From NCBI GenBank assembly GCA_007376205.1, contig VMFU01000008.1:1-56914 (forward strand): a DNA stretch of 56,914 bases, given 5' to 3'. The position numbers and the translations under genes were made by a program. Position 1 is the first letter of the stretch, and every line of letters begins with the position of its first letter. The notes beneath the pieces were generated by a model, which did no database searches, was not told the DNA's origin, and worked only from the letters and a program-made list of their open reading frames with translations. Shown here piece by piece: positions 1 to 56,914 of this stretch. This stretch comes from Candidatus Peregrinibacteria bacterium Gr01-1014_25 (lineage in GTDB: Bacteria; Patescibacteriota; Gracilibacteria; Peribacterales; Peribacteraceae).

Positions 1-33
1 CGGCGCGGTATGGAGGAGGAATTGGCGGCGGTG

Positions 34-113
34 CACTTTCTTTGTCGTCCTTTCTTTGTTGCGGGGAGACAAAGAAAGGACGGGAAGATGTTGAAAAGCC
101 TGAAAAGAAAGTG
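34..113 (+). repeat. Dispersed palindromic repeat, copy 1
   Basis: A perfect 13-bp inverted repeat (GTCCTTTCTTTGT at 47-59, its complement at 69-81) is followed by GGGAAGATGTTGAAA. The same downstream block recurs at about 41.4 kb and, inverted, at 56.82-56.84 kb. The rest of positions 1-212 shows no gene apart from the promoter of the next gene. Confidence 0.75.
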
Positions 114-196
114 GCGGGGCCACTGCCTCATAATAAATCACAATACTTCCAAAAAATTGTCACTCTCCATCCAAGGACGTCGCAGGAAGGATCTGC

Positions 197-202
197 TACA
201 AT
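197..202 (+). promoter_or_regulatory. -10 box TACAAT of the 3D/PG-binding gene
   Basis: TACAAT ends 10 nt before the ATG at 213, so the transcript would be leaderless or nearly so. No convincing -35 box is visible at the expected distance. Confidence 0.55.
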
Positions 203-212
203 TGCGTGATTT

Positions 213-1583
213 ATGCCCACACAAAAACACATTCGCTTGCCGTGGCATGTCATGGCGATGGTGATCGCCATTACGGCCATCGCACCGCTGCACGTTGCGG
301 GTGAGCCCACCGAGCCCTACATGCAGGAATTCATCCTGACTGCCTACTACTCGCCGCTGCCGGACCAATGTTGCTATGTCCTTGGCGGCGAACGCGCGGA
401 CAAAATCATGAATGGCGAAGGCAGAGCCGGCGCAGACGGCACGCCCGTCTATCCCGGTATGATCGCCGCGCCGGCGAGCTACCCCTTCGGAACGCGTGTC
501 GATTTGCCCGGCATCGGCGTCGTGGCGGTGCACGACCGTGGGGGGGCGATCACCGAACTCCCGGGCGGCCCTCATCGATTGGATGTGTGGGTTGGTTTTG
601 GCGAAGAGGGTCTGGCCCGTGCGCTTGCCTTCGGCGTACAGCGCATGCAGGCCCGCGTCTACCCCGTGGGATCGGCGCAGCCGCAAGAGCATGTCGACCT
701 GGACGCCCTTCCCGCCCCGGCGGAGCGCTTGCAGGATTACTTCGTCGCCGACAGCGGATTGCTCGATGTCCGCGTGAAGCGCGGCGATCGCGGCCTGTCC
801 GTTCTCCTCCTTCAAGAGAAGCTCCGCGCCCTGGGACATGACGCTCCTCCGTCGGGAGAATTCGACGCGCAGACCGAAGCGGCTCTTCGTGGTTTTCAGC
901 GTGATATGGGGCTCCACGAGCCATCCGATTCTCTGACGCCCGCGACGGCGGCTTGGGTGCTTGCGGCATCCGTGACGGAGCCGACGCCACGCATCGATCA
1001 TGTTCGGGAGGGCAGCCCGCGATCCGACATCAGCGAGGCCCAGCGCGTGCTCCGATACCTCGGCTACTACCACGGGCGCACGACCGGTTCCTACGACGAC
1101 AACCTTGCCGCAGCCATCCTCCGCTTCCAGCAGAACGCAGGAATCGTCGGTGGTCCCGATCAGCCGGGTGCGGGAATCATCGGACCGCTCACGTTTAAAA
1201 CCATCGCACACTCATGGTTCAAGAAAGCCGTTGCAGATCGTGCAGAGCGGTATTTGCTTTTCAAGAGGGTTGCCGAGCGCTTGACTGGGAAGGGCGTGCT
1301 GCCCGCCCGATTCTTGAGCGATGGCAGTACCGGTGACGACGTTCGTCTCGTGCAGGGGCTTCTTGCAGAACGCGGACTCTTCCCCGCGGACAAGATCAAC
1401 GGCGTGTTCGGTCCGCAGACGAAGGATGCCGTATTGAAGTTTCAACTGAAGCACGGGCTCGTTTTGAAAGGATCGGATACGGGAGCCGGCAATATCGGTC
1501 CGGCGACATTGCGTGCGCTGCGCGTCGAGGAAATGACCGAGGCCTACCGAGCGGTACGAGGAGGAGGTTGGGGCGTGCTCTGA
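213..1583 (+). CDS. Exported 3D-domain protein with three peptidoglycan-binding repeats
   Basis: 456 aa. Residues 1-30 look like a signal peptide (basic start, hydrophobic 12-28). Residues 40-130 resemble the 3D/double-psi beta-barrel fold of resuscitation-promoting and lytic-transglycosylase-like enzymes: FILTAYYSP, then AVHDRGGAI and HRLDVWVG, supplying the conserved aspartates D108 and D124. Three PG_binding_1-type repeats follow (about 188-235, 268-330, 371-437), each with the D(x)V..Q..L...G pattern and F(Q/K)..(H/N/M)G(L/I) ending. Likely role: a wall-bound enzyme acting on peptidoglycan outside the membrane; catalysis is inferred from the fold only. The RlpA-type gene follows 28 nt downstream, so both may serve wall remodelling. 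The start is supported by the -10 box 10 nt upstream and by the signal peptide. Confidence 0.8.
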   Translation: MPTQKHIRLPWHVMAMVIAITAIAPLHVAGEPTEPYMQEFILTAYYSPLPDQCCYVLGGERADKIMNGEGRAGADGTPVYPGMIAAPASYPFGTRVDLPGIGVVAVHDRGGAITELPGGPHRLDVWVGFGEEGLARALAFGVQRMQARVYPVGSAQPQEHVDLDALPAPAERLQDYFVADSGLLDVRVKRGDRGLSVLLLQEKLRALGHDAPPSGEFDAQTEAALRGFQRDMGLHEPSDSLTPATAAWVLAASVTEPTPRIDHVREGSPRSDISEAQRVLRYLGYYHGRTTGSYDDNLAAAILRFQQNAGIVGGPDQPGAGIIGPLTFKTIAHSWFKKAVADRAERYLLFKRVAERLTGKGVLPARFLSDGSTGDDVRLVQGLLAERGLFPADKINGVFGPQTKDAVLKFQLKHGLVLKGSDTGAGNIGPATLRALRVEEMTEAYRAVRGGGWGVL

Positions 1584-1597
1584 TGCGCAAGATGCGC

Positions 1598-1603
1598 TAG
1601 TAT
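1598..1603 (+). promoter_or_regulatory. -10 box TAGTAT of the RlpA-like gene
   Basis: TAGTAT ends 8 nt before the ATG at 1612. It lies in the 28-nt gap after the previous stop and overlaps a two-unit direct repeat of GATGCGC (1582-1598). It fits the leaderless pattern seen across the window. Confidence 0.45.
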
Positions 1604-1611
1604 TTGTTCCC

Positions 1612-2679
1612 ATGCGTTTCGCCGTTTTTCTATTGCTCTGGTGTGTTCCGGCAGGCGTCTTCGCAGCGGAACCCATCAGCCGCCGCGACGCCTTCGCTCG
1701 TGTCTGGCAGAGCATTGCCCGTCCCGCGCAGGACGTGCGCGAAGCGCCGTATGCCGACGTGAAGGAAGGCTCTCCCGGCGAAAGGGAAATCACCTTTGCC
1801 AAGGCGCGCGGCATCCTCGGCGACGCGGAGAATTTCCGACCGGATGATGCGGTGACCGCGCGCGAAGCTCTCACATGGATCTTCCGGACGCGCAGCGTGG
1901 AACCCGTGGACTGGGACGCCGATCAGATCGCGATCAGCCTTGCCGAAGTCGAGGATGTCGGCCAGCTCCTTCAGCGTTACGGCATTGCCGTGCGCGACGT
2001 GGACGCGGTGCTGACGGAGGAGGATCTCATCGCGCTCCTCCAAAAGATCGACGCGGCGCTCGCCGTCGAGGTGCACGAGGCGAGCCTGTACTCCGAGAAA
2101 TTCCACGGCAAAGGAACGGCATTCGGCGAATCCTTCGACATGCATGCGCTCACGGCGGCCCACCGCACCTATCCGTACAACACCCTCGTCCGCGTCACGA
2201 ACCTACGCAACGGCAGGTCGGTGATCGTACGCATCAATGATCGTGGCCCGTTCGTCGAGGGGCGGGACATGGACTTGAGCCTGGCCGCGTTCACGACGAT
2301 CGAAGACCGCAGCTACGGCAAGATCAACGCGACGTTCGAAAGGCTTGGCGACATCACGCTCGTCGGCCGGTGCGGCAACGACCGCTTCGTGAAACGCCTG
2401 ACGCGGGACGTGCGGTTCGATTGGGGATTTCCGCATGTTCTAGGGCTCGGAGAGCAGCTCACCCTGACGGCGAACAAACCATTCGTCGTCCGCTCCGTGA
2501 CGTATCCCGACGGCAATAGAATCAGCCTGCAGGACTGGGTACATCCCGGAGAAACGTTCCTCTTCAAGCCCGGCGTGGAAGGGGAGTACGCCTTCACGCT
2601 TGCGACGACGGAGGGGCGCATGCGCGTTCTTGCGACGAACGTGGTTGTCTGCCCGGATGCGCGAGGCGCGGACAATTGA
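1612..2679 (+). CDS. SLH-like and RlpA-type (DPBB) exported protein
   Basis: 355 aa. Signal peptide at 1-19 (cut near FAA/EP). Residues about 24-100 resemble an S-layer homology repeat (ITFAKARGILG, FRPDDAVTAREAL), which normally anchors proteins to wall polymers. Residues about 155-235 are a septal-RlpA-type double-psi beta-barrel: ASLYSEKFHGKGTAFGE, then RINDRGPFVEGRDMDLS with the conserved aspartates. RlpA proteins are lytic transglycosylases or peptidoglycan binders acting at septa. The C-terminal 100 residues are beta-rich and unassigned. SLH plus RlpA suggests a wall enzyme tethered to the surface layer. A terminator hairpin follows at 2690. Confidence 0.85.
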   Translation: MRFAVFLLLWCVPAGVFAAEPISRRDAFARVWQSIARPAQDVREAPYADVKEGSPGEREITFAKARGILGDAENFRPDDAVTAREALTWIFRTRSVEPVDWDADQIAISLAEVEDVGQLLQRYGIAVRDVDAVLTEEDLIALLQKIDAALAVEVHEASLYSEKFHGKGTAFGESFDMHALTAAHRTYPYNTLVRVTNLRNGRSVIVRINDRGPFVEGRDMDLSLAAFTTIEDRSYGKINATFERLGDITLVGRCGNDRFVKRLTRDVRFDWGFPHVLGLGEQLTLTANKPFVVRSVTYPDGNRISLQDWVHPGETFLFKPGVEGEYAFTLATTEGRMRVLATNVVVCPDARGADN

Positions 2680-2689
2680 CCGAACAAGA

Positions 2690-2717
2690 AAAAAGCACTC
2701 AACAAGAGTCGCTTTTT
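2690..2717 (+). terminator. Intrinsic terminator after the RlpA-like gene
   Basis: AAAAAGC-ACTC, a 5-nt loop AACAA, then GAGT, one bulged C and GCTTTTT: an 11-bp stem whose 3' arm carries the T run. It is 10 nt after the stop codon. Confidence 0.7.
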
Positions 2718-2721
2718 CTGC

Positions 2722-2727
2722 TACAAT
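2722..2727 (+). promoter_or_regulatory. -10 box TACAAT upstream of the TraG-like gene
   Basis: TACAAT directly follows the terminator hairpin. The next gene starts at 2849, so this transcript would have a leader of about 115 nt, unlike most genes here. The leader contains the 7-bp-period repeat at 2806-2840. Confidence 0.45.
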
Positions 2728-2805
2728 ATACGGATTCTCTCCATACAAAACGCACCCGCCGGCTTCTATGCTTTCCCAAGAGCTCGCATGTGTTCCCGGA
2801 ATCGC

Positions 2806-2840
2806 CCCTAAGTCCTAGTCCCGCATCCCGATTCCCGTTC
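2806..2840 (+). repeat. Heptamer tandem repeat (CCCGATT type)
   Basis: Five consecutive 7-bp units: CCCTAAG, TCCTAGT, CCCGCAT, CCCGATT, CCCGTTC. It lies in the leader just upstream of the start at 2849. Confidence 0.7.
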
Positions 2841-2848
2841 GTATCTCC

Positions 2849-5461
2849 ATGGTCCTCTTCCTCCGCTTCTTCTTCTGGCCGCTCTTCTGGCTCTCGCTCT
2901 CGCTCTTCAGCTACCTGCTGGAGCCGGCGTTGTGGGTGACGATCTGGCGATGGGTTTCGCGCGATCCGTGGGAAGCCTTTCTCTCGGTTCTCGGTATCTA
3001 CCTGACGTGGAAGTTCGTCATGCGGACAATCCGCTTCACGTATGCATACTACATGTCCAAGAAGCTCGTGGCGATGAAGGTGCTGCTGCCGCGATCAGAC
3101 AGCAAGATCGACCAGGAGAAGCGCACCGAGAAGGATTTTAAGGAAAAGATCGCCATCATGGAGCAGCTCTACCGCGCGCTTTGGGAAGTGCGCAGTCTGA
3201 CCTTCTGGCAGTCGATCCATTTCTGGTTCTTTCGGTACATCACCGTCAGCTTCGAGCTCTTTCTGGAAAAAGGAGAATTGTCGTTCTACGTTCTGACGCA
3301 GCCGAGCCTCGTTTCCATTCTCGAGAAGCAGATCACCGCGTTCTATTCGGATGCTGAAGTTGTTGTCACGCAGGCGCCCGAAGTGTGGCGTCCCGGCACC
3401 AAGCTCGTCGGCTACAACATGACTCTGGGCAAGAAATTCTACTTCCCCATCCGCTTCTATGAGCAGATGCAGGATGATCCGATCAATGACCTCGCCAACG
3501 TGTTGAGCAAATTGGAGGCCGACGAACTCGCGACAATCCAAGTCGTCGTGACGCCATCGTTCTCGAACAAGTGGGGCAAGATTGCCAAGCGCTACGCATC
3601 CGAAAAATTCAAGGGCAAGAAGGACCGCTGGGTATCGCGCATTCCGATTCTCTCGACGCTGGTGCGTGTCGTCGGCGGCATTGCGACGGGATCGGAGGGA
3701 ACGCTCGCTCCCGGTGCTTCGCACGGCGACGCGTTCGTTCGCATGATCCAGCCGGAAGAAGAGCTCTACAAACAGATGGGAGAGAAGGCCGGCATGAGTC
3801 CGTTCCACTGTTCGGTGCGCATTCTCGCCGCGGGCAAGACGTACGCGCGGGCACTCGACATCACGAACAACCTGCAAGTGGCGTTCAACATCTTCAAGCA
3901 TCTCTACGGCAATTACTTCATGAACCGGCGAATGTTCGTCGATTTCATGCCGCTGCCGCTCAATGCCCCGATGATTCACTGGCTCTGGCAGCACCGTTTC
4001 AACGGTTTCTATCAGAGGGACTGCATCCTGACAGAGCGGGAGCTTGCAGGGATCTATCATTTCCCCGACAGTCGCTACAACAAAATTCCGATCATCCAGT
4101 GGATCAGTTACAAGGTGCTTCCGCCTCCGCCGAACGCGCCAACGGAAGGCATTGTCCTTGGCATCAACCGCCACCGCGCGACCGACACGCCCATCCGCTT
4201 CATGGCCAAGGACCGGACACGCCACCAGTACATCATCGGAAAATCCGGTTGTGGAAAATCGAGCCTGCTCTCGTGGCAAGCGCGGCAAGACGTGCAGAAT
4301 GGAGAAGGATTGTGCGTCGTCGACCCGCACGGCGACCTGATCGAGGACATCCTCGCGTACGTTCCGAAGGAGCGCGCGAAGGAAGTCGTCGTTTTCGATC
4401 CGTCGGACATCGAGCGGCCGATGGGCCTCAACCTCCTCGAAGCGAAGACCGATGAGGAGAAAGATCGCGCATCGATCGATGCGATGGAGATTTTCATCAA
4501 ACTCTTCGGCAACGAGATCTTCGGACCGCGCATCCAGCACTATTTCCGCAACGGTTGTCTGACACTGATGGACGACGAGGAAGAAGGGGCGACGCTCATC
4601 GACGTTCCGCGCCTGTTCGTCGACGACGAATTCCAGCGGTACAAGGTGAGCAAATGCAGGAACGTCGTCGTCAGGAGCTTCTGGGAACATGAATTCCAGA
4701 AGACCGGCGCACGCGAGAAAGAAGAGATGATCCCGTACTTCTCGGCCAAGTTCGGACCCTTCATCACGAACACGACGATGCGCAACATCATCGGCCAGCC
4801 GAAGAGCGCGTTCGACATCCGCAAGGTCATGGACGAGGGCAAAGTGCTGCTCGTGAACTTGAGCAAAGGCAAGATCGGTGACGTCAACGCGCAGCTGCTC
4901 GGGCTCGTCTTCGTAAACAAAGTCAACATGGCCGCGCTGTCCCGCGCGAGCATCCCCCAGGATCAGCGCCGGCGCTTCTACCTGTACGTGGACGAGTTCC
5001 AGAACTTCGTCACCGACGCGTTCGCCACGATTCTCTCGGAGGCGCGCAAATATGAGCTGGCACTGATCATGGCGCACCAGTACATCGGTCAGCTCGTTGG
5101 CAAGACCGAGGCGTACGGGCAGGCAAGCACGAAGATGCGTGACGCCGTCTTCGGTAACGTCGGTACGATCATGAGCTTCAAGATCGGCGCGGAGGACGCC
5201 GAGTATATGGCGAAGGAAATGGCGCCGGTGCTCTCAGAGCAGGACGTGATCGGCATCCCGAACTTCCACTGCTATACCAAGCTGAACATCAACAACACGA
5301 CCAGCCGCCCCTTCAGCATGGCAACGATCTGGGATCAGACCGGCAAGAGCGACAAGCTCGCGGCGCTCATCAAGGAATACAGCCGGATGAAATTCGGGCG
5401 GAAGAAGGTGTTTGTCGACCAAGAAATCGAAGACAGGATTGGCATCACGAGGAATGCGTAA
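2849..5461 (+). CDS. Membrane-anchored TraG/TraD-like (type IV secretion) ATPase, CPR type
   Basis: 870 aa. Two hydrophobic segments (about 2-27 and 43-62) anchor the N-terminus. A long CPR-type domain (about 65-430) follows. The C-terminal half is a RecA-fold DNA-pump ATPase: Walker A GKSGCGKSS at about 464-472, VVDPHGD after it, Walker B YLYVDEFQNF near 711-720, and a TraM-recognition-like segment ending in MAHQYIGQL. The family couples ATP hydrolysis to DNA or protein transfer at the membrane. In CPR genomes such genes often occur alone, and no other conjugation or pilus gene is visible here, so the substrate is unknown. The start is set by the hydrophobic segment beginning at residue 2. 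Confidence 0.8.
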   Translation: MVLFLRFFFWPLFWLSLSLFSYLLEPALWVTIWRWVSRDPWEAFLSVLGIYLTWKFVMRTIRFTYAYYMSKKLVAMKVLLPRSDSKIDQEKRTEKDFKEKIAIMEQLYRALWEVRSLTFWQSIHFWFFRYITVSFELFLEKGELSFYVLTQPSLVSILEKQITAFYSDAEVVVTQAPEVWRPGTKLVGYNMTLGKKFYFPIRFYEQMQDDPINDLANVLSKLEADELATIQVVVTPSFSNKWGKIAKRYASEKFKGKKDRWVSRIPILSTLVRVVGGIATGSEGTLAPGASHGDAFVRMIQPEEELYKQMGEKAGMSPFHCSVRILAAGKTYARALDITNNLQVAFNIFKHLYGNYFMNRRMFVDFMPLPLNAPMIHWLWQHRFNGFYQRDCILTERELAGIYHFPDSRYNKIPIIQWISYKVLPPPPNAPTEGIVLGINRHRATDTPIRFMAKDRTRHQYIIGKSGCGKSSLLSWQARQDVQNGEGLCVVDPHGDLIEDILAYVPKERAKEVVVFDPSDIERPMGLNLLEAKTDEEKDRASIDAMEIFIKLFGNEIFGPRIQHYFRNGCLTLMDDEEEGATLIDVPRLFVDDEFQRYKVSKCRNVVVRSFWEHEFQKTGAREKEEMIPYFSAKFGPFITNTTMRNIIGQPKSAFDIRKVMDEGKVLLVNLSKGKIGDVNAQLLGLVFVNKVNMAALSRASIPQDQRRRFYLYVDEFQNFVTDAFATILSEARKYELALIMAHQYIGQLVGKTEAYGQASTKMRDAVFGNVGTIMSFKIGAEDAEYMAKEMAPVLSEQDVIGIPNFHCYTKLNINNTTSRPFSMATIWDQTGKSDKLAALIKEYSRMKFGRKKVFVDQEIEDRIGITRNA

Positions 5462-5476
5462 GAGTGAAATACAAAT

Positions 5477-5505
5477 TTTACTAATTCTCTAAAAAGTTGT
5501 ATAAT
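5477..5505 (+). promoter_or_regulatory. Promoter TTTACT-N17-TATAAT
   Basis: A near-consensus -35 (5477-5482) and a perfect -10 (5500-5505) with 17-nt spacing lie in the AT-rich gap before the gene at 5544. The leader would be about 32 nt. Confidence 0.75.
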
Positions 5506-5543
5506 ATTTTTGCTGTTTCACATCACCTTTTCGAGGGTCCAAG

Positions 5544-5837
5544 ATGAGTCCGCAAGGCAAGGTTTTTGTGCTCTTTCTGGCGTCGATCGCGGCTCTGTTC
5601 CTCGTCGGCCTGCTCTACTGCCTGCGGGAGCGGTTCTCACTCCCCGAGAGGTATCGGAGAGCTGTCTGCGAGTGGCACGCGATCCAACATCTCATCCTTG
5701 CGAGGGAGACCTCGCGCCACGGGGACAAGAACTGGTCCCTGAAAGCAGCCTACGAGGACCAGGAAAACGTCGAAAGACGAATCGAGCGCCTTCGCCAAAA
5801 ACTGCTCATCCGGGGCTATGACCCGGAAACGCTGTGA
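5544..5837 (+). CDS. Small single-span membrane protein, unknown function
   Basis: 97 aa. One hydrophobic helix at about 7-27 (VFVLFLASIAALFLVGLLY), followed by a charged, mostly helical cytoplasmic tail with several Arg-Glu stretches (ENVERRIERLRQKLL at about 74-88). No family recognised. It has its own near-consensus promoter and a hairpin terminator, so it is a single-gene transcript. There is no strong Shine-Dalgarno site (GAGGGT lies about 9 nt upstream). Confidence 0.6.
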   Translation: MSPQGKVFVLFLASIAALFLVGLLYCLRERFSLPERYRRAVCEWHAIQHLILARETSRHGDKNWSLKAAYEDQENVERRIERLRQKLLIRGYDPETL

Positions 5838-5843
5838 CAGCAC

Positions 5844-5866
5844 GGTCCCGCTCGCAAGGCGGGACC
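5844..5866 (+). terminator. Hairpin terminator
   Basis: GGTCCCGC / GCGGGACC (8 bp) with a 7-nt loop, followed by ATTCTCT. The T tract is weak but the position, 6 nt after the stop, fits termination. Confidence 0.6.
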
Positions 5867-5951
5867 ATTCTCTATGGAATTCCATGAATGGCTATCAGAT
5901 GCGGCCCCGGTAGCATCTTGACATTTGGCGCATCTAAAGAATGATGTCTAT

Positions 5952-6446
5952 ATGTCTAGTGAACGTACATCGCGGTTGCGCTTGTATGTCGATGAGGGTC
6001 CGGAAGAGGCGGATGGGACGTCACTGATCGATGATCAAGCCAAAACGCCAGATGAACTTCTGGAGCGTTGCAATACGATTACACGTCGTGTGCATCCGGC
6101 CCGACTCGTCGATTCTTTGAAGAAGTGTGATGTGCCGAATGACTACGCTCTGAAAAAACTACGTTCGCTGTACTACCACACGTATATGGCATTGCTGCGC
6201 GCGGCACGACAAGTGTTGGGTGCGGATTTCCGTTCTACGCACTTTCAGGAGCACTCGAACCAATTTGTCTACGAACGTGCGCTCGATACGGCTGGCATTT
6301 CGACCGCGGTAGAGGATGTGGAGCATCTCATCGAAGAAATCGTCGATCTCGAAGAGCTCGTCGAGAGCGTGCATGTGGCGTGCCTTGCGGTGATCCCTCC
6401 AGATGGTCCTGATCCTCCGCGGATACTTCATTTCAGAGCGGCCTGA
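5952..6446 (+). CDS. Hypothetical protein
   Basis: 164 aa with no recognisable domain, signal peptide or membrane segment. It is mostly alpha-helical by composition, with an acidic helix near the end (VEDVEHLIEEIVDLEELVE). A TTGACA (5918-5923) lies upstream, but no clear -10 is matched to it, so the promoter is unresolved. ATG 5952 is the first ATG in frame; a TTG at 5925 would add nine residues. Base composition is less GC-rich than that of the neighbours. Confidence 0.5.
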   Translation: MSSERTSRLRLYVDEGPEEADGTSLIDDQAKTPDELLERCNTITRRVHPARLVDSLKKCDVPNDYALKKLRSLYYHTYMALLRAARQVLGADFRSTHFQEHSNQFVYERALDTAGISTAVEDVEHLIEEIVDLEELVESVHVACLAVIPPDGPDPPRILHFRAA

Positions 6447-6515
6447 TGAATAGACAAAGTTTGAATAAAAAATGTATTCATTTGACGCGATGCCATCTCG
6501 GGAGATGATGGGGGC

Positions 6516-6824
6516 ATGCGGGAAGACACCACGGACGCCATCATCGGTGGGGCAGTCGATAACGAAATCAGCGGTGCGGATGCGGAAAGGAAGAAGAGAA
6601 GGTCCATCAGCGGTGTGTACACCACTGGTGAGGCTGCAGCCGTCGCCAAGGTCAGCCAGCAGACGATTATTCGTTGGATCGATGCAGGTCTTCTCAAGGG
6701 GTACCGCGTGCCCGGGTCCAGCCATCGTCGCATCGTGCGGGAGGTGCTGGAGCAATTCTTGCGGAACAACAACATGACCATCGACCCCGGTTGCGCGGAT
6801 ACCGGCGACGATTACGTGATTTAA
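6516..6824 (+). CDS. Excisionase-type helix-turn-helix DNA-binding protein
   Basis: 102 aa. Residues about 34-88 match the MerR-like/excisionase HTH (HTH_17) pattern: YTTGEAAAVAKVSQQTIIRW followed by the wing GYRVPGSSHRRI. The first 30 residues are acidic and probably disordered. In known proteins this domain binds DNA, sometimes N-terminal to a receiver domain; here it stands alone. Target unknown. No integrase or phage gene is nearby, so a transcription-factor role is more likely than excision. A possible promoter is TAGACA-N18-TATTCA (6451-6480). Confidence 0.7.
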   Translation: MREDTTDAIIGGAVDNEISGADAERKKRRSISGVYTTGEAAAVAKVSQQTIIRWIDAGLLKGYRVPGSSHRRIVREVLEQFLRNNNMTIDPGCADTGDDYVI

Positions 6825-6837
6825 GATGCGTTTCTGC

Positions 6838-6843
6838 TACTCT
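6838..6843 (+). promoter_or_regulatory. -10 box TACTCT of ybaB
   Basis: TACTCT ends 8 nt before ATG 6852, with no Shine-Dalgarno site between: the leaderless arrangement. Confidence 0.5.
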
Positions 6844-6851
6844 CTTGTTCC

Positions 6852-7142
6852 ATGCCGTCCTTCTCCCAACTCCGGGACATGTACCGTCTTCAGCGCGAAG
6901 CGAAGCGCGTGAAGAAGGAATTGCAGAGCATTCACGTCGAGGCCGAGGCGCCCGGCGTGAAGGTCGTCGTGTCCGGCGAGCAGGAGGTGGTGAGCATTGA
7001 GATCGCCACCGATGTCGATCGGACAACGTTACCATCGGCGCTCAAAGACTGCCTCAACCGCGCTCTAAAGAAGGCTCAGATCGTCGCCTCGGAGCGCATG
7101 AAGCCCGTGATGGGACAAATGGGGATGGCGACAGGACAATAG
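6852..7142 (+). CDS. ybaB: YbaB/EbfC family nucleoid-associated protein
   Basis: 96 aa, the usual family length. A helical N-terminus (LRDMYRLQREAKRVKKELQ) is followed by the beta-sheet core (VEAEAPGVKVVVSGEQEVVSIEI) and a C-terminal helix, then a Met/Gly-rich tail. Family members form dimeric tweezers that bind DNA and associate with the nucleoid. The common partners dnaX and recR are not adjacent. Transcribed from its own -10 box. Confidence 0.8.
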   Translation: MPSFSQLRDMYRLQREAKRVKKELQSIHVEAEAPGVKVVVSGEQEVVSIEIATDVDRTTLPSALKDCLNRALKKAQIVASERMKPVMGQMGMATGQ

Positions 7143-7200
7143 ACGAAGTTCGAGGCTCGAATTTTGAAGGAATTTTCTCATTTCAGCATTTTTGCATTTC

Positions 7201-7235
7201 CTTCGGATTTCGAATTTCGGGTTTCGAGTTTATAC
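7201..7235 (+). repeat. Heptamer tandem repeat (TTTCGGG type) overlapping the mltG promoter
   Basis: Units CTTCGGA, TTTCGAA, TTTCGGG, TTTCGAG, TTTATAC. The last unit contains most of the -10 box TATACT, so the repeat runs into the promoter. The 100-nt gap upstream of mltG otherwise holds AT-rich CATTT-type octamers and no gene. Confidence 0.75.
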
Positions 7236-7236
7236 T
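7231..7236 (+). promoter_or_regulatory. -10 box TATACT of mltG
   Basis: Ends 6 nt before ATG 7243, which places the transcription start at or next to the A of the start codon. Confidence 0.65.
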
Positions 7237-7242
7237 CTATGC

Positions 7243-8247
7243 ATGCGCAAAGCGCTGATTGTTTTCGTCGTTCTCCTCCTCGGTTTCGGGCTCTGGATGC
7301 GGGCCGCTCTGGGGCCGGCAGACATTCACTCCCAGGCACGCGAGATCGTGGAGATTCCGCGAGGGTTCAGCACCGAGCAGATCGCCGACCTGCTGGAGGA
7401 GCGTGGCGTCATCCGTTCATCGCTGGCATTCCGGCTGTATGCGACATGGAAGGGCCTGGATGCGCGCTTGCAAGCGGGGAGCTTCGTCCTCGATCCGTCG
7501 CTGACAATCCGGGAGCTGCTGGAAGCGTTGACGTCCGGCGTCGCGAGCGAAGGGGCGGTCACGATCCCCGAGGGTTTTGCCGTCGCCGACATCGATGCGC
7601 TGCTCACGTCCAAGAAACTCATCGATGTGGGGACGCTGATGCGCTGCGCGCAAACATGCGATGTTTCGTCGTTCGATTTCCTTCCGTCGTCGAAGGCTCT
7701 CGCGGAGCGCGGCGGGCGCATCGAGGGATACCTCTTCCCGGACACGTACTTTGTCATCCGCGAGGGATTCACGCCGCAGGCGTTTCTCGATCGGCTGCTC
7801 GCGACGTTCAACGAGCGCGTCGTGCGGGACATGAAGCGCGAGATCGCTGCGTCGGGCAGGTCGCTTCACCAGATCGTGACCATGGCGTCGCTGGTCGAGG
7901 AAGAGGCGGCGAGCGACGAGGAGCGGCCGGTGATTGCGGGCATCTTGTGGAAGCGCCTGGATAACGGCGTCGTGCTCGGTGTCGACGCCTCCGTCCGCTA
8001 CATCCTAGGCAAGTCGCAGAACGCGCTCACCGCTGCCGACCTCGATGTGGATTCCCCGTACAACATCCGCAAGCGCAAGGGACTCCCCCCGGGCCCGATC
8101 GCCAGTCCCGGGCTGGCAAGCATCCGCGCTGCGCTGGCCCCAGAGCAGTCCGAGTTCTGGTATTACCTCCACGACGCCAACGGCAATATCCACTACGCCG
8201 GGACGAACGAGGAACACAACGAGAACCGAGCGAAATATCTACGATGA
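7243..8247 (+). CDS. mltG: Endolytic murein transglycosylase MltG
   Basis: 334 aa from ATG 7243; an upstream in-frame ATG at 7192 would add 17 residues but sits within the repeat and promoter. Membrane helix at 2-18, then a LysM-like region, then the YceG catalytic domain with EGYLFPDTY (161-169), SLVEEEA (216-222, containing the catalytic glutamate) and LPPGPI (281-286). MltG cuts nascent glycan strands at the membrane and sets their length. The 3' end overlaps the convergent gene at 8239 by 9 nt. Family motifs are intact. Confidence 0.93.
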   Translation: MRKALIVFVVLLLGFGLWMRAALGPADIHSQAREIVEIPRGFSTEQIADLLEERGVIRSSLAFRLYATWKGLDARLQAGSFVLDPSLTIRELLEALTSGVASEGAVTIPEGFAVADIDALLTSKKLIDVGTLMRCAQTCDVSSFDFLPSSKALAERGGRIEGYLFPDTYFVIREGFTPQAFLDRLLATFNERVVRDMKREIAASGRSLHQIVTMASLVEEEAASDEERPVIAGILWKRLDNGVVLGVDASVRYILGKSQNALTAADLDVDSPYNIRKRKGLPPGPIASPGLASIRAALAPEQSEFWYYLHDANGNIHYAGTNEEHNENRAKYLR

Positions 8248-9150
8248 TTGTTCGCCGGTATTGGCAGTTGCTTGATCTTCGTCGCCTTCAGGATCGGCAT
8301 TGTTCACCGTGCGAAGATCTCGAATCGCATCGATGCCTGGGCAACATTCGAGGAGGCGTTGGCAGTCTGCGCTCTCGAGCAAGCCTCGGGCGAACAATAC
8401 GTCGATGAAATCAGAGAAGACGAGGGAATTTCGCAAAGAGCCGTCGAAGGGCCACGCCTGAAGAATCACGGCTATCACCGATTCCGATTCGAGTGGAGCG
8501 CTGCTTCCCTCTAGACGATGACAAATGTTCCGCATTCCCGTCTTCTCATTCTTGTTCGCAGGAATGCCCATCTGCTTGCTCAAGCCGTGATTGGCGATGT
8601 AATGGAGCACATGCCCTTCGATGTTTGGCAGTCTCTTTCGCACTTCCTCGATGTACCCAGCCCGCTGCTGCCGAAGTTCGCTTGCGGAGCGTTTGTGCAG
8701 AGGCATTCCTCTCCTCCGTGTGCGTACTGTGGAACCATTCCTGTCTGAATGTGGAGTTGTTCCGCGCACGTCGCTGGTGGGAGCCGAGGTATGCGGTTGC
8801 TCCTGACCATTCGCAGCATCATTGCTGTGTCTTCCGATGGAATCGTCGAGTGCAAATACGTCCTGGGATAGTTTGGCAATCTGGTCTGCTATCGAAGGAA
8901 TGGCGTTGAGCAGCGGATCGCTGGTGAGATAACCGACTGCAGTCATGGCACTGCCGACGTTGTTCTTTTTCAACGCCTGGCGGGCTTGGTCAAAGAAATG
9001 CTTCGCGATATCAAGGAGGAGATTGTGAATGTCCGCGGTTACCTCCGAGGCATTTGATGTGATGTTTTTGATAACCTCCCGCGCCTCGGCGAACTTTCCT
9101 TCCTTGCAATACTGCTGTGCGTTACGTAGGTGTTCTTGGCGGGAGAACAT
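8239..9150 (-). CDS. Hypothetical protein with TPR-like N-terminus
   Basis: 303 aa from ATG 9150. Residues 1-105 are helical with a TPR-like start (HLRNAQQYCKEGKFAEAREVI). Residues about 105-155 are polar and probably disordered (many S, T, H, N, R). Residues about 160-270 form a second helical domain with no known match (IEEVRKRLPNIEGHVLHYI; WPFDGSLRNSLVFSDFIDVL). The C-terminal 25 residues are acidic. The reading frame stays open through the antisense of the 9214 gene, but that extension is an artefact: promoter and start fall at 9193-9150. Codon use is less GC-rich than in the neighbouring core genes. Confidence 0.6.
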   Translation of the reverse strand: MFSRQEHLRNAQQYCKEGKFAEAREVIKNITSNASEVTADIHNLLLDIAKHFFDQARQALKKNNVGSAMTAVGYLTSDPLLNAIPSIADQIAKLSQDVFALDDSIGRHSNDAANGQEQPHTSAPTSDVRGTTPHSDRNGSTVRTRRRGMPLHKRSASELRQQRAGYIEEVRKRLPNIEGHVLHYIANHGLSKQMGIPANKNEKTGMRNICHRLEGSSAPLESESVIAVILQAWPFDGSLRNSLVFSDFIDVLFARGLLESADCQRLLECCPGIDAIRDLRTVNNADPEGDEDQATANTGEQSS

Positions 9151-9187
9151 AGGGGGCGGGAAGGTCTCCCCTTGGGAGGGGTTCTGT

Positions 9188-9195
9188 AGTATAAT
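9188..9195. promoter_or_regulatory. Overlapping divergent -10 boxes
   Basis: The 8-bp AGTATAAT reads as TATAAT on the plus strand (9190-9195, 18 nt before ATG 9214) and TATACT on the minus strand (9193-9188, 37 nt before ATG 9150). Two polymerases could not occupy both at once. Confidence 0.6.
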
Positions 9196-9213
9196 GGAAA
9201 GAATCCATTTGTC

Positions 9214-9846
9214 ATGAACCCCTTCCCCACGGGCGGCAACGCCCATTACCACCGGCTGAAGATCGGCGTCATGGGTTCGGCGAGCGGACCGCAGACGGAG
9301 GATCCCGTGGCGCGTGAGAAAGCCCGCCGTCTGGGCGAGGAGATCGCCAAGCGCGGACATATCTTCATCAACGGCGCGTGCCCCGGATTGCCGAACGACG
9401 CGATGCTCGCGTGCAAGGAGGCGGGCGGCTTCGCCATCGGCATCTCGCCGGCATTCTCGGAATACGAGCACGTCAACGAATACATGTCGCCGCACGACCA
9501 TGACATGATCATCTACACGGGATTGGGATTCATGGAGCGCGATATCATCAACATCCGCTCTGCCGACGGCGTGGTCATCATCGGCGGTGGCATCGGCACG
9601 CTGAACGAGTTCACGATCGCCTACGACGAAGGGCGACCGATCGGCATCATCACGAACAGCGGCGGCGTCAGTAGCAAAATTCCGTACATCGTCGAAGAGC
9701 TCTGTCAGCGCAAAATGCTGCCGAGCACGGTGATGGATGACGATCCGGGGGCGCTCCTCGACAAGCTTGAGACGGCCATCCGCACCTTCCCGCTGCCGAT
9801 CCGCGAGGACGGACGGGTGAGGGATAAGAAGCAAGGGAGGGGGTGA
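9214..9846 (+). CDS. LOG-family (lysine-decarboxylase-like fold) protein
   Basis: 210 aa. Rossmann-like: IGVMGSASGP at 17-26 and IIGGGIGTLNE at 122-132, a variant of the PGGxGTxxE motif of LOG/TIGR00725-type proteins. Family members include cytokinin-activating phosphoribohydrolases that release a base from a nucleoside 5'-monophosphate, and nucleotide-binding proteins of unknown role. The glutamate of the motif is kept and the first P is replaced by G. Substrate cannot be told from sequence. It is divergent from the 8239 gene and convergent with the TPR glycosyltransferase gene. Confidence 0.75.
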   Translation: MNPFPTGGNAHYHRLKIGVMGSASGPQTEDPVAREKARRLGEEIAKRGHIFINGACPGLPNDAMLACKEAGGFAIGISPAFSEYEHVNEYMSPHDHDMIIYTGLGFMERDIINIRSADGVVIIGGGIGTLNEFTIAYDEGRPIGIITNSGGVSSKIPYIVEELCQRKMLPSTVMDDDPGALLDKLETAIRTFPLPIREDGRVRDKKQGRG

Positions 9847-9858
9847 CGGTAGCGGCAA

Positions 9859-9914
9859 GCGAACAGCGAACAGCAGTCAGAAAACAGAGTGCTTACCGCT
9901 GTCCACTGCCCACT
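9859..9914. repeat. Heptamer tandem repeat, eight units (GCGAACA to GCCCACT)
   Basis: Units in order: GCGAACA (first unit shared with the preceding AAGC), GCGAACA, GCAGTCA, GAAAACA, GAGTGCT, TACCGCT, GTCCACT, GCCCACT. It fills the 71-nt gap between two convergent stop codons (9846 and 9918). The GCGAACA unit recurs inside leuS. Confidence 0.75.
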
Positions 9915-9917
9915 TCA

Positions 9918-11867
9918 TCACTTTTTCCGCACGATTCCCTGCGCCATCATCCATTCGAGGAGTTCGCGCGCAGACGCGTCGTCACCCGGCCTGTCGACGA
10001 TCTTCTTGATGGTATCGAGCGCGAGGGCGGCGAGGTCGCGGTTCGTTTCCTGCTCGAGAGCAGTACGGAGGTGTCCGATGGCATCGTCGTTTTTGCCTTG
10101 TACCAGGAGGAGGGGGATGAGGCGCTGCAGCGCGGGCAGCAGCGCGGGCTGGGCGACGAGCGTCTGGGCGAATTCCTGCGCGGCCTCGTCACTGCGCCCC
10201 AGTGCCAGCAGAGCGACGGCGTAGTTGAAGTGTGCGTCACTGTAGTACGGATTCACGGCGAGGAGTTCCTTGAACATCGCCGCAGCCTCCTCGAATTTTC
10301 CTTCTTGGATGAGCAATGCAGCAATGTTGTTCATGGCGGGCGTGTGTGACGGATTGATGCGAAGGACTTCGCGAAGCTCCGCGATGGCTTCGGTTCGCTT
10401 GCCCTGGTTTAAGAGCATTTCGGCAAGGACGAAGTGGGGTTCGGGATTCTGCGGTTCCGCGGCGATCGCGTTGCGGTAGCGTTCAGCGGCGTGCGGGATG
10501 TCCCCTTCGTGTGCATCGATCTTGCCGAGCGCGATGTACGCGCTCCCCGTCGGTTGGATGGCGAGCGAGCGTTCCAGCGATTCCCGCGCCTTCACGAGAT
10601 CGCCGCTCTTCGCGTAGAAGAGGCCGAGATTCGTGTGGGCGGCGACCGCGTCCGGTTCGACGGCGACCGTGTATTCAAAGAGCGTGCGCGTATCCCGCCA
10701 TCGCAGGGATTGTTGATGGGCGAGGAACCCAAGCAGCGCGATGACGACGCCGCAGACGGCCACGGCCGTGCGCAATGCGTTCCCGTGAAGGCGCTCGCGC
10801 AAGATTGTCGCTCCGCCACCGATGATGATGAGCAGGCCGATGCTCGGCAGGTACGCGTAGCGGTCGGACGCCAAATACAGAATCGACCCCTTCGTGAACG
10901 TCATGAACGACGGTGCGATGGCTGCCAGGAAGAATGCCCAACCGGCGAAGAATATCCGCGTTCTGCGCAGCGAGAGAGCGCACAGCACCGTTATGAGGAT
11001 GAGGGCCAGCAGCGAGACGGTGACCCTCGTAGAGAAGAGATCGGGGATCGTGCCCGGGTAGATGGGTGACAAGCCGACGGGCATGGCGAACTTCTGCACG
11101 TAGAAGGCAGTGCTCTCGATGCTCATGAGGAGGGTCTGCCACGGCGTGAGTAGCGAGATGATATGTTGCTTGCCGACGACGGCGACGATACCGAAGATGA
11201 TCGACAGGGCAACGTAGGGGATTTTCTCGATCCACATCCGCCTGCCGCTGCGTCCCTCGTTCCAATCCAAAATCAGGAGGAGAACGGGCAGGGTGAACAC
11301 GGTGACTTTCGCGAGGAGACCCAGCAAGAACAGGCAGACGCTTGACCAGTACATCCTGGGGCTGAAAAGCGTCCGCGTGCGCAGGTAGGTCCCGAGTGCC
11401 AAGAGAAAGAAGAATCCGGACAGCACGTCCTTCCGGCCGCTTGCCCAGGAAACGGCCTCGGTGTTGAGAGGGTGAACGAGGAAGAACAGGCCGACGCAAA
11501 GCGCTGGAATCGGGATTCGGGAATGGGACCTGGGGAGCAGGAGGTATGCCACCCATGCGACGAGCAGGGCATTCGCGGTGTGGAGTGCAAGATTCGTCGC
11601 GTGCACCATCGTCGCGCTCGGACCCGCGAGGAAGTAATCGATCTGGTACGACAGGAACGTGAGCGGAATGTAGAGCTCGGGATCGTACGACGTGAAGATG
11701 TGCCGGAGGCTCGTCAGCGAGATCGAACGGAGGAGGGGATTGCGGGCGATGAGGTACGTGTCGTCCCAGAGAACGAGGGCGTTCCCCAGTGATTGGCCGT
11801 ACACGGCCAGCGCCACTGCGATGAAGAGCGCGGGGATCCACCAGAATTGACGCAGCGTGCGGATCAT
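9918..11867 (-). CDS. Multi-pass GT-C-type glycosyltransferase with C-terminal TPR repeats (TMTC-like)
   Basis: 649 aa. The N-terminal 380 residues hold about ten hydrophobic segments. WDD at 34-36 matches the acidic motif in the first periplasmic loop of GT-C enzymes such as protein O-mannosyltransferases. From about residue 400 to 620 there are about six TPRs (AHTNLGLFYAKSGDLVKARESL, NPEPHFVLAEMLLNQGK and later copies). This matches the TMTC/PMT-TPR architecture: transfer of a sugar from a lipid carrier to a protein at the outer face. Sugar and target are not determined. The start overlaps the stop of der by 4 nt (ATGA), so the two are cotranscribed. A heptamer repeat encodes PRSHSRIPIP at about 112-121. 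Confidence 0.8.
   Translation of the reverse strand: MIRTLRQFWWIPALFIAVALAVYGQSLGNALVLWDDTYLIARNPLLRSISLTSLRHIFTSYDPELYIPLTFLSYQIDYFLAGPSATMVHATNLALHTANALLVAWVAYLLLPRSHSRIPIPALCVGLFFLVHPLNTEAVSWASGRKDVLSGFFFLLALGTYLRTRTLFSPRMYWSSVCLFLLGLLAKVTVFTLPVLLLILDWNEGRSGRRMWIEKIPYVALSIIFGIVAVVGKQHIISLLTPWQTLLMSIESTAFYVQKFAMPVGLSPIYPGTIPDLFSTRVTVSLLALILITVLCALSLRRTRIFFAGWAFFLAAIAPSFMTFTKGSILYLASDRYAYLPSIGLLIIIGGGATILRERLHGNALRTAVAVCGVVIALLGFLAHQQSLRWRDTRTLFEYTVAVEPDAVAAHTNLGLFYAKSGDLVKARESLERSLAIQPTGSAYIALGKIDAHEGDIPHAAERYRNAIAAEPQNPEPHFVLAEMLLNQGKRTEAIAELREVLRINPSHTPAMNNIAALLIQEGKFEEAAAMFKELLAVNPYYSDAHFNYAVALLALGRSDEAAQEFAQTLVAQPALLPALQRLIPLLLVQGKNDDAIGHLRTALEQETNRDLAALALDTIKKIVDRPGDDASARELLEWMMAQGIVRKK
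11506..11533 (-). repeat. Heptamer repeat inside the TPR glycosyltransferase gene
   Basis: Plus-strand units GGAATCG, GGATTCG, GGAATGG, GACCTGG. On the coding strand they encode a Pro/Ser/Arg loop (about residues 112-121) between two membrane segments. Units are degenerate but the period is 7. Confidence 0.6.
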
Positions 11868-13216
11868 CGACCCTTGAGGAGGAAGCGGATGGGAACCCCG
11901 TCGAAATTGAACAGCTGCCGCAGGCTCCGTTCAAGGTACGTCAGGTGGTTGCGCTGCACGCGTTCGGGATGACGCAAGAAGATGGCGAACGTCGGGGGGA
12001 CTTCATCCGCCTGCGTGACGTGCTTGCCCTGGACGAGAACGTGCGCCGGCAGTCGCTGGACCGCGCTTTCGTACCACTGATGCAGCGCCTTCGTCGGTAC
12101 GCGCCGTTGGAGATTTACGAGGAGGGCGGAGAACAGCGGGAAGAGCGTGTGCAGGCCGCGTTCCTTCTTCGCCGACACACCGGCGATGGGGGCGAACGAA
12201 CAGTACGACATGGTCCTGCGGATCTCGGCGACTTTCTCGTCGCGCTGCTCCACGGTGAGCATGTCGGTCTTGTTGAGGATCAGGATCAACGCCCGTCCCT
12301 CGTCGACCGCGAGTCTGGCGAGGCGCTTATCCTGACGCGAAATTTCCTCCGTCACATCGAGGACGAGCGCGACGATATCCGCCTGGCTGATCGCCTGGAT
12401 GCTGCGCAGAGCCGCGTAGTGCTCGATGTCGGTGTCGATGTTCGCCTTGTGCCGCAGGCCCGCGGTGTCGATGAACACATATTCTTTTCCTTCATGGCGG
12501 ATCGTGACATCCGATGTGTCGCGCGTCGTGCCCGGAATGGGCGAGACGATGCGCGCCGCTTCTTTGCGCTGCGCCTCGGACATGAGCGCGTTGATCAGCG
12601 AGCTCTTGCCCACGTTCGGCTTGCCGACGATAGCGATGCGCGGAATGCCCAGGCTGCTCGCTGTCCGCTGCTCGCTGTCCGCCTTCGCAAAATGCATTTT
12701 TATGAGATGCATCTCCATGATTTCCTCCAATTCCCCAACGCCCATGTTGTGCGCAGCGCTCGTGCCGACGATGTCGTCGGCGATGCCCAAGCGGTGAAGG
12801 TCACCGATGCGATCGTTCAAGATATCGGGATCGTCGCATTTCGTCGCGACGAGGATGACGGGAACATGTCCGCGTCGATGTTTGCGAAGATACTCGGCAA
12901 CCGTGCGGTCGGCAGCCGTCAGTTCATCGCGCGCGCTGACGGTGAACAGGACCAGGTCGCAGTGCCGCATCGCGAGCAGGGCCTGGGCCGTGACATCCGC
13001 CTCCAGCTCCGTATCCGTGCTCCCGCCGCCGATGCCCGCGGTGTCGACGAGGAGATACCGCGTCTTTTCCCCCTCGACGGTCGCGGCTACGCGATCGCGC
13101 GTCGTTCCGGGAACGGGACTCACGATGGCACGTCGCTCTCCGACCAATCGGTTGAAGAGCGTCGATTTGCCGGTGTTCGGCCTGCCAATGATGGCGACGG
13201 TGGGTAGACGTGCCAT
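11864..13216 (-). CDS. der: GTPase Der (EngA)
   Basis: 450 aa, typical length. Two tandem GTPase domains and a C-terminal KH-like domain. First P-loop GRPNTGKS (11-18), PGTTRD, DTAG (58-61), with TKCD (125-128) in place of NKxD. Second P-loop GKPNVGKS (198-205), DTAG, NKTD (315-318). Der binds the 50S subunit and is needed for its maturation. The interdomain linker holds ADSEQRTASS (179-188), encoded by a 14-bp exact tandem duplication. First gene of a two-gene transcript with the TPR glycosyltransferase. Confidence 0.96.
   Translation of the reverse strand: MARLPTVAIIGRPNTGKSTLFNRLVGERRAIVSPVPGTTRDRVAATVEGEKTRYLLVDTAGIGGGSTDTELEADVTAQALLAMRHCDLVLFTVSARDELTAADRTVAEYLRKHRRGHVPVILVATKCDDPDILNDRIGDLHRLGIADDIVGTSAAHNMGVGELEEIMEMHLIKMHFAKADSEQRTASSLGIPRIAIVGKPNVGKSSLINALMSEAQRKEAARIVSPIPGTTRDTSDVTIRHEGKEYVFIDTAGLRHKANIDTDIEHYAALRSIQAISQADIVALVLDVTEEISRQDKRLARLAVDEGRALILILNKTDMLTVEQRDEKVAEIRRTMSYCSFAPIAGVSAKKERGLHTLFPLFSALLVNLQRRVPTKALHQWYESAVQRLPAHVLVQGKHVTQADEVPPTFAIFLRHPERVQRNHLTYLERSLRQLFNFDGVPIRFLLKGR
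12653..12680 (-). repeat. Tandem 14-bp (2 x 7) duplication inside der
   Basis: GCTGCTCGCTGTCC occurs twice head to tail (12653-12666, 12667-12680). On the coding strand it encodes the SEQRTAS peptide in the linker between the two GTPase domains. The peptide SEQRTA also occurs in LeuS from a different tandem array. Confidence 0.85.
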
Positions 13217-13226
13217 GGATATGGAA

Positions 13227-13232
13227 AGTGTA
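13227..13232 (-). promoter_or_regulatory. -10 box TACACT of der
   Basis: On the minus strand TACACT ends 10 nt before ATG 13216. A modest TTTCAA lies 17 nt further upstream (13255-13250). Confidence 0.55.
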
Positions 13233-13270
13233 CGGTGCTCGTTGGATGTTTGAAACCGCTTGCGCCGCGA

Positions 13271-14125
13271 TTATACGATCAGTTGCGGGCTCACTTGCAC
13301 GGCCGGATAACTCACATACCGATCCTTCGCCCGCATTGCGTTGCCACTCGTGCGCACGAGCTGCAGCATGCCTGCAGCGAACGTTTCGGGGACTCCCGGT
13401 CCCACGATGCGGCTGGGTTGCGGCGGCGTCCGCAGCCCGCCGAGATCCTCGATGACGACCTGTTCCTCAATGACGTTCTCCGCCGCCTGCTTCTTCACCT
13501 GCGCCAGGAAGAACGCCGCCGTGTTCGTCGATACTCCGCTATTCGGTATACGCACCAGTCCGCAGAGCGTTTCCGATTGCTGTGCGAGGAGAGCGAACTG
13601 ATGGCGGTCGAGGATGCGTTTGCCCGTGAGTTTCTTGGAGAATTCGTAGAGGACGGCCTGCAGCGCCGCGTCGACCTTGTTCGCAAACTCTTTCTTCGGC
13701 TGAACAGCATGCTGGCTGTTGTAGGGGCACGGGGCGTTCGATGAGCAGAGGAGCTGCACGCAGGACCGGATCGCCGCGATACTGCCGCGAAGGCGCGCCA
13801 ATGTCTGCCGGCAGCCATCGACGCTCGCGGGCCGTTGATGCTGGATTGCATGCAAAATGCGATTCAGTTCGGTGCGGATCGGACATGCAACGTAGCAGCC
13901 GCCCTGCGCTTGGAGCAGTGTCAACTGCGAGACCGTCGGAGGCGGCAATGATTTTTCGAACGCCCACGTGATGCTGGACCAGGCAGTTTGATTACGTTGC
14001 GGGCCGCTCATCGGAGCATCGAATGTTAACGAATTCGTGTAGAGCGACTCGAGGTACGCCAGCTCCGCGTCCGCCGCGCGCAGCGTGTCGTCGGCCGATG
14101 GCGGTGTGTACGTCTCGACGGGCAT
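13271..14125 (-). CDS. Hypothetical protein, cysteine-containing
   Basis: 284 aa with no recognised family, no signal peptide and no membrane span. Several cysteines cluster in the middle (CYVACP near 77-82; CVQLLCSSNAPCPYN near 123-135), which could bind metal or form disulfides. The C-terminal third is beta-rich with Pro-Pro turns (GLRTPPQPSRIVGPG). It lies between der and the divergent leuS. The start is ATG 14125; the upstream gap has no convincing -10 box. Confidence 0.55.
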   Translation of the reverse strand: MPVETYTPPSADDTLRAADAELAYLESLYTNSLTFDAPMSGPQRNQTAWSSITWAFEKSLPPPTVSQLTLLQAQGGCYVACPIRTELNRILHAIQHQRPASVDGCRQTLARLRGSIAAIRSCVQLLCSSNAPCPYNSQHAVQPKKEFANKVDAALQAVLYEFSKKLTGKRILDRHQFALLAQQSETLCGLVRIPNSGVSTNTAAFFLAQVKKQAAENVIEEQVVIEDLGGLRTPPQPSRIVGPGVPETFAAGMLQLVRTSGNAMRAKDRYVSYPAVQVSPQLIV

Positions 14126-14178
14126 GGGGAGGGGACATACAAGTTCCCTTCATCCACTTTGTCAACAGCAGGCGGGAG

Positions 14179-14207
14179 TTGTCGCTCCGGCACGGGCTCT
14201 GTAGGCT
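14179..14207 (+). promoter_or_regulatory. leuS promoter TTGTCG-N17-TAGGCT
   Basis: -35 at 14179-14184 and -10 at 14202-14207, spacing 17 nt; the -10 ends 8 nt before ATG 14216. Confidence 0.6.
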
Positions 14208-14215
14208 CTTTGCGT

Positions 14216-16672
14216 ATGCAGTCGTACGACCCGTCGGGTGTTGAATCCAAATGGCAGGAGGCTTGGGGCAAGGCGCGTGCATACAGCGCCGACGTCGCCA
14301 AAGCGAAAAAGCCGTACTACAACCTCGTGATGTTTCCGTACCCGAGCGGCGACAGGCTGCACGTGGGGCATTGGTACAACTTCGCGCCGGCGGATACGCA
14401 TGGTCGCTACATGCGCATGAAAGGATATGATATCTTCGAGCCGATGGGGTTCGATGCGTTCGGCCTCCCCGCCGAGAACCACGCGGTGAAGAACGGCGTG
14501 CATCCCGATGCGTTCACGGACAAGAACGTCGCGACGATGATCAAGCAGCTCAAGCGCATCGGTTGCATGTACGACTGGGATGCGATGGTGAACACGTCCA
14601 AACCCGAGTACTACCGCTGGACGCAGTGGCTGTTCCTGCAAATGTTCCAACGCAAGCTCGCCTATAAGAAGGAAGCGCCGGTGAACTGGTGTCCCAGCTG
14701 CCAGACGGTGCTTGCCCGCGAGCAGGCGCAGGACGGCACGTGCGAACGCTGCGGGACGCCGGTGATCCAGAAGCCCCTCAACCAGTGGTTCTGGAAAATC
14801 ACGGACTACGCGCAGCGGCTTCTGGACGGGCTCGACGGGCTCGACTGGCCGGAGAAGACCAAGCTCATGCAGCGCAACTGGATCGGGCGGAGCGAGGGAA
14901 CCGAGGTGCACTTTGCCATCGACGGGACGACGGAAGTGCTGAAGATCTTCACGACGCGCGTCGACACGCTCTTCGGCTGCACGTTCGTGGTGCTTGCTCC
15001 TGACCATCCGCTCGTGGAGAAGATCACGCCGAAAAATCACTGGGGCGCCGTGCATGCGTATCGCGAGGAAACGAAGAAGAAGACCGAACTCCAGCGGACG
15101 GATTTGAACAAGGAAAAAACCGGCGTGCCGACGGGAGCCTTCGCCATCCACCCCGCAACCGGCGAAAAAGTGCCCGTGTGGATCGCGGATTTCGTCCTTG
15201 CGCATTACGGCACGGGCGCGGTCTTCGCCGATGCGCACGACGAGCGCGATTTCGCGTTCGCTAAGAAGTACGGAATCCCGCTCAAGCCCACCCTCAAGCC
15301 GGAGAGCGGGGATGACGGTCCTGTCCGCCGCCTGGAGGAATGCTTCACCGGGGATGGTGTGCTCTACGACTCGGGGCAATTCACCGGGCTGCACTCCGCG
15401 GAGGCGCGGAAGAAAATCACCGCGTGGCTGGAGGATGAAGGGAAGGGGAGAAATGTCGTGCAGTACCGCATCCGCGACTGGCTCGTCAGCCGCCAGCGGT
15501 ACTGGGGCGCGCCGATCCCCGTCGTCTACGATCCGCAGGGAAAACCGCACCCCGTTCCGGAGGAGCATCTGCCGTGGCTGCTGCCGACCGACGTCGAGTT
15601 CAAGCCGACCGGGGAGTCGCCGCTCAAGCACAGTGCCGAGTTCAAGGCGCGGACAGAGAAGCTCTTCGGCAAGGGCTGGACGCCCGAGTACGACACGATG
15701 GATACGTTCGTCTGTAGCAGCTTTTATTACTTGCGATATGTAGCGAACAGCGAACAGCGAACAGCGAACAGCGAAAAAAAACCCGCCCGCGTACCGCGTA
15801 CCGCGTACCGCCTGATCGATCCAGAGATCGAGCGAAAATGGATGCCCGTCTCGATGTACATCGGCGGGCCGGAGCACGCGTGCATGCATTTGATCTATGC
15901 GCGGTTTGTCATGATGGCACTCAAGGATTTCGGCTTTGCGTCGCACGATGAACCGTTCAAAAAATTAGTTCACCAAGGCTTCATTACGAACAAGGGCGCG
16001 AAAATGAGCAAGAGCAAGGGGAACGTCGTCAGCCCCGACGCGTTCATCGACCGCCACGGGTCGGACGTCTTCCGCATGTACCTGATGTTCATGGGTCCGT
16101 TCACCGACGGCGGCGACTGGAGCGATACCGGAATCAAGGGCATCGATCGCTTCGTCCAACGGGTGTGGAGAACGCTTTCGGAGAAAGTGAACAAAAAAGT
16201 AGATCAGGATGAACCCGCTTCGGCTAGGGCTCTCCACGAAGCGATCAAGCGTGTAACGGAGAGCATGGATGCCTTGCATTTCAACACGGCAATCAGTGCG
16301 TTGATGGAATGTCTGAACGTCTTGGAGAAGGGCTCCGGGATCTCTCTTATGACAGCCCAGACATACATCCGTCTGCTCGCGCCTCTCGCACCACACCTCG
16401 CGGAAGAACTCTGGGAAATGCTCGGGGGGAAGGGCTTCGTGATCGATCAGCCCTGGCCTGCATTCGATCCCGTATTGCTCGTCTCGGAGAGCATGACCAT
16501 CGTCGTCCAGGTCAACGGCAAGGTGCGAGCGAACATCGAGGTTTCCGCAAGGGCATCCAAAGACGATGTTCTTACCGCCGCGAAAGAGAACGAGAATGTG
16601 AAGAAATATCTCACCGGCACGCCGACGAAAGAGATTTACGTGCCGGGAAAGCTGGTCAGTTTCGTTATCTGA
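14216..16672 (+). CDS. leuS: Leucyl-tRNA synthetase
   Basis: 818 aa. Class I synthetase charging tRNA-Leu. FPYPSGDRLHVGH (40-52) carries the HIGH-type signature; KMSKS lies at about 596-600. A zinc-type CPSC...CERC module (near 160-180) and the CP1 editing domain (about 220-430) are present. A 17-18-residue insertion at about 510-532 lies in the segment RYVANSEQRT...RVPRTAYRLIDPE, just before the conserved MYIGGPEHA. It is encoded by two adjacent heptamer arrays. Start 14216 is preferred over an in-frame ATG at 14159 because the -10 lies between them. The gene at 16687 follows after 14 nt. Confidence 0.96.
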   Translation: MQSYDPSGVESKWQEAWGKARAYSADVAKAKKPYYNLVMFPYPSGDRLHVGHWYNFAPADTHGRYMRMKGYDIFEPMGFDAFGLPAENHAVKNGVHPDAFTDKNVATMIKQLKRIGCMYDWDAMVNTSKPEYYRWTQWLFLQMFQRKLAYKKEAPVNWCPSCQTVLAREQAQDGTCERCGTPVIQKPLNQWFWKITDYAQRLLDGLDGLDWPEKTKLMQRNWIGRSEGTEVHFAIDGTTEVLKIFTTRVDTLFGCTFVVLAPDHPLVEKITPKNHWGAVHAYREETKKKTELQRTDLNKEKTGVPTGAFAIHPATGEKVPVWIADFVLAHYGTGAVFADAHDERDFAFAKKYGIPLKPTLKPESGDDGPVRRLEECFTGDGVLYDSGQFTGLHSAEARKKITAWLEDEGKGRNVVQYRIRDWLVSRQRYWGAPIPVVYDPQGKPHPVPEEHLPWLLPTDVEFKPTGESPLKHSAEFKARTEKLFGKGWTPEYDTMDTFVCSSFYYLRYVANSEQRTANSEKKPARVPRTAYRLIDPEIERKWMPVSMYIGGPEHACMHLIYARFVMMALKDFGFASHDEPFKKLVHQGFITNKGAKMSKSKGNVVSPDAFIDRHGSDVFRMYLMFMGPFTDGGDWSDTGIKGIDRFVQRVWRTLSEKVNKKVDQDEPASARALHEAIKRVTESMDALHFNTAISALMECLNVLEKGSGISLMTAQTYIRLLAPLAPHLAEELWEMLGGKGFVIDQPWPAFDPVLLVSESMTIVVQVNGKVRANIEVSARASKDDVLTAAKENENVKKYLTGTPTKEIYVPGKLVSFVI
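15743..15811 (+). repeat. Two heptamer arrays inside leuS
   Basis: Four copies of GCGAACA (15743-15770), a short A run, then three copies of GTACCGC (15791-15811). Three 7-bp units make 21 bp, so the frame is kept. Both arrays fall in one loop of the enzyme. Confidence 0.9.
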
Positions 16673-16686
16673 AAGGGATTTGAGGC

Positions 16687-17175
16687 ATGATTGACAAACA
16701 TGACTTTAGAGGTAGCATCGAACTGTTCCCCACATGTGCCATGGACAATAATCCCGAAGTCTCCACGTCTTCAGTCCGTGAAGAAGCGGCGAAGCAATTC
16801 ATTGCGGACCAGTTGGGTGTGAGCGTTGCAGAGTTGAACCTCCAGGAGCCCATTGCGAAGTATGCCCGCGATCCGATCGAAGCTCTCCAGGCGACGTTTG
16901 AACTGCGCCAGTGGCTGGGAAAAGTCGGTGGTGATGCCCATTTCACAGACGCGCAGCTGGCCGCGGAGGTTCTTGACGACAGAATCTCTGCCGAGGAGTT
17001 CGTCAATTTGTGTACGGCAAAGCCAGGTATCAACCTGGAAGGTGTGTGGAGGCAGATCTGCGCCTCGGACATCCAGCTACAGGAATTACTGGGGGTCATC
17101 GTCAAGAAGCTCCCGAAGACCGACAAGTGCAGCATCGAGGCGGATTCGTGCGCGATCGTCACTTCGGCAAAATAG
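16687..17175 (+). CDS. Hypothetical protein downstream of leuS
   Basis: 162 aa, no recognised domain. The N-terminal third includes REEAAKQFIADQLGVSVAEL, like a small helical bundle, and the rest is helical with scattered cysteines. GAGG lies 5 nt before ATG 16687, so translation may use this weak ribosome site, as expected for a gene internal to the leuS transcript. An alternative start is M19 (16741). Composition is less GC-rich than leuS. Confidence 0.5.
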   Translation: MIDKHDFRGSIELFPTCAMDNNPEVSTSSVREEAAKQFIADQLGVSVAELNLQEPIAKYARDPIEALQATFELRQWLGKVGGDAHFTDAQLAAEVLDDRISAEEFVNLCTAKPGINLEGVWRQICASDIQLQELLGVIVKKLPKTDKCSIEADSCAIVTSAK

Positions 17176-17196
17176 TACCGGTCTGCGAACTGTCGA

Positions 17197-17961
17197 TTAT
17201 CGCTGCATGCACGCCGCAGTCAGCACCGGTGAGGAAACGTGCGGATAGTGTCCGAGCGGCAGAGTCGTCGGGATAAGGTTCGTGCCATCGATGATGCGCG
17301 TAAGTTCTCGAGGGTCATGCCACGGATCCTGACTGCACGCGATGATGCGGATGTCGATGCCTTTGCGTACGGCCTCTCGCAGCAGCGCTATGGTTTTCTC
17401 GGCGAGGCGATGCTTCGTCGGGTCCTCCATCCGCATTATTCTCTTGAAACGATCGCCATACTCGAGTTGATGACGGCGCAGCATCGCGCGGTATACGTCG
17501 TAGTCCATGCCGTGGCACAGCGGTCCCAGGCAGCGATTCATCAAGCCGATGGTGAGATCGTCGGTGTCTTCCTCTGGCGGGCAGGGCACATTGTCATCGA
17601 TGCGAGGGTACGAGGCTGTCGGCGGAGCGATGGCGACGACCGTGCGCACATGCGGGAGTTCCGAGATCGCCTGCAGGGCGTCCGCAACGCCTCGGGAATG
17701 AGCGATGACCGTGGTGATCCCCGTGCTCTGTATATGAAGCCTCAACTGGTTTTGCCACCAGCGTTGCCAATCTCCATCGGGCGCAGCATGCCAGTCCCAT
17801 GATCCCGTGTGGAATCCGTTTCGTGGAACGAGGAGTGTTCGTTGTAAGCAAGCGCTCAATGCCTGCCAGTCATCGGGTGCATCCCCGATTCCGGGAGACA
17901 CGAAAACTATCGGCCCCGATCCGCATTGCACAAATTCGGGCGTGGACGGAGTTCGATCCAT
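17197..17961 (-). CDS. Small alpha/beta-hydrolase-fold protein
   Basis: 254 aa. IVFVSPGIGDAPDDWQALS near 19-37 is the oxyanion strand-loop, and VIAHSRGVADAL near 84-95 holds the nucleophile elbow (AHSRG, serine), as in RBBP9/YdeN-like and other short serine hydrolases. A late His near 240 (LGHYPHVSSPV) could complete the triad. Substrate unknown. It is 9 nt downstream of the 17971 gene on the same strand, so probably cotranscribed. It converges with the 16687 gene. Confidence 0.65.
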   Translation of the reverse strand: MDRTPSTPEFVQCGSGPIVFVSPGIGDAPDDWQALSACLQRTLLVPRNGFHTGSWDWHAAPDGDWQRWWQNQLRLHIQSTGITTVIAHSRGVADALQAISELPHVRTVVAIAPPTASYPRIDDNVPCPPEEDTDDLTIGLMNRCLGPLCHGMDYDVYRAMLRRHQLEYGDRFKRIMRMEDPTKHRLAEKTIALLREAVRKGIDIRIIACSQDPWHDPRELTRIIDGTNLIPTTLPLGHYPHVSSPVLTAACMQR

Positions 17962-17970
17962 GTGAACGGA

Positions 17971-18306
17971 TTATTCGTTCTTGCTGGAATCAATCTGGAG
18001 GAGCGGGCGCAGATACTCCATCACGGTGCTCTGCAGCACCCATCCGATGGCATTGCCTTGTTCGCTCCTTCCCGTTTCAGGATTCTTCCTTCCGTAAAAG
18101 CCGCGATTTTGTTGTGCGCTGGCGACGAGATCATCGATTTGACTCGATGGTATGGTCCCGTTTGCATCCGGCTTGAGGTGGTTGAATACGTCTTGGACGA
18201 TTTTCTCCTCCGAGGAAGCCTGTTCACGATCTTGCATGTTCTGAGTGAATGCCAATGCCTCATCTGCGACAATGGCACATGTTTCTCTATCAGCGGGGCG
18301 TCGCAT
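17971..18306 (-). CDS. Hypothetical protein, first gene of a two-gene unit
   Basis: 111 aa from ATG 18306. No family recognised. Helical and charged, with EKIVQDVFNHLKPDANG in the middle and a C-terminal NAIGWVLQSTVMEYLRPLL helix. A TTGACA-N16-TACCCT promoter (18360-18333, minus strand) lies upstream, and the frame continues across it to ATG 18354 or TTG 18360. Those longer starts would place the promoter inside the gene, so 18306 is preferred with moderate confidence. Confidence 0.5.
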   Translation of the reverse strand: MRRPADRETCAIVADEALAFTQNMQDREQASSEEKIVQDVFNHLKPDANGTIPSSQIDDLVASAQQNRGFYGRKNPETGRSEQGNAIGWVLQSTVMEYLRPLLQIDSSKNE

Positions 18307-18332
18307 GGGGTGATGGGGAAGACTGGTTGCAC

Positions 18333-18360
18333 AGGGTACAACGATGAAGGCCATTGTCAA
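18333..18360 (-). promoter_or_regulatory. Promoter TTGACA-N16-TACCCT
   Basis: A perfect -35 (18360-18355) and a reasonable -10 (18338-18333) on the minus strand. The -10 ends 26 nt before ATG 18306. It is divergent from the promoter at 18397. Confidence 0.6.
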
Positions 18361-18396
18361 ATGGCGGCCGAGACATCGCTCCGGACGATGCCCTGC

Positions 18397-18402
18397 TATC
18401 CT
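18397..18402 (+). promoter_or_regulatory. -10 box TATCCT of the m5C methyltransferase gene
   Basis: TATCCT ends 7 nt before the GTG at 18410. This supports GTG 18410 rather than the in-frame ATG at 18344 as the start. Confidence 0.55.
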
Positions 18403-18409
18403 GCGCGGC

Positions 18410-19873
18410 GTGCAGCGACGCGCCCCGAATGTACCCGGCCTGCAGATCTTCGACCGCTACGCGGCGTTCGTCGACATCGATGCGCTGAAAGAGTTTTCCA
18501 CCCGTCCGCTGCGCAAGAGCGTTCGCGTGAACACGCTGAAGTGCTCGGTGGAAGCGTTCCGCGCGCATGCGGAGGCGGAGGGGTGGCGACTGGAACCGGT
18601 GCCGTGGTGTCGTGAGGGATTCTTCGTCGATCGTGAGAATCGCGAGCGCGCACTCGGTCGCGATTTGCTCCACCTCCTCGGACACTTCTACATGCAGGAG
18701 GCCGCGAGCATGTTGCCGCCCGCTCTCCTTGATCCCCAGGCGGACGAACCGGTGCTCGACATGAGCGCGGCGCCCGGGAGCAAGACGACGCAGATGGCGG
18801 CGCGGATGGTGGGGAGGGGAGTGGTCGTCGCGAGCGACGTGCAGGAGAACCGCATCTGGACACTCATCACAGGCCTCTATCGCTCCGGCGTGACCAACGC
18901 GGTCGTCGTGAAGAAGGTGGGGCAGTGGTACGGCAAGCACATGACGGAGCGCTTCGACCGGGTGCTCGTCGACGCGCCCTGCACGGCGCAGGGGACGGCG
19001 CGGAAGGACAGCGACGCGCTGCGGTACTGCGGACTGGAGAACGTCGCGAAAATGGCGCGGCTGCAGGCCGAGCTTCTGGAAGCGGGCATTCACGCGGCGA
19101 AGGTGGGGGGCCGCATCGTCTACTCCACCTGCACCCTGACGCCCGAGGAAAATGAGGGAGTGGTGGTGTCCATGTTGAACAAATTTTGTGATCAATTGGA
19201 AGTCGTTGACCCCGACATTGCGTTGAGAGAGGAAGCATCGGCATGGAACGCCGGAAGAGCGATCGAGGACTCCCATCGTGTGCAAACGTCCCTATGTCCG
19301 AATCCCAAATCCCTATTTCCTTTTCTTCGCCTGTGGCCCCAGACATTCGACACCGAGGGATTCTTCTGCGCCGTGCTTCGCAAAACAGCGCCGACCCGTG
19401 CGTCGCTGCCGATGGAGCCGATCGACCGCCAAGAAGAAGGCGTGCCGCCATCCAGGCAGCGCGAAATATCCAAAGTTCTTGAGGAGCGCTACGGCACCTC
19501 GTTCCTCGACGAAGGAGATGTGCTCATTGAACGGGGCGAGCAGATCCTCGTCACGACAGAGGATGCATGGAACTTCATGCTGCCGACGCGCGATTTTGCG
19601 GCGGGCCTTCCGTTTGCTAAGCGGCTTGCGGATGGGCGCATGCGCATCAGCCACGAAATTGTGACGCTGCGCGGCAACCGCGCGACGCGGGGTGTCGTCG
19701 ATCTGGCGGATGACCGGCTCGCCGATCTGCTCGGGGGCAAGGACATCGGTTGCGACGCCGACGCGTACGGGGATGTCATCCTCCGCCACGGCGGTCTGGC
19801 AATCGGCCGAGGACTCGCGAAAAACGGCGCGCTGAAGAACAACCTGCCGCGGGAGGTGATTCAGCGGAGCTGA
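18410..19873 (+). CDS. RNA m5C methyltransferase (NOL1/RsmB/RsmF family)
   Basis: 487 aa from GTG 18410. SAM site MSAAPGSKTTQ near 119-129; DAPCTAQG near 189-196 and STCTLTPEENE near 242-252 carry the two catalytic cysteines of m5C methyltransferases. The C-terminal 150 residues resemble the RsmF/YebU extension (PUA-like), so a 16S rRNA target is plausible but not proven. The insert SLCPNPKSLFPFL (about 295-307), before the conserved RLWPQTFDTEGFF, is encoded by a heptamer-period array. The start choice rests on the -10 box. Confidence 0.88.
   Translation: MQRRAPNVPGLQIFDRYAAFVDIDALKEFSTRPLRKSVRVNTLKCSVEAFRAHAEAEGWRLEPVPWCREGFFVDRENRERALGRDLLHLLGHFYMQEAASMLPPALLDPQADEPVLDMSAAPGSKTTQMAARMVGRGVVVASDVQENRIWTLITGLYRSGVTNAVVVKKVGQWYGKHMTERFDRVLVDAPCTAQGTARKDSDALRYCGLENVAKMARLQAELLEAGIHAAKVGGRIVYSTCTLTPEENEGVVVSMLNKFCDQLEVVDPDIALREEASAWNAGRAIEDSHRVQTSLCPNPKSLFPFLRLWPQTFDTEGFFCAVLRKTAPTRASLPMEPIDRQEEGVPPSRQREISKVLEERYGTSFLDEGDVLIERGEQILVTTEDAWNFMLPTRDFAAGLPFAKRLADGRMRISHEIVTLRGNRATRGVVDLADDRLADLLGGKDIGCDADAYGDVILRHGGLAIGRGLAKNGALKNNLPREVIQRS
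19289..19324 (+). repeat. Heptamer repeat inside the m5C methyltransferase gene
   Basis: Units GTCCCTA(TG), TCCGAAT, CCCAAAT, CCCTATT, TCCTTTT. Degenerate, but in a 7-bp register, and close in sequence to the CCCGATT-type array at 2806. Encodes a Pro/Ser/Leu insertion. Confidence 0.55.
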
Positions 19874-19881
19874 TGTGTCGG

Positions 19882-19916
19882 GATGATAGATGGTGGATGG
19901 TGGATGGTAGAGGTAT
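19882..19916 (+). repeat. Heptamer repeat (GATGGTG type) running into a promoter
   Basis: Units GATGATA, GATGGTG, GATGGTG, GATGGTA, GAGGTAT. The last unit overlaps the -10 box TATTCT (19914-19919). Confidence 0.75.
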
Positions 19917-19919
19917 TCT
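19914..19919 (+). promoter_or_regulatory. -10 box TATTCT of the small exported protein gene
   Basis: Ends 6 nt before GTG 19926. Confidence 0.5.
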
Positions 19920-19925
19920 CTTTTC

Positions 19926-20120
19926 GTGCTTGCCTCTCTCCTCATCAGCACCCTCCTCTTCATCCCGACCGCCGAGGCGCGAGAGATCGGCTGCCGCCAC
20001 GGGCTGGTGCTCATCCGCTACCGCGATTCGCGGAGTTTCGGCTGCGTCTCGCGCCACGTCCGCACCTACGGGTCGCGCTTCCGGGGGAGTTGGGGACGGG
20101 CGAGTTTTCCGGTGCGATGA
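19926..20120 (+). CDS. Small exported protein, unknown function
   Basis: 64 aa from a GTG start. Residues 1-18 form a signal peptide (LASLLISTLLFIPTAEA, cut after AEA). The mature part is about 46 residues, basic, with two cysteines (GCRHGLVLIRYRDSRSFGCVSRH) that could form a disulfide. No family recognised. The start is supported by the -10 box 6 nt upstream and by the signal peptide. dnaG follows after 21 nt but has its own -10. Confidence 0.55.
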   Translation: MLASLLISTLLFIPTAEAREIGCRHGLVLIRYRDSRSFGCVSRHVRTYGSRFRGSWGRASFPVR

Positions 20121-20123
20121 TGG

Positions 20124-20129
20124 TACACT
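20124..20129 (+). promoter_or_regulatory. -10 box TACACT of dnaG
   Basis: Ends 12 nt before ATG 20142. There is no Shine-Dalgarno site in between. Confidence 0.5.
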
Positions 20130-20141
20130 TTCCTTCCTTAT

Positions 20142-21878
20142 ATGGACCCCGTTGCAGAGATCAAGGCGCGCCTGCCGATTGAGGAACTCGTCCGGCAGTA
20201 CTGCCAGCTCCAGAAGAAGGGGCGGAACTTCGTGTGCCTTTGCCCGTTCCACAACGACACGCACCCCAGCATGCTCGTCTCGCCCGACAAGGGGATCGCA
20301 TACTGCTTTCCGTGCCAGAAGGGCGGCGACATCTTCAACTTCTACCAGCTCATCGAGGGCGTGGAGTTCCCGCAGGCGATCCGGGATCTCGCCGAGCGCA
20401 CCGGCGTCACGCTGCCGGACCGTCCGCAGTCCGGCCCCGCCCGCGACGAGCGCGAGCGGCTGCGCGCCTGCCTGGAGGCGGCGTGCGATTGGTTCCGCAG
20501 AGCCCTGGGCGAAGGCAAGGAAGCCGGCGAGTACCTGGCGTCGCGCGGCGTGACACCGCAGGAAATCCAACGCTTCGAATTGGGGCTCGCGTCTGCCGAT
20601 TCCCACGCGTTGTACGACGAGCTCCTGCGCCAGGGGTTCAGCCGCGGCGAGATCGTTGGTTCTGGGATTGCCATGCAGCGCGATCTCTCGGGTGACCGTC
20701 CGATCGACCGTTTTCGCAGCCGCCTGATGTTTCCGATCCGCGACCCCCAGGGGCGCATGATCGGCTTCGGAGGCAGGACGCTGGTCAGCGACGACGCGAA
20801 GTACCTGAATTCGGCGGAGACACCGCTCTACCGAAAATCATCCGTGCTCTACGGATTTCCGCTCGCAAAGGAGGCGATGCGCGAGAGCAGGCGTGCCGTG
20901 CTGGTCGAAGGGTACTTTGACGTGCTCGCGTGCCACCGCGTCGGCGTGATCGAGACCGTCGCGACGTGCGGCACCGCGCTCACGGAGGAGCACGCGCATC
21001 TGCTCAAGCGGCACGTCGACACGGTCGTTCTGTGCCTGGATGCCGACCGCGCCGGGCGCGATGCGGCGGAGCGCGCCTTCGGCATTCTCGCCCGCGAGGG
21101 TATCGCCGTCCGCGCCGTGCGATTGCCGGAGAAAGATCCCGCGGATATGGCGGTCGCCGATCCCCCGGCGCTCGCGTCGCTGCTCGCTGCGGGAGGGCAA
21201 GCCTACGTTGATCTGGCTTTGGAAGAACTCCGGTCGACCGATATCGTGTCCGGCCCCGGGAAGCGCGTCGCGCTGGAACGGATGCTCCCCCTGCTTCAGG
21301 CTCTGTCCACGGCTGTCGAGCGCGCGCACTACGTGCGTCTCACCGCGCTGCTCCTCGGCGTCCCCGAAACCGCGGTCGAACGCGACCTCGCCAGCTCCGT
21401 TAAAAACCGCGCACAGGTCCCGCAGACTCCCGCTGTCCCCGCACAGAAATCGCCCTTCTCCTCCGCGGGCGTCGCCCTGGGGTTCTTCCTCTGCTTCCCG
21501 CAGCTTCTCGATCGCCTTCCCGAGCTGATTCCGCCGGAAGAGGGCGCCGTTGCAGATCTGTACACTGCGTTGCAGGGCGTGCAGGGCCGGTCGTCCTGGA
21601 CCATCGACACGCTCGAGCTCTCCCCCGAGACGCAGCAGTTCGCACGCATCCTCATGCTCTTCTGCGAAGAGCACGGTTTCGATCAAATCAGCGAGTCGCT
21701 CGCCGCGCGGGAGCTCAAGAAAAACTGCCGCGCCGCGAACCGCGACTTCCTCCAGGGCAAAGTGCAGGAGGTCGCCAGGAAGCTGCGGGAGAACGATGCT
21801 GCCGGCAAGGACGCCGAAACCAGCCTCCTGCAGACACAGTTCGAGCAGCTCCTCAAGCTCGCGCGCAAAGTGGGATAG
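20142..21878 (+). CDS. dnaG: DNA primase DnaG
   Basis: 578 aa. N-terminal CHC2 zinc finger with C34, H37, C55, C58. TOPRIM domain with [10 protein letters not shown] near 251-260 (catalytic Glu) and DADRAGRDA near 300-308. A C-terminal helicase-binding-like region (about 430-578) is helical. DnaG makes RNA primers at the replication fork with DnaB. It stands just upstream of rpoD, the conserved dnaG-rpoD order of many bacteria (rpsU is absent here). Confidence 0.96.
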
Positions 21879-21905
21879 GGGAATTGTGCTCCCCGTTTTC
21901 TTTGC

Positions 21906-21911
21906 TACGCT
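21906..21911 (+). promoter_or_regulatory. Candidate -10 box TACGCT of rpoD
   Basis: TACGCT ends 40 nt before ATG 21952; a second candidate, TATAGA, is at 21925. AAGGAG at 21919-21924 is too far from the ATG to serve as a ribosome site. Confidence 0.3.
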
Positions 21912-21951
21912 GTCCTTCAAGGAGTATAGAGGTTCCCCCCTCGCTTTTCCC

Positions 21952-23430
<1,479 letters not shown>

Positions 23431-23464
23431 GCCTCGGCTCGGCAATGAGCAAGGCGTAAGCAGG

Positions 23465-23498
23465 GTGGTCACCTTGAGCTTGTCGAACGAGCGACCAC
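23465..23498. repeat. Imperfect palindrome with the CTTGAGCTTGTCGAA core
   Basis: GTGGTC / GACCAC arms flank a core like the widespread TTCGACAAGCTCAGG repeats of many metagenomic genomes. It lies in the 190-nt gap after rpoD and could also serve as its transcript end. The rest of the gap shows nothing clear besides the terminator at 23586. Confidence 0.55.
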
Positions 23499-23585
23499 AT
23501 GAACACCTGCATCTCACGACTTCCATGTTTTGAGGAATGATCGGCGACCATGGACAGTATGGAATTTTAAGGTGTTACAAAAATC

Positions 23586-23609
23586 GGACGGGAGGCAAGC
23601 CTCCCGTCC
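23586..23609 (-). terminator. Intrinsic terminator of the small membrane protein gene
   Basis: A perfect 11-bp stem, GGACGGGAGGC / GCCTCCCGTCC, with a 2-nt loop. On the minus strand it is followed by GATTTTTG. It is 12 nt after the stop at 23622. Confidence 0.85.
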
Positions 23610-23621
23610 TCGGTCTCTGAC

Positions 23622-23876
23622 TTACCAACCGGAGGAGCCGTAAGATTTATAGCCAATCAGATGGAGGCCGTAGAGCACCCCACCGATCAGAAGGGCCAAG
23701 GAGAGCATAAACAAGATGATGTCGATGGCCTTTGACTGTCGTGGCGGCGGGAGATTTTGCTCCACTGCTTCTGCGACGCGCTCTTCACGCGCGCAGAGAC
23801 GGAACATCCCTGCGATCCCAAAAATGACCATGACCGCTGGAAGCGCCAATTCGTACGTGAACCATGCCAGAACCAT
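23622..23876 (-). CDS. Small two-span membrane protein, unknown function
   Basis: 84 aa. Two hydrophobic helices (about 3-26 and 51-73) are joined by a charged loop (CAREERVAEAVEQNLPPPRQ). No family recognised. Unlike most genes here it has a good Shine-Dalgarno site, AAGGAG at 23888-23883, 6 nt before ATG 23876. A -10 box TATACT (23924-23919) gives a leader of about 36 nt, and a strong terminator follows. It is a complete monocistronic unit. Confidence 0.7.
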   Translation of the reverse strand: MVLAWFTYELALPAVMVIFGIAGMFRLCAREERVAEAVEQNLPPPRQSKAIDIILFMLSLALLIGGVLYGLHLIGYKSYGSSGW

Positions 23877-23918
23877 ACGGTTCTCCTTAGGTGTTGGAAG
23901 GATCAGAAACCTGCTGAC

Positions 23919-23924
23919 AGTATA
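23919..23924 (-). promoter_or_regulatory. -10 box TATACT of the small membrane protein gene
   Basis: Minus-strand TATACT, 42 nt before ATG 23876, leaving room for the Shine-Dalgarno site at 23888-23883: a leadered transcript, in contrast to its neighbours. Confidence 0.55.
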
Positions 23925-23976
23925 CCTGATTTTTTTGGCTCATGCAGGGCATTATCCCCAGAAATACGCCTTCTGC

Positions 23977-23982
23977 TACGAT
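23977..23982 (+). promoter_or_regulatory. -10 box TACGAT of the helicase gene
   Basis: Ends 6 nt before ATG 23989. It shows that the long open frame upstream of 23989 is not part of the gene. Confidence 0.55.
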
Positions 23983-23988
23983 GCACGC

Positions 23989-26979
23989 ATGCCCGTCCGC
24001 GAGCGGAAAGCATCGGTGCTGAAGAAGAGCGCGCAAGGTGCGGCGTTCGACGAGGCCTATGCCGTGCTGAATCCCGAGCAGCGGAGGGCCGTGGACACGG
24101 TCGAGGGTCCGGTGATGGTCGTCGCCGGTCCGGGCACTGGCAAAACCCAGGTGCTGGCGGTACGCGTGGCCAACATTCTCAAGCGCACCCAAGCCCGCCC
24201 GAGCAATATCCTCTGCCTCACGTTCTCCGTGAGCGGAGCGACCGCGATGCGCGAACGGCTCCGGCGCCTCATCGGATCGGACGCGTACGGCGTGACCGTC
24301 GCCACGGTGCACGGGTACTGCCAGTCCCTCATTGATGCGCATCCCGTTCTCTTCGAGGATTGGTCGGCGCGCTCCATGATCACCGACATCGAGAAAATCA
24401 AGGAAATGAACAAAATAATTGAACAAAATTTCTCGCTGTGCGAATTGATAAACCCAAAGGACCCTTTTGGAAAATCATCGGAGATTCTCTCGCGGATCAG
24501 CCAAGTGAAGCGCGAGGGCAAAACGCTGGACGATCTCCGCCGCGTCGAAGGCGAGTACGACGCCGCGATGAGCGGCAAGAGCCGTGACGGAACGAAAGCG
24601 CATGCGGCGAACATGCGCAGCGCGAAGAAATTCCGAGATTTCACCGGCATATTCGCGGCGTACGAGGAGATGCTGCGCGGCAGCGGCCGCTACGACTACG
24701 ACGACATGATCCTCTTTGTCCTCGCGGCGCTTACCCGCGACGAAGGGCTGCTCGCAGGACAGCAAGTCCGCTACCAGTACATCCTCGTCGACGAAGCGCA
24801 GGATCTCAACGGTGCGCAGTGGGCGGTGATCGAGCGCCTGACAACCGCGGTGGATGTTCCCCAGGATCCAAATATCTTCCTCGTCGGAGACGATGATCAG
24901 GCGATCTACCGCTTCCAGGGCGCGAACCTGACGCACATGTTGGCATTCCATCGCCGCTTTCCCCAAGCGCCGGTGATCGTGCTGGAAACCAGTTACCGCA
25001 GCACGCAGAAGATTCTAGACGCCGCGACGCGGCTGATCGACAAGAACGACGAGCGGCTCATCGGCAAAATCCCCGGGCTTGCCAAGCGCCTCCGCGCGTC
25101 CACCGGCGAAAAGGGAGTCGAGCCCATGCTACTGCGCTCTCCGTCCGACGCGGCAGAGCCGTGGTTGATCGCCGATCTCGTCGAGGAACGCATCGCGTCC
25201 GGCGTCGCACCGAAGGAGATCGCCGTGCTGACGCAGACCAACGCCGAGCTTCGCACGCTCTTTGACGTGCTGCGCGCCCGAAAGATTCCGGTCATCCTTC
25301 ACGGCAAGGCCGATCTCCTGCAGCACGCTCTTGTGCTCCAGGCGCTGGCGATGCTGCGTGGCGTCGAGCATCCCCGGTCGGATGCGCTGCTGCTCTCGGC
25401 GCTGGCGTGCGACTGTCTGCGATGTCATCCGGCCGACGTCGCCCGCGTCGCGGGCATGGCCCGCCGCGACAAGCGCCATGCCATGGACGTCTTGCAGGAC
25501 ATCGAGGCCAATGCCGCGCAATTTTACGATGTGCCAACGCTCGTCCGGGCGCGTGATCTGCTGCTCGACCTCCACGGGAAGATCGACTCACGGACCGTGC
25601 TGGAAACTGTCGAGAACGCGATGACGGGAGGCGGGTTGACGCAGCAGGCCGTCGACGGCAAGAACCCGCTGGACCTGGCGGCGATCGAGGCGTTCTTCGG
25701 CTGGGTGAAGCAGCTCTGCCTCGACCGTCCCGCTCTCACGTTTCGCGCATTCCTCGCGGAGTTGGAGTATTACGCTGATCCTGCCTATGGCGACATCCGG
25801 CTGACCTACGCCTTGCCCCACCTCGTGACGGACGGCGTGCAGCTCATCACCGCCCACCAGAGCAAGGGGTTGGAGTTCGAAACGGTCATCCTGGCGAACT
25901 TCCGCGACGGTCACTGGGATAAGCGCCGCGCGCCCTCGCTCATCGCTCTCCCGGAGGATCTTCTGTTCGGGTGGGAGAAGGAACAGAAGGAATTCGAGAA
26001 GCACCAGGACGAGCGCAGGGTCGCCTACGTCGCGATGACGCGCGCCAAGCGGGAACTCATCGCCGTCTGCCCCCGCGAAATGTCTATCGGAGCGAAGAAC
26101 CGGCCGGTTTCCCCCAGTGCATTCTTCGCGGAAGCTGGGCCGCTTCCCGAGCAGGATCGTGCGCTCGCCGATCCGGAGCGCGCCTCCCTCCTTCTCCTCA
26201 AGCCGCCCCGCGTCATCGACGCAGAGATGGCGGCATACATTCGCTCGCGCCTCGAGTCATTCGCGCTCTCGCCGACGTCTCTCAACCGCTTCCTCGAGGC
26301 TCCGCAGGAGTTCCTCCGCGTCGACCTCCTTGAACAGCCGGAGCACTTTGACGAAGGTACAATCCGAAGAATCGGCTATGGGAGCGCGGCCCACTGGGCG
26401 CTGCGTACCTGGGCGATCGGCATTCAGGCAAGCGAGCCGATTGCCGTGGAGAAATTCCTCGCCGCGTACGAATGGCATCTGCAGGAGCGCAGCATTCTGA
26501 CGGCATCGCAACGGCGCGACCTGACGGCTTTGGGCAGGGCTTCCCTAGCGCGGTACTACGAAGAGCGGCTTGCGGGACATACGCCGTTCATCCATACGGT
26601 GGAGCGCGAATACCGAGCGCATCTTCTTGAGGACGGCGGCAACGACATTCCCATCAAGGGCAAGATCGACCGGATTGATCTGGCGAGCGCCGACTCCGCA
26701 ACGGCGACGGTCATCGATTACAAAACAGGGGCGCCGAAGTCGCAGGAGAAACTCGCAGGCAGCAACGAGGAGCGTCAGCTCGTGTTCTATGCAATCCTGC
26801 TGGAGCGTGCGGAGGCTATGCTTAAACCGCAATCCTTTGTTCTCGATTTCCTCGGCGGTGAACGCGATGAGCCCGTGCAGCGGGCCATCCAGGTGACACA
26901 TGCGCAGAAGGAGGAGCTGCGTCGCGTGATCGGCAGCGTCTGGCGGAAGATTCTGGCGCTCGATTTCAACCCGTTGTGA
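23989..26979 (+). CDS. UvrD/Rep-type helicase fused to a RecB-like nuclease domain
   Basis: 996 aa. Superfamily 1A helicase: Walker A AGPGTGKT near 48-55, VDEAQD and GDDDQAIYRFQGA near 265-305, ETSYRS, and late motifs LITAHQSKGLEFETV and RVAYVAMTRAKREL. The C-terminal 230 residues form a PD-(D/E)xK nuclease: a KGKIDRID core and VIDYKTG near 889-914 with the catalytic D and K. This architecture resembles AddB/RecB-type or CPR UvrD-nuclease proteins that process DNA ends during repair. No recC or addA partner is adjacent. The 3' end overlaps the convergent rdgB by 14 nt. Confidence 0.9.
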   Translation: MPVRERKASVLKKSAQGAAFDEAYAVLNPEQRRAVDTVEGPVMVVAGPGTGKTQVLAVRVANILKRTQARPSNILCLTFSVSGATAMRERLRRLIGSDAYGVTVATVHGYCQSLIDAHPVLFEDWSARSMITDIEKIKEMNKIIEQNFSLCELINPKDPFGKSSEILSRISQVKREGKTLDDLRRVEGEYDAAMSGKSRDGTKAHAANMRSAKKFRDFTGIFAAYEEMLRGSGRYDYDDMILFVLAALTRDEGLLAGQQVRYQYILVDEAQDLNGAQWAVIERLTTAVDVPQDPNIFLVGDDDQAIYRFQGANLTHMLAFHRRFPQAPVIVLETSYRSTQKILDAATRLIDKNDERLIGKIPGLAKRLRASTGEKGVEPMLLRSPSDAAEPWLIADLVEERIASGVAPKEIAVLTQTNAELRTLFDVLRARKIPVILHGKADLLQHALVLQALAMLRGVEHPRSDALLLSALACDCLRCHPADVARVAGMARRDKRHAMDVLQDIEANAAQFYDVPTLVRARDLLLDLHGKIDSRTVLETVENAMTGGGLTQQAVDGKNPLDLAAIEAFFGWVKQLCLDRPALTFRAFLAELEYYADPAYGDIRLTYALPHLVTDGVQLITAHQSKGLEFETVILANFRDGHWDKRRAPSLIALPEDLLFGWEKEQKEFEKHQDERRVAYVAMTRAKRELIAVCPREMSIGAKNRPVSPSAFFAEAGPLPEQDRALADPERASLLLLKPPRVIDAEMAAYIRSRLESFALSPTSLNRFLEAPQEFLRVDLLEQPEHFDEGTIRRIGYGSAAHWALRTWAIGIQASEPIAVEKFLAAYEWHLQERSILTASQRRDLTALGRASLARYYEERLAGHTPFIHTVEREYRAHLLEDGGNDIPIKGKIDRIDLASADSATATVIDYKTGAPKSQEKLAGSNEERQLVFYAILLERAEAMLKPQSFVLDFLGGERDEPVQRAIQVTHAQKEELRRVIGSVWRKILALDFNPL

Positions 26980-27589
26980 TCGGCGCAGACGGTTTCAGAA
27001 GGGTCTCCTCGAGAAATGCGCGAAACGCGAGGAGCGCTTTTCCCCGATGACTTGTACTATTTTTTTGTTCGGGTTTTAGAGCGCTGTATACGGCTACATG
27101 ACTATCAGGTCGAAAGCATGAAGAGAGGGGCAGGCCCGGATGAATCGGTGCCTCAAGCGTGGCAGTGATCTCGCCGTCACACACGCCCTCGAAGTGATGT
27201 GTTCGGCCGGCGTCATCGATGAACGCGAGCGCGCACACGAAGCGCGCGCGGCGATTTGCTTCACGTTCCATCCTTTTCAGGAAGTGTGCGATCCACTCGG
27301 CATCCGTTGCGGCTTCCCCCGCTCCCCAGCGGCGCGTGTGGATGCCGAGTTCGTTGGCCAATGCCTCGACGATGATCCCCGAATCGTCGGCGACGGTCGG
27401 CAGCCGCGTGTGTCCGTGATAGTGAAACGCTTTCGCCGCCGCATTCGCGGAGAACGTCGCACCCGACTCGTCGGCCCTGGGGATACTGGGGAACATCGAG
27501 AGATCACGGAGCCCTAGGGGAAGCCCCAAAAGTGCACTGCGCATTTCCACGGCCTTGCCGGAATTGGTCGTGGCGAGGAGAAGCTCCAT
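26966..27589 (-). CDS. rdgB: Non-canonical purine NTP pyrophosphatase (RdgB/HAM1 family), variant
   Basis: 207 aa. LLATTNSGK near 4-12 and VADDSGIIVEAL near 66-77 contain the lysine and aspartate positions of the ITP/XTP pyrophosphatase fold; SHRGKALLAFRAF is the conserved C-terminal motif. The enzyme removes deaminated purine triphosphates from the nucleotide pool. The usual GFGYDPIF segment is replaced by GLPLSSCF (about 153-160), marking a divergent subfamily whose substrate range could differ. The -10 box TATACT ends 6 nt before the ATG. Confidence 0.85.
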   Translation of the reverse strand: MELLLATTNSGKAVEMRSALLGLPLGLRDLSMFPSIPRADESGATFSANAAAKAFHYHGHTRLPTVADDSGIIVEALANELGIHTRRWGAGEAATDAEWIAHFLKRMEREANRRARFVCALAFIDDAGRTHHFEGVCDGEITATLEAPIHPGLPLSSCFRPDSHVAVYSALKPEQKNSTSHRGKALLAFRAFLEETLLKPSAPITTG

Positions 27590-27595
27590 GCGGCC

Positions 27596-27601
27596 AGTAT
27601 A
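27596..27601 (-). promoter_or_regulatory. -10 box TATACT of rdgB
   Basis: Minus strand, 6 nt before ATG 27589. It is divergent from the TAGGAT at 27632. Confidence 0.6.
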
Positions 27602-27631
27602 CCGCGTTGCGTTCGGAGTTTTTTTCTGTGC

Positions 27632-27637
27632 TAGGAT
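27632..27637 (+). promoter_or_regulatory. -10 box TAGGAT of the cysteine-rich protein gene
   Basis: 45 nt upstream of ATG 27683, giving a leader that holds the Shine-Dalgarno-like AGAAGGGAG just before the start. Confidence 0.4.
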
Positions 27638-27682
27638 GCTGTGGCATCTACGGTGTTCTGTTGTTCTTTGTCAGAAGGGAGC

Positions 27683-28033
27683 ATGCCCGTGTTTATTCTT
27701 CTGCCCAGAGTCGAGGGGAGTGAGGCCGACAAGATTCGCGAGGGCTCCGAGCGTCGCATTTCTGAATTGCGAATGACCTGTGCGCACAGGGAGATCGGAG
27801 ACTGGTGGAATGACTGGTTGTTCATGATGCCGGTAATGACCCCGCCGCCTTACGAAATTCGGCAGTGTCGTCGCTGTGAGAGCATCGTTGCAGCACGACG
27901 TCTTTGCTACGCTTGCAATGCAGTCGTTCGTGAGGAGTCGGGACCGGATTGCGAAGACCGCATGGATGCGCTCCCCGGTTTGTGTCCCTCCTGTCAGGCG
28001 AAGCGCGATAAGGCTGCGGGCGAAGGCACGTAA
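27683..28033 (+). CDS. Cysteine-rich, possibly zinc-binding hypothetical protein
   Basis: 116 aa from ATG 27683. The second half carries CRRC (62-65 region), CYAC and CPSC pairs plus single cysteines, spaced like two zinc ribbons. The N-terminal half holds two tryptophan-rich helices (IGDWWNDWLFMMP). No family recognised. A purine-rich AGAAGGGAG lies 3-11 nt before the ATG, so this gene appears to use a ribosome-binding site. A strong terminator follows. Confidence 0.6.
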   Translation: MPVFILLPRVEGSEADKIREGSERRISELRMTCAHREIGDWWNDWLFMMPVMTPPPYEIRQCRRCESIVAARRLCYACNAVVREESGPDCEDRMDALPGLCPSCQAKRDKAAGEGT

Positions 28034-28051
28034 GTGTAGATGCACCTTCAC

Positions 28052-28071
28052 GCTCCTGCGAAGGCAGGAGC
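28052..28071 (+). terminator. Intrinsic terminator
   Basis: GCTCCTGC / GCAGGAGC with a GAAG tetraloop, followed by ATTTTTGG. It is 18 nt after the stop of the cysteine-rich protein gene and just before the convergent ftsK end. Confidence 0.88.
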
Positions 28072-28086
28072 ATTTTTGGTGTTGCG

Positions 28087-30342
28087 TCACCCCGCCATGT
28101 CTTCATCCGCCGACCCGACGGGCGCTGCGGATTGCATGTAGATCTTGCGCGGCTTCGCCCCTTCGGCCGGACCGATCAGTCCCTTCTCCTCCATGATGTC
28201 GAGCAACTTGGCGGCGCGGGCGTAGCCGACCTGCAGCCGGCGTTGCAGGAGACTGGCCGAGGCTTTGCCCGCTTCCCGTACGACTTTCACCGCTTCGAAG
28301 AAGAGATCGTCGCCGCCGTTGTCATCCGCTTCCAGATCGATGTGGGCCGGAACCCCGTTGCCGCCGGATTCCTCGCCATCGTCGGACTCTTCGGCATCCT
28401 CCGCCAGCCCGATCTGTTCCGTGATTTTCCCGCCGCCGGCGATCTTCACGGCGTTGATGACGCGCTCCGTTTCCTTCGTGGAAATGAAGATGCCCTGGAT
28501 GCGGACGGGCTTCGGCGTCGACGCGGTCATGTAGAGCATGTCACCCTTGCCGAGGAGGTCCTCCGCGCCGATGCCGTCCAGGATCGTGCGGCTGTCGACC
28601 GAGCTCACCACGCGGAACGCGATGCGCGTCGGGATATTCGCCTTGATGAGTCCCGTGATGACGTCGACGCTGGGACGTTGCGTGGCGATGATCAGGTGCA
28701 TGCCCGTCGCGCGCGCCATCTGCGCGATGCGGACGATCATCGTCTCGGTGTCGCGACGGTACTGCCGCATCATGAGGTCGGCCAGTTCGTCGATGACGAT
28801 GACGATCCGCGGGAGCAGCGTGGAATCATCGGTCTGCTTCTCGTTGTACTCGTCGATGTTGCGCACGCCGTTTTCGGAGAAGCGGTGGAGCCGACGGCCC
28901 ATTTCCGCCACGGCCCAGCGCAGCGCCTGCAGCGCCTTGTCGGCGTCGGTAATCACCGGCGTGAGGAGGTGGGGGATGCCGTTGTAGGGCATCAGCTCGA
29001 CGCGCTTGGGGTCGACGAGGATGAACTTCAGGTCGTCCGGCGCGTTCTGATAGAGCAGCGCGGAGAGGAAGACGTTCATGCAGACGGATTTGCCCGAGCC
29101 CGTGGCACCGGCGATGAGCAGGTGCGGCATGTCGCCAAGGCTTGCGACGACGGCTTCGCCGGAGACGTCGCGGCCGAGGGGGAATGCGAGCGACGAGGAA
29201 TCCTTCCGGAATTGCGGGCTCTCGAGGATTTCGCGCAGGTGCACCATGGTGCGGATTTCGTTGGGCATCTCGATGCCGACGAGGGACTTGCCGGGGATCG
29301 GCGCTTCGATGCGCAGACTCTGCGCCGCGAGCGTAAGGGAGAGGTCGTCCTTCAGGCTGGCGATCTTGCTCAACTTCACACCCTCGGCCGGTTGCAGCGT
29401 GAACTGCGTGACGGTCGGGCCCGGGCGCGCGTCGCGGACGGTCACGTCGATCCCGAACTCCGCCAGCTTTTCCTCGATGAGCTTGGCCTGCACCTTGAGT
29501 TGTTCGTCGTCGACCGTCAGCTGGCTGTGGGCGGCATCGAGCAGCTCGAGCGACGGGAAGGTCCACTCCTCGTAGCGCGTGTCCTTCATCTCCAGGACGC
29601 CCGCGCGTCGCAACTTTTCCTTCACGGCCTTCTGCGCCTCCTTCTTCATCAGGCTCTGGGCCAGCGACGCTTTTTCTTCGTTTGCCTTGGCGAACGCCGG
29701 ACGGACGATATTCAACTCGGGCGCTTCCCGATCGTCTTCCACCAAATCCGCATCCTCGTCCGCGATCGCATCGTCCGCCGCGGATTCGTCGAGGTCTTCG
29801 ACGGAGATGGCGTCCTCTTTCTTGCGGCGTGTGGCGCGAGACGGAGCGAGCCAGGAGCGGAGAAGGTCGACGAGCGCGGCGACATTCGCCTCGAACGCGA
29901 GCACGATGCCGATGATAAAACTGGCGCCCAGCACCGCGAAGCCAACCGCGCGGCTGGCCACCAGATGGAACGGCGCGCTCATCAGGAAGCCGATCGCTCC
30001 CGCGAGCTCGTTGCGACGCGGGCCGATCTCTTCGAGCGGCGCGCCGACGTGCATGAGTCCGAGGAACGAGAAGAGCATGATGAGCAGCCCGACCGACCGC
30101 TTGATCTGCATGCGGCTGGTGCTGGTAACCAGATGGAGGATGCCCGAGGCGAAGAGGAACGCCGGGAACAGCGATCCCCAACGGCCGAAGAGGAACACGA
30201 GGCCGCGGTGCACCTGCTCTCCGACAATGCCCGCCTCGTTCCGCAGAGCGAGGAAGAGGAGAACGGCGGCCGTCACCTGCACCACGCCGCTGATGGACCG
30301 GCGCGTTTCCTCGGGCATCTGCCGGGTCCGCCGCCGTGCCAC
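28087..30342 (-). CDS. ftsK: FtsK/SpoIIIE-type DNA translocase
   Basis: 751 aa from GTG 30342; ATG 30318 is an alternative. Four hydrophobic segments in the first 170 residues form the membrane anchor. A short acidic linker follows, then the motor: LIAGATGSGKSVCMN (Walker A, about 404-418), ILVDPKRVELMPYN, and IVIDELADLM (Walker B). The C-terminal winged-helix gamma domain (about 685-740: ASASLLQRRLQVGYARAAKLLD) reads orientation sequences such as KOPS. It moves chromosomes through the division septum. The open frame extends upstream to 30474 but crosses the next gene's promoter region. Confidence 0.95.
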   Translation of the reverse strand: MARRRTRQMPEETRRSISGVVQVTAAVLLFLALRNEAGIVGEQVHRGLVFLFGRWGSLFPAFLFASGILHLVTSTSRMQIKRSVGLLIMLFSFLGLMHVGAPLEEIGPRRNELAGAIGFLMSAPFHLVASRAVGFAVLGASFIIGIVLAFEANVAALVDLLRSWLAPSRATRRKKEDAISVEDLDESAADDAIADEDADLVEDDREAPELNIVRPAFAKANEEKASLAQSLMKKEAQKAVKEKLRRAGVLEMKDTRYEEWTFPSLELLDAAHSQLTVDDEQLKVQAKLIEEKLAEFGIDVTVRDARPGPTVTQFTLQPAEGVKLSKIASLKDDLSLTLAAQSLRIEAPIPGKSLVGIEMPNEIRTMVHLREILESPQFRKDSSSLAFPLGRDVSGEAVVASLGDMPHLLIAGATGSGKSVCMNVFLSALLYQNAPDDLKFILVDPKRVELMPYNGIPHLLTPVITDADKALQALRWAVAEMGRRLHRFSENGVRNIDEYNEKQTDDSTLLPRIVIVIDELADLMMRQYRRDTETMIVRIAQMARATGMHLIIATQRPSVDVITGLIKANIPTRIAFRVVSSVDSRTILDGIGAEDLLGKGDMLYMTASTPKPVRIQGIFISTKETERVINAVKIAGGGKITEQIGLAEDAEESDDGEESGGNGVPAHIDLEADDNGGDDLFFEAVKVVREAGKASASLLQRRLQVGYARAAKLLDIMEEKGLIGPAEGAKPRKIYMQSAAPVGSADEDMAG

Positions 30343-30434
30343 CGTTGTCGATCGCTTGCGTGCTATGCAAGAAGTATAGGAAATAGACGAAAGAGAAGGA
30401 AGGGAGGATTCGGGTGAGAAAACGCCGAAGCTGC

Positions 30435-30440
30435 TACACT
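30435..30440 (+). promoter_or_regulatory. -10 box TACACT of the RmlD-like gene
   Basis: Ends 8 nt before GTG 30449. Confidence 0.5.
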
Positions 30441-30448
30441 CTGCTCCC

Positions 30449-31318
30449 GTGCGCGTCGTTCTCCTCGGTTCCACCGGCTATATCGGCCAGCATCTGTTGA
30501 GCATCTACCCCGATGCCCGGACGCCGCGCGTCGACATCGCCGACCCGTCCGCGGTCGCCGCGATGCTCGATGACGAACGGCCCGACGTCCTGATCAACGC
30601 CGCCGGCAAGACGGGACGCCCGAACGTCGACTGGTGCGAGCAGCACAAGGAGGAGACGCTCCGCGTGAATGTGATGGGCACCCTCGTTCTTCGCGAAGCA
30701 TGTGCCGCGCGCGGCATCTACTGGGTGCACATGAGTTCCGGCTGCATCTACGCCGGAGACGCCGGCGGCGCCGGATTCACCGAGGACGACCCGCCGAATT
30801 TCGCCGGCAGCTACTACAGCCGCACGAAAGCGTGGAGCGAGCAGATGCTCAAGGACCTTTCGTCGCCGGAAGGCGGTCGCGGCGGTATCCTGATCGTTCG
30901 GCCGAGGATGCCGTTCGACGGGACGATGCACGACCGCAACCTCATCCGCAAACTCGTCCGCTACTCCCGCGTGCTCGACGAGCCGAATTCCCTGACGTAC
31001 GTCCCTGACATGCTCCAGGCGATTCGCATCCTGGTCGAGCGGGGCGCCACCGGCATCTACAACATGGTGAACCCGGGCACGCTCTCGCCCTACGCGATTA
31101 TGGAGCGGTACCGCGACATCGTGGACCCCGGGCACGCGTTCGAGCGGCTTCCCGTCAGTCGCCTCGGCACAACTGTCACCACCGGCCGGAGCAACTGCAT
31201 ACTCTCCTGCGACAAACTTCTCCGGGAGGGCATCGCGTTGCTGCATGTGGAAGAAGCATTGGAGAGCGCTTTGCAACACATGAGGGCACATGCCGGTGTC
31301 GCGGAGGTGAGGTTGTGA
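30449..31318 (+). CDS. RmlD-like NAD(P)-dependent sugar reductase/epimerase
   Basis: 289 aa from GTG 30449. Extended SDR fold: nucleotide-binding LLGSTGYIGQHLL near 5-17, then DVLINAAGKTGRPNVDWCE, HMSSGCIYAG (catalytic Ser region) and YYSRTKAWSEQ (Tyr-xxx-Lys pair). Closest in pattern to dTDP-4-dehydrorhamnose reductase and to the C-terminal part of plant NRS/ER enzymes. It probably makes a nucleotide-activated deoxysugar for surface glycans. No other sugar genes flank it. Confidence 0.8.
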   Translation: MRVVLLGSTGYIGQHLLSIYPDARTPRVDIADPSAVAAMLDDERPDVLINAAGKTGRPNVDWCEQHKEETLRVNVMGTLVLREACAARGIYWVHMSSGCIYAGDAGGAGFTEDDPPNFAGSYYSRTKAWSEQMLKDLSSPEGGRGGILIVRPRMPFDGTMHDRNLIRKLVRYSRVLDEPNSLTYVPDMLQAIRILVERGATGIYNMVNPGTLSPYAIMERYRDIVDPGHAFERLPVSRLGTTVTTGRSNCILSCDKLLREGIALLHVEEALESALQHMRAHAGVAEVRL

Positions 31319-31370
31319 AAGAAACGGCTTCCCCGAGCGTCATAACAGTATGATGTGCCATGGGCTGGGC

Positions 31371-31398
31371 TTGTTTTTATTCCAGATAAGGTTAGAAT
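31371..31398 (+). promoter_or_regulatory. Promoter TTGTTT-N16-TAGAAT of the exporter operon
   Basis: -35 at 31371-31376, -10 at 31393-31398; the -10 ends 8 nt before ATG 31407. An 11-bp CGAGCGTCATA at 31334-31344 upstream recurs before the gene at 36461. Confidence 0.6.
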
Positions 31399-31406
31399 AA
31401 CCTCTC

Positions 31407-33170
31407 ATGTTTTCTTGGCTCTCCCGCATCGTTCACCCCGTTCGGAGCCATCCTTGGCGGTCAGTCGCTACCGGATCTGCTGCACTCATCATCCTTGGAT
31501 TTGGTTGGCGTATTTCCCAACCCTCCCAGCCCGACTACGTCACGGCCGTCGCGAGCCTCGGCTCCGTTCGCCAGACTGTCGAGGCGGTTGGCACCGTGAT
31601 ATCGGAGCGAGATCTGCAGCTGCACTTCCCGGTCTCCGGCATCGTCGAGCGCGTGCTCGTGAAAGAAGGGGATACGGTGAAAACCGGACAGACCCTCGTC
31701 GCCCTGCGCGCGGGGAATTTGTCTGCGGCGGTTGCGTCCGCGGCAGCCAGTCTGCGGTCCGCGCAGGCGCAGCTCCAGTTACTCCTTGAGGGGAATCGCC
31801 CCGAAGACATCGCCATCACCCAGGCGGAATTCGAGAACAAGCAAGCTGCGCTCGAGGCGGCTCGCGCCAGCCTGAAGACTGCCGAGGAGAGCGCGAAAAC
31901 GGCGCAGGCGGAATTGGAATCGCTGCGCCGGGAGGCGTCCGTCTCCCTTGGCGGCGACGTGGCGACCGCCGGCTCGACCGTGAGCGCCGAGCTCGTGGAA
32001 ATGCGTTCCTCGCTTGCGGTCATCGACGACGTCTTCGACGACGTCGATGTCCAGGATGTACTTCTGAAACAGGGGCCCGTCGGCTACTCGTTGATGCGTG
32101 AACGGAAACGCGTCGTCGACGCGGACGTGAACAGCCTTCTTGGCGCCGACCTGACGCCCGACGATTACGAAGCCGCGCTGCTTTTGTTGGAGGAAGCACG
32201 CACGACGGCGCTCGCCGTCGCCGACGTACTCGCGCGGTCGTACGACGTCATCATCAGCCTCCCCGAAACGGGCACCTTCGGCGTCGCCGAGCGCGAGAGT
32301 CACAAGAGCACCCTGACGACCGAGCGGAACACCATCCAGACATCGCTTGGGACGATCGAGTCCGCCTTGAGCGATCTGCGATCCGCGTCCGCGGGTTACG
32401 ACACGAAGATCGTTGCGGAAGAAACCAGTCTCATCAGTGCCAAGGGCGCCCGCGACAGGGCGTTGGCGGACGTCCGGACGTACGAAACCGCCGTACGGAT
32501 CGCCCAGGCCCAGCTCGATCTCAAGCGCGCCGGAGCGCGCCAGGCCGATATCGACGCCGCTCGCGCCCGCGTGCAATCGGCAGCGGCGGACCTGCAGCGC
32601 GCCCAGGCCCAGCTGCGCGACACGGTCCTGACGGCCCCCATCGACGGCGTCATCACCAAGGTCAACGTGAAGGCGGGCGAATCGCTCTCGACGTCGTTCC
32701 AGACCGAAGCGCCGGTGACGATGCTCGGCGCGTCGCCGTACCGCGTCGAAATGTACATCGCCGAGGTCGACATTCCCAAAGTCGCCCTGTCCCAGAGCGG
32801 GTCCATCGAACTGGACGCGTTCCGCGGCAAGCCCTTCACGCTGCGCGTGGGTGAGATCGCCCCCGTTGCCACCGACCGCGACGGCGTTCCGAAGTACCGC
32901 ATCAAGCTCGACTTCCTGACGCAGCCCCAGGGCGTCCGCGTGGGCATGACGGGAGATGCCGAAATTCTGACCGCGACGCGCAGCGGCGTTGTCAGCGTTC
33001 CCCTCCGTGCCGTCCTGGAGTATCCCGACGGCAGCCGCTACGTCCGGGTGCTCGACGATGACGAAATGGTGGAGCGTCCGGTGACGATCGGCCTGGACGG
33101 CGAGAGCGGCGCGGTGGAGGTGACGGGCGTCGGATCCGGCGAAACGATCGTCGTGCTCATCCGAGAATGA
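31407..33170 (+). CDS. MacA-type membrane fusion protein of an ABC exporter
   Basis: 587 aa. One N-terminal membrane helix (about 20-36), a biotinyl-lipoyl-like half (LHFPVSGIVERVLVKEGDTVKTGQTLVAL), a long helical hairpin (about 105-430, longer than the about 370-aa MacA family norm), the second lipoyl half (LTAPIDGVITKVNVKAGESL) and a beta-barrel domain. It links the permeases to the outside. First gene of a four-gene operon; its stop overlaps the ATPase start (ATGA). The enlarged helical region suggests spanning a thick envelope or binding another partner. Confidence 0.88.
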   Translation: MFSWLSRIVHPVRSHPWRSVATGSAALIILGFGWRISQPSQPDYVTAVASLGSVRQTVEAVGTVISERDLQLHFPVSGIVERVLVKEGDTVKTGQTLVALRAGNLSAAVASAAASLRSAQAQLQLLLEGNRPEDIAITQAEFENKQAALEAARASLKTAEESAKTAQAELESLRREASVSLGGDVATAGSTVSAELVEMRSSLAVIDDVFDDVDVQDVLLKQGPVGYSLMRERKRVVDADVNSLLGADLTPDDYEAALLLLEEARTTALAVADVLARSYDVIISLPETGTFGVAERESHKSTLTTERNTIQTSLGTIESALSDLRSASAGYDTKIVAEETSLISAKGARDRALADVRTYETAVRIAQAQLDLKRAGARQADIDAARARVQSAAADLQRAQAQLRDTVLTAPIDGVITKVNVKAGESLSTSFQTEAPVTMLGASPYRVEMYIAEVDIPKVALSQSGSIELDAFRGKPFTLRVGEIAPVATDRDGVPKYRIKLDFLTQPQGVRVGMTGDAEILTATRSGVVSVPLRAVLEYPDGSRYVRVLDDDEMVERPVTIGLDGESGAVEVTGVGSGETIVVLIRE

Positions 33171-33904
33171 CCGCCATGACTCCGCCCCTGCTCGAAACAC
33201 GCTCGCTCGGCAAAATCTACCTCAACGACGATGTCGAGACGCCGGTCCTCTTCGATGTTTCGCTGGCGATCACCAAGGGCGAATTCGTGGCGATCATGGG
33301 TCCGTCGGGATCGGGAAAATCGACGTTGATGCACATCCTCGGATTCCTCGATACGCACACGAGCGGCGATTTCTTGTTCCAGGGTGAGCAGACGCAGGCG
33401 TTCGACGACGACGCGCTCGCCCGCATCCGCGCCACGCGCGTGAGTTTCGTGTTCCAGGCGTTCAACCTCCTTCCGCGGACGACGGTGTTCGACAACGTGC
33501 TCCTGCCGCTGCTCTACCATCCCACCATTCCGACGTCCGAGCGCGAGGCGCGAACGAACAAAGCGATCGCCGCCGTCGGGCTCACCGACCGCGCGACGTT
33601 CTTCAGCAGCCAGCTCTCGGGCGGACAGAAACAGCGCGTCGCCATAGCGCGCGCCCTGGTCACCGATCCGGAAGTCATCTTCGCCGACGAACCGACGGGC
33701 AACCTCGACTCCGCATCGGGCGCCGCCGTGATGGAGGCGCTGCAGAAGCTGAACGATGCGGGCCACACGATCATTCTGGTCACACACGAGAGCGAGACCG
33801 CCGCCCACGCCAAGCGCATCATCCGCCTGCACGACGGGCGCGTCGTCGAGGACACCACATCATTCAAGCGTCGCGTCGCCAACGAGAACACCAAACTGAA
33901 GTAA
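33167..33904 (+). CDS. MacB-type ABC transporter ATPase
   Basis: 245 aa. Walker [10 protein letters not shown] near 45-53, signature LSGGQKQR near 146-153, Walker [13 protein letters not shown] near 166-177, and a conserved switch His in VTHESE. It belongs to the LolD/MacB/FtsE group that pairs with FtsX-like permeases and drives mechanotransmission rather than classical substrate passage. The 4-nt overlap with the upstream gene shows translational coupling. Confidence 0.93.
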
Positions 33905-33910
33905 CTTTTT

Positions 33911-33946
33911 GGTTTCCTCGGTCTCATCGGTTTCCTTGGTTCCCTC
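33911..33946 (+). repeat. Nine-bp tandem repeat before the first permease
   Basis: Four units GGTTTCCTC, GGTCTCATC, GGTTTCCTT, GGTTCCCTC in the 47-nt gap between the ATPase and the first permease. The period is 9 here, in contrast to the 7-bp arrays elsewhere. Confidence 0.65.
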
Positions 33947-33951
33947 ATCAT

Positions 33952-35166
33952 ATGCTTCTCTCCGACACGCTCCGTTCATCGCTTGCCGGCGTCTCCTCCA
34001 ACTGGATGCGCTCGGGACTGACGGCGCTGGGCATCGTGATCGGCGTCGGCGCCGTGGTGCTCATGACGGCGATCGGCGCGAGCATGGAACAGGTGATCCT
34101 AGGCCAGATCAGCAGCCTGGGCGCGCGCAGCATGGTGATCTTTCCCGGCCGTCAGGAGGGCGGCCCGCAGGGGGTCGGCACGGGATTCGACAGCCTGACG
34201 TTCGACGATCTCGCTGCACTGGAGCAGCTCAAGACGATCGAGACGCCCGCGCCCGTGATGTTCGTCCCCGGCGTCGTGAGCGCCGAGACCGAGGAGGATG
34301 CGGCCCGGGTGATGGGCGTCATTCCGCCCTTCTTCGAAAATCAGAATATCGACGTTGCGCGTGGAAGATTGATCGAATACGCGGATGAAGAGGCGGCTTT
34401 GTTCGTGGCCGTCCTCGGACCCGATACGGCGCGCAACCTCTTCGGCGACCGCGACCCCATCGGCAAGCGCGTGAAGATCGGCGATCACTTCTACTCCGTC
34501 ATCGGCGTGATGCAGGCCCGCGGATCCCAGTTCTTCCAGAATTTCGACAGCCGCGTCTTTGTCCCGTTTTCCACCGCGCGGCAGGTGACGGGACAGAAGT
34601 ACCTGAACTTCGTCACGATGCGTTCGCTCGTCGAGCCATCGCTCGCGCTCGAGGACGTACAATCGCTGCTCCGGCAACGTCATGACATCGCCGAGAGCGC
34701 CGATGACGATTTCACGGTGCGTTCCGCGGATCAGGCGAATGAGATCCTCGGCGGTGTCTCTCTGGGCCTCACGGCCTTCATCACGATGATCGCCGCCATA
34801 TCCCTGGTCGTGGGCGGCATCGGCATCATGAACATCATGATCGTCTCGGTGACCGAACGCACGCGCGAGATCGGCCTGCGCAAAGCCGTCGGCGCGCGCC
34901 AGCGTGACATCCTGCTGCAATTCCTGCTCGAGGCCGTCGCCCTCACGCTCGTCGGCGCCGTCACGGGCGCCCTGGTGGGCGTGCTCCTCGCGGGCGTGAT
35001 TTCGCTCATTGTTCCCATGTTCCTGGAGAGCTACCACTTCGCGCTCTCGCTGCCCGCGATCGCGATCAGCCTCGTCGTCGCGGCGTTCACGGGGATCGCC
35101 TTCGGGTACTCACCGGCGCGGACGGCGGCCAAGCTCCATCCCATCGACGCCCTGCGCTATGAATAG
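33952..35166 (+). CDS. FtsX/MacB-type ABC permease, first copy
   Basis: 404 aa. One N-terminal membrane helix (about 21-43), a large extracytoplasmic MacB_PCD domain (about 50-270), then three C-terminal helices with the conserved [20 protein letters not shown] coupling segment near 300 and a final LRYE. It exports or extracts a substrate with the neighbouring ATPase. It overlaps the next gene by 8 nt. The two permeases may form a heterodimer. Confidence 0.9.
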
Positions 35167-36373
35167 CAATGACCTGCTACGAACGGCACTCCGCGGACTA
35201 CGCACCAACCGCGCGCGCGCGGCGATGACGATGCTGGGCATCGTGATCGGCGTCGCATCGGTGGCTCTGATGCTGTCGCTCGGTCGCAGTTTCCAGTCCT
35301 ACATCCTCACGCAGATCGATCGGTTCGGGACGAACACCATCGACATCTTCCCCGTCGGTCTCGAGAAGTTCGGCGGCAATCTCGACAGTTTGACGCTGGA
35401 CGACGCACGCGCCGTCGCGCGGCTCTCCACCGTGCGGTCCGTCGCGCCCGTCATCGTCGTCGGCAAGCCGGTGCGCTTCGAGGATGAAGAACGTTCCCCG
35501 ATGGTGATGGGCACGACGCGGGAGATCTTCGGCAATTACGGATTGGAGCTGGAGGCGGGACGCCTCCTCGATGCGCACGATGACGACAGCACGCGCTTCG
35601 TTACGGTCCTCGCGGCGGATACTGCGCGGGAGCTTTTCGGCGACATCGACCCCGTCGGGCGCCGTGTCGACATCGGCGGATTCTCTTTCACGGTCGTCGG
35701 CGTGCTCAAGGGCATGGGATCGCTGCTGCTCCAGGACCTCGATTCCATGGTCTACGTTCCATTTAACGTGGCGCGCTCCATCACCGCGCAGAAACACGTG
35801 ACGTACATCACGCTGAAAGCCGCGGCCGATCCGCAGCTGGCGAAGCAGGACATCCTCTCGCTCCTGCGGCAGCGCCACCGCATTCGGAATCCCGAGAACG
35901 ACCCGGACAAGGACGACGTCATCGTGCGCTCCGCGGAGCAGGTGACGAGCATCGTCCAGTCCGTCACGCTCGGCCTGACGGTCTTCCTGGGCCTCGTCGC
36001 CGCCATCTCTCTGATTGTCGGCGGCATCGGCATCATGAATATCATGCTGGCGTCCGTCACCGAGCGCACGCGAGAGATCGGGCTGCGCAAAGCCGTCGGC
36101 GCGCGGCACAGGGACATCCTGTGGCAATTTCTCTGCGAGGCGGTTTCCCTCACGGCGTTCGGCGGGGCGGTGGGCCTGCTGTTTGGGACGGGTATGGGAT
36201 GGATGCTGACGCGGGTGGCCTCGCGCTTCCTGGGCGAGGTGCCGTTCGCGCTCTCGCCGGTCGGCGCAATTCTCGCTCTGGTCATGGCCGCGGGCACGGG
36301 GCTGGTGTTCGGCGTGTTCCCCGCGCGCAAGGCGGCGCGCTTGAGCCCCATGGAGGCGCTGCGGTATGAGTGA
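35159..36373 (+). CDS. FtsX/MacB-type ABC permease, second copy
   Basis: 404 aa from ATG 35159. The frame runs on upstream inside the first permease, but the ATG overlapping its stop and the start [21 protein letters not shown] match the family. Same layout as the first permease (coupling segment [20 protein letters not shown], final LRYE), clearly a tandem paralogue. Two permeases with one ATPase imply a heterodimeric exporter. Substrate unknown; macrolide export is only the name of the family. Confidence 0.9.
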   Translation: MNSNDLLRTALRGLRTNRARAAMTMLGIVIGVASVALMLSLGRSFQSYILTQIDRFGTNTIDIFPVGLEKFGGNLDSLTLDDARAVARLSTVRSVAPVIVVGKPVRFEDEERSPMVMGTTREIFGNYGLELEAGRLLDAHDDDSTRFVTVLAADTARELFGDIDPVGRRVDIGGFSFTVVGVLKGMGSLLLQDLDSMVYVPFNVARSITAQKHVTYITLKAAADPQLAKQDILSLLRQRHRIRNPENDPDKDDVIVRSAEQVTSIVQSVTLGLTVFLGLVAAISLIVGGIGIMNIMLASVTERTREIGLRKAVGARHRDILWQFLCEAVSLTAFGGAVGLLFGTGMGWMLTRVASRFLGEVPFALSPVGAILALVMAAGTGLVFGVFPARKAARLSPMEALRYE

Positions 36374-36460
36374 CTGTTTCCCTTTTTTGTAAGATTTTCC
36401 CCCGTCGAGCGTCATAGGGAGTATCGCAGCCATCGTGCGTTTTCCTTCCCCCCTCTCCCT

Positions 36461-36961
36461 ATGCGCAGGATTCTCCTTCCCTTGATATCGGGTGTCATGA
36501 GCATGAGCATGCTCGCTCCCATGCCGGCGCTTGCCATGTCCCTCAACAGCCAAGGCCATTTCGGGTTTGGTTGGGGACGCGGCGACGACGAACGCCATGT
36601 CCGCGTCGATGATGATGCGGATGTCGAAACGCACACCGTCGATATCGCGTGCATGCAGAGAGCCGTGGATGCCCGCGAGGTGTCGGTTCGCACGGCAACG
36701 ACTGTGTACATCAGCGCGTGGCTCGCCGCGCTCGACGCGCGCGCGGCAGCGCTCCATGCCGCCTGGGGCATGACGGACCGCGAGGCCCGTCGCAATGCCA
36801 TCGTGAAGGCATGGATGGATTACAAGAACGCCAAGCGTTCCGCCGAGAAGACGTTCCGCGAGTCCAAGCGCACCGCCTGGCAGACGTTCCGGACAGCGGC
36901 GAAGCAGTGTGGTGGAGGCGCGGAGATGGACATGGGCATGTCCATTGATGCCAAGCTGTAG
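36461..36961 (+). CDS. Exported helical protein of a CPR-type family
   Basis: 166 aa. Signal peptide at 1-25 (cut after ALA). The mature part has IACMQRAVDAREVSV, then helices rich in Ala, Arg and Lys (RRNAIVKAWMDYKNAKRSAEKTFRESKR) ending with CG. Small secreted proteins with this pattern, a Cys-Met start and Ala/Lys-rich coil, are frequent in CPR genomes; function unknown. The two cysteines (about 65 and 147) could pair. A good terminator follows. Confidence 0.65.
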   Translation: MRRILLPLISGVMSMSMLAPMPALAMSLNSQGHFGFGWGRGDDERHVRVDDDADVETHTVDIACMQRAVDAREVSVRTATTVYISAWLAALDARAAALHAAWGMTDREARRNAIVKAWMDYKNAKRSAEKTFRESKRTAWQTFRTAAKQCGGGAEMDMGMSIDAKL

Positions 36962-37005
36962 GAAGACGAGCCAAGAGCGTCATCGGCGAGTCCGTGGCCA
37001 AGCAG

Positions 37006-37029
37006 AAGGCCGCCCCGCGGGGCGGCCTT
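37006..37029 (+). terminator. Intrinsic terminator
   Basis: An 11-bp perfect stem, AAGGCCGCCCC / GGGGCGGCCTT, with a 2-nt loop. The T tract is short, but the stem is very stable and lies 45 nt after the stop at 36961. Confidence 0.75.
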
Positions 37030-37091
37030 TGGCTGTGGATGACGTCGGTGAAAATCCCTATGCTATCAGCGCGGGCGAGCCACACTGCTGT

Positions 37092-37097
37092 TACACT
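37092..37097 (+). promoter_or_regulatory. -10 box TACACT of the tRNA-Tyr gene
   Basis: Ends 30 nt before the mature tRNA 5' end. No clear -35 box. Confidence 0.4.
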
Positions 37098-37127
37098 TCC
37101 CGTGTGTTCCTTCGAAAGCTTTTGATT

Positions 37128-37214
37128 GGGTCGGTCGCATAGCGGCAATTGCACGTGGCTGTAGACCACGCGTCCTTACGGACTACGGGGGTTCGAGTCC
37201 CTCCCGGCCCACCA
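37128..37214 (+). tRNA. tRNA-Tyr (anticodon GUA)
   Basis: Acceptor GGGTCGG pairs with CCGGCCC with one G-U. The anticodon loop CTGTAGA sits in a GTGGC/ACCAC-type stem. The long variable arm (about 37171-37184, CGTCC..GGAC) is typical of bacterial tRNA-Tyr. The T arm is GGGGGTTCGAGTCCCTC. The discriminator is A, and the CCA end is encoded (37212-37214). Long open frames across it (GGTRTPV-type peptides) are the usual artefact of reading tRNA genes antisense. Confidence 0.93.
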
Positions 37215-37271
37215 TCCGGCTTCGTTCCATGCTGATGGAACTTCGCCGGGATTTTGGTCTGGGTGCATGAT

Positions 37272-37302
37272 AAAAAAACTCCTCGGGACGCATCCCGAGG
37301 AG
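37272..37302 (-). terminator. Intrinsic terminator of the small membrane protein gene at 37313
   Basis: A 10-bp stem, CTCCTCGGGA / TCCCGAGGAG, with a CGCA loop, followed on the minus strand by seven T (37278-37272). Confidence 0.9.
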
Positions 37303-37312
37303 GTCGGAGCAC

Positions 37313-37546
37313 CTACGATTGTTTGATATAGATGGCTACATGGATGATGATCGCGATCACAAGTAGCACAACTGCGACAAGATTCACGAGGGTGGCGACA
37401 AGGAAGCCACTGATTCCCCCTGAATACCAATGAACGTCGGCACCCGCTGCTGTTTTCTGCAAACTGCGCAATGTGTAGCAGCCGAAACCAAAGGAGACGA
37501 CGACGGTCAACAACCACAGCCACCAATAGGTCGCGATGAAATGCAT
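37313..37546 (-). CDS. Small two-span membrane protein, unknown function
   Basis: 77 aa. Hydrophobic helices at about 6-27 and 47-72, joined by a short polar loop (SLQKTAAGADVHWYSGG). No family recognised. It has a Shine-Dalgarno AAAGGA (37559-37554), 7 nt before the ATG, a promoter TTGACA-N17-TTCAAT, a stem-loop in its leader and a strong terminator. This is the second small membrane protein in the window with a complete leadered unit, in contrast to the many leaderless genes. Confidence 0.7.
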   Translation of the reverse strand: MHFIATYWWLWLLTVVVSFGFGCYTLRSLQKTAAGADVHWYSGGISGFLVATLVNLVAVVLLVIAIIIHVAIYIKQS

Positions 37547-37584
37547 ACGTGTTTCCTTTCGATGAGAAGGACCGAGCAGGTGCG

Positions 37585-37601
37585 CCAGTCAGCGTGACTG
37601 G
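37585..37601 (-). promoter_or_regulatory. Stem-loop in the leader (CCAGTCA / TGACTGG)
   Basis: A perfect 7-bp inverted repeat with a 3-nt spacer, between the promoter and the Shine-Dalgarno site of the 37546 gene. It could be an operator (dyad) or an RNA hairpin that shapes the leader. Confidence 0.5.
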
Positions 37602-37609
37602 ATATGGAT

Positions 37610-37638
37610 ATTGAAAACCATTTATTGATAAATGTCAA
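37610..37638 (-). promoter_or_regulatory. Promoter TTGACA-N17-TTCAAT
   Basis: -35 at 37638-37633 is perfect and the -10 at 37615-37610 is fair, minus strand. The -10 ends 63 nt before ATG 37546. Confidence 0.6.
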
Positions 37639-37683
37639 AAAATAATGACGTGGCTTAAGCATGTGCTTTCCGCCCTTTAGTCG

Positions 37684-38658
37684 TCACACCGCAAACGTCC
37701 ACAATCCCAGCAGTTCCGACAGCACGAAGGCGAGGAAGAGGGCGAGGAGGATCGCGCCTTCTTTCCGCGAAAGTTCGCCGCCCGAACGCGCGAAGCGAAA
37801 GAAGAGGAGCAGGCCCACGACGGTGACGGCGAAGCTGGGGATGAATTGCTGGCTTGTGAGCAGGAACGGCCCGTTCACGAGGGGCAACAGGCCGAAGATG
37901 AGCGTGTTCGCGGCGCTCGATCCCATGTAATCCCCGAAGGCGATGTCCGTCCGCTTGCCCAGCACGCACCGCAGGGCGATGACGAGCTCCGGAACGTTCG
38001 TGCCGATGGAGAGGAAGAGGAGGCCGACGAGCGACGGCGGCGTGCCGATGGTCTCGGCGAAGAGCAGGGATTCCTGAACCAGGAGATGTCCCGCGAGGAA
38101 GATCAGCACGCCTCCCGCAATGATTTTCAGGATGTCGATGACGTGCGCGTGCCTCGTGTGCACGATTTCTTCTTCGACCTCTTCGACGGTTCGCCGCGCT
38201 GTCGTCTCCGTGGGACGTCGGGATTGGATGGAGAAGACGAGGAGCAGATAGAGGAAGACGAGCGTCAGGCCCTCGCTGCGGCTCACGGAGCCGTCGAGCA
38301 CGATGACGGTGGGCAGTGCGACAGTGCCGAGCAGGAACGCCATGTTCTCCCGCGTCATCGACAATTTCATGGGAATGCCGCGGCCCAACACCGCGAGGAG
38401 CGGGATGATGAGCAGCAGGATGACCAGTGACGCGCCGATGAGGTTGCCCGCGGAAATTTGCGGAACGCCCTCGATGCTTGCGTTCGCAGCGACGGAGATC
38501 TCACTGATGGACGTGAGGAATCCCAGGATCAGGAACGCCGTCGTGAAACCCGACCGGCGGTAACGGCGGGCAACCCGGTCCGTCGCCTCGACAATGAGAC
38601 CGGAGAGGTACCAGATGACTCCGATCGATAGCGCGAAAACGGGGATGTGGGAGAGCAT
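37684..38658 (-). CDS. CaCA-family cation exchanger (Na+/Ca2+-type)
   Basis: 324 aa, about ten membrane helices. The two inverted alpha repeats are visible: GFLTSISEISVAANASIEG near 50-70 and SIGTNVPELVIALRCVLGK near 222-240, each with the acidic residue after a Ser/Thr-rich turn, plus GNLIGASL and DYMGSSAANTLIFG. It moves Ca2+ or a related cation against Na+ or H+. Last gene of a four-gene unit. Start 38658 is 1 nt after the upstream stop; ATG 38673 would overlap it. Confidence 0.88.
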   Translation of the reverse strand: MLSHIPVFALSIGVIWYLSGLIVEATDRVARRYRRSGFTTAFLILGFLTSISEISVAANASIEGVPQISAGNLIGASLVILLLIIPLLAVLGRGIPMKLSMTRENMAFLLGTVALPTVIVLDGSVSRSEGLTLVFLYLLLVFSIQSRRPTETTARRTVEEVEEEIVHTRHAHVIDILKIIAGGVLIFLAGHLLVQESLLFAETIGTPPSLVGLLFLSIGTNVPELVIALRCVLGKRTDIAFGDYMGSSAANTLIFGLLPLVNGPFLLTSQQFIPSFAVTVVGLLLFFRFARSGGELSRKEGAILLALFLAFVLSELLGLWTFAV

Positions 38659-38659
38659 G

Positions 38660-39484
38660 CTAGGCGCGAGCATACCGGCGCTGCATGAACCAGACGATCC
38701 CCACTGCGGCGATGGCGAAAATGCCGAGGCCCATGCCCGAACCCGGCTGGGATGCGGGACGCGTGGTTTGCGAGAGGAGGGGAGGCGTGCCCGGCGCTTT
38801 GCCCGCGTACGGGTTGACGGGAATGTGCGTCCGCACGGTCTGTGCGGCGAGCGGACTGGTCGTCGGTGCGGCCTGCGTGGGCGAGGGAACGGTGGTCAGG
38901 GGAGTGGTGGGGGGCGTGGTCGGAGGTGCCGTGGGCGGCGTTGCGGGAGGCTCGCCGCTCGGTGGAGTGAGCGGGGGGATCGGTTCCTCCGGTGCGGGAG
39001 CGCCGCTGCCTATGACGATCGTACCGTCGTGCGCGGGCGACGTGCGCGAGATATAGGAATAGGTTCCCTCGGATGCATCCGCGGCGATGGTCATGGAGAA
39101 CGTCTGGCCGGGGAAGATCGGGGTCGATTCCAGCGTCATGCCCTCGCTGGTCGGCAGCGTCTCCGAGGCGAGGACGTGCGGAATCGCGTCGCTGTTCATC
39201 CACGTCAGCGTCTGTCCCGGCGCGGCGAGAACCGTCGCGGGGAGGAATCCCTCGGCGGTGATCGTCACGTCGGTCTGGCCGCCTGTCTGCGCGGTGAAGT
39301 TCAGGTCGGGCTGCACGACCAAGAGGCCGAGGAGGAGCACGACGGCGATGCCGGTGACGGCTGCAGGACGGCGCGAGATCGCGGAGAGCGGTACGGCGCT
39401 GCGAGGTGCGTAGGTGTTCTGCTGTACCGTGGAGAGCGGCGCATCGTCTTCCGTTTCTTGCCATTGGGGTCGGATGACGCTCAT
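38660..39484 (-). CDS. Membrane-anchored cupredoxin-like protein lacking the copper cysteine
   Basis: 274 aa. N-terminal membrane helix (about 43-62), a cupredoxin/plastocyanin-like domain (about 70-165), a Pro/Thr linker (about 170-240) and a C-terminal hydrophobic helix with a basic end (GLGIFAIAAVGIVWFMQRR). The domain keeps WMNSDAIPHVLAS (His ligand), but the second half reads YSYISRTSPAHDGTIVI, where blue-copper proteins have H-C-x-x-H: the Cys is replaced by Ser. Copper binding in the usual way is therefore unlikely. The start ATG overlaps the upstream stop (ATGA), so it is cotranscribed with the cohesin gene. Confidence 0.65.
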   Translation of the reverse strand: MSVIRPQWQETEDDAPLSTVQQNTYAPRSAVPLSAISRRPAAVTGIAVVLLLGLLVVQPDLNFTAQTGGQTDVTITAEGFLPATVLAAPGQTLTWMNSDAIPHVLASETLPTSEGMTLESTPIFPGQTFSMTIAADASEGTYSYISRTSPAHDGTIVIGSGAPAPEEPIPPLTPPSGEPPATPPTAPPTTPPTTPLTTVPSPTQAAPTTSPLAAQTVRTHIPVNPYAGKAPGTPPLLSQTTRPASQPGSGMGLGIFAIAAVGIVWFMQRRYARA

Positions 39485-40800
39485 GGGCGTGCGGGGAGGG
39501 CGACGAGCTGGCGTCGGAAGGCGATAGCGGTTCCGATCACGGCGCAGGCGACGAGGAAGACAAGCCAGACGGCGGGGAGACCCGCATCGCCGGCGACACC
39601 GTCACCCGTGGCCGGGCGGGGCGGGGCGATCGCGCTCGCCGAGAGCGGAGATGTCGACGTCAGCGGCTTGCCGACGGTGACCGCCACTTCGGGGCCGAAG
39701 TCCGTTTCCTGCCCCCGCACGTTCACGCCGCGGATGGCGACGTAGTACGTCTGATTCTCCGGAAGCGCGCGGATGACGACTGATTGCTGGTCGCCGGGAA
39801 CGCTCTTGCGCTGGATGTAGCGGCCCGAGACTCTGCTGTAGTACACGTAGTATCCGGCGATTTCCGAGGAGGGTAGCTGGTCCCACGCGGCGAAAATGCT
39901 GCCGCCGAGCGTCGTGACCCGCAGATTCTGGACCTGGAGGGATCCGAACAGGCCGCCCACCGGCGCTTGAGGGGCGTCCGAGGGAGTTGTCGCCGCCGCC
40001 ATGTCTGATGCGGACGACGAAGACACCGTTTCGGACGGCGCCGACGCGGTCTGACCGCCGGTCGCGATGGCGGACGAGGACGATTCCTCAACCGGCGCGG
40101 ACGATTCTTCGGCGGTGTCTGCGCCTGCCTCGCTTGCGGGCGGCTGCTCCGCCTGCGCGTTTTTGATGATGATGTTGAGCCAGGACGGCGGTGCCGAGAG
40201 CCCCTCCACTCCTGCGCCATCACCGGTGCCCACTGTTACGCTCGTTGTTCCATCGACGAGAAACGCGAGGGCGGTGTTCTGGGATGCGTCCTCCGCGATG
40301 CGCACCTGGATGCGGGCGACGACCACCGTCGTCGAGCGCACGGACGAGGAAGCGGCGACGTCGATCTTGATGTAGCCGTCCTCCGGAACGAAGTCGCTCT
40401 CTTCCGGCGACGGTTGGTCAAAGTTGGAATCGAAGGTGAGCGATTCGCCGGACAAAATCGTCGGATCGTAGGAAAGCCATGCCCGCACGCGGCTGATCGG
40501 CAGCGTGCCCGGGTTGCGGACAACCAGATCCATGTCGAGCAGGTCACCCGGGGAGAGCGTCGGCGTGTACTGCTCCTCCGGACTTTGGACGAGGAAGCGG
40601 CCGCAACGTCCGCCGTCCGTCGGCGTCATCGTGCCTTCGATATCGGGAACCGGGCCGCCGAAGACGGACTCCTGTTCCTCGGATTCGCAGTGCGGCCGCA
40701 GCTCGAGAGCGGCGGTAGCCTGTGCTCCTGCTGACGGCAGGACGAAGAGAGACGCGGTGACGCTCCCCGCAAGAACGGCGGAGAGGAAACGGGAGCGCAT
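39481..40800 (-). CDS. Surface protein with cohesin-like and fibronectin III domains
   Basis: 439 aa from ATG 40800. Signal peptide at 1-26 (cut after AQA). Residues about 70-185 look like a cohesin: LSPGDLLDMDLVVRNPGTLP, RAWLSYDPTILSG and the later VVARIQVRIAEDAS strand. A Ser/Ala-rich linker follows. An FN3 domain spans about 285-375 (IFAAWDQLPSSEIAGYYVYY; YYVAIRGVNVRGQE). The C-terminus has RPATGD, then a membrane helix (about 405-425) and RRQ, like a sortase sorting signal. It sits 16 nt after a dockerin gene. The frame upstream of 40800 overlaps that gene and is not used. Confidence 0.7.
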   Translation of the reverse strand: MRSRFLSAVLAGSVTASLFVLPSAGAQATAALELRPHCESEEQESVFGGPVPDIEGTMTPTDGGRCGRFLVQSPEEQYTPTLSPGDLLDMDLVVRNPGTLPISRVRAWLSYDPTILSGESLTFDSNFDQPSPEESDFVPEDGYIKIDVAASSSVRSTTVVVARIQVRIAEDASQNTALAFLVDGTTSVTVGTGDGAGVEGLSAPPSWLNIIIKNAQAEQPPASEAGADTAEESSAPVEESSSSAIATGGQTASAPSETVSSSSASDMAAATTPSDAPQAPVGGLFGSLQVQNLRVTTLGGSIFAAWDQLPSSEIAGYYVYYSRVSGRYIQRKSVPGDQQSVVIRALPENQTYYVAIRGVNVRGQETDFGPEVAVTVGKPLTSTSPLSASAIAPPRPATGDGVAGDAGLPAVWLVFLVACAVIGTAIAFRRQLVALPARP

Positions 40801-40816
40801 ACGTATGTTTGTTGGT

Positions 40817-41137
40817 TTAGCGTCCTGCCAGCGTTTGAAGGATGTGCAGTGCGTCATCGATGGTGACGATGCCGTCGCCGTTGGGATCAGCGCGCAGATC
40901 GTTCGGTGTGGGTGTTGCGTATCCATGGACGATTTCCAGGGCGCGGATCGCATCCGCGATGTCCATGACGCCGTTGCCGTCGAAATCGCCGTCGCCCAGA
41001 GCCGTGCCGGCTTCAATCGACGCGATTGTGCGAACGCTCTCCGACGTGCGCAAACCCATGGCGAAGGCCACGCCGACAGTGACCAGGCCCAACGTGGTTA
41101 CCTGGAGGAGCCGGCGGGAGCGGGAATTCATGCGCAT
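40817..41137 (-). CDS. Membrane-anchored dockerin protein
   Basis: 106 aa. N-terminal basic start, then a hydrophobic segment (about 12-28: TTLGLVTVGVAFAMG). The rest is a type I-like dockerin: DGDFDGNGVMDIADAI and ADPNGDGIVTIDDALHIL, two EF-hand-like calcium loops about 33 residues apart, each followed by a helix. Dockerins bind cohesins in calcium-dependent fashion; the next gene encodes a cohesin-like protein. First gene of the four-gene surface operon, with a good promoter, TTGAGA-N17-TACAAT. Confidence 0.82.
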   Translation of the reverse strand: MRMNSRSRRLLQVTTLGLVTVGVAFAMGLRTSESVRTIASIEAGTALGDGDFDGNGVMDIADAIRALEIVHGYATPTPNDLRADPNGDGIVTIDDALHILQTLAGR

Positions 41138-41145
41138 ATCGATGT

Positions 41146-41174
41146 ATTGTACCTTAAAGAGGCTTTTCTCTCAA
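41146..41174 (-). promoter_or_regulatory. Promoter TTGAGA-N17-TACAAT of the dockerin/cohesin operon
   Basis: -35 at 41174-41169 and -10 at 41151-41146; the -10 ends 8 nt before ATG 41137. One of the best promoters in the window. Confidence 0.75.
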
Positions 41175-41268
41175 TGAAAGGATGATTGACTGATTCTGTG
41201 AATAGTTTGTATTTGTAGGGATGTGTCTTTGGGCCATTCAGGAGCCTTCCTTGGTAGCAGCAGCCCTG

Positions 41269-41412
41269 CCACTTTCTTTGTCACCACACAAAGAAAGTGG
41301 CGCAAAGAAAGGTCTCCGCCGTCTGACGTTCCAGCCGGGCATGGGGAAGAAGGAAAGGACGTGGAAACAGAGGCAACTGCCTCTACGCAGAAAGGACGGG
41401 AAGATGTTGAAA
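41269..41412 (+). repeat. Dispersed palindromic repeat, copy 2 (most complete)
   Basis: Inverted repeat CCACTTTCTTTGT / ACAAAGAAAGTGG (41269-41281, 41288-41300), a second hairpin GAGGC-AACT-GCCTC (41370-41383), then AGAAAGGACGGGAAGATGTTGAAA. It lies in the 335-nt gap between the divergent dockerin and holA genes; apart from the dockerin promoter nothing else is visible there. Confidence 0.85.
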
Positions 41413-41472
41413 GCTTGACGGAAGAGGTCACTGGATATTGCCTCTCTCTTTTTTCCCTGCAAGGATGCACTG

Positions 41473-42426
41473 GTGGCGAATCTGTACATCTTCGCCGGCG
41501 AGAACGATTACCTTCTGTCGCAGGAGCGGCGACGGTGGATTGCGGAATTCGTGAAGCGGCACGGGGAGGACAACATCGTGCGCATTGCGGCCGAACAATT
41601 GCCGCTCCGCCAACTCCTCGACGAGACCGGCACCGCGCCCTTCCTCGCGACCAAACGCCTCGTCATCGTGGAGGGCCTCAAGCGCCTGTCGGGGAAGGAT
41701 CTGGAATCCCTCTCGGCGGCCATCCATCCGGACGTCGTCGTCCTGCTGGCGATGCAGGCGATGTCGGGAAAGGGAGGCGTGCCGAAGGACGTGCCCGAGG
41801 GATGCGACGTGAAGATGTTTTCTCCGCCGCGCGGAAAGCAGGTGCGCGAATGGTTGATGCAGGAAGCGCGCTCTGTGGGAGTGGGCATGGAAGCCTCCGC
41901 CGCCGATGTACTCCTGACGCTCGTGGGCAACGATCAGGGAATGCTGGCGATGGAGGTGCGCAAACTGGCCCTCGGTTGCCATGACGGAGCGATCACGGCG
42001 AATGACGTGCGCAGGCTGGCCGTGCCCTCGCCGGAGGGCGTGATTTGGTCGCTCACCGACGCCCTCTGCGCGGGACGCCGCACGGAAGCGCTTGCGCAGG
42101 CGAAGGATTTGCTGGACCGCGGCACCGACCCGTTCGGCCTTTGGGCCGCGCTTCTCACGATGGTGAGGAATGTCGGACTGGTGTCGGCCGCCGTTGCCGA
42201 TCACGCCGATCCGGGGAGTATTCCCGAGCAGTTCGACGTCCATCCGTTCGCGATCCGCAACGTCATTCCCTACGCGCGACGCGCCGATCACGCGCGCGTA
42301 CGTTCGTGCGTCGCCTGGGTGACGGAAGCGGACATCGCGGTGAAGACGGGAAGCTACCGCGCGAGTGACGAAGCGCCGCAGGAGCTCCATGCGCTCATCG
42401 ATCGGTGCATTATGGTGTGTCCTTGA
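41473..42426 (+). CDS. holA: DNA polymerase III delta subunit (HolA-like)
   Basis: 317 aa from a GTG start. AAA+-like fold of the clamp loader delta chain: LYIFAGENDYLLSQERRRW at the start (P-loop region degenerate, as in delta), RLVIVEGLKRLSGKDLESLS, a KMFSPPRGKQVREWLMQEA segment, and a C-terminal helical collar domain (VIWSLTDALCAGRRTEALAQAKDLL). It opens the beta clamp during replication. No clear -10 box was found close to the start. It converges with the 42430 gene (3 nt between stops). Confidence 0.85.
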   Translation: MANLYIFAGENDYLLSQERRRWIAEFVKRHGEDNIVRIAAEQLPLRQLLDETGTAPFLATKRLVIVEGLKRLSGKDLESLSAAIHPDVVVLLAMQAMSGKGGVPKDVPEGCDVKMFSPPRGKQVREWLMQEARSVGVGMEASAADVLLTLVGNDQGMLAMEVRKLALGCHDGAITANDVRRLAVPSPEGVIWSLTDALCAGRRTEALAQAKDLLDRGTDPFGLWAALLTMVRNVGLVSAAVADHADPGSIPEQFDVHPFAIRNVIPYARRADHARVRSCVAWVTEADIAVKTGSYRASDEAPQELHALIDRCIMVCP

Positions 42427-42429
42427 GTG

Positions 42430-42822
42430 TTACTTTCCCTCGATCTCTTTCAGGACATCCTCCGTGCGCGATGATTCGTCCTGCCGCGCGCTGGATTCGG
42501 CCTGTTCGCGTTTCTCGCGACGCTTGCGCCGCTCGGAGCCGATCTGCTGGATGAACTGCTCCTGGCCGATGGCGCCGACCTCCTTGGCGTACTTGGCGTC
42601 GATGGCCTTCAGTTGCTCACGCTCGTTCACGAGAATCTCCTGCAGGTTTTTGAGCTGCTCCGGAGTCATGATCGGCAGGATGTTGATCCAGTACTGCCGC
42701 TCCTCGGTGTTCATGCTCTCCGAACCCAGGATGAGCTGGAGAATCTCCGGAAACTTCTGCTTGATCTCCTCCGGGATCGTCAACGCGGCCGCGGTCGGTG
42801 GTGGAGTGGCAGGATCCGCCAT
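42430..42822 (-). CDS. Hypothetical helical protein
   Basis: 130 aa from ATG 42822. Pro/Ala-rich start, then a helix-rich core (EEIKQKFPEILQLILGSESMNTEERQYWINILPIM; TPEQLKNLQEILVNEREQLKAID) and a charged coil tail (ERRKRREKREQAESSARQ). No family name can be given. The -10 box TATACT ends 7 nt before the ATG, so the gene is not simply cotranscribed with greA. Confidence 0.65.
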   Translation of the reverse strand: MADPATPPPTAAALTIPEEIKQKFPEILQLILGSESMNTEERQYWINILPIMTPEQLKNLQEILVNEREQLKAIDAKYAKEVGAIGQEQFIQQIGSERRKRREKREQAESSARQDESSRTEDVLKEIEGK

Positions 42823-42829
42823 GGTAAAA

Positions 42830-42835
42830 AGTATA
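42830..42835 (-). promoter_or_regulatory. -10 box TATACT of the helical protein gene
   Basis: Minus strand, 7 nt before ATG 42822, in the 44-nt gap after the greA stop. Confidence 0.6.
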
Positions 42836-42866
42836 ACCCAGGTGCTCTGCAAACCCTAGTCCTGCG

Positions 42867-43439
42867 TCACGCGACCTTCATCACCTCGTATTCCACCGGT
42901 CCGGACGGCGTCTGCACCGAGACCGTTTCGCCGCGGCGCCGCGAGAGCAGCGCTTTGCCGATGGGGGATTCGTTGCTGATTTTGAACTCGAACGGATCGG
43001 CCTCCGTGGTGCCGACGATCGTGTACGTCTCCGTCGTGTCGGTTTCTTTGTTCAGGACGGTGACACTGGAACCGATGTTCACCTCCTTGCCGGACTTCTC
43101 ATGCTTTTCGGAAATGATGCGCGCGCTCTTGATCTTCTGTTCCAATTCCAGGATGCGCCCCTCGACGAATGCCTGCTCGTTCTTCGCCTCCTCGTACTCC
43201 GAGTTCTCGGAGAGGTCACCGTAGGAAATCGCCTCCTTGAGGCGCTGCGCCACTTCCTTCCTGCGGACGTTCTTCAGGTGGTCCAGCTCGTCCTTGAGCT
43301 TCTTGAGACCTTCCTTGGTGACGAGCGTTTCCTCGTCGTTATCGGACGTAGCGCTCGAGCCGGCTCCGGCATCATCGCCGGTTCCGCTCTCGTCGTTGAG
43401 GGCGACATCGGTGGGGAAATCGTCGTCAGAGGGCAGCAT
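42867..43439 (-). CDS. greA: Transcription elongation factor GreA
   Basis: 190 aa. Residues 35-190 are the standard GreA: coiled-coil N-domain with the acidic tip YGDLSENSEYEEAKNEQ and a C-domain ending SPIGKALLSRRRGETVSVQTPSG. It rescues backtracked RNA polymerase by stimulating transcript cleavage. The first 34 residues are an extra acidic, low-complexity extension (many D, E, S, G) not seen in common GreA. -10 box TACACT, 11 nt before the ATG. Confidence 0.95.
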   Translation of the reverse strand: MLPSDDDFPTDVALNDESGTGDDAGAGSSATSDNDEETLVTKEGLKKLKDELDHLKNVRRKEVAQRLKEAISYGDLSENSEYEEAKNEQAFVEGRILELEQKIKSARIISEKHEKSGKEVNIGSSVTVLNKETDTTETYTIVGTTEADPFEFKISNESPIGKALLSRRRGETVSVQTPSGPVEYEVMKVA

Positions 43440-43450
43440 AGCAAGCGGGG

Positions 43451-43456
43451 AGTGTA
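43451..43456 (-). promoter_or_regulatory. -10 box TACACT of greA
   Basis: Minus strand, 11 nt before ATG 43439. Confidence 0.55.
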
Positions 43457-43521
43457 GAGAAGGAAGGAGGGCGTTGCAATGAGGGACGGCCCCCGGAGAA
43501 GTGTTTTTTTGGCTTCGTGGG

Positions 43522-46500
43522 TCAGGATTCTACGAGATCGGGCCATGCCAGGCAAGGCAGAGAATCCACGGGCTCTTGCAAAAAAGCCTCGATGAATCGC
43601 TTGGCCAGCTGCACGTTGGTGATGAGGGGGATGCCCCGGTCGGTCGCCAGTCTGCGAATGTGATAGCCGTCCGAACGCTCGCTCGTCGGTGTGGCCAGGC
43701 CGGCCTTGCGGCGTTTGGCGTCCGCCCGGGCGCCGTTGCCCTGCGCGGTGGGGATGGCGATGACCAGATCAATCCGGCGGCCGGAGAGATACTCGCCGAT
43801 GTTCGGGCTGCGAGGTTCGGAGATTTTGTAGAGGAGAACCGAGGGCACGCCGCGGCTCTGCAGGAACTCGTGCGTATTCTTCGTTGCGAAGAGCGCGAAG
43901 CCGCCGTCGTGGAGCGACTGGATCGCGGGGAGCAGGTCGATTTTGTCCTCGAGGCGGCCGACGGTCAGCAGGATGTTCTTCTTCGGCAGGCGGAATCCCA
44001 CGGCGAGGAGCGACAGTAGCAGCGCCTGTTCCGCGTTCTGTCCGAAGCAGGCGACTTCGCCCGTGCTCGCCATTTCCACGCCCAAGCGCGGATCGGCTCC
44101 CTCCAATCGCGAAAAGCTGAATTGCGCGGCCTTCACCCCGACGCAGTCCAGGTCGACGGTCTGGTAGCGCACGTCGACGGGGGCGCGCCCGAGCAGTGCC
44201 TTCGTCGCGAGGGTGGCGAAGTTCTGCCCCGTGACTTTGCTGGCGAAGGGGAAGCTGCGGCTGGCGCGCAGATTGCACTCGATGACTTTCAACTTGTTCT
44301 CGCGTGCGAGCAGCTGCAGGTTGAACGGGCCGGAGATGTTCAGGCCGCGGGCGATGTCGGTGGCGATGGCTTTGGAGCGCCGCAGCGTCTCGACGGTGAC
44401 GCGTTGTGGGGGCAGCACGATGGTGGCGTCGCCCGAGTGCACGCCGGCGTTCTCGACGTGCTCGCCGATGGCGTAGAGCAGGATCTTTCCGTTCTGGGCG
44501 ACGCCGTCGAACTCGATTTCCTTTGCGCCCGATTCGAATTTCGATATCACGACCGGCGCTTCCCTGCCGACGAGCGCGGCTTGGTCGAGGTAGCTGACGA
44601 GATCGTCGCTGGAGTGCACGACGGCCATCGCCGCTCCGGAGAGAACGTAGCTGGGGCGGACGATCACGGGGTATCCCACTTTCTGCGCGAACGCCTGGGC
44701 CGAGCTCTCGTCAGCGAATTCCTTCCACGACGGCTGGTCGATCTTGAGCGTGTCGAGGAGCCCGGAGAACTTGTGCCTGTCCTCGGCGCGATCGATGTCG
44801 GTGGGGGACGTACCGAAGATGGGGATGCCTGCGCGCGCGAGCTTGGGGGCGAGGGAGTTGGGGATTTGCCCGCCCATGGACACGACGATGCCCCGCGGGC
44901 GCACGAGATCCGCGATATCGCGGACGCGTTCCTCGCTCAATTCCTCGAAGAAGAGCATGTCGCATTCGTCGTAGTCGGTGCTCACGGTTTCGGGATTCGA
45001 GTTGATCGTTGCGACGGCCATGCCCTGCGCCTGAAGTTCGTGGACGGCCTGCACGCAGCACCAGTCGAATTCCACCGATGAGCCGATGGAGTAGGGACCG
45101 CCGCCGAGGACGATGGCTGTTTCGGGTTTCGGGTTTCGGGTTTCGGTGTCGAACGCGACGTCGTGCTCAACGCCGTGGTACGTCATGTAGAGGTAGTTCG
45201 TCTGCGCCGGGAATTCCCCGGCGAGCGTGTCGATCTGCTTGACCACGGGCGTGATGCCCGCGGCGATGCGACGGGAGCGGACGTCCTCCGCCGTCGTCCC
45301 CGCGAGCTTGGCGATGCCCTCGTCCGAGAATCCCATGCGCTTCAGCAACCGCAGGTGCACGTCATCGAGGCCGTCGGCGGACCGCTTCACCGTAGCCTGG
45401 GCCAGTTGCCCGCAGGCGTGGATGCGCTCCAGGAACCACCGGTCCATCCCGGTCGCCAGCGCGACTTCGTCCACCGTCCACTCGTGTTGCAGCGCGGTCG
45501 CGACCGCGAAAATTCTGCGGGGGGTGGGCCGCTTGATCTCGCGAGTCAGATTCTCGAAGGAGAACGGATGCGGGTACAAGCCCTGTGTGCCGATGTTCAG
45601 CATGCGCAGGGCTTTCTGCAGGGCTTCTTCGAATGTCCGTCCGAGCGCCATCACCTCGCCGACGGACTTCATTTCGCTGGTGACCTGGTCGGAGACGTGC
45701 CGGAATTTCTCCAGGTCCCACCGCGGGACCTTCACGGCGACGTAGTCGAGCGCCGGCTCGAAGTCCGCGCAGGTGACGCCGGTGATCGCGTTCTTCAGCG
45801 AGGGCAGCGTGTGGCCGAGGGCGAGCTTGGCCGCGACGAAGGCCAGCGGGTAGCCCGTCGCTTTCGATGCGAGCGCGGAACTCCTGCTCAAGCGCGCGTT
45901 AACTTCGATGACGCGGTACGCGCGCGAGCGCGGATCGAGGGCGTACTGGATGTTGCACTCGCCGACGATCCCGAAGTGGCGGATGACTTTCTGGGCGATG
46001 GTGCGGAGCATCTGGTACTCGGTGTTGTCGAGCGTCTGGCTCGGAGCGATGACGATGGACTCGCCGGTGTGGATGCCGAGCGGGTCGACGTTCTCCATGT
46101 TGCAGACGGTGATGCAGTTGTCGGCGCTGTCGCGCACCACTTCGTACTCGATTTCCTTCCATCCGGTCAGGTCCTCTTCGACGAGCACGAGGGACGACTC
46201 GACGAATGCTTTGGCGAGAAGCTCGCGCAGTTCGTCGGCGTTCATCGCGCGGCCGCTCCCCTTGCCGCCCAATGCGAACGATCCGCGGACAATCACGGGA
46301 AAACCGATTTCGTCAGCGGCGGTCATCGCCTCCTTCTCCGATGTGCAGGGGAGAGAGCGAGGAACGTCCACCCCGATCGATCGGAGTTCAGTATTGAACA
46401 GCGCGCGGTCCTCGGTCAGGCGGACGCTTTCGATCGGCGTTCCCAGGATGCGCACCTTGCTGGCTTCCAGGATGCCTTTGTCCGCCAGTTCCAGGCCGCA

Positions 46501-46842
46501 ATTCAGAGCCGTCTGCCCGCCAAAACTCACCGAAATCGCATCCGGTTTTTCGAGCGCGATGACGCGTTCGACGAACGCGGGCGTGATCGGCAGGAAGTAG
46601 ACGCGATCGGCCAATCCCCAGCTTGTCTGATTCGTCGCGATGTTTGGGTTCACGAGCACCACGCGCTTGCCGTCCTCCTTGAATGCCTTGATCGCCTGGC
46701 TTCCGGAGTAATCGAATTCTCCCGCCTCGCCGATCTTCAGCGCCCCCGATCCGAGGAGGAGGATCGTCCGAACATCGGAAAACGCGTCCTCCGCGGGGCG
46801 ATCCCCCGCCCGTGAGGCGGCGGTGTGCGCGCGTCGGGTCAT
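43522..46842 (-). CDS. carB: Carbamoyl-phosphate synthase large chain
   Basis: 1106 aa from ATG 46842 (family about 1070). Two ATP-grasp halves: ILLLGSGALKIGEAGEFDYSG near 26-46 and AIVLGGGPYSIGSSVEFDWC near 575-594, each followed by its carboxylase/ATP-grasp domain, with the oligomerisation domain between them. The C-terminal MGS-like allosteric domain contains HIRRLATDRGIPLITNVQLA. It makes carbamoyl phosphate for pyrimidines and arginine from ammonia supplied by CarA. carA is not in the window. The linker before the second half holds TETRNPKPET, encoded by a heptamer array. -10 box TACCCT lies 11 nt upstream. Confidence 0.95.
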   Translation of the reverse strand: MTRRAHTAASRAGDRPAEDAFSDVRTILLLGSGALKIGEAGEFDYSGSQAIKAFKEDGKRVVLVNPNIATNQTSWGLADRVYFLPITPAFVERVIALEKPDAISVSFGGQTALNCGLELADKGILEASKVRILGTPIESVRLTEDRALFNTELRSIGVDVPRSLPCTSEKEAMTAADEIGFPVIVRGSFALGGKGSGRAMNADELRELLAKAFVESSLVLVEEDLTGWKEIEYEVVRDSADNCITVCNMENVDPLGIHTGESIVIAPSQTLDNTEYQMLRTIAQKVIRHFGIVGECNIQYALDPRSRAYRVIEVNARLSRSSALASKATGYPLAFVAAKLALGHTLPSLKNAITGVTCADFEPALDYVAVKVPRWDLEKFRHVSDQVTSEMKSVGEVMALGRTFEEALQKALRMLNIGTQGLYPHPFSFENLTREIKRPTPRRIFAVATALQHEWTVDEVALATGMDRWFLERIHACGQLAQATVKRSADGLDDVHLRLLKRMGFSDEGIAKLAGTTAEDVRSRRIAAGITPVVKQIDTLAGEFPAQTNYLYMTYHGVEHDVAFDTETRNPKPETAIVLGGGPYSIGSSVEFDWCCVQAVHELQAQGMAVATINSNPETVSTDYDECDMLFFEELSEERVRDIADLVRPRGIVVSMGGQIPNSLAPKLARAGIPIFGTSPTDIDRAEDRHKFSGLLDTLKIDQPSWKEFADESSAQAFAQKVGYPVIVRPSYVLSGAAMAVVHSSDDLVSYLDQAALVGREAPVVISKFESGAKEIEFDGVAQNGKILLYAIGEHVENAGVHSGDATIVLPPQRVTVETLRRSKAIATDIARGLNISGPFNLQLLARENKLKVIECNLRASRSFPFASKVTGQNFATLATKALLGRAPVDVRYQTVDLDCVGVKAAQFSFSRLEGADPRLGVEMASTGEVACFGQNAEQALLLSLLAVGFRLPKKNILLTVGRLEDKIDLLPAIQSLHDGGFALFATKNTHEFLQSRGVPSVLLYKISEPRSPNIGEYLSGRRIDLVIAIPTAQGNGARADAKRRKAGLATPTSERSDGYHIRRLATDRGIPLITNVQLAKRFIEAFLQEPVDSLPCLAWPDLVES
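45120..45146 (-). repeat. Heptamer array inside carB (TTTCGGG x 3.9)
   Basis: TTTCGGG at 45120-45126, 45127-45133 and 45134-45140, then TTTCGG. On the coding strand it encodes RNPKPET in the linker between the two CarB halves (about residues 566-574). The same unit occurs before mltG. Confidence 0.9.
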
Positions 46843-46853
46843 GTGTCCAAGGA

Positions 46854-46859
46854 AGGGTA
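46854..46859 (-). promoter_or_regulatory. -10 box TACCCT of carB
   Basis: Minus strand, 11 nt before ATG 46842; divergent from the SLH gene promoter at 46918. Confidence 0.5.
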
Positions 46860-46917
46860 GCCGAGCACGGAGTTCGGAGCAACCGTGCGACGAGATGCCA
46901 GAGCACACGGCTTCTTG

Positions 46918-46923
46918 TAGATT
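46918..46923 (+). promoter_or_regulatory. -10 box TAGATT of the SLH protein gene
   Basis: Ends 6 nt before ATG 46930. This favours 46930 over the GTG at 46924. Confidence 0.45.
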
Positions 46924-46929
46924 GTGTCC

Positions 46930-47793
46930 ATGCCTCCGAGGATCCTCGTTGCAACGCTTCTCCTGTGTGCATTGCCCGCGGCGGTGCACGCGGCGTCGCT
47001 CGGGGAGCTCAAGGGCATGCTCAAGGACATCGACCGGCTGCTCGGGGAGATTGCGGACGATCCCGTCGACGCGGAGGGAGTTGCCGGCGCGATTGCAGAG
47101 GGCGCGTCGGATGAATTGCTTCCTCCGTCCAGACAGCATGTGTCGTCATCGTCCGCCGGACAGAGCGTGCGCGAGGAACGCCTGCAAAGCGTGCTTTCCG
47201 TCGACATCGGCGGGCAGACGCTTGTGCTGCGCGATGTGCCGCGCGATGCGTGGTTCATGCCGTTCGTGCGCGCCGTGGTTCACGGGGGTGTGATGACCGG
47301 CTACCGCGACGACACCGGCGGCCTGAAGGGGGAATTCGGTCCGGGGAATGCCGTGACGCTGGAGGAAATCGCAAAGATCGCCGTGACGGCGACGGGCGAT
47401 GCCGGGTGCGGTACCGACCCTCGTAATGACACTGCGCGCGACCGCTGGTCGGCGTCGTTCGTCGGCTGCGCCGAGGCGCGCATGTGGGGAGTCTTCGCGG
47501 ATGGCACTGCGGACGTTCTGCGTCCCGCGACGCGCGCCGAAGTCGTGTTCACGCTGCTGCAAGCATTCAACGTTGCGGCCGTGCCCGATCTTGTCCTCGG
47601 CACGGGGTTCCGCGACGTTCCCGCGTCGTCGCTCTTTGCCGGCGCCATCGCGCGGGCGAAGCAGGACGGGATTGTCAGCGGGTTTACGGACGCGGCGGGA
47701 AATCCGACGGGAGATTTCGGTCCCGATCAATCCGTCACCCGCGCGGAAACGGCGAAGATCGTCAGTCTGGCGATGCAGGTGTACGGCAAATGA
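46930..47793 (+). CDS. Exported S-layer-homology domain protein
   Basis: 287 aa from ATG 46930. Signal peptide at 1-20 (LVATLLLCALPAAVHA). A helical spacer (about 22-60), then three SLH-type units: LRDVPRDAWFMPFVRAVVHGGVMTGYRDD with FGPGNAVTLEEIAKIAV; a middle one ending LRPATRAEVVFTLLQ; and FRDVPASSLFAGAIARAKQDGIVSGFTDA with FGPDQSVTRAETAKIVSL. SLH units bind wall polysaccharide. No catalytic domain: probably a surface-anchoring or S-layer component. It ends 1 nt before the convergent EamA gene. Confidence 0.85.
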   Translation: MPPRILVATLLLCALPAAVHAASLGELKGMLKDIDRLLGEIADDPVDAEGVAGAIAEGASDELLPPSRQHVSSSSAGQSVREERLQSVLSVDIGGQTLVLRDVPRDAWFMPFVRAVVHGGVMTGYRDDTGGLKGEFGPGNAVTLEEIAKIAVTATGDAGCGTDPRNDTARDRWSASFVGCAEARMWGVFADGTADVLRPATRAEVVFTLLQAFNVAAVPDLVLGTGFRDVPASSLFAGAIARAKQDGIVSGFTDAAGNPTGDFGPDQSVTRAETAKIVSLAMQVYGK

Positions 47794-47794
47794 C

Positions 47795-48790
47795 CTACGC
47801 GGTCCGGTGCGCGATGCGTTCGACGGCGTGACGTTTCACGTGCTCATCATCGTCATGCACGCCGAGGTACTGGAGGGCGATGTTGCCGATGATGATGCAC
47901 GCGCCGCCGATCGCATGGAACCAGAGCACGCGCTCGCCGAGCAGTGCGCTGGCGATGGCGACGCTGACGATCACGTCGAACGTCGTCAGCGGCGAGATGA
48001 TCTTGATCGGCAGATGATCCGCCGCGATGTAGAACGCGAAGGTATTGAGGAAGCGCGAGAAGAAGGCGAAGGCGACGAGCATCGGCACCAACGCCGACGG
48101 GAATGTCATCACTTCCTCGATGAAAGGATGCTGCAGGAACGGTGAAATCAGGAAGAACGCCGCCAGCGCCGTGCACGTTCTTCCAAGGACGGCGAGGTGC
48201 GGCGGGATGTGTGACAGGTAGCGGCGGAAGATGCAGCTTCCGAGGGAATAGCAGAACGCGGATGCGACGATCAGGACGTCGCCCAGTTGCGGCACGATGC
48301 TCGCCGTGAATCCCTGCAGCGCGATGATGATCATGCCGAGCAGGATGATCGAGCAGACGATGAGATGTTGCGGCGTCAGGCGCTCGCGCACCAGCGCGGA
48401 AGCAAGGAAGAGGAGGAACACCAGGTCGCTCTTGCCGAAGAACGAGGCATTCACCGCCGTCGTGTAGTGCAGGCCGGTGAACCAGAGGAAGGGGCCCAGT
48501 ACGCCGCTGCAGACACCGATGGCCAGGATCGCCAGCTGCGTTCGGCGGTTGCAGTCGACAAGTTGGCGGACCATCGGGAAGAGACCGAAGGACATGCCGA
48601 CGAACGCCAAACTCAAGAGTTCGCTGATGAAGATGAGCGAGAGCGGGGAGAGGGCGCTGCCCAAGGACTTCGCGAGCGGCGTGAACGTCGCGCCGGCGAG
48701 AATGGCAACGGCCAGTGCGCCATACCCCGTCGTTGCAGCATTAGGGTGCTGCCACGTGAGGAGAAGTCGCGGTCGATGTGCAGTGAGCAT
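47795..48790 (-). CDS. EamA/DMT-family transporter
   Basis: 331 aa from ATG 48790. About ten hydrophobic helices in two repeats of five, each with a Pro/Gly-rich end of helix 1 (ILAGATFTPLAKSLGSALSPL; NTFAFYIAADHLPIKIISPLTTFDVIVSVAIASALLGE). It is the drug/metabolite exporter superfamily; substrate unknown. -10 box TATAAT lies 12 nt upstream of the ATG. The reading frame starts at TTG 48811, but that would overlap the -10 box. Confidence 0.88.
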   Translation of the reverse strand: MLTAHRPRLLLTWQHPNAATTGYGALAVAILAGATFTPLAKSLGSALSPLSLIFISELLSLAFVGMSFGLFPMVRQLVDCNRRTQLAILAIGVCSGVLGPFLWFTGLHYTTAVNASFFGKSDLVFLLFLASALVRERLTPQHLIVCSIILLGMIIIALQGFTASIVPQLGDVLIVASAFCYSLGSCIFRRYLSHIPPHLAVLGRTCTALAAFFLISPFLQHPFIEEVMTFPSALVPMLVAFAFFSRFLNTFAFYIAADHLPIKIISPLTTFDVIVSVAIASALLGERVLWFHAIGGACIIIGNIALQYLGVHDDDEHVKRHAVERIAHRTA

Positions 48791-48802
48791 GTGTTTGAGA
48801 AT

Positions 48803-48808
48803 ATTATA
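48803..48808 (-). promoter_or_regulatory. -10 box TATAAT of the EamA gene
   Basis: A perfect -10 on the minus strand, 12 nt before ATG 48790, with a weak TTCCCA 17 nt upstream (48831-48826). Confidence 0.65.
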
Positions 48809-48878
48809 CAATATTTTTGTTACCTTGGGAATGGGCGCGGAGCATGAAGCATTTCCCTCGCCTCTGCCTCAAAAGGCA

Positions 48879-51800
48879 TTAGGAGTAATGTTGGACGATT
48901 CCCAGTAAAATATCGAGACCGATGACTTCCTCGATCTGCTTCCATGTGAGCGTGAAATTTCTCGGATCCCGCTCCGGGTGCGGCATCATGATGAGCCAGC
49001 GTCCGTCGGGAGTCGTGATTCCCGCAATGGCATTGATGGAGCCGTTGGGATTATAGGGACGTTGTTGCGTGGGATTGCCCATCGGATCGACGTAGCGCAT
49101 CGCGACAAGTTTGTCCCTCTCCATCGAGGCAAGGACATCCGGTTCCGCGTGGGTGCGGCCTTCGCCGTGCGCAACGCGGAGACGAAGAGTCCTCCCCTGC
49201 AACTTCTGCAAAAAGAGACATCGGCTCTGTTCGATGAGCAGATCGACCGGCCTGCACTCAAATCGGCCGGATGCATTCGGGAGCATGTATGCGTTCTGCT
49301 TCCCCAATGTATTGTAGGGAGCCACTCCCATCGCCGTGAGGACTTGCATATAGTTGCAAATCCCGATGCCGGTTTGATCATTCTCTTCAAATGACTGTGA
49401 CGAGAATGCATCGGGAAACCTCTTGCGCAGCGCCAACCCCAATATTTCTCCGGAACGGATATCGTCTCCGAAGGAAAATCCTCCGGGGCCGCCGAAGATC
49501 TGCATTTCCTTCAGATCCCGATGCGTCAATTCGGAGATGTTCACGATGCGCGGAATGGCACCCGCGATGCGAGCGGATTCCGCAAGTTCCAGATCGCTGT
49601 TCGTGCCGGGGCCGCGGACGATCAGCATGCGGGGTTTGCCCCCCTTGCTGACGTTGTGACGAGTCGGGGGGATCTCCTGCTTCGTCGATACATGCGACAG
49701 CGTATCTCGATCGACAGGGAACGTCCGATCGAAGAATTTGTTGTGGTTGGCGTCTTTCAACTCGTCAATGCCAAATGATTGTGGTTCCAGACCGGGGAGA
49801 TGGAGCCGCATCAGCTTGTCCTGCGTCGTGCTGCCAAGGACGGTGAAAGGAACATCGCGGAAGAGCGCGCGGGGGTCGGTGCCCTCCGGAAGCTCGATGA
49901 TGTAGCGGCCAGCATGCTCGTTGAGGAGATGCCCCATCATCTCGTGTTCCTGACACGAAAGACCGACGTCCACGCCGATCTCGTTGCCGAAAGACATTTC
50001 GGCAAGTGCGGCGAAGACACCTCCTTCACGGACGTTGTGACAGCTAAGCACGGAGCCGCCTTTCATGGCGACGTGCAGAGACTGCGCGATCTGCAATTGT
50101 TTCTGCAAATCGTAGGTGGGCGTCGCATTCGTCTGGACGCCGGCCAATTTTGCGCCGACGGACGCCGCGAGTTGCCGCGGATCCACGTCGCCGAGCATCA
50201 CGATCGTGCTTCCGGGCTTCTGGAAGTGCGACGATGTGACGTGCTTGAGCGTATCCAACACAGCAAGCGCCGTCATCACGACGGTAGGGGGCGCTTTGTT
50301 GAGAACTTTTTTGGTGTCTTTGTCTTTATGGGTCATGCCCAGGCTGTCTTTCCCCGAAACGAGGGGGAGATCCAACGCTCTCGCAGCATCGCAGATGCCA
50401 TCGACTGTACGGTCGAGCGTTCCGATGTCCTCGGGGTTGTCCGGGGATGGGTGCAGAAAGTTGTCGACGAGGAAGATGTTGGCAGGGTCTGCGCCGCGGG
50501 CGATTGCATTCGCATAGGCCTCCAAGACTGCCGTGACGCCCGCCCAGTAGGGATCATGCTCCGCGATTTCCGGCGCAAGGCCGTGCGTCGTGAAGAATCC
50601 CTTATCCACGCCGGGCTTCGGACGAATGACAATGGCTTTGACCGCAGCGTCCTCGCGTTTTCCTCCGTAGTGCGGATCCATCGGCATTCCGCTGACGCAG
50701 TCATCGTACGTGCGCACAATTCCTTCGCGCGAACAGACGTTCAGATCTCCGAGAACATCCAGGAGAAGACGGCGCAAGGCCGCGGCATCCAATGTGGGCA
50801 CGGCCGGATACTGAATCTCGGGCTGGGTATACGTTCCCTGGATTTCGGTCATCGGATTGCCATGCAGAAGGAATGCGAGGTCCATGTCGGCGATCGGATT
50901 TTCCTTGTCTTTGTTGAAAATTTTCAGACGTCCGTCTCCGGGGCCGAACACGCCCAAGTTGTCGAAATTCAGACCGTACTTCCTGCAAATTGCTTCCGCC
51001 TCGCTCACGCGAGAAGGATCGACGGCAAACACCATGCGTTCCTGCGCTTCGGAGATCCATTTCTCCCAAGGCTGCAATCCCTGATACTTCATCGACAAGC
51101 GATCGAGGTGCACGGTTGCGCCCGTCTTCGCGCCCATTTCCGTGATTGCCGAACTGGTGCCGCCCGCACCGCAGTCGGTGATGGCGTGGATAATGCCCAG
51201 ATCGCGCATTTCCTTGATGGCGAGCGCCATTTCCCGCTGCAGAACGGGGTATCCGATTTGCACGGATGTGCTGTCAAGCGTGGCGGTTTCCGTCGACTGT
51301 GCGTCCGAAGAGAACGTCGCTCCATGGATGCCGTCTTTCCCCGTTTTTCCTCCGATGCAAATGATGTGGTCACCCGATTGGAGTTCTTCCTTTTTCGCAT
51401 ATTTGAGAGGAATCGTGCCGACGCATCCCGCGAGTACTCCGGGTTTGGGACCGAATTTCGGATGGAAAAAGACCGCGCCGCCGCTGTTGGCCAGCCCCAT
51501 CTTGTTGGCGTAATCCATGATTCCCTTCACGACGCCTTTGACGATCTTAAGCGGGTGCAGACAACCGGGGAATACCTGACTGTCCTCAATCGTCGGGTCC
51601 CCGAAGAGCAGCACGTCTTGAACCGCGATCGGATCGCCGCCCAGTCCCGTTCCCATGACATCGCGAACGACTCCGCCGATGCCGGTATTTGCTCCGCCGA
51701 ACGGGTCCAATGCCGAGGGAGCGTTGTGCGTTTCAAACTTGATGGCAATGCCGGTTTCCTCGTCAAAGATGACGACGCCTGCATTGTCCTCAAAGCAGGA

Positions 51801-52613
51801 ATACACGCGTGGATGGTTGAGTTTTCTCGTGACGTCCTTGATGCGCGTGAAGAAAGGATCTTTTTCCACGCCGTTGATCTTCACCTTTGCTTTGAACGTC
51901 TTATGACAACAATGTTCAGACCATGTCTGCGCGATCGTCTCCAACTCGACATCCGTGGGATCGCTGCCGCGTGCTCGAAAGTATTCCTGGATCCGTTCGA
52001 CTTCGGGACGCTTGAGGAACAATCGACGCTTCTGGCAAAGCTCCATCGCTTCGTCTGTGGGCATGCCGGTAATGGGAATTCTCTCGACGAGATCATTCTC
52101 TTTCACTTGGTGAACCCCGAGTTCGAGAGGGACGTGTTTGAGCGACATTTGTACCGTTTCATTCGTCATATCCTTGTCGATGCGCGCAAGTTCCGCAGCC
52201 GTCACGTTCCCCTCAAGTTTGACGATCTTTGCCGTCCCGATCGATTTTCCTGCCATGGAAATGCCCAGGAGATCGGTGATGGCAAACTCCAGCGAAGCCA
52301 GCTCGGGGTTCGTCATCGCCGGCTTGAACGCGGTGCAGATGAACGGCTGCTTAATGTCACCGGGAACATGCACTTCCGTGTGCACCGGTCGATGGAGAAG
52401 CTCGTCTTGGATAGTGGCGATTTCCGAAGCGCTGAATCCTCGAAAGAGATATGCCTTCCCTACGCGCGCTGACGTTACGCTGGCGATTCCCATATTGTGA
52501 ATTTCTTGAAGCGTTCGGCCCGATTCGTGATCGGTCTCCGGCTGCTCAAAGAGAATAACGCCCTGCACGTTCAGTACTTCCGCTTCCGGTGACGCAAATG
52601 TTTCGAGCGACAT
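48879..52613 (-). CDS. purL: Phosphoribosylformylglycinamidine synthase, PurS-PurL-PurQ fusion
   Basis: 1244 aa from ATG 52613. Residues about 8-200 contain two PurS-like segments (VQGVILFEQPETDHESGRTLQ). The PurL synthetase core follows (TWSEHCCHKTFKAKV; HNAPSALDPFGGANTGIGG; TDCGAGGTSSAITEMG). The C-terminal class I glutaminase (PurQ) keeps IVRGPGTNSD, GGPGGFSFGDD, GICNYMQVL (nucleophile Cys) and MMPHPER. It makes FGAM from FGAR, ATP and glutamine, step 4 of purine synthesis. No other pur gene is nearby. ATG 52634 is possible, but the promoter TTGACA-N18-GACACT fits 52613 best. Confidence 0.92.
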   Translation of the reverse strand: MSLETFASPEAEVLNVQGVILFEQPETDHESGRTLQEIHNMGIASVTSARVGKAYLFRGFSASEIATIQDELLHRPVHTEVHVPGDIKQPFICTAFKPAMTNPELASLEFAITDLLGISMAGKSIGTAKIVKLEGNVTAAELARIDKDMTNETVQMSLKHVPLELGVHQVKENDLVERIPITGMPTDEAMELCQKRRLFLKRPEVERIQEYFRARGSDPTDVELETIAQTWSEHCCHKTFKAKVKINGVEKDPFFTRIKDVTRKLNHPRVYSCFEDNAGVVIFDEETGIAIKFETHNAPSALDPFGGANTGIGGVVRDVMGTGLGGDPIAVQDVLLFGDPTIEDSQVFPGCLHPLKIVKGVVKGIMDYANKMGLANSGGAVFFHPKFGPKPGVLAGCVGTIPLKYAKKEELQSGDHIICIGGKTGKDGIHGATFSSDAQSTETATLDSTSVQIGYPVLQREMALAIKEMRDLGIIHAITDCGAGGTSSAITEMGAKTGATVHLDRLSMKYQGLQPWEKWISEAQERMVFAVDPSRVSEAEAICRKYGLNFDNLGVFGPGDGRLKIFNKDKENPIADMDLAFLLHGNPMTEIQGTYTQPEIQYPAVPTLDAAALRRLLLDVLGDLNVCSREGIVRTYDDCVSGMPMDPHYGGKREDAAVKAIVIRPKPGVDKGFFTTHGLAPEIAEHDPYWAGVTAVLEAYANAIARGADPANIFLVDNFLHPSPDNPEDIGTLDRTVDGICDAARALDLPLVSGKDSLGMTHKDKDTKKVLNKAPPTVVMTALAVLDTLKHVTSSHFQKPGSTIVMLGDVDPRQLAASVGAKLAGVQTNATPTYDLQKQLQIAQSLHVAMKGGSVLSCHNVREGGVFAALAEMSFGNEIGVDVGLSCQEHEMMGHLLNEHAGRYIIELPEGTDPRALFRDVPFTVLGSTTQDKLMRLHLPGLEPQSFGIDELKDANHNKFFDRTFPVDRDTLSHVSTKQEIPPTRHNVSKGGKPRMLIVRGPGTNSDLELAESARIAGAIPRIVNISELTHRDLKEMQIFGGPGGFSFGDDIRSGEILGLALRKRFPDAFSSQSFEENDQTGIGICNYMQVLTAMGVAPYNTLGKQNAYMLPNASGRFECRPVDLLIEQSRCLFLQKLQGRTLRLRVAHGEGRTHAEPDVLASMERDKLVAMRYVDPMGNPTQQRPYNPNGSINAIAGITTPDGRWLIMMPHPERDPRNFTLTWKQIEEVIGLDILLGIVQHYS

Positions 52614-52624
52614 AAAAGGGAGCG

Positions 52625-52654
52625 AGTGTCCCATTCGGTGGTCTAAAATGTCAA
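52625..52654 (-). promoter_or_regulatory. purL promoter TTGACA-N18-GACACT
   Basis: Perfect -35 at 52654-52649; -10-like GACACT at 52630-52625, 11 nt before ATG 52613. Confidence 0.5.
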
Positions 52655-52680
52655 TCGCGTTTGATCTTCATGACCGCGTT

Positions 52681-52785
52681 ATGTCATCGCGAGCAGCCAC
52701 GTAAAGCCGCCGTGCGGCCACTTGGCACGTAAACCTCGCTGTGGCTGCGCCACGTGGTTGCTCGCCGCGCGAGCAACTTTTTACG
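52681..52785. repeat. Nested inverted repeats next to tRNA-Leu
   Basis: CACGTAAA occurs at two places (near 52698 and 52728) and its complement TTTACGTG near the tRNA 3' end, along with short hairpins GTGGC-TGC-GCCAC and GTTGCTCGC / GCGAGCAAC. The block fills the gap between the purL promoter and the tRNA-Leu 3' end. Function unknown; possibly a processed RNA or recombination remnant. Confidence 0.5.
52757..52782 (+). terminator. Hairpin with T tract, plus strand
   Basis: A 9-bp stem, GTTGCTCGC / GCGAGCAAC, with a 3-nt loop, then TTTTT. It looks like a plus-strand terminator, but no plus-strand gene ends here; both flanking genes (purL, tRNA-Leu) are on the minus strand. Confidence 0.5.
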
Positions 52786-52871
52786 TGGTGCCGCCGGTTG
52801 GATTTGAACCAACAAGCCCTTGCGGGCAGGGGATTTTAAGTCCCCCGTGTCTACCCTTCCACCACGGCGGC
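52786..52871 (-). tRNA. tRNA-Leu (anticodon UAA)
   Basis: Minus strand. Acceptor GCCGCCG / CGGCGGC pairs perfectly. Anticodon loop CTTAAAA in a GGGGA/TCCCC stem gives UAA. The long variable arm (TGCCCGCAAGGGCT) is typical of tRNA-Leu. T arm GTTGGTTCAAATCCAAC, discriminator A, encoded CCA at 52788-52786. The plus-strand frame across it (VPPVGFEPT) is the usual artefact. Confidence 0.95.
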
Positions 52872-52887
52872 GAAGCAGTGTGCAGTG

Positions 52888-52893
52888 AGTATA
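52888..52893 (-). promoter_or_regulatory. -10 box TATACT of the tRNA-Leu gene
   Basis: Minus strand, 16 nt before the mature 5' end at 52871, giving a short leader to be trimmed by RNase P. Confidence 0.55.
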
Positions 52894-52915
52894 CCTGCCC
52901 GGAGCTCTTGCCGGG

Positions 52916-52943
52916 TTGACGTTGTAAGCTCTCGCGGTACATT
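52916..52943 (+). promoter_or_regulatory. Promoter TTGACG-N16-TACATT
   Basis: -35 at 52916-52921, -10 at 52938-52943; the -10 ends 9 nt before ATG 52953. Confidence 0.65.
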
Positions 52944-52952
52944 GACTCTCCA

Positions 52953-54299
52953 ATGGGTAAGGAAACATTGCCGCCACAGTTTCAGGGTGCCATGGATGCC
53001 GTACGGATCATTGATACGGCAGGTACGCAGTGGTTGGCTGCCGTCGGAAAATTGGAAGAAGCGAGGAAGAACTTCGCGGATCTTCAGGATCGCCTGCGCA
53101 CGATTGAAGAAAAAATCGATGGATCTCTTCCAAAAATTGCCGAGGCAAAACTCGCTCTGCAACGGGCGCAGGAAGAGTGCGCGACGAGCAGGCAGTTGTT
53201 CGACGGAGCGCTTCAGGATCTCATGAAATGCATCGACGCTGTCTGTACAAATGGGAAAAAGTCGCCCGTGCGCCTCGAGAGCGAACCCGGGAAATTTCTC
53301 GAGGCTGAGCACCGTTTGCTGGCGTGGCTTGACGCGCTGGAGTGCTCGAAAAGTGACGCTGATGCGCTCATGCAGAAAGCGCGTCTTGCCAGGATCATCG
53401 CGTCGGACGTCGATGCGCAATCCCGGAGAGCGGAATCGTGCAACGCAGCAATACAGGGCAGCGAGAAAGAGCATCGGTCACTGCTTGAAAGACGCAGGGA
53501 ACTCCTTGCTCTCATCCAAGAGAGCAATGCGTCACTCCATACGCTTGCGGGCAAGGCCGATAACGTCGGTACCAAGGTGCGGCAAACGTTGCAAGAACCA
53601 TTGGAGGCACTCTACGCATTCGACGCGAGCGTCAGCCATTCACCTTACGCGCAGCCTATTCCGCCCCTCACGGACGCAAAAAATGTTGCCGATACCGAGG
53701 CGCTTGAAAGGTTGCAGTCCCAGCTACATATTCGGCTGCGCGACGCTTTCCGCAGCGAAGGCGTATCCTTGCCGTCGGCGTTCCTCGAGAACGTGCGCGT
53801 GCACATTCGTTGGATGATCCGGCGGGACATGCCGGAAGTACTTGATACGGAGCTGCAGAGCTTTGAGTATGCATGGACGGAAGAAGATTTCCTCCGATGT
53901 CTGCGCCAGCGAAATTGCATCGGCATGGTTGCGGAGCGCTCGGAGAGAGTGGTGGGATTCATGATTTACGAATTGCACAAATCCAAGCTGCACATTCTGA
54001 ATTTCGCCGTGCAACCCGATTCGCGACGGCGCGGCGTCGGTGCGCAGATGATCACCAAACTCATCGGCAAACTTTCCTCGCACCGCCGTACCAAGATCAC
54101 TGCAGCGGTGCGCGAGACGAATCTAGACGCCCAGAACTTCTTCAAGGCGAGCGGGTTCAGAGCGGAAAAAGTGTTGCCGACATACTACGAAGACAGCGGA
54201 GAAGCTGCGTATGCATTCACCTACCGAGTGCCGGGGACGCTGCAAACCGACGAAGAAGAGGCCGCTGTCAGGAAAGAGACCGACTCTGCGGAGTGGTGA
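52953..54299 (+). CDS. Coiled-coil protein with C-terminal GNAT acetyltransferase domain
   Basis: 448 aa. Residues about 25-215 are long charged helices, probably coiled coil (WLAAVGKLEEARKNFADLQD; KIAEAKLALQRAQEECATS). Residues about 290-430 are a GNAT domain close to RimI: TEEDFLRCLRQRNCIGMVAE, HILNFAVQPDSRRRGVGAQMI (acetyl-CoA loop R/Q-x-x-G-x-G/A) and AAVRETNLDAQNFFKASGF. RimI-like enzymes acetylate protein N-termini; here the long N-terminal coil suggests it is scaffolded onto a partner or itself. Target unknown. It ends 3 nt before the convergent sortase gene. Confidence 0.78.
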   Translation: MGKETLPPQFQGAMDAVRIIDTAGTQWLAAVGKLEEARKNFADLQDRLRTIEEKIDGSLPKIAEAKLALQRAQEECATSRQLFDGALQDLMKCIDAVCTNGKKSPVRLESEPGKFLEAEHRLLAWLDALECSKSDADALMQKARLARIIASDVDAQSRRAESCNAAIQGSEKEHRSLLERRRELLALIQESNASLHTLAGKADNVGTKVRQTLQEPLEALYAFDASVSHSPYAQPIPPLTDAKNVADTEALERLQSQLHIRLRDAFRSEGVSLPSAFLENVRVHIRWMIRRDMPEVLDTELQSFEYAWTEEDFLRCLRQRNCIGMVAERSERVVGFMIYELHKSKLHILNFAVQPDSRRRGVGAQMITKLIGKLSSHRRTKITAAVRETNLDAQNFFKASGFRAEKVLPTYYEDSGEAAYAFTYRVPGTLQTDEEEAAVRKETDSAEW

Positions 54300-54302
54300 C
54301 GG

Positions 54303-55544
54303 TCAGATCGCCAGCATGTCCATCCGCACCTTGGGTGCATCCGATTTCGTCGTGTGCTGACCGACCGCCAGAGCCTCGCCGGTGAGCAGGTCGACTTCCT
54401 GCGCCTGGACGATGAGGCGGCGGAGCGTCGTTCCGACGGGCGTGCATGTCATCAGCGTGCCCAGGCGCCTGTCCGTCGGCTGATCCAGAACGGAGACGTC
54501 GTTCGGACTGACCTCCTTCACTTCCGTAACGCGGTAGCGGTGCTTGTCGCCGTTGTGGTAGACCCAGTACTCATCGCCAGCTTCCAACTCGCCGAGGCGC
54601 GCGAACACCGTCTTGAAGTCGCCGGGCAAACCCGGGTAGTACGAGCTGTGTCCCGTGACGAAGAAATTGCCGGCCTGTCCCGGGCGGGCCGTTCCCGGAT
54701 AATGCACGACCCCGTCCTCGAGGGACTGCTGGATTTCCGTTTCCAGAGCGGCCCAGTCCTCCCGAAGCAGCGGTTCGCTCGTCGGTGTGACGACGGGAAC
54801 ATTGAGTCCCAGCTTGGGGATCAGGAGACGGTTGTCCGGCGGGCCGACGGTCAGGGCGGCGAGAAGCGTTCCATGAGCGTTGTCGTGGGTGCTCTTGGCA
54901 TTGTCGCTGCCACCGGTGAGGATCCGCGACATGCGATTGGCTTCGTCGACGGAGGCGAGCGGATCGATGCGTGCGCTCACGATGGTCGAGACGCTCTGGT
55001 AGTTGAGCGCGAGAAAGAGGGCAATGAAGAGGCAGGCGAACGTCGTGCCGAAGCGAAGGACATCGCCGAAGAAGAGCGCCAGCCGCGTTCGCTGCTTTGG
55101 CGCTTTGTTCCTGCGGGGGATCCACACGGGCTGCAAGAGGAGATCGCGCCCCTGCGCCATCGCGCCGCGGGCATCCCGCACGAGGCCGCGGGCGAAAGCG
55201 ACCGCGTCGCGCATGCTCCATGCGACTTGCGATCGCGCCTCGGCGGCTGCGTCGGTGGTCAGCGCGTAGACATGGCTGCGGACCGAAGTGGCAACGGCAA
55301 CAGGCTCTTCGTCCACAGTTTTCCAGATGCCGGGGAGCCCTTGCGTAAGGGCAGAAGCCGATGGTGCACGCTTTCTGTCGGCTCCTGTGTGTGCAGTGGG
55401 CATTCGATCACTGTCTCCTTCGTCCATGGAATCTGCCCTCTGTGATTCAGCCCTTTCTGAAGGGCTTTGCGGCATGTCATGTATTGGAAGGCGAATATTG
55501 CCGTCGTCGTCGTACATGGCGCGGTGCTGGCGGTTAGGCTGCAT
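54303..55544 (-). CDS. Sortase (class D/E-like) with long N-terminal cytoplasmic region
   Basis: 413 aa from ATG 55544. Residues 1-165 are polar and probably disordered or helical; a membrane helix lies at about 172-195 (FGTTFACLFIALFLALNY). The extracellular sortase fold contains TGHSSYYPG (catalytic His), LMTCTPVGTTLRRLIVQA (catalytic Cys, Arg) and VVHYPGTARPGQAGN. Sortases cut xPxTG-type signals and join surface proteins to the wall or to each other. The long N-terminus is unusual. A candidate substrate in the window is the cohesin/FN3 protein (RPATG). Confidence 0.88.
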   Translation of the reverse strand: MQPNRQHRAMYDDDGNIRLPIHDMPQSPSERAESQRADSMDEGDSDRMPTAHTGADRKRAPSASALTQGLPGIWKTVDEEPVAVATSVRSHVYALTTDAAAEARSQVAWSMRDAVAFARGLVRDARGAMAQGRDLLLQPVWIPRRNKAPKQRTRLALFFGDVLRFGTTFACLFIALFLALNYQSVSTIVSARIDPLASVDEANRMSRILTGGSDNAKSTHDNAHGTLLAALTVGPPDNRLLIPKLGLNVPVVTPTSEPLLREDWAALETEIQQSLEDGVVHYPGTARPGQAGNFFVTGHSSYYPGLPGDFKTVFARLGELEAGDEYWVYHNGDKHRYRVTEVKEVSPNDVSVLDQPTDRRLGTLMTCTPVGTTLRRLIVQAQEVDLLTGEALAVGQHTTKSDAPKVRMDMLAI

Positions 55545-55556
55545 GGAAATCAGAGC

Positions 55557-55562
55557 AGTATA
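55557..55562 (-). promoter_or_regulatory. -10 box TATACT of the sortase gene
   Basis: Minus strand, 12 nt before ATG 55544. It sits inside the open frame that reaches 55601, so the longer start is rejected. Confidence 0.6.
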
Positions 55563-55671
55563 GCAGAATACATCGTTTTTGGCGATGGGTGAATGCCTCA
55601 TTCACGCAGGGTTCCCTCGCGGCGAAGTCCAAGAATAGATCAAATTTTGTATTCAATAATTTGTCCTTATG

Positions 55672-56769
55672 TTAGGGCTCAACGACTCCTCCACCAATAA
55701 TCTCTTCACCTCGATAAAGTACGAGGGACTGCCCCGGAGCCGCCGGCGGCTGCGGCTTTGCGAAGGTGAACGTTCCCTGCGTGCCACGAAAACGCAGATG
55801 ACCGTGCAGACGCGCGCCGAGTGAGCGGGTGCGGCAGGCAAAAGGTTCATCGACATTTTCCTGCGGCATCCAGGACACCCACTGCAGAACGGAGAGACGC
55901 ACGCTCGCGTGTTGCTCATCACCACACGGCGCGACGATGAGACGATTCTGCACGAGATCCTTCTCGACGACTTCCAGTGGAATAGGCTGCCCGCCGACGC
56001 CGACGCCGCGACGTTGCCCGGGCGTGTAGAGCGGTAAACCCTCATGCGTGCCGAGCACCGTTCCGTCGCGCCGGACGATCGAACCCGGAACCAATGCAGC
56101 GGCGAGGTGGCGGCGCAGGAATGCCTCGGGCGTCTTCTCGGGGAAGAAGCATAAATCCTGGCTCTCGCGGTACGTTTCGCGCTCGAAGGGGATGCCGTAC
56201 CGTCCGGCGAGTGTAAAAACCTCGGACTTGCGCATCGCTCCGAGGGGAAACACGATGCGCTGTAGTTGCTCCTGGGTCAGGCCGTACAGGTAGTAACTCT
56301 GATCCTTTGCGCTGTCGACCGCTTCGAGGAGTAATGTCCGTTCGCCGCCGTCCGGAAGCCGCTCCCGCGCGAGGCGCGCGTAGTGCCCCGTGGCGATGCG
56401 ATCACAACCCATGGCATCGGCGACCTCGAGCAGCTTTCCGAACTTCATCGTGCGATTGCAGCCGATGCAGGGGTTCGGCGTGCGGCCGTTTCTGTGCGCC
56501 TCCAGATAGGGATCGACGACGTTCGTCTTGAATTCCGCTGCCAGATCGAGGATGCGGTAGGGGATGTCCAGCGCCGTTGCAACGGCCTTCGCCCGTGCGG
56601 CGTTCTGCGTCGTGCAGCACTTGCTGGGGAGCACCTGCGCGAATGCCGGCGCGAGGGGGTCGGACCAGAGCGTGAAGCGCACGGCGACAAGTTCGTGCCC
56701 CTGCTCGCGGAGCAGATGGGCGACGACGGAGGAGTCGATGCCGCCGGAGAGGGCAAGAAGAATCTTCAT
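55672..56769 (-). CDS. mnmA: tRNA-uridine 2-sulfurtransferase MnmA
   Basis: 365 aa from ATG 56769, usual length. PP-loop ALSGGIDSSVVAHLL near 6-20; first catalytic cysteine in NPCIGCNRTMKFG near 98-110, second in ESQDLCFFPE near 197-206. C-terminal beta-barrel domains follow. It makes 2-thiouridine at position 34 of tRNA-Lys, Glu and Gln using persulfide sulfur. -10 box TATACT ends 6 nt before the ATG; the frame upstream to 56799 is not used. Confidence 0.95.
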   Translation of the reverse strand: MKILLALSGGIDSSVVAHLLREQGHELVAVRFTLWSDPLAPAFAQVLPSKCCTTQNAARAKAVATALDIPYRILDLAAEFKTNVVDPYLEAHRNGRTPNPCIGCNRTMKFGKLLEVADAMGCDRIATGHYARLARERLPDGGERTLLLEAVDSAKDQSYYLYGLTQEQLQRIVFPLGAMRKSEVFTLAGRYGIPFERETYRESQDLCFFPEKTPEAFLRRHLAAALVPGSIVRRDGTVLGTHEGLPLYTPGQRRGVGVGGQPIPLEVVEKDLVQNRLIVAPCGDEQHASVRLSVLQWVSWMPQENVDEPFACRTRSLGARLHGHLRFRGTQGTFTFAKPQPPAAPGQSLVLYRGEEIIGGGVVEP

Positions 56770-56775
56770 GGTTTC

Positions 56776-56781
56776 AGTATA
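56776..56781 (-). promoter_or_regulatory. -10 box TATACT of mnmA
   Basis: Minus strand, 6 nt before ATG 56769. Confidence 0.65.
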
Positions 56782-56818
56782 TCGCTTTTGGGCTGTCATT
56801 TTCCTTGGCGTTTATTCA

Positions 56819-56914
56819 ACATCTTCTTCGTCCTTTCCGCGTAGAGGCAGTCGCCTCCTGTCCTTTCATTCCGGCTACGCCGTTCGCCACTTTCTTTGTC
56901 ACCACACAAAGAAA
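56819..56914 (-). repeat. Dispersed palindromic repeat, copy 3, cut by the window end
   Basis: Inverted relative to the 41.3-kb copy: CATCTTCTTCGTCCTTTC, a GAGGC-AGTC-GCCTC hairpin (56844-56857), then CCACTTTCTTTGT (56887-56899) and the first 9 bases of the second arm, where the window stops. Confidence 0.8.

Follow-up and report, generated by a model that had tools for sequence, protein, structure and literature searches.

Why should a bacterium keep a dockerin gene beside a cohesin gene in an operon without cellulase? Cohesin-dockerin pairs are known mainly as docks for enzymes, and non-cellulosomal pairs are also known. The question arises in the window, the whole stretch of 56,914 nucleotides (61% GC) analyzed here, which belongs to the genome of Candidatus Peregrinibacteria bacterium Gr01-1014_25 (1.12 Mb in 12 contigs, 99.9% complete). 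Four co-directional and tightly packed genes lie on its minus strand. They encode a membrane-anchored dockerin (DOC), a cohesin-fibronectin type III protein (COH), a cupredoxin-like protein (CUP) and a CaCA exchanger, separated from first to fourth by 16, -4, and -14 nt. The relevant features, all on the minus strand, are as follows.

41146..41174, minus: putative promoter, -35 TTGAGA (41174-41169), 17 nt, -10 TACAAT (41151-41146), 8 nt upstream of the dockerin ATG
40817..41137, minus: DOC, membrane-anchored mini-dockerin gene, 106 aa; predicted cytosolic N-terminal tip, transmembrane segment (TM) at residues 10-28, spacer, dockerin
40952..40987, minus: dockerin Ca loop 1, DFDGNGVMDIAD, residues 51-62; ligand pattern in 62 of 69 sequences
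40853..40888, minus: dockerin Ca loop 2, DPNGDGIVTIDD, residues 84-95; ligand pattern in 64 of 69 sequences
39481..40800, minus: COH, cohesin-FN3 surface protein gene, 439 aa, ATG at 40800
40255..40554, minus: cohesin domain, residues 83-182; Pfam cohesin 2.1e-5, above cut-off; fold from AlphaFold2 (AF2) and Foldseek
39697..39936, minus: fibronectin type III (FN3) domain, residues 289-368; Pfam fn3 2e-7, above cut-off
38660..39484, minus: CUP, third gene, 274 aa; start overlaps COH by 4 nt
37684..38673, minus: CaCA cation exchanger, Na_Ca_ex 6.9e-36
37313..37546, minus: 77-aa ORF with two TMs, 3' of the exchanger, of uncertain membership
37279..37302, minus: terminator-like hairpin, 10 pairs followed by T7, a possible transcript end

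Domains of the three surface proteins

Taken alone, the window DOC is a weak dockerin, with a Pfam E-value of 0.025 that falls below the cut-off. Its relatives are more telling: 22 of 32 match PF00404 (Dockerin_1) at E ≤0.01 (best 1.4e-8), and the profile of the DOC family matches solved dockerins. The sequence carries the two D-x-[DN]-x-[DN]-G-x-x-x-x-x-D loops of a type I dockerin, each followed by a helix. The AF2 model, which averages a pLDDT of 82.9 and reaches about 90 or above in the dockerin part, has one long N-terminal helix ahead of dockerin helices at residues 60-70 and 93-105. In a Foldseek search with this model, roughly the first 30 matches are dockerins, with target-normalized TM scores up to 0.85 and best rmsd of 1.3-2 Å; the modest E-values (best 7.9e-3) reflect the shortness of the domain. 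On profile and model evidence the DOC dockerin is thus genuine, and an earlier note on this DNA, which had proposed a membrane-anchored dockerin with two Ca-binding loops from the letters alone, is borne out by family profiles, loop conservation and structural matches.

The cohesin of COH is likewise genuine as judged by domain profiles and the predicted fold. Pfam cohesin is matched by 28 of 34 COH relatives, and the model has the jelly-roll fold of the cohesin family (PF00963). Its top Foldseek match is 2w1n, the cohesin-FN3 module of Clostridium perfringens GH84C, and numerous cellulosomal cohesins come next. From its N-terminus, COH has a signal peptide-like segment, an LRPHC region, the cohesin, a Ser/Ala-rich linker, the FN3 domain, an RPATG-like tail, and, at the C-terminus, a TM and a basic RRQ end. 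A Pfam-type domain search of COH for a carbohydrate-binding module found none. The description of COH as a cohesin/FN3 surface protein therefore holds, both domains scoring over the Pfam cut-off and Foldseek agreeing.

CUP begins with a predicted cytosolic segment and a TM (residues 40-58), followed by a cupredoxin-like domain devoid of a copper site, a Pro/Thr linker, a sorting-type tail, a second TM, and RR. The cupredoxin-like match of the window protein (5.7e-5) is under the cut-off; the family profile matches plastocyanin at 4e-10, which supports the fold. The earlier assignment of a cupredoxin-like protein stands in this case as to the fold. A type 1 copper protein with a His-Cys-His(-Met) site was considered and rejected, because the ligand-loop Cys is found in none of the 61 aligned domains. 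The first copper-ligand His remains in just 37 of 69 rows. The steadiest parts of the family are the N-terminal TM motif SRxPAAxxGI and the C-terminal QPxTGPxxW-TM-RR tail; five relatives lack the cupredoxin-like domain altogether and keep the N-terminal TM.

The conserved unit and its neighbors

We examined 74 genomes of Peribacteraceae-like CPR bacteria, referred to here as the family. A full or split COH match was found in 72 of them; the two without a match (G031 and G045) reach a completeness of just 75% and 66%. At the 71 loci of relatives, DOC is present in 68, the third gene in 69, and all three in 67, in the same order and on the same strand, so that with the window the order DOC-COH-third gene occurs in 68 of the 72 cohesin-bearing genomes. 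DOC and COH are at most 68 nt apart and COH and the third gene at most 29 nt, and the unit is flanked at nearly all loci by holA, transcribed away from DOC, and by a nearby greA. The relatives' proteins are about 30-50% identical to those of the window. Recurrence of this order is more than chance. The dN/dS values of the three genes, mostly 0.05-0.25, indicate purifying selection, leaving aside one very close pair with too few DOC changes to judge. A -10-like hexamer (TANNNT) lies 8 nt before the DOC start with the same spacing in 57 aligned sequences, and a -10 element ending that close to the start implies a near-leaderless mRNA. Outside the class, a phylum-wide sample showed no protein with the full COH architecture.

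The exchanger behaves differently. In the window it is co-directional with the other genes and overlaps gene 3 by 14 nt, and its identity is clear: there are two Na_Ca_ex stretches as in PF01699, with an acidic residue after TSIS/TNVP in both repeats. Nevertheless, it is outside the conserved unit. Of the other genomes in the set, 15 have close orthologs (49-56% identity), all at other sites, no CaCA match at 1e-10 was found in 46 of the 74 genomes, and in no relative's locus does a CaCA exchanger adjoin the third gene. Only in the window do all four genes stand together. The earlier note had included the exchanger in the operon and suggested searching CPR genomes for the same four-gene order; the identity and position of the exchanger and the order of the first three genes stood up to that search (67 of 71 loci), whereas membership of the exchanger in the system did not. 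It had further proposed that the exchanger could tune the Ca2+-dependent cohesin-dockerin bond. Direct adjacency in the window genome speaks for this, as does a gene of the divalent metal transporter family VIT1 found after or near gene 3 in 13 relatives. These VIT1 cases may represent one inherited neighborhood, and a single exporter would hardly shift external Ca2+. As no relative carries CaCA at the locus and over half of the genomes lack a match at threshold, calcium tuning is unsupported, and we consider it the most improbable of the readings weighed in this study.

A sortase gene lies farther away in the window.

54303..55601, minus: sortase, 432 aa, with TGHSS, TLMTC, and the Arg of TLRR, about 14 kb from COH

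This protein matches PF04203 at 2.7e-26 and shows the fold, catalytic His, TLxTC Cys, and Arg of a sortase, with a score under every class-specific cut-off. A sortase is present in 73 of the 74 genomes, and it lies 7.5-17.7 kb from COH in 40 of the 41 genomes, among those listed, that carry both on one contig. In relatives, the tails of COH and the third protein show a motif, then a TM, then basic residues. One simple LPXTG-like pattern is found in 51 of 72 COH tails (mostly VPGETG) and 48 of 69 third-protein tails (mostly QPxTG), and is matched approximately in the window, where the third-protein tail reads QPGSG. The nearby sortase is likely the processing enzyme for both proteins; because the window tails are approximate, we infer this processing.

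Pairing of dockerin and cohesin in the envelope

What does DOC bind? A search of the window genome with the DOC profile reveals no second dockerin. This profile was used to judge absence because PF00404 alone misses the window's own dockerin. The only other cohesin match, on contig C10, was discarded as a second cohesin, since it is a half-domain within a 619-aa DUF11-like repeat protein. With a single dockerin and a single cohesin to the genome, each is the other's obvious partner. The alternative is that they do not bind each other, COH having some other ligand and DOC, a small membrane protein that binds Ca, serving a different role. Genus g21 (G038, G039) would agree with this, as it keeps COH and the third gene while DOC was not detected anywhere in its genomes. 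The co-variation of the two proteins is also unspecific. DOC and cohesin-domain distances are correlated beyond three neighbor genes (partial r 0.25, p 0.007), and the correlation of DOC with FN3 is stronger (0.41), which points to a shared history of DOC and COH and not to a docking face. In about 95% of genomes DOC and COH are strictly adjacent, and each is the sole member of its kind in the window genome; both facts argue against separate partners, a reading that we hold to be unlikely, if the least unlikely of those set beside mutual binding.

Where the two would meet is suggested by their anchors. A dockerin displayed right above the membrane requires that its partner come to the membrane, and COH does so via its C-terminal TM. 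The combination favors a complex in cis. We therefore prefer, with a probability of roughly 55%, a reading in which DOC and COH would form a cargo-less, calcium-dependent clip in cis, joining the membrane to surface proteins anchored by sortase. The products of the three genes would be made in one cell and assembled there into a small envelope complex. DOC would sit in the membrane as an N-in/C-out stub. The signal peptide would direct COH to export, the C-terminal TM and sorting tail would retain it, and the nearby sortase would probably attach it. Once Ca2+ occupied both loops, the cohesin would bind the dockerin and COH would be clipped to the membrane during or after its handling by sortase. 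Such a clip could act as a membrane-to-wall strut or as a holding site during sortase processing, the FN3 domain being a spacer or an outward face, and the third protein, with a TM at each end, a further co-made part of the envelope.

The earlier note favored adhesion. In that case COH, with or without DOC, would bind in trans a dockerin, cohesin, or glycan on a host or sibling cell. FN3 and cohesin domains are frequent in adhesins, many CPR bacteria are epibionts, and very large Ig-like proteins occur in the operon of some relatives. A dockerin-domain envelope protein is moreover essential in a saccharibacterium (PMC10633639). Against this, only some 20 residues separate the TM of DOC (10-28) from its first Ca loop, so the dockerin would probably reach little past its own membrane-proximal layer, one and the same cell makes both DOC and COH, and COH has no detected carbohydrate-binding module. 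Adhesion in trans thus fared poorly, and we rate it slightly below even the absence of mutual binding.

The remaining part of that interpretation, a non-cellulosomal and self-contained surface operon without cellulase, is supported, with no enzyme or carbohydrate-binding module in these proteins. A cellulosome proper, with a multi-cohesin scaffoldin, dockerin-bearing enzymes, and a carbohydrate-binding module, is rejected. A looser version, in which COH acts as a receptor for dockerin-bearing enzymes, could draw on the extra dockerin proteins of a few relatives (G016, G017, G035, G045); some of these look planctomycete-like at the N-terminus and may stem from contaminated bins. Given no further DOC-profile match in the window genome and no repeated cohesins, enzyme recruitment is very improbable, only a little less so than calcium tuning by the exchanger.

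Known systems and a possible origin by reduction

Among the known systems closest to the proposed clip is the C. perfringens pair formed by the cohesin-FN3 of GH84C (NagJ) and the dockerin of NagH (2w1n, 2ozn), likewise non-cellulosomal and with a single cohesin followed by FN3. The NagH/NagJ pair 2ozn is also among the structural matches of DOC, as 2w1n is the best of COH. In C. perfringens these modules are appended to glycoside hydrolases, whereas DOC is a bare membrane stub and COH lacks a catalytic domain; DOC and COH also share one conserved operon, unlike the C. perfringens pair. The type I pairs of clostridial cellulosomes resemble DOC and COH in both folds and in the two Ca loops of the dockerin, but the window genome has one dockerin and one cohesin, and no enzymes, repeated cohesins, or carbohydrate-binding module.

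Relatives offer a hint of where so small a unit came from. In the divergent or basal genus g15 (G029), a longer operon occupies this holA-greA site. It encodes a 569-aa protein that has a TM of the DOC type at its N-terminus and a dockerin at its C-terminus, a 1320-aa Ig-like protein with one dockerin-type loop at its end, a lipoprotein-like cohesin protein of 198 aa, a cohesin-FN3 protein, and the third protein. The Ig proteins with dockerin tips, one of them very large, would there have two cohesin proteins to dock onto. Other families within the class show similar longer arrangements (L112-L121, L124, L131), and reduced or altered ones stand at L122 and L125-L127. The simplest reading of DOC is the 569-aa type without its middle, and the three-gene unit would then be reduced from a larger surface complex, the comparison being unrooted and the direction of change consequently one that we infer. 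That the clip is a dedicated calcium-dependent membrane-to-wall device, core to the Peribacteraceae-like bacteria and derived by loss of a giant dockerin-tipped protein and one cohesin, seems to us a somewhat less than even proposition.

Dockerin and cohesin proteins outside cellulosomes have been described in other lineages, in the survey of Peer et al. (2009), as cited by later papers, and in the giant ORFs of Omnitrophota (PMC10066038). In the related longer operons, too, dockerins or cohesins are borne by large Ig-like or giant proteins; the Peribacteraceae-like pair differs in being syntenic, matched, and core to a whole CPR family. A paper on five complete Peribacteria genomes reports sortase A and S-layer genes and neither cohesin nor dockerin (PMC4736985), and the literature searched, mostly non-subscription, contains no description of a syntenic, cargo-less dockerin-cohesin core operon in a CPR family. 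The saccharibacterial protein mentioned above, SEML1_0315, is like DOC a dockerin-domain protein of a CPR envelope, and differs in that no cohesin partner is named in the passage describing it (PMC10633639). That a dockerin protein is essential in that organism makes the question experimentally approachable. A cargo-less syntenic pair in the core operon of a CPR family would be a case of the cohesin-dockerin module serving as envelope architecture, and its two small domains offer a directly testable handle on how poorly understood, ultra-small bacteria build their surface.

Promoter of the dockerin gene

DOC, the membrane-anchored dockerin gene, is preceded by a conserved promoter:
41138-41174, minus strand, conserved promoter upstream of the DOC ATG
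In most relatives 8 nt lie between the end of the -10 element and this ATG, which implies a near-leaderless mRNA. A conserved GTCAA is found farther upstream and may be the -35 element of the divergent holA promoter.

Additional dockerin proteins and a possible sortase substrate

L182 (G016) and L188 (G060) hold additional dockerin proteins whose N-termini are planctomycete-like (LEPLENRVMLAAD type); these are possibly bin contamination. In the window genome, a 619-aa repeat protein on another contig (L001, G000:C10) has an MPTTG-TM-RRR tail and is a possible further sortase substrate.

Variation of the cohesin gene and operon in relatives

The window cohesin-FN3 protein (COH) lacks the Cys-rich, DUF4215-like linker that separates cohesin from FN3 in many of its relatives (e.g. 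alignment A2). At L123 (G218), TGA codons were the sole breaks in the cohesin and FN3 frames of the search output, and TGA may be read as a residue in this family.

In a longer version of the operon (L129 in G029, L112-L121 and L124), the third gene and two cohesin genes are accompanied by genes for an Ig protein tipped with a dockerin and for a giant Ig-like protein that has a single dockerin-type loop at its end. Genus g21 has retained the cohesin-FN3 and third genes (L093 in G039, L100 in G038), and the dockerin appears to have been lost in both its genomes.
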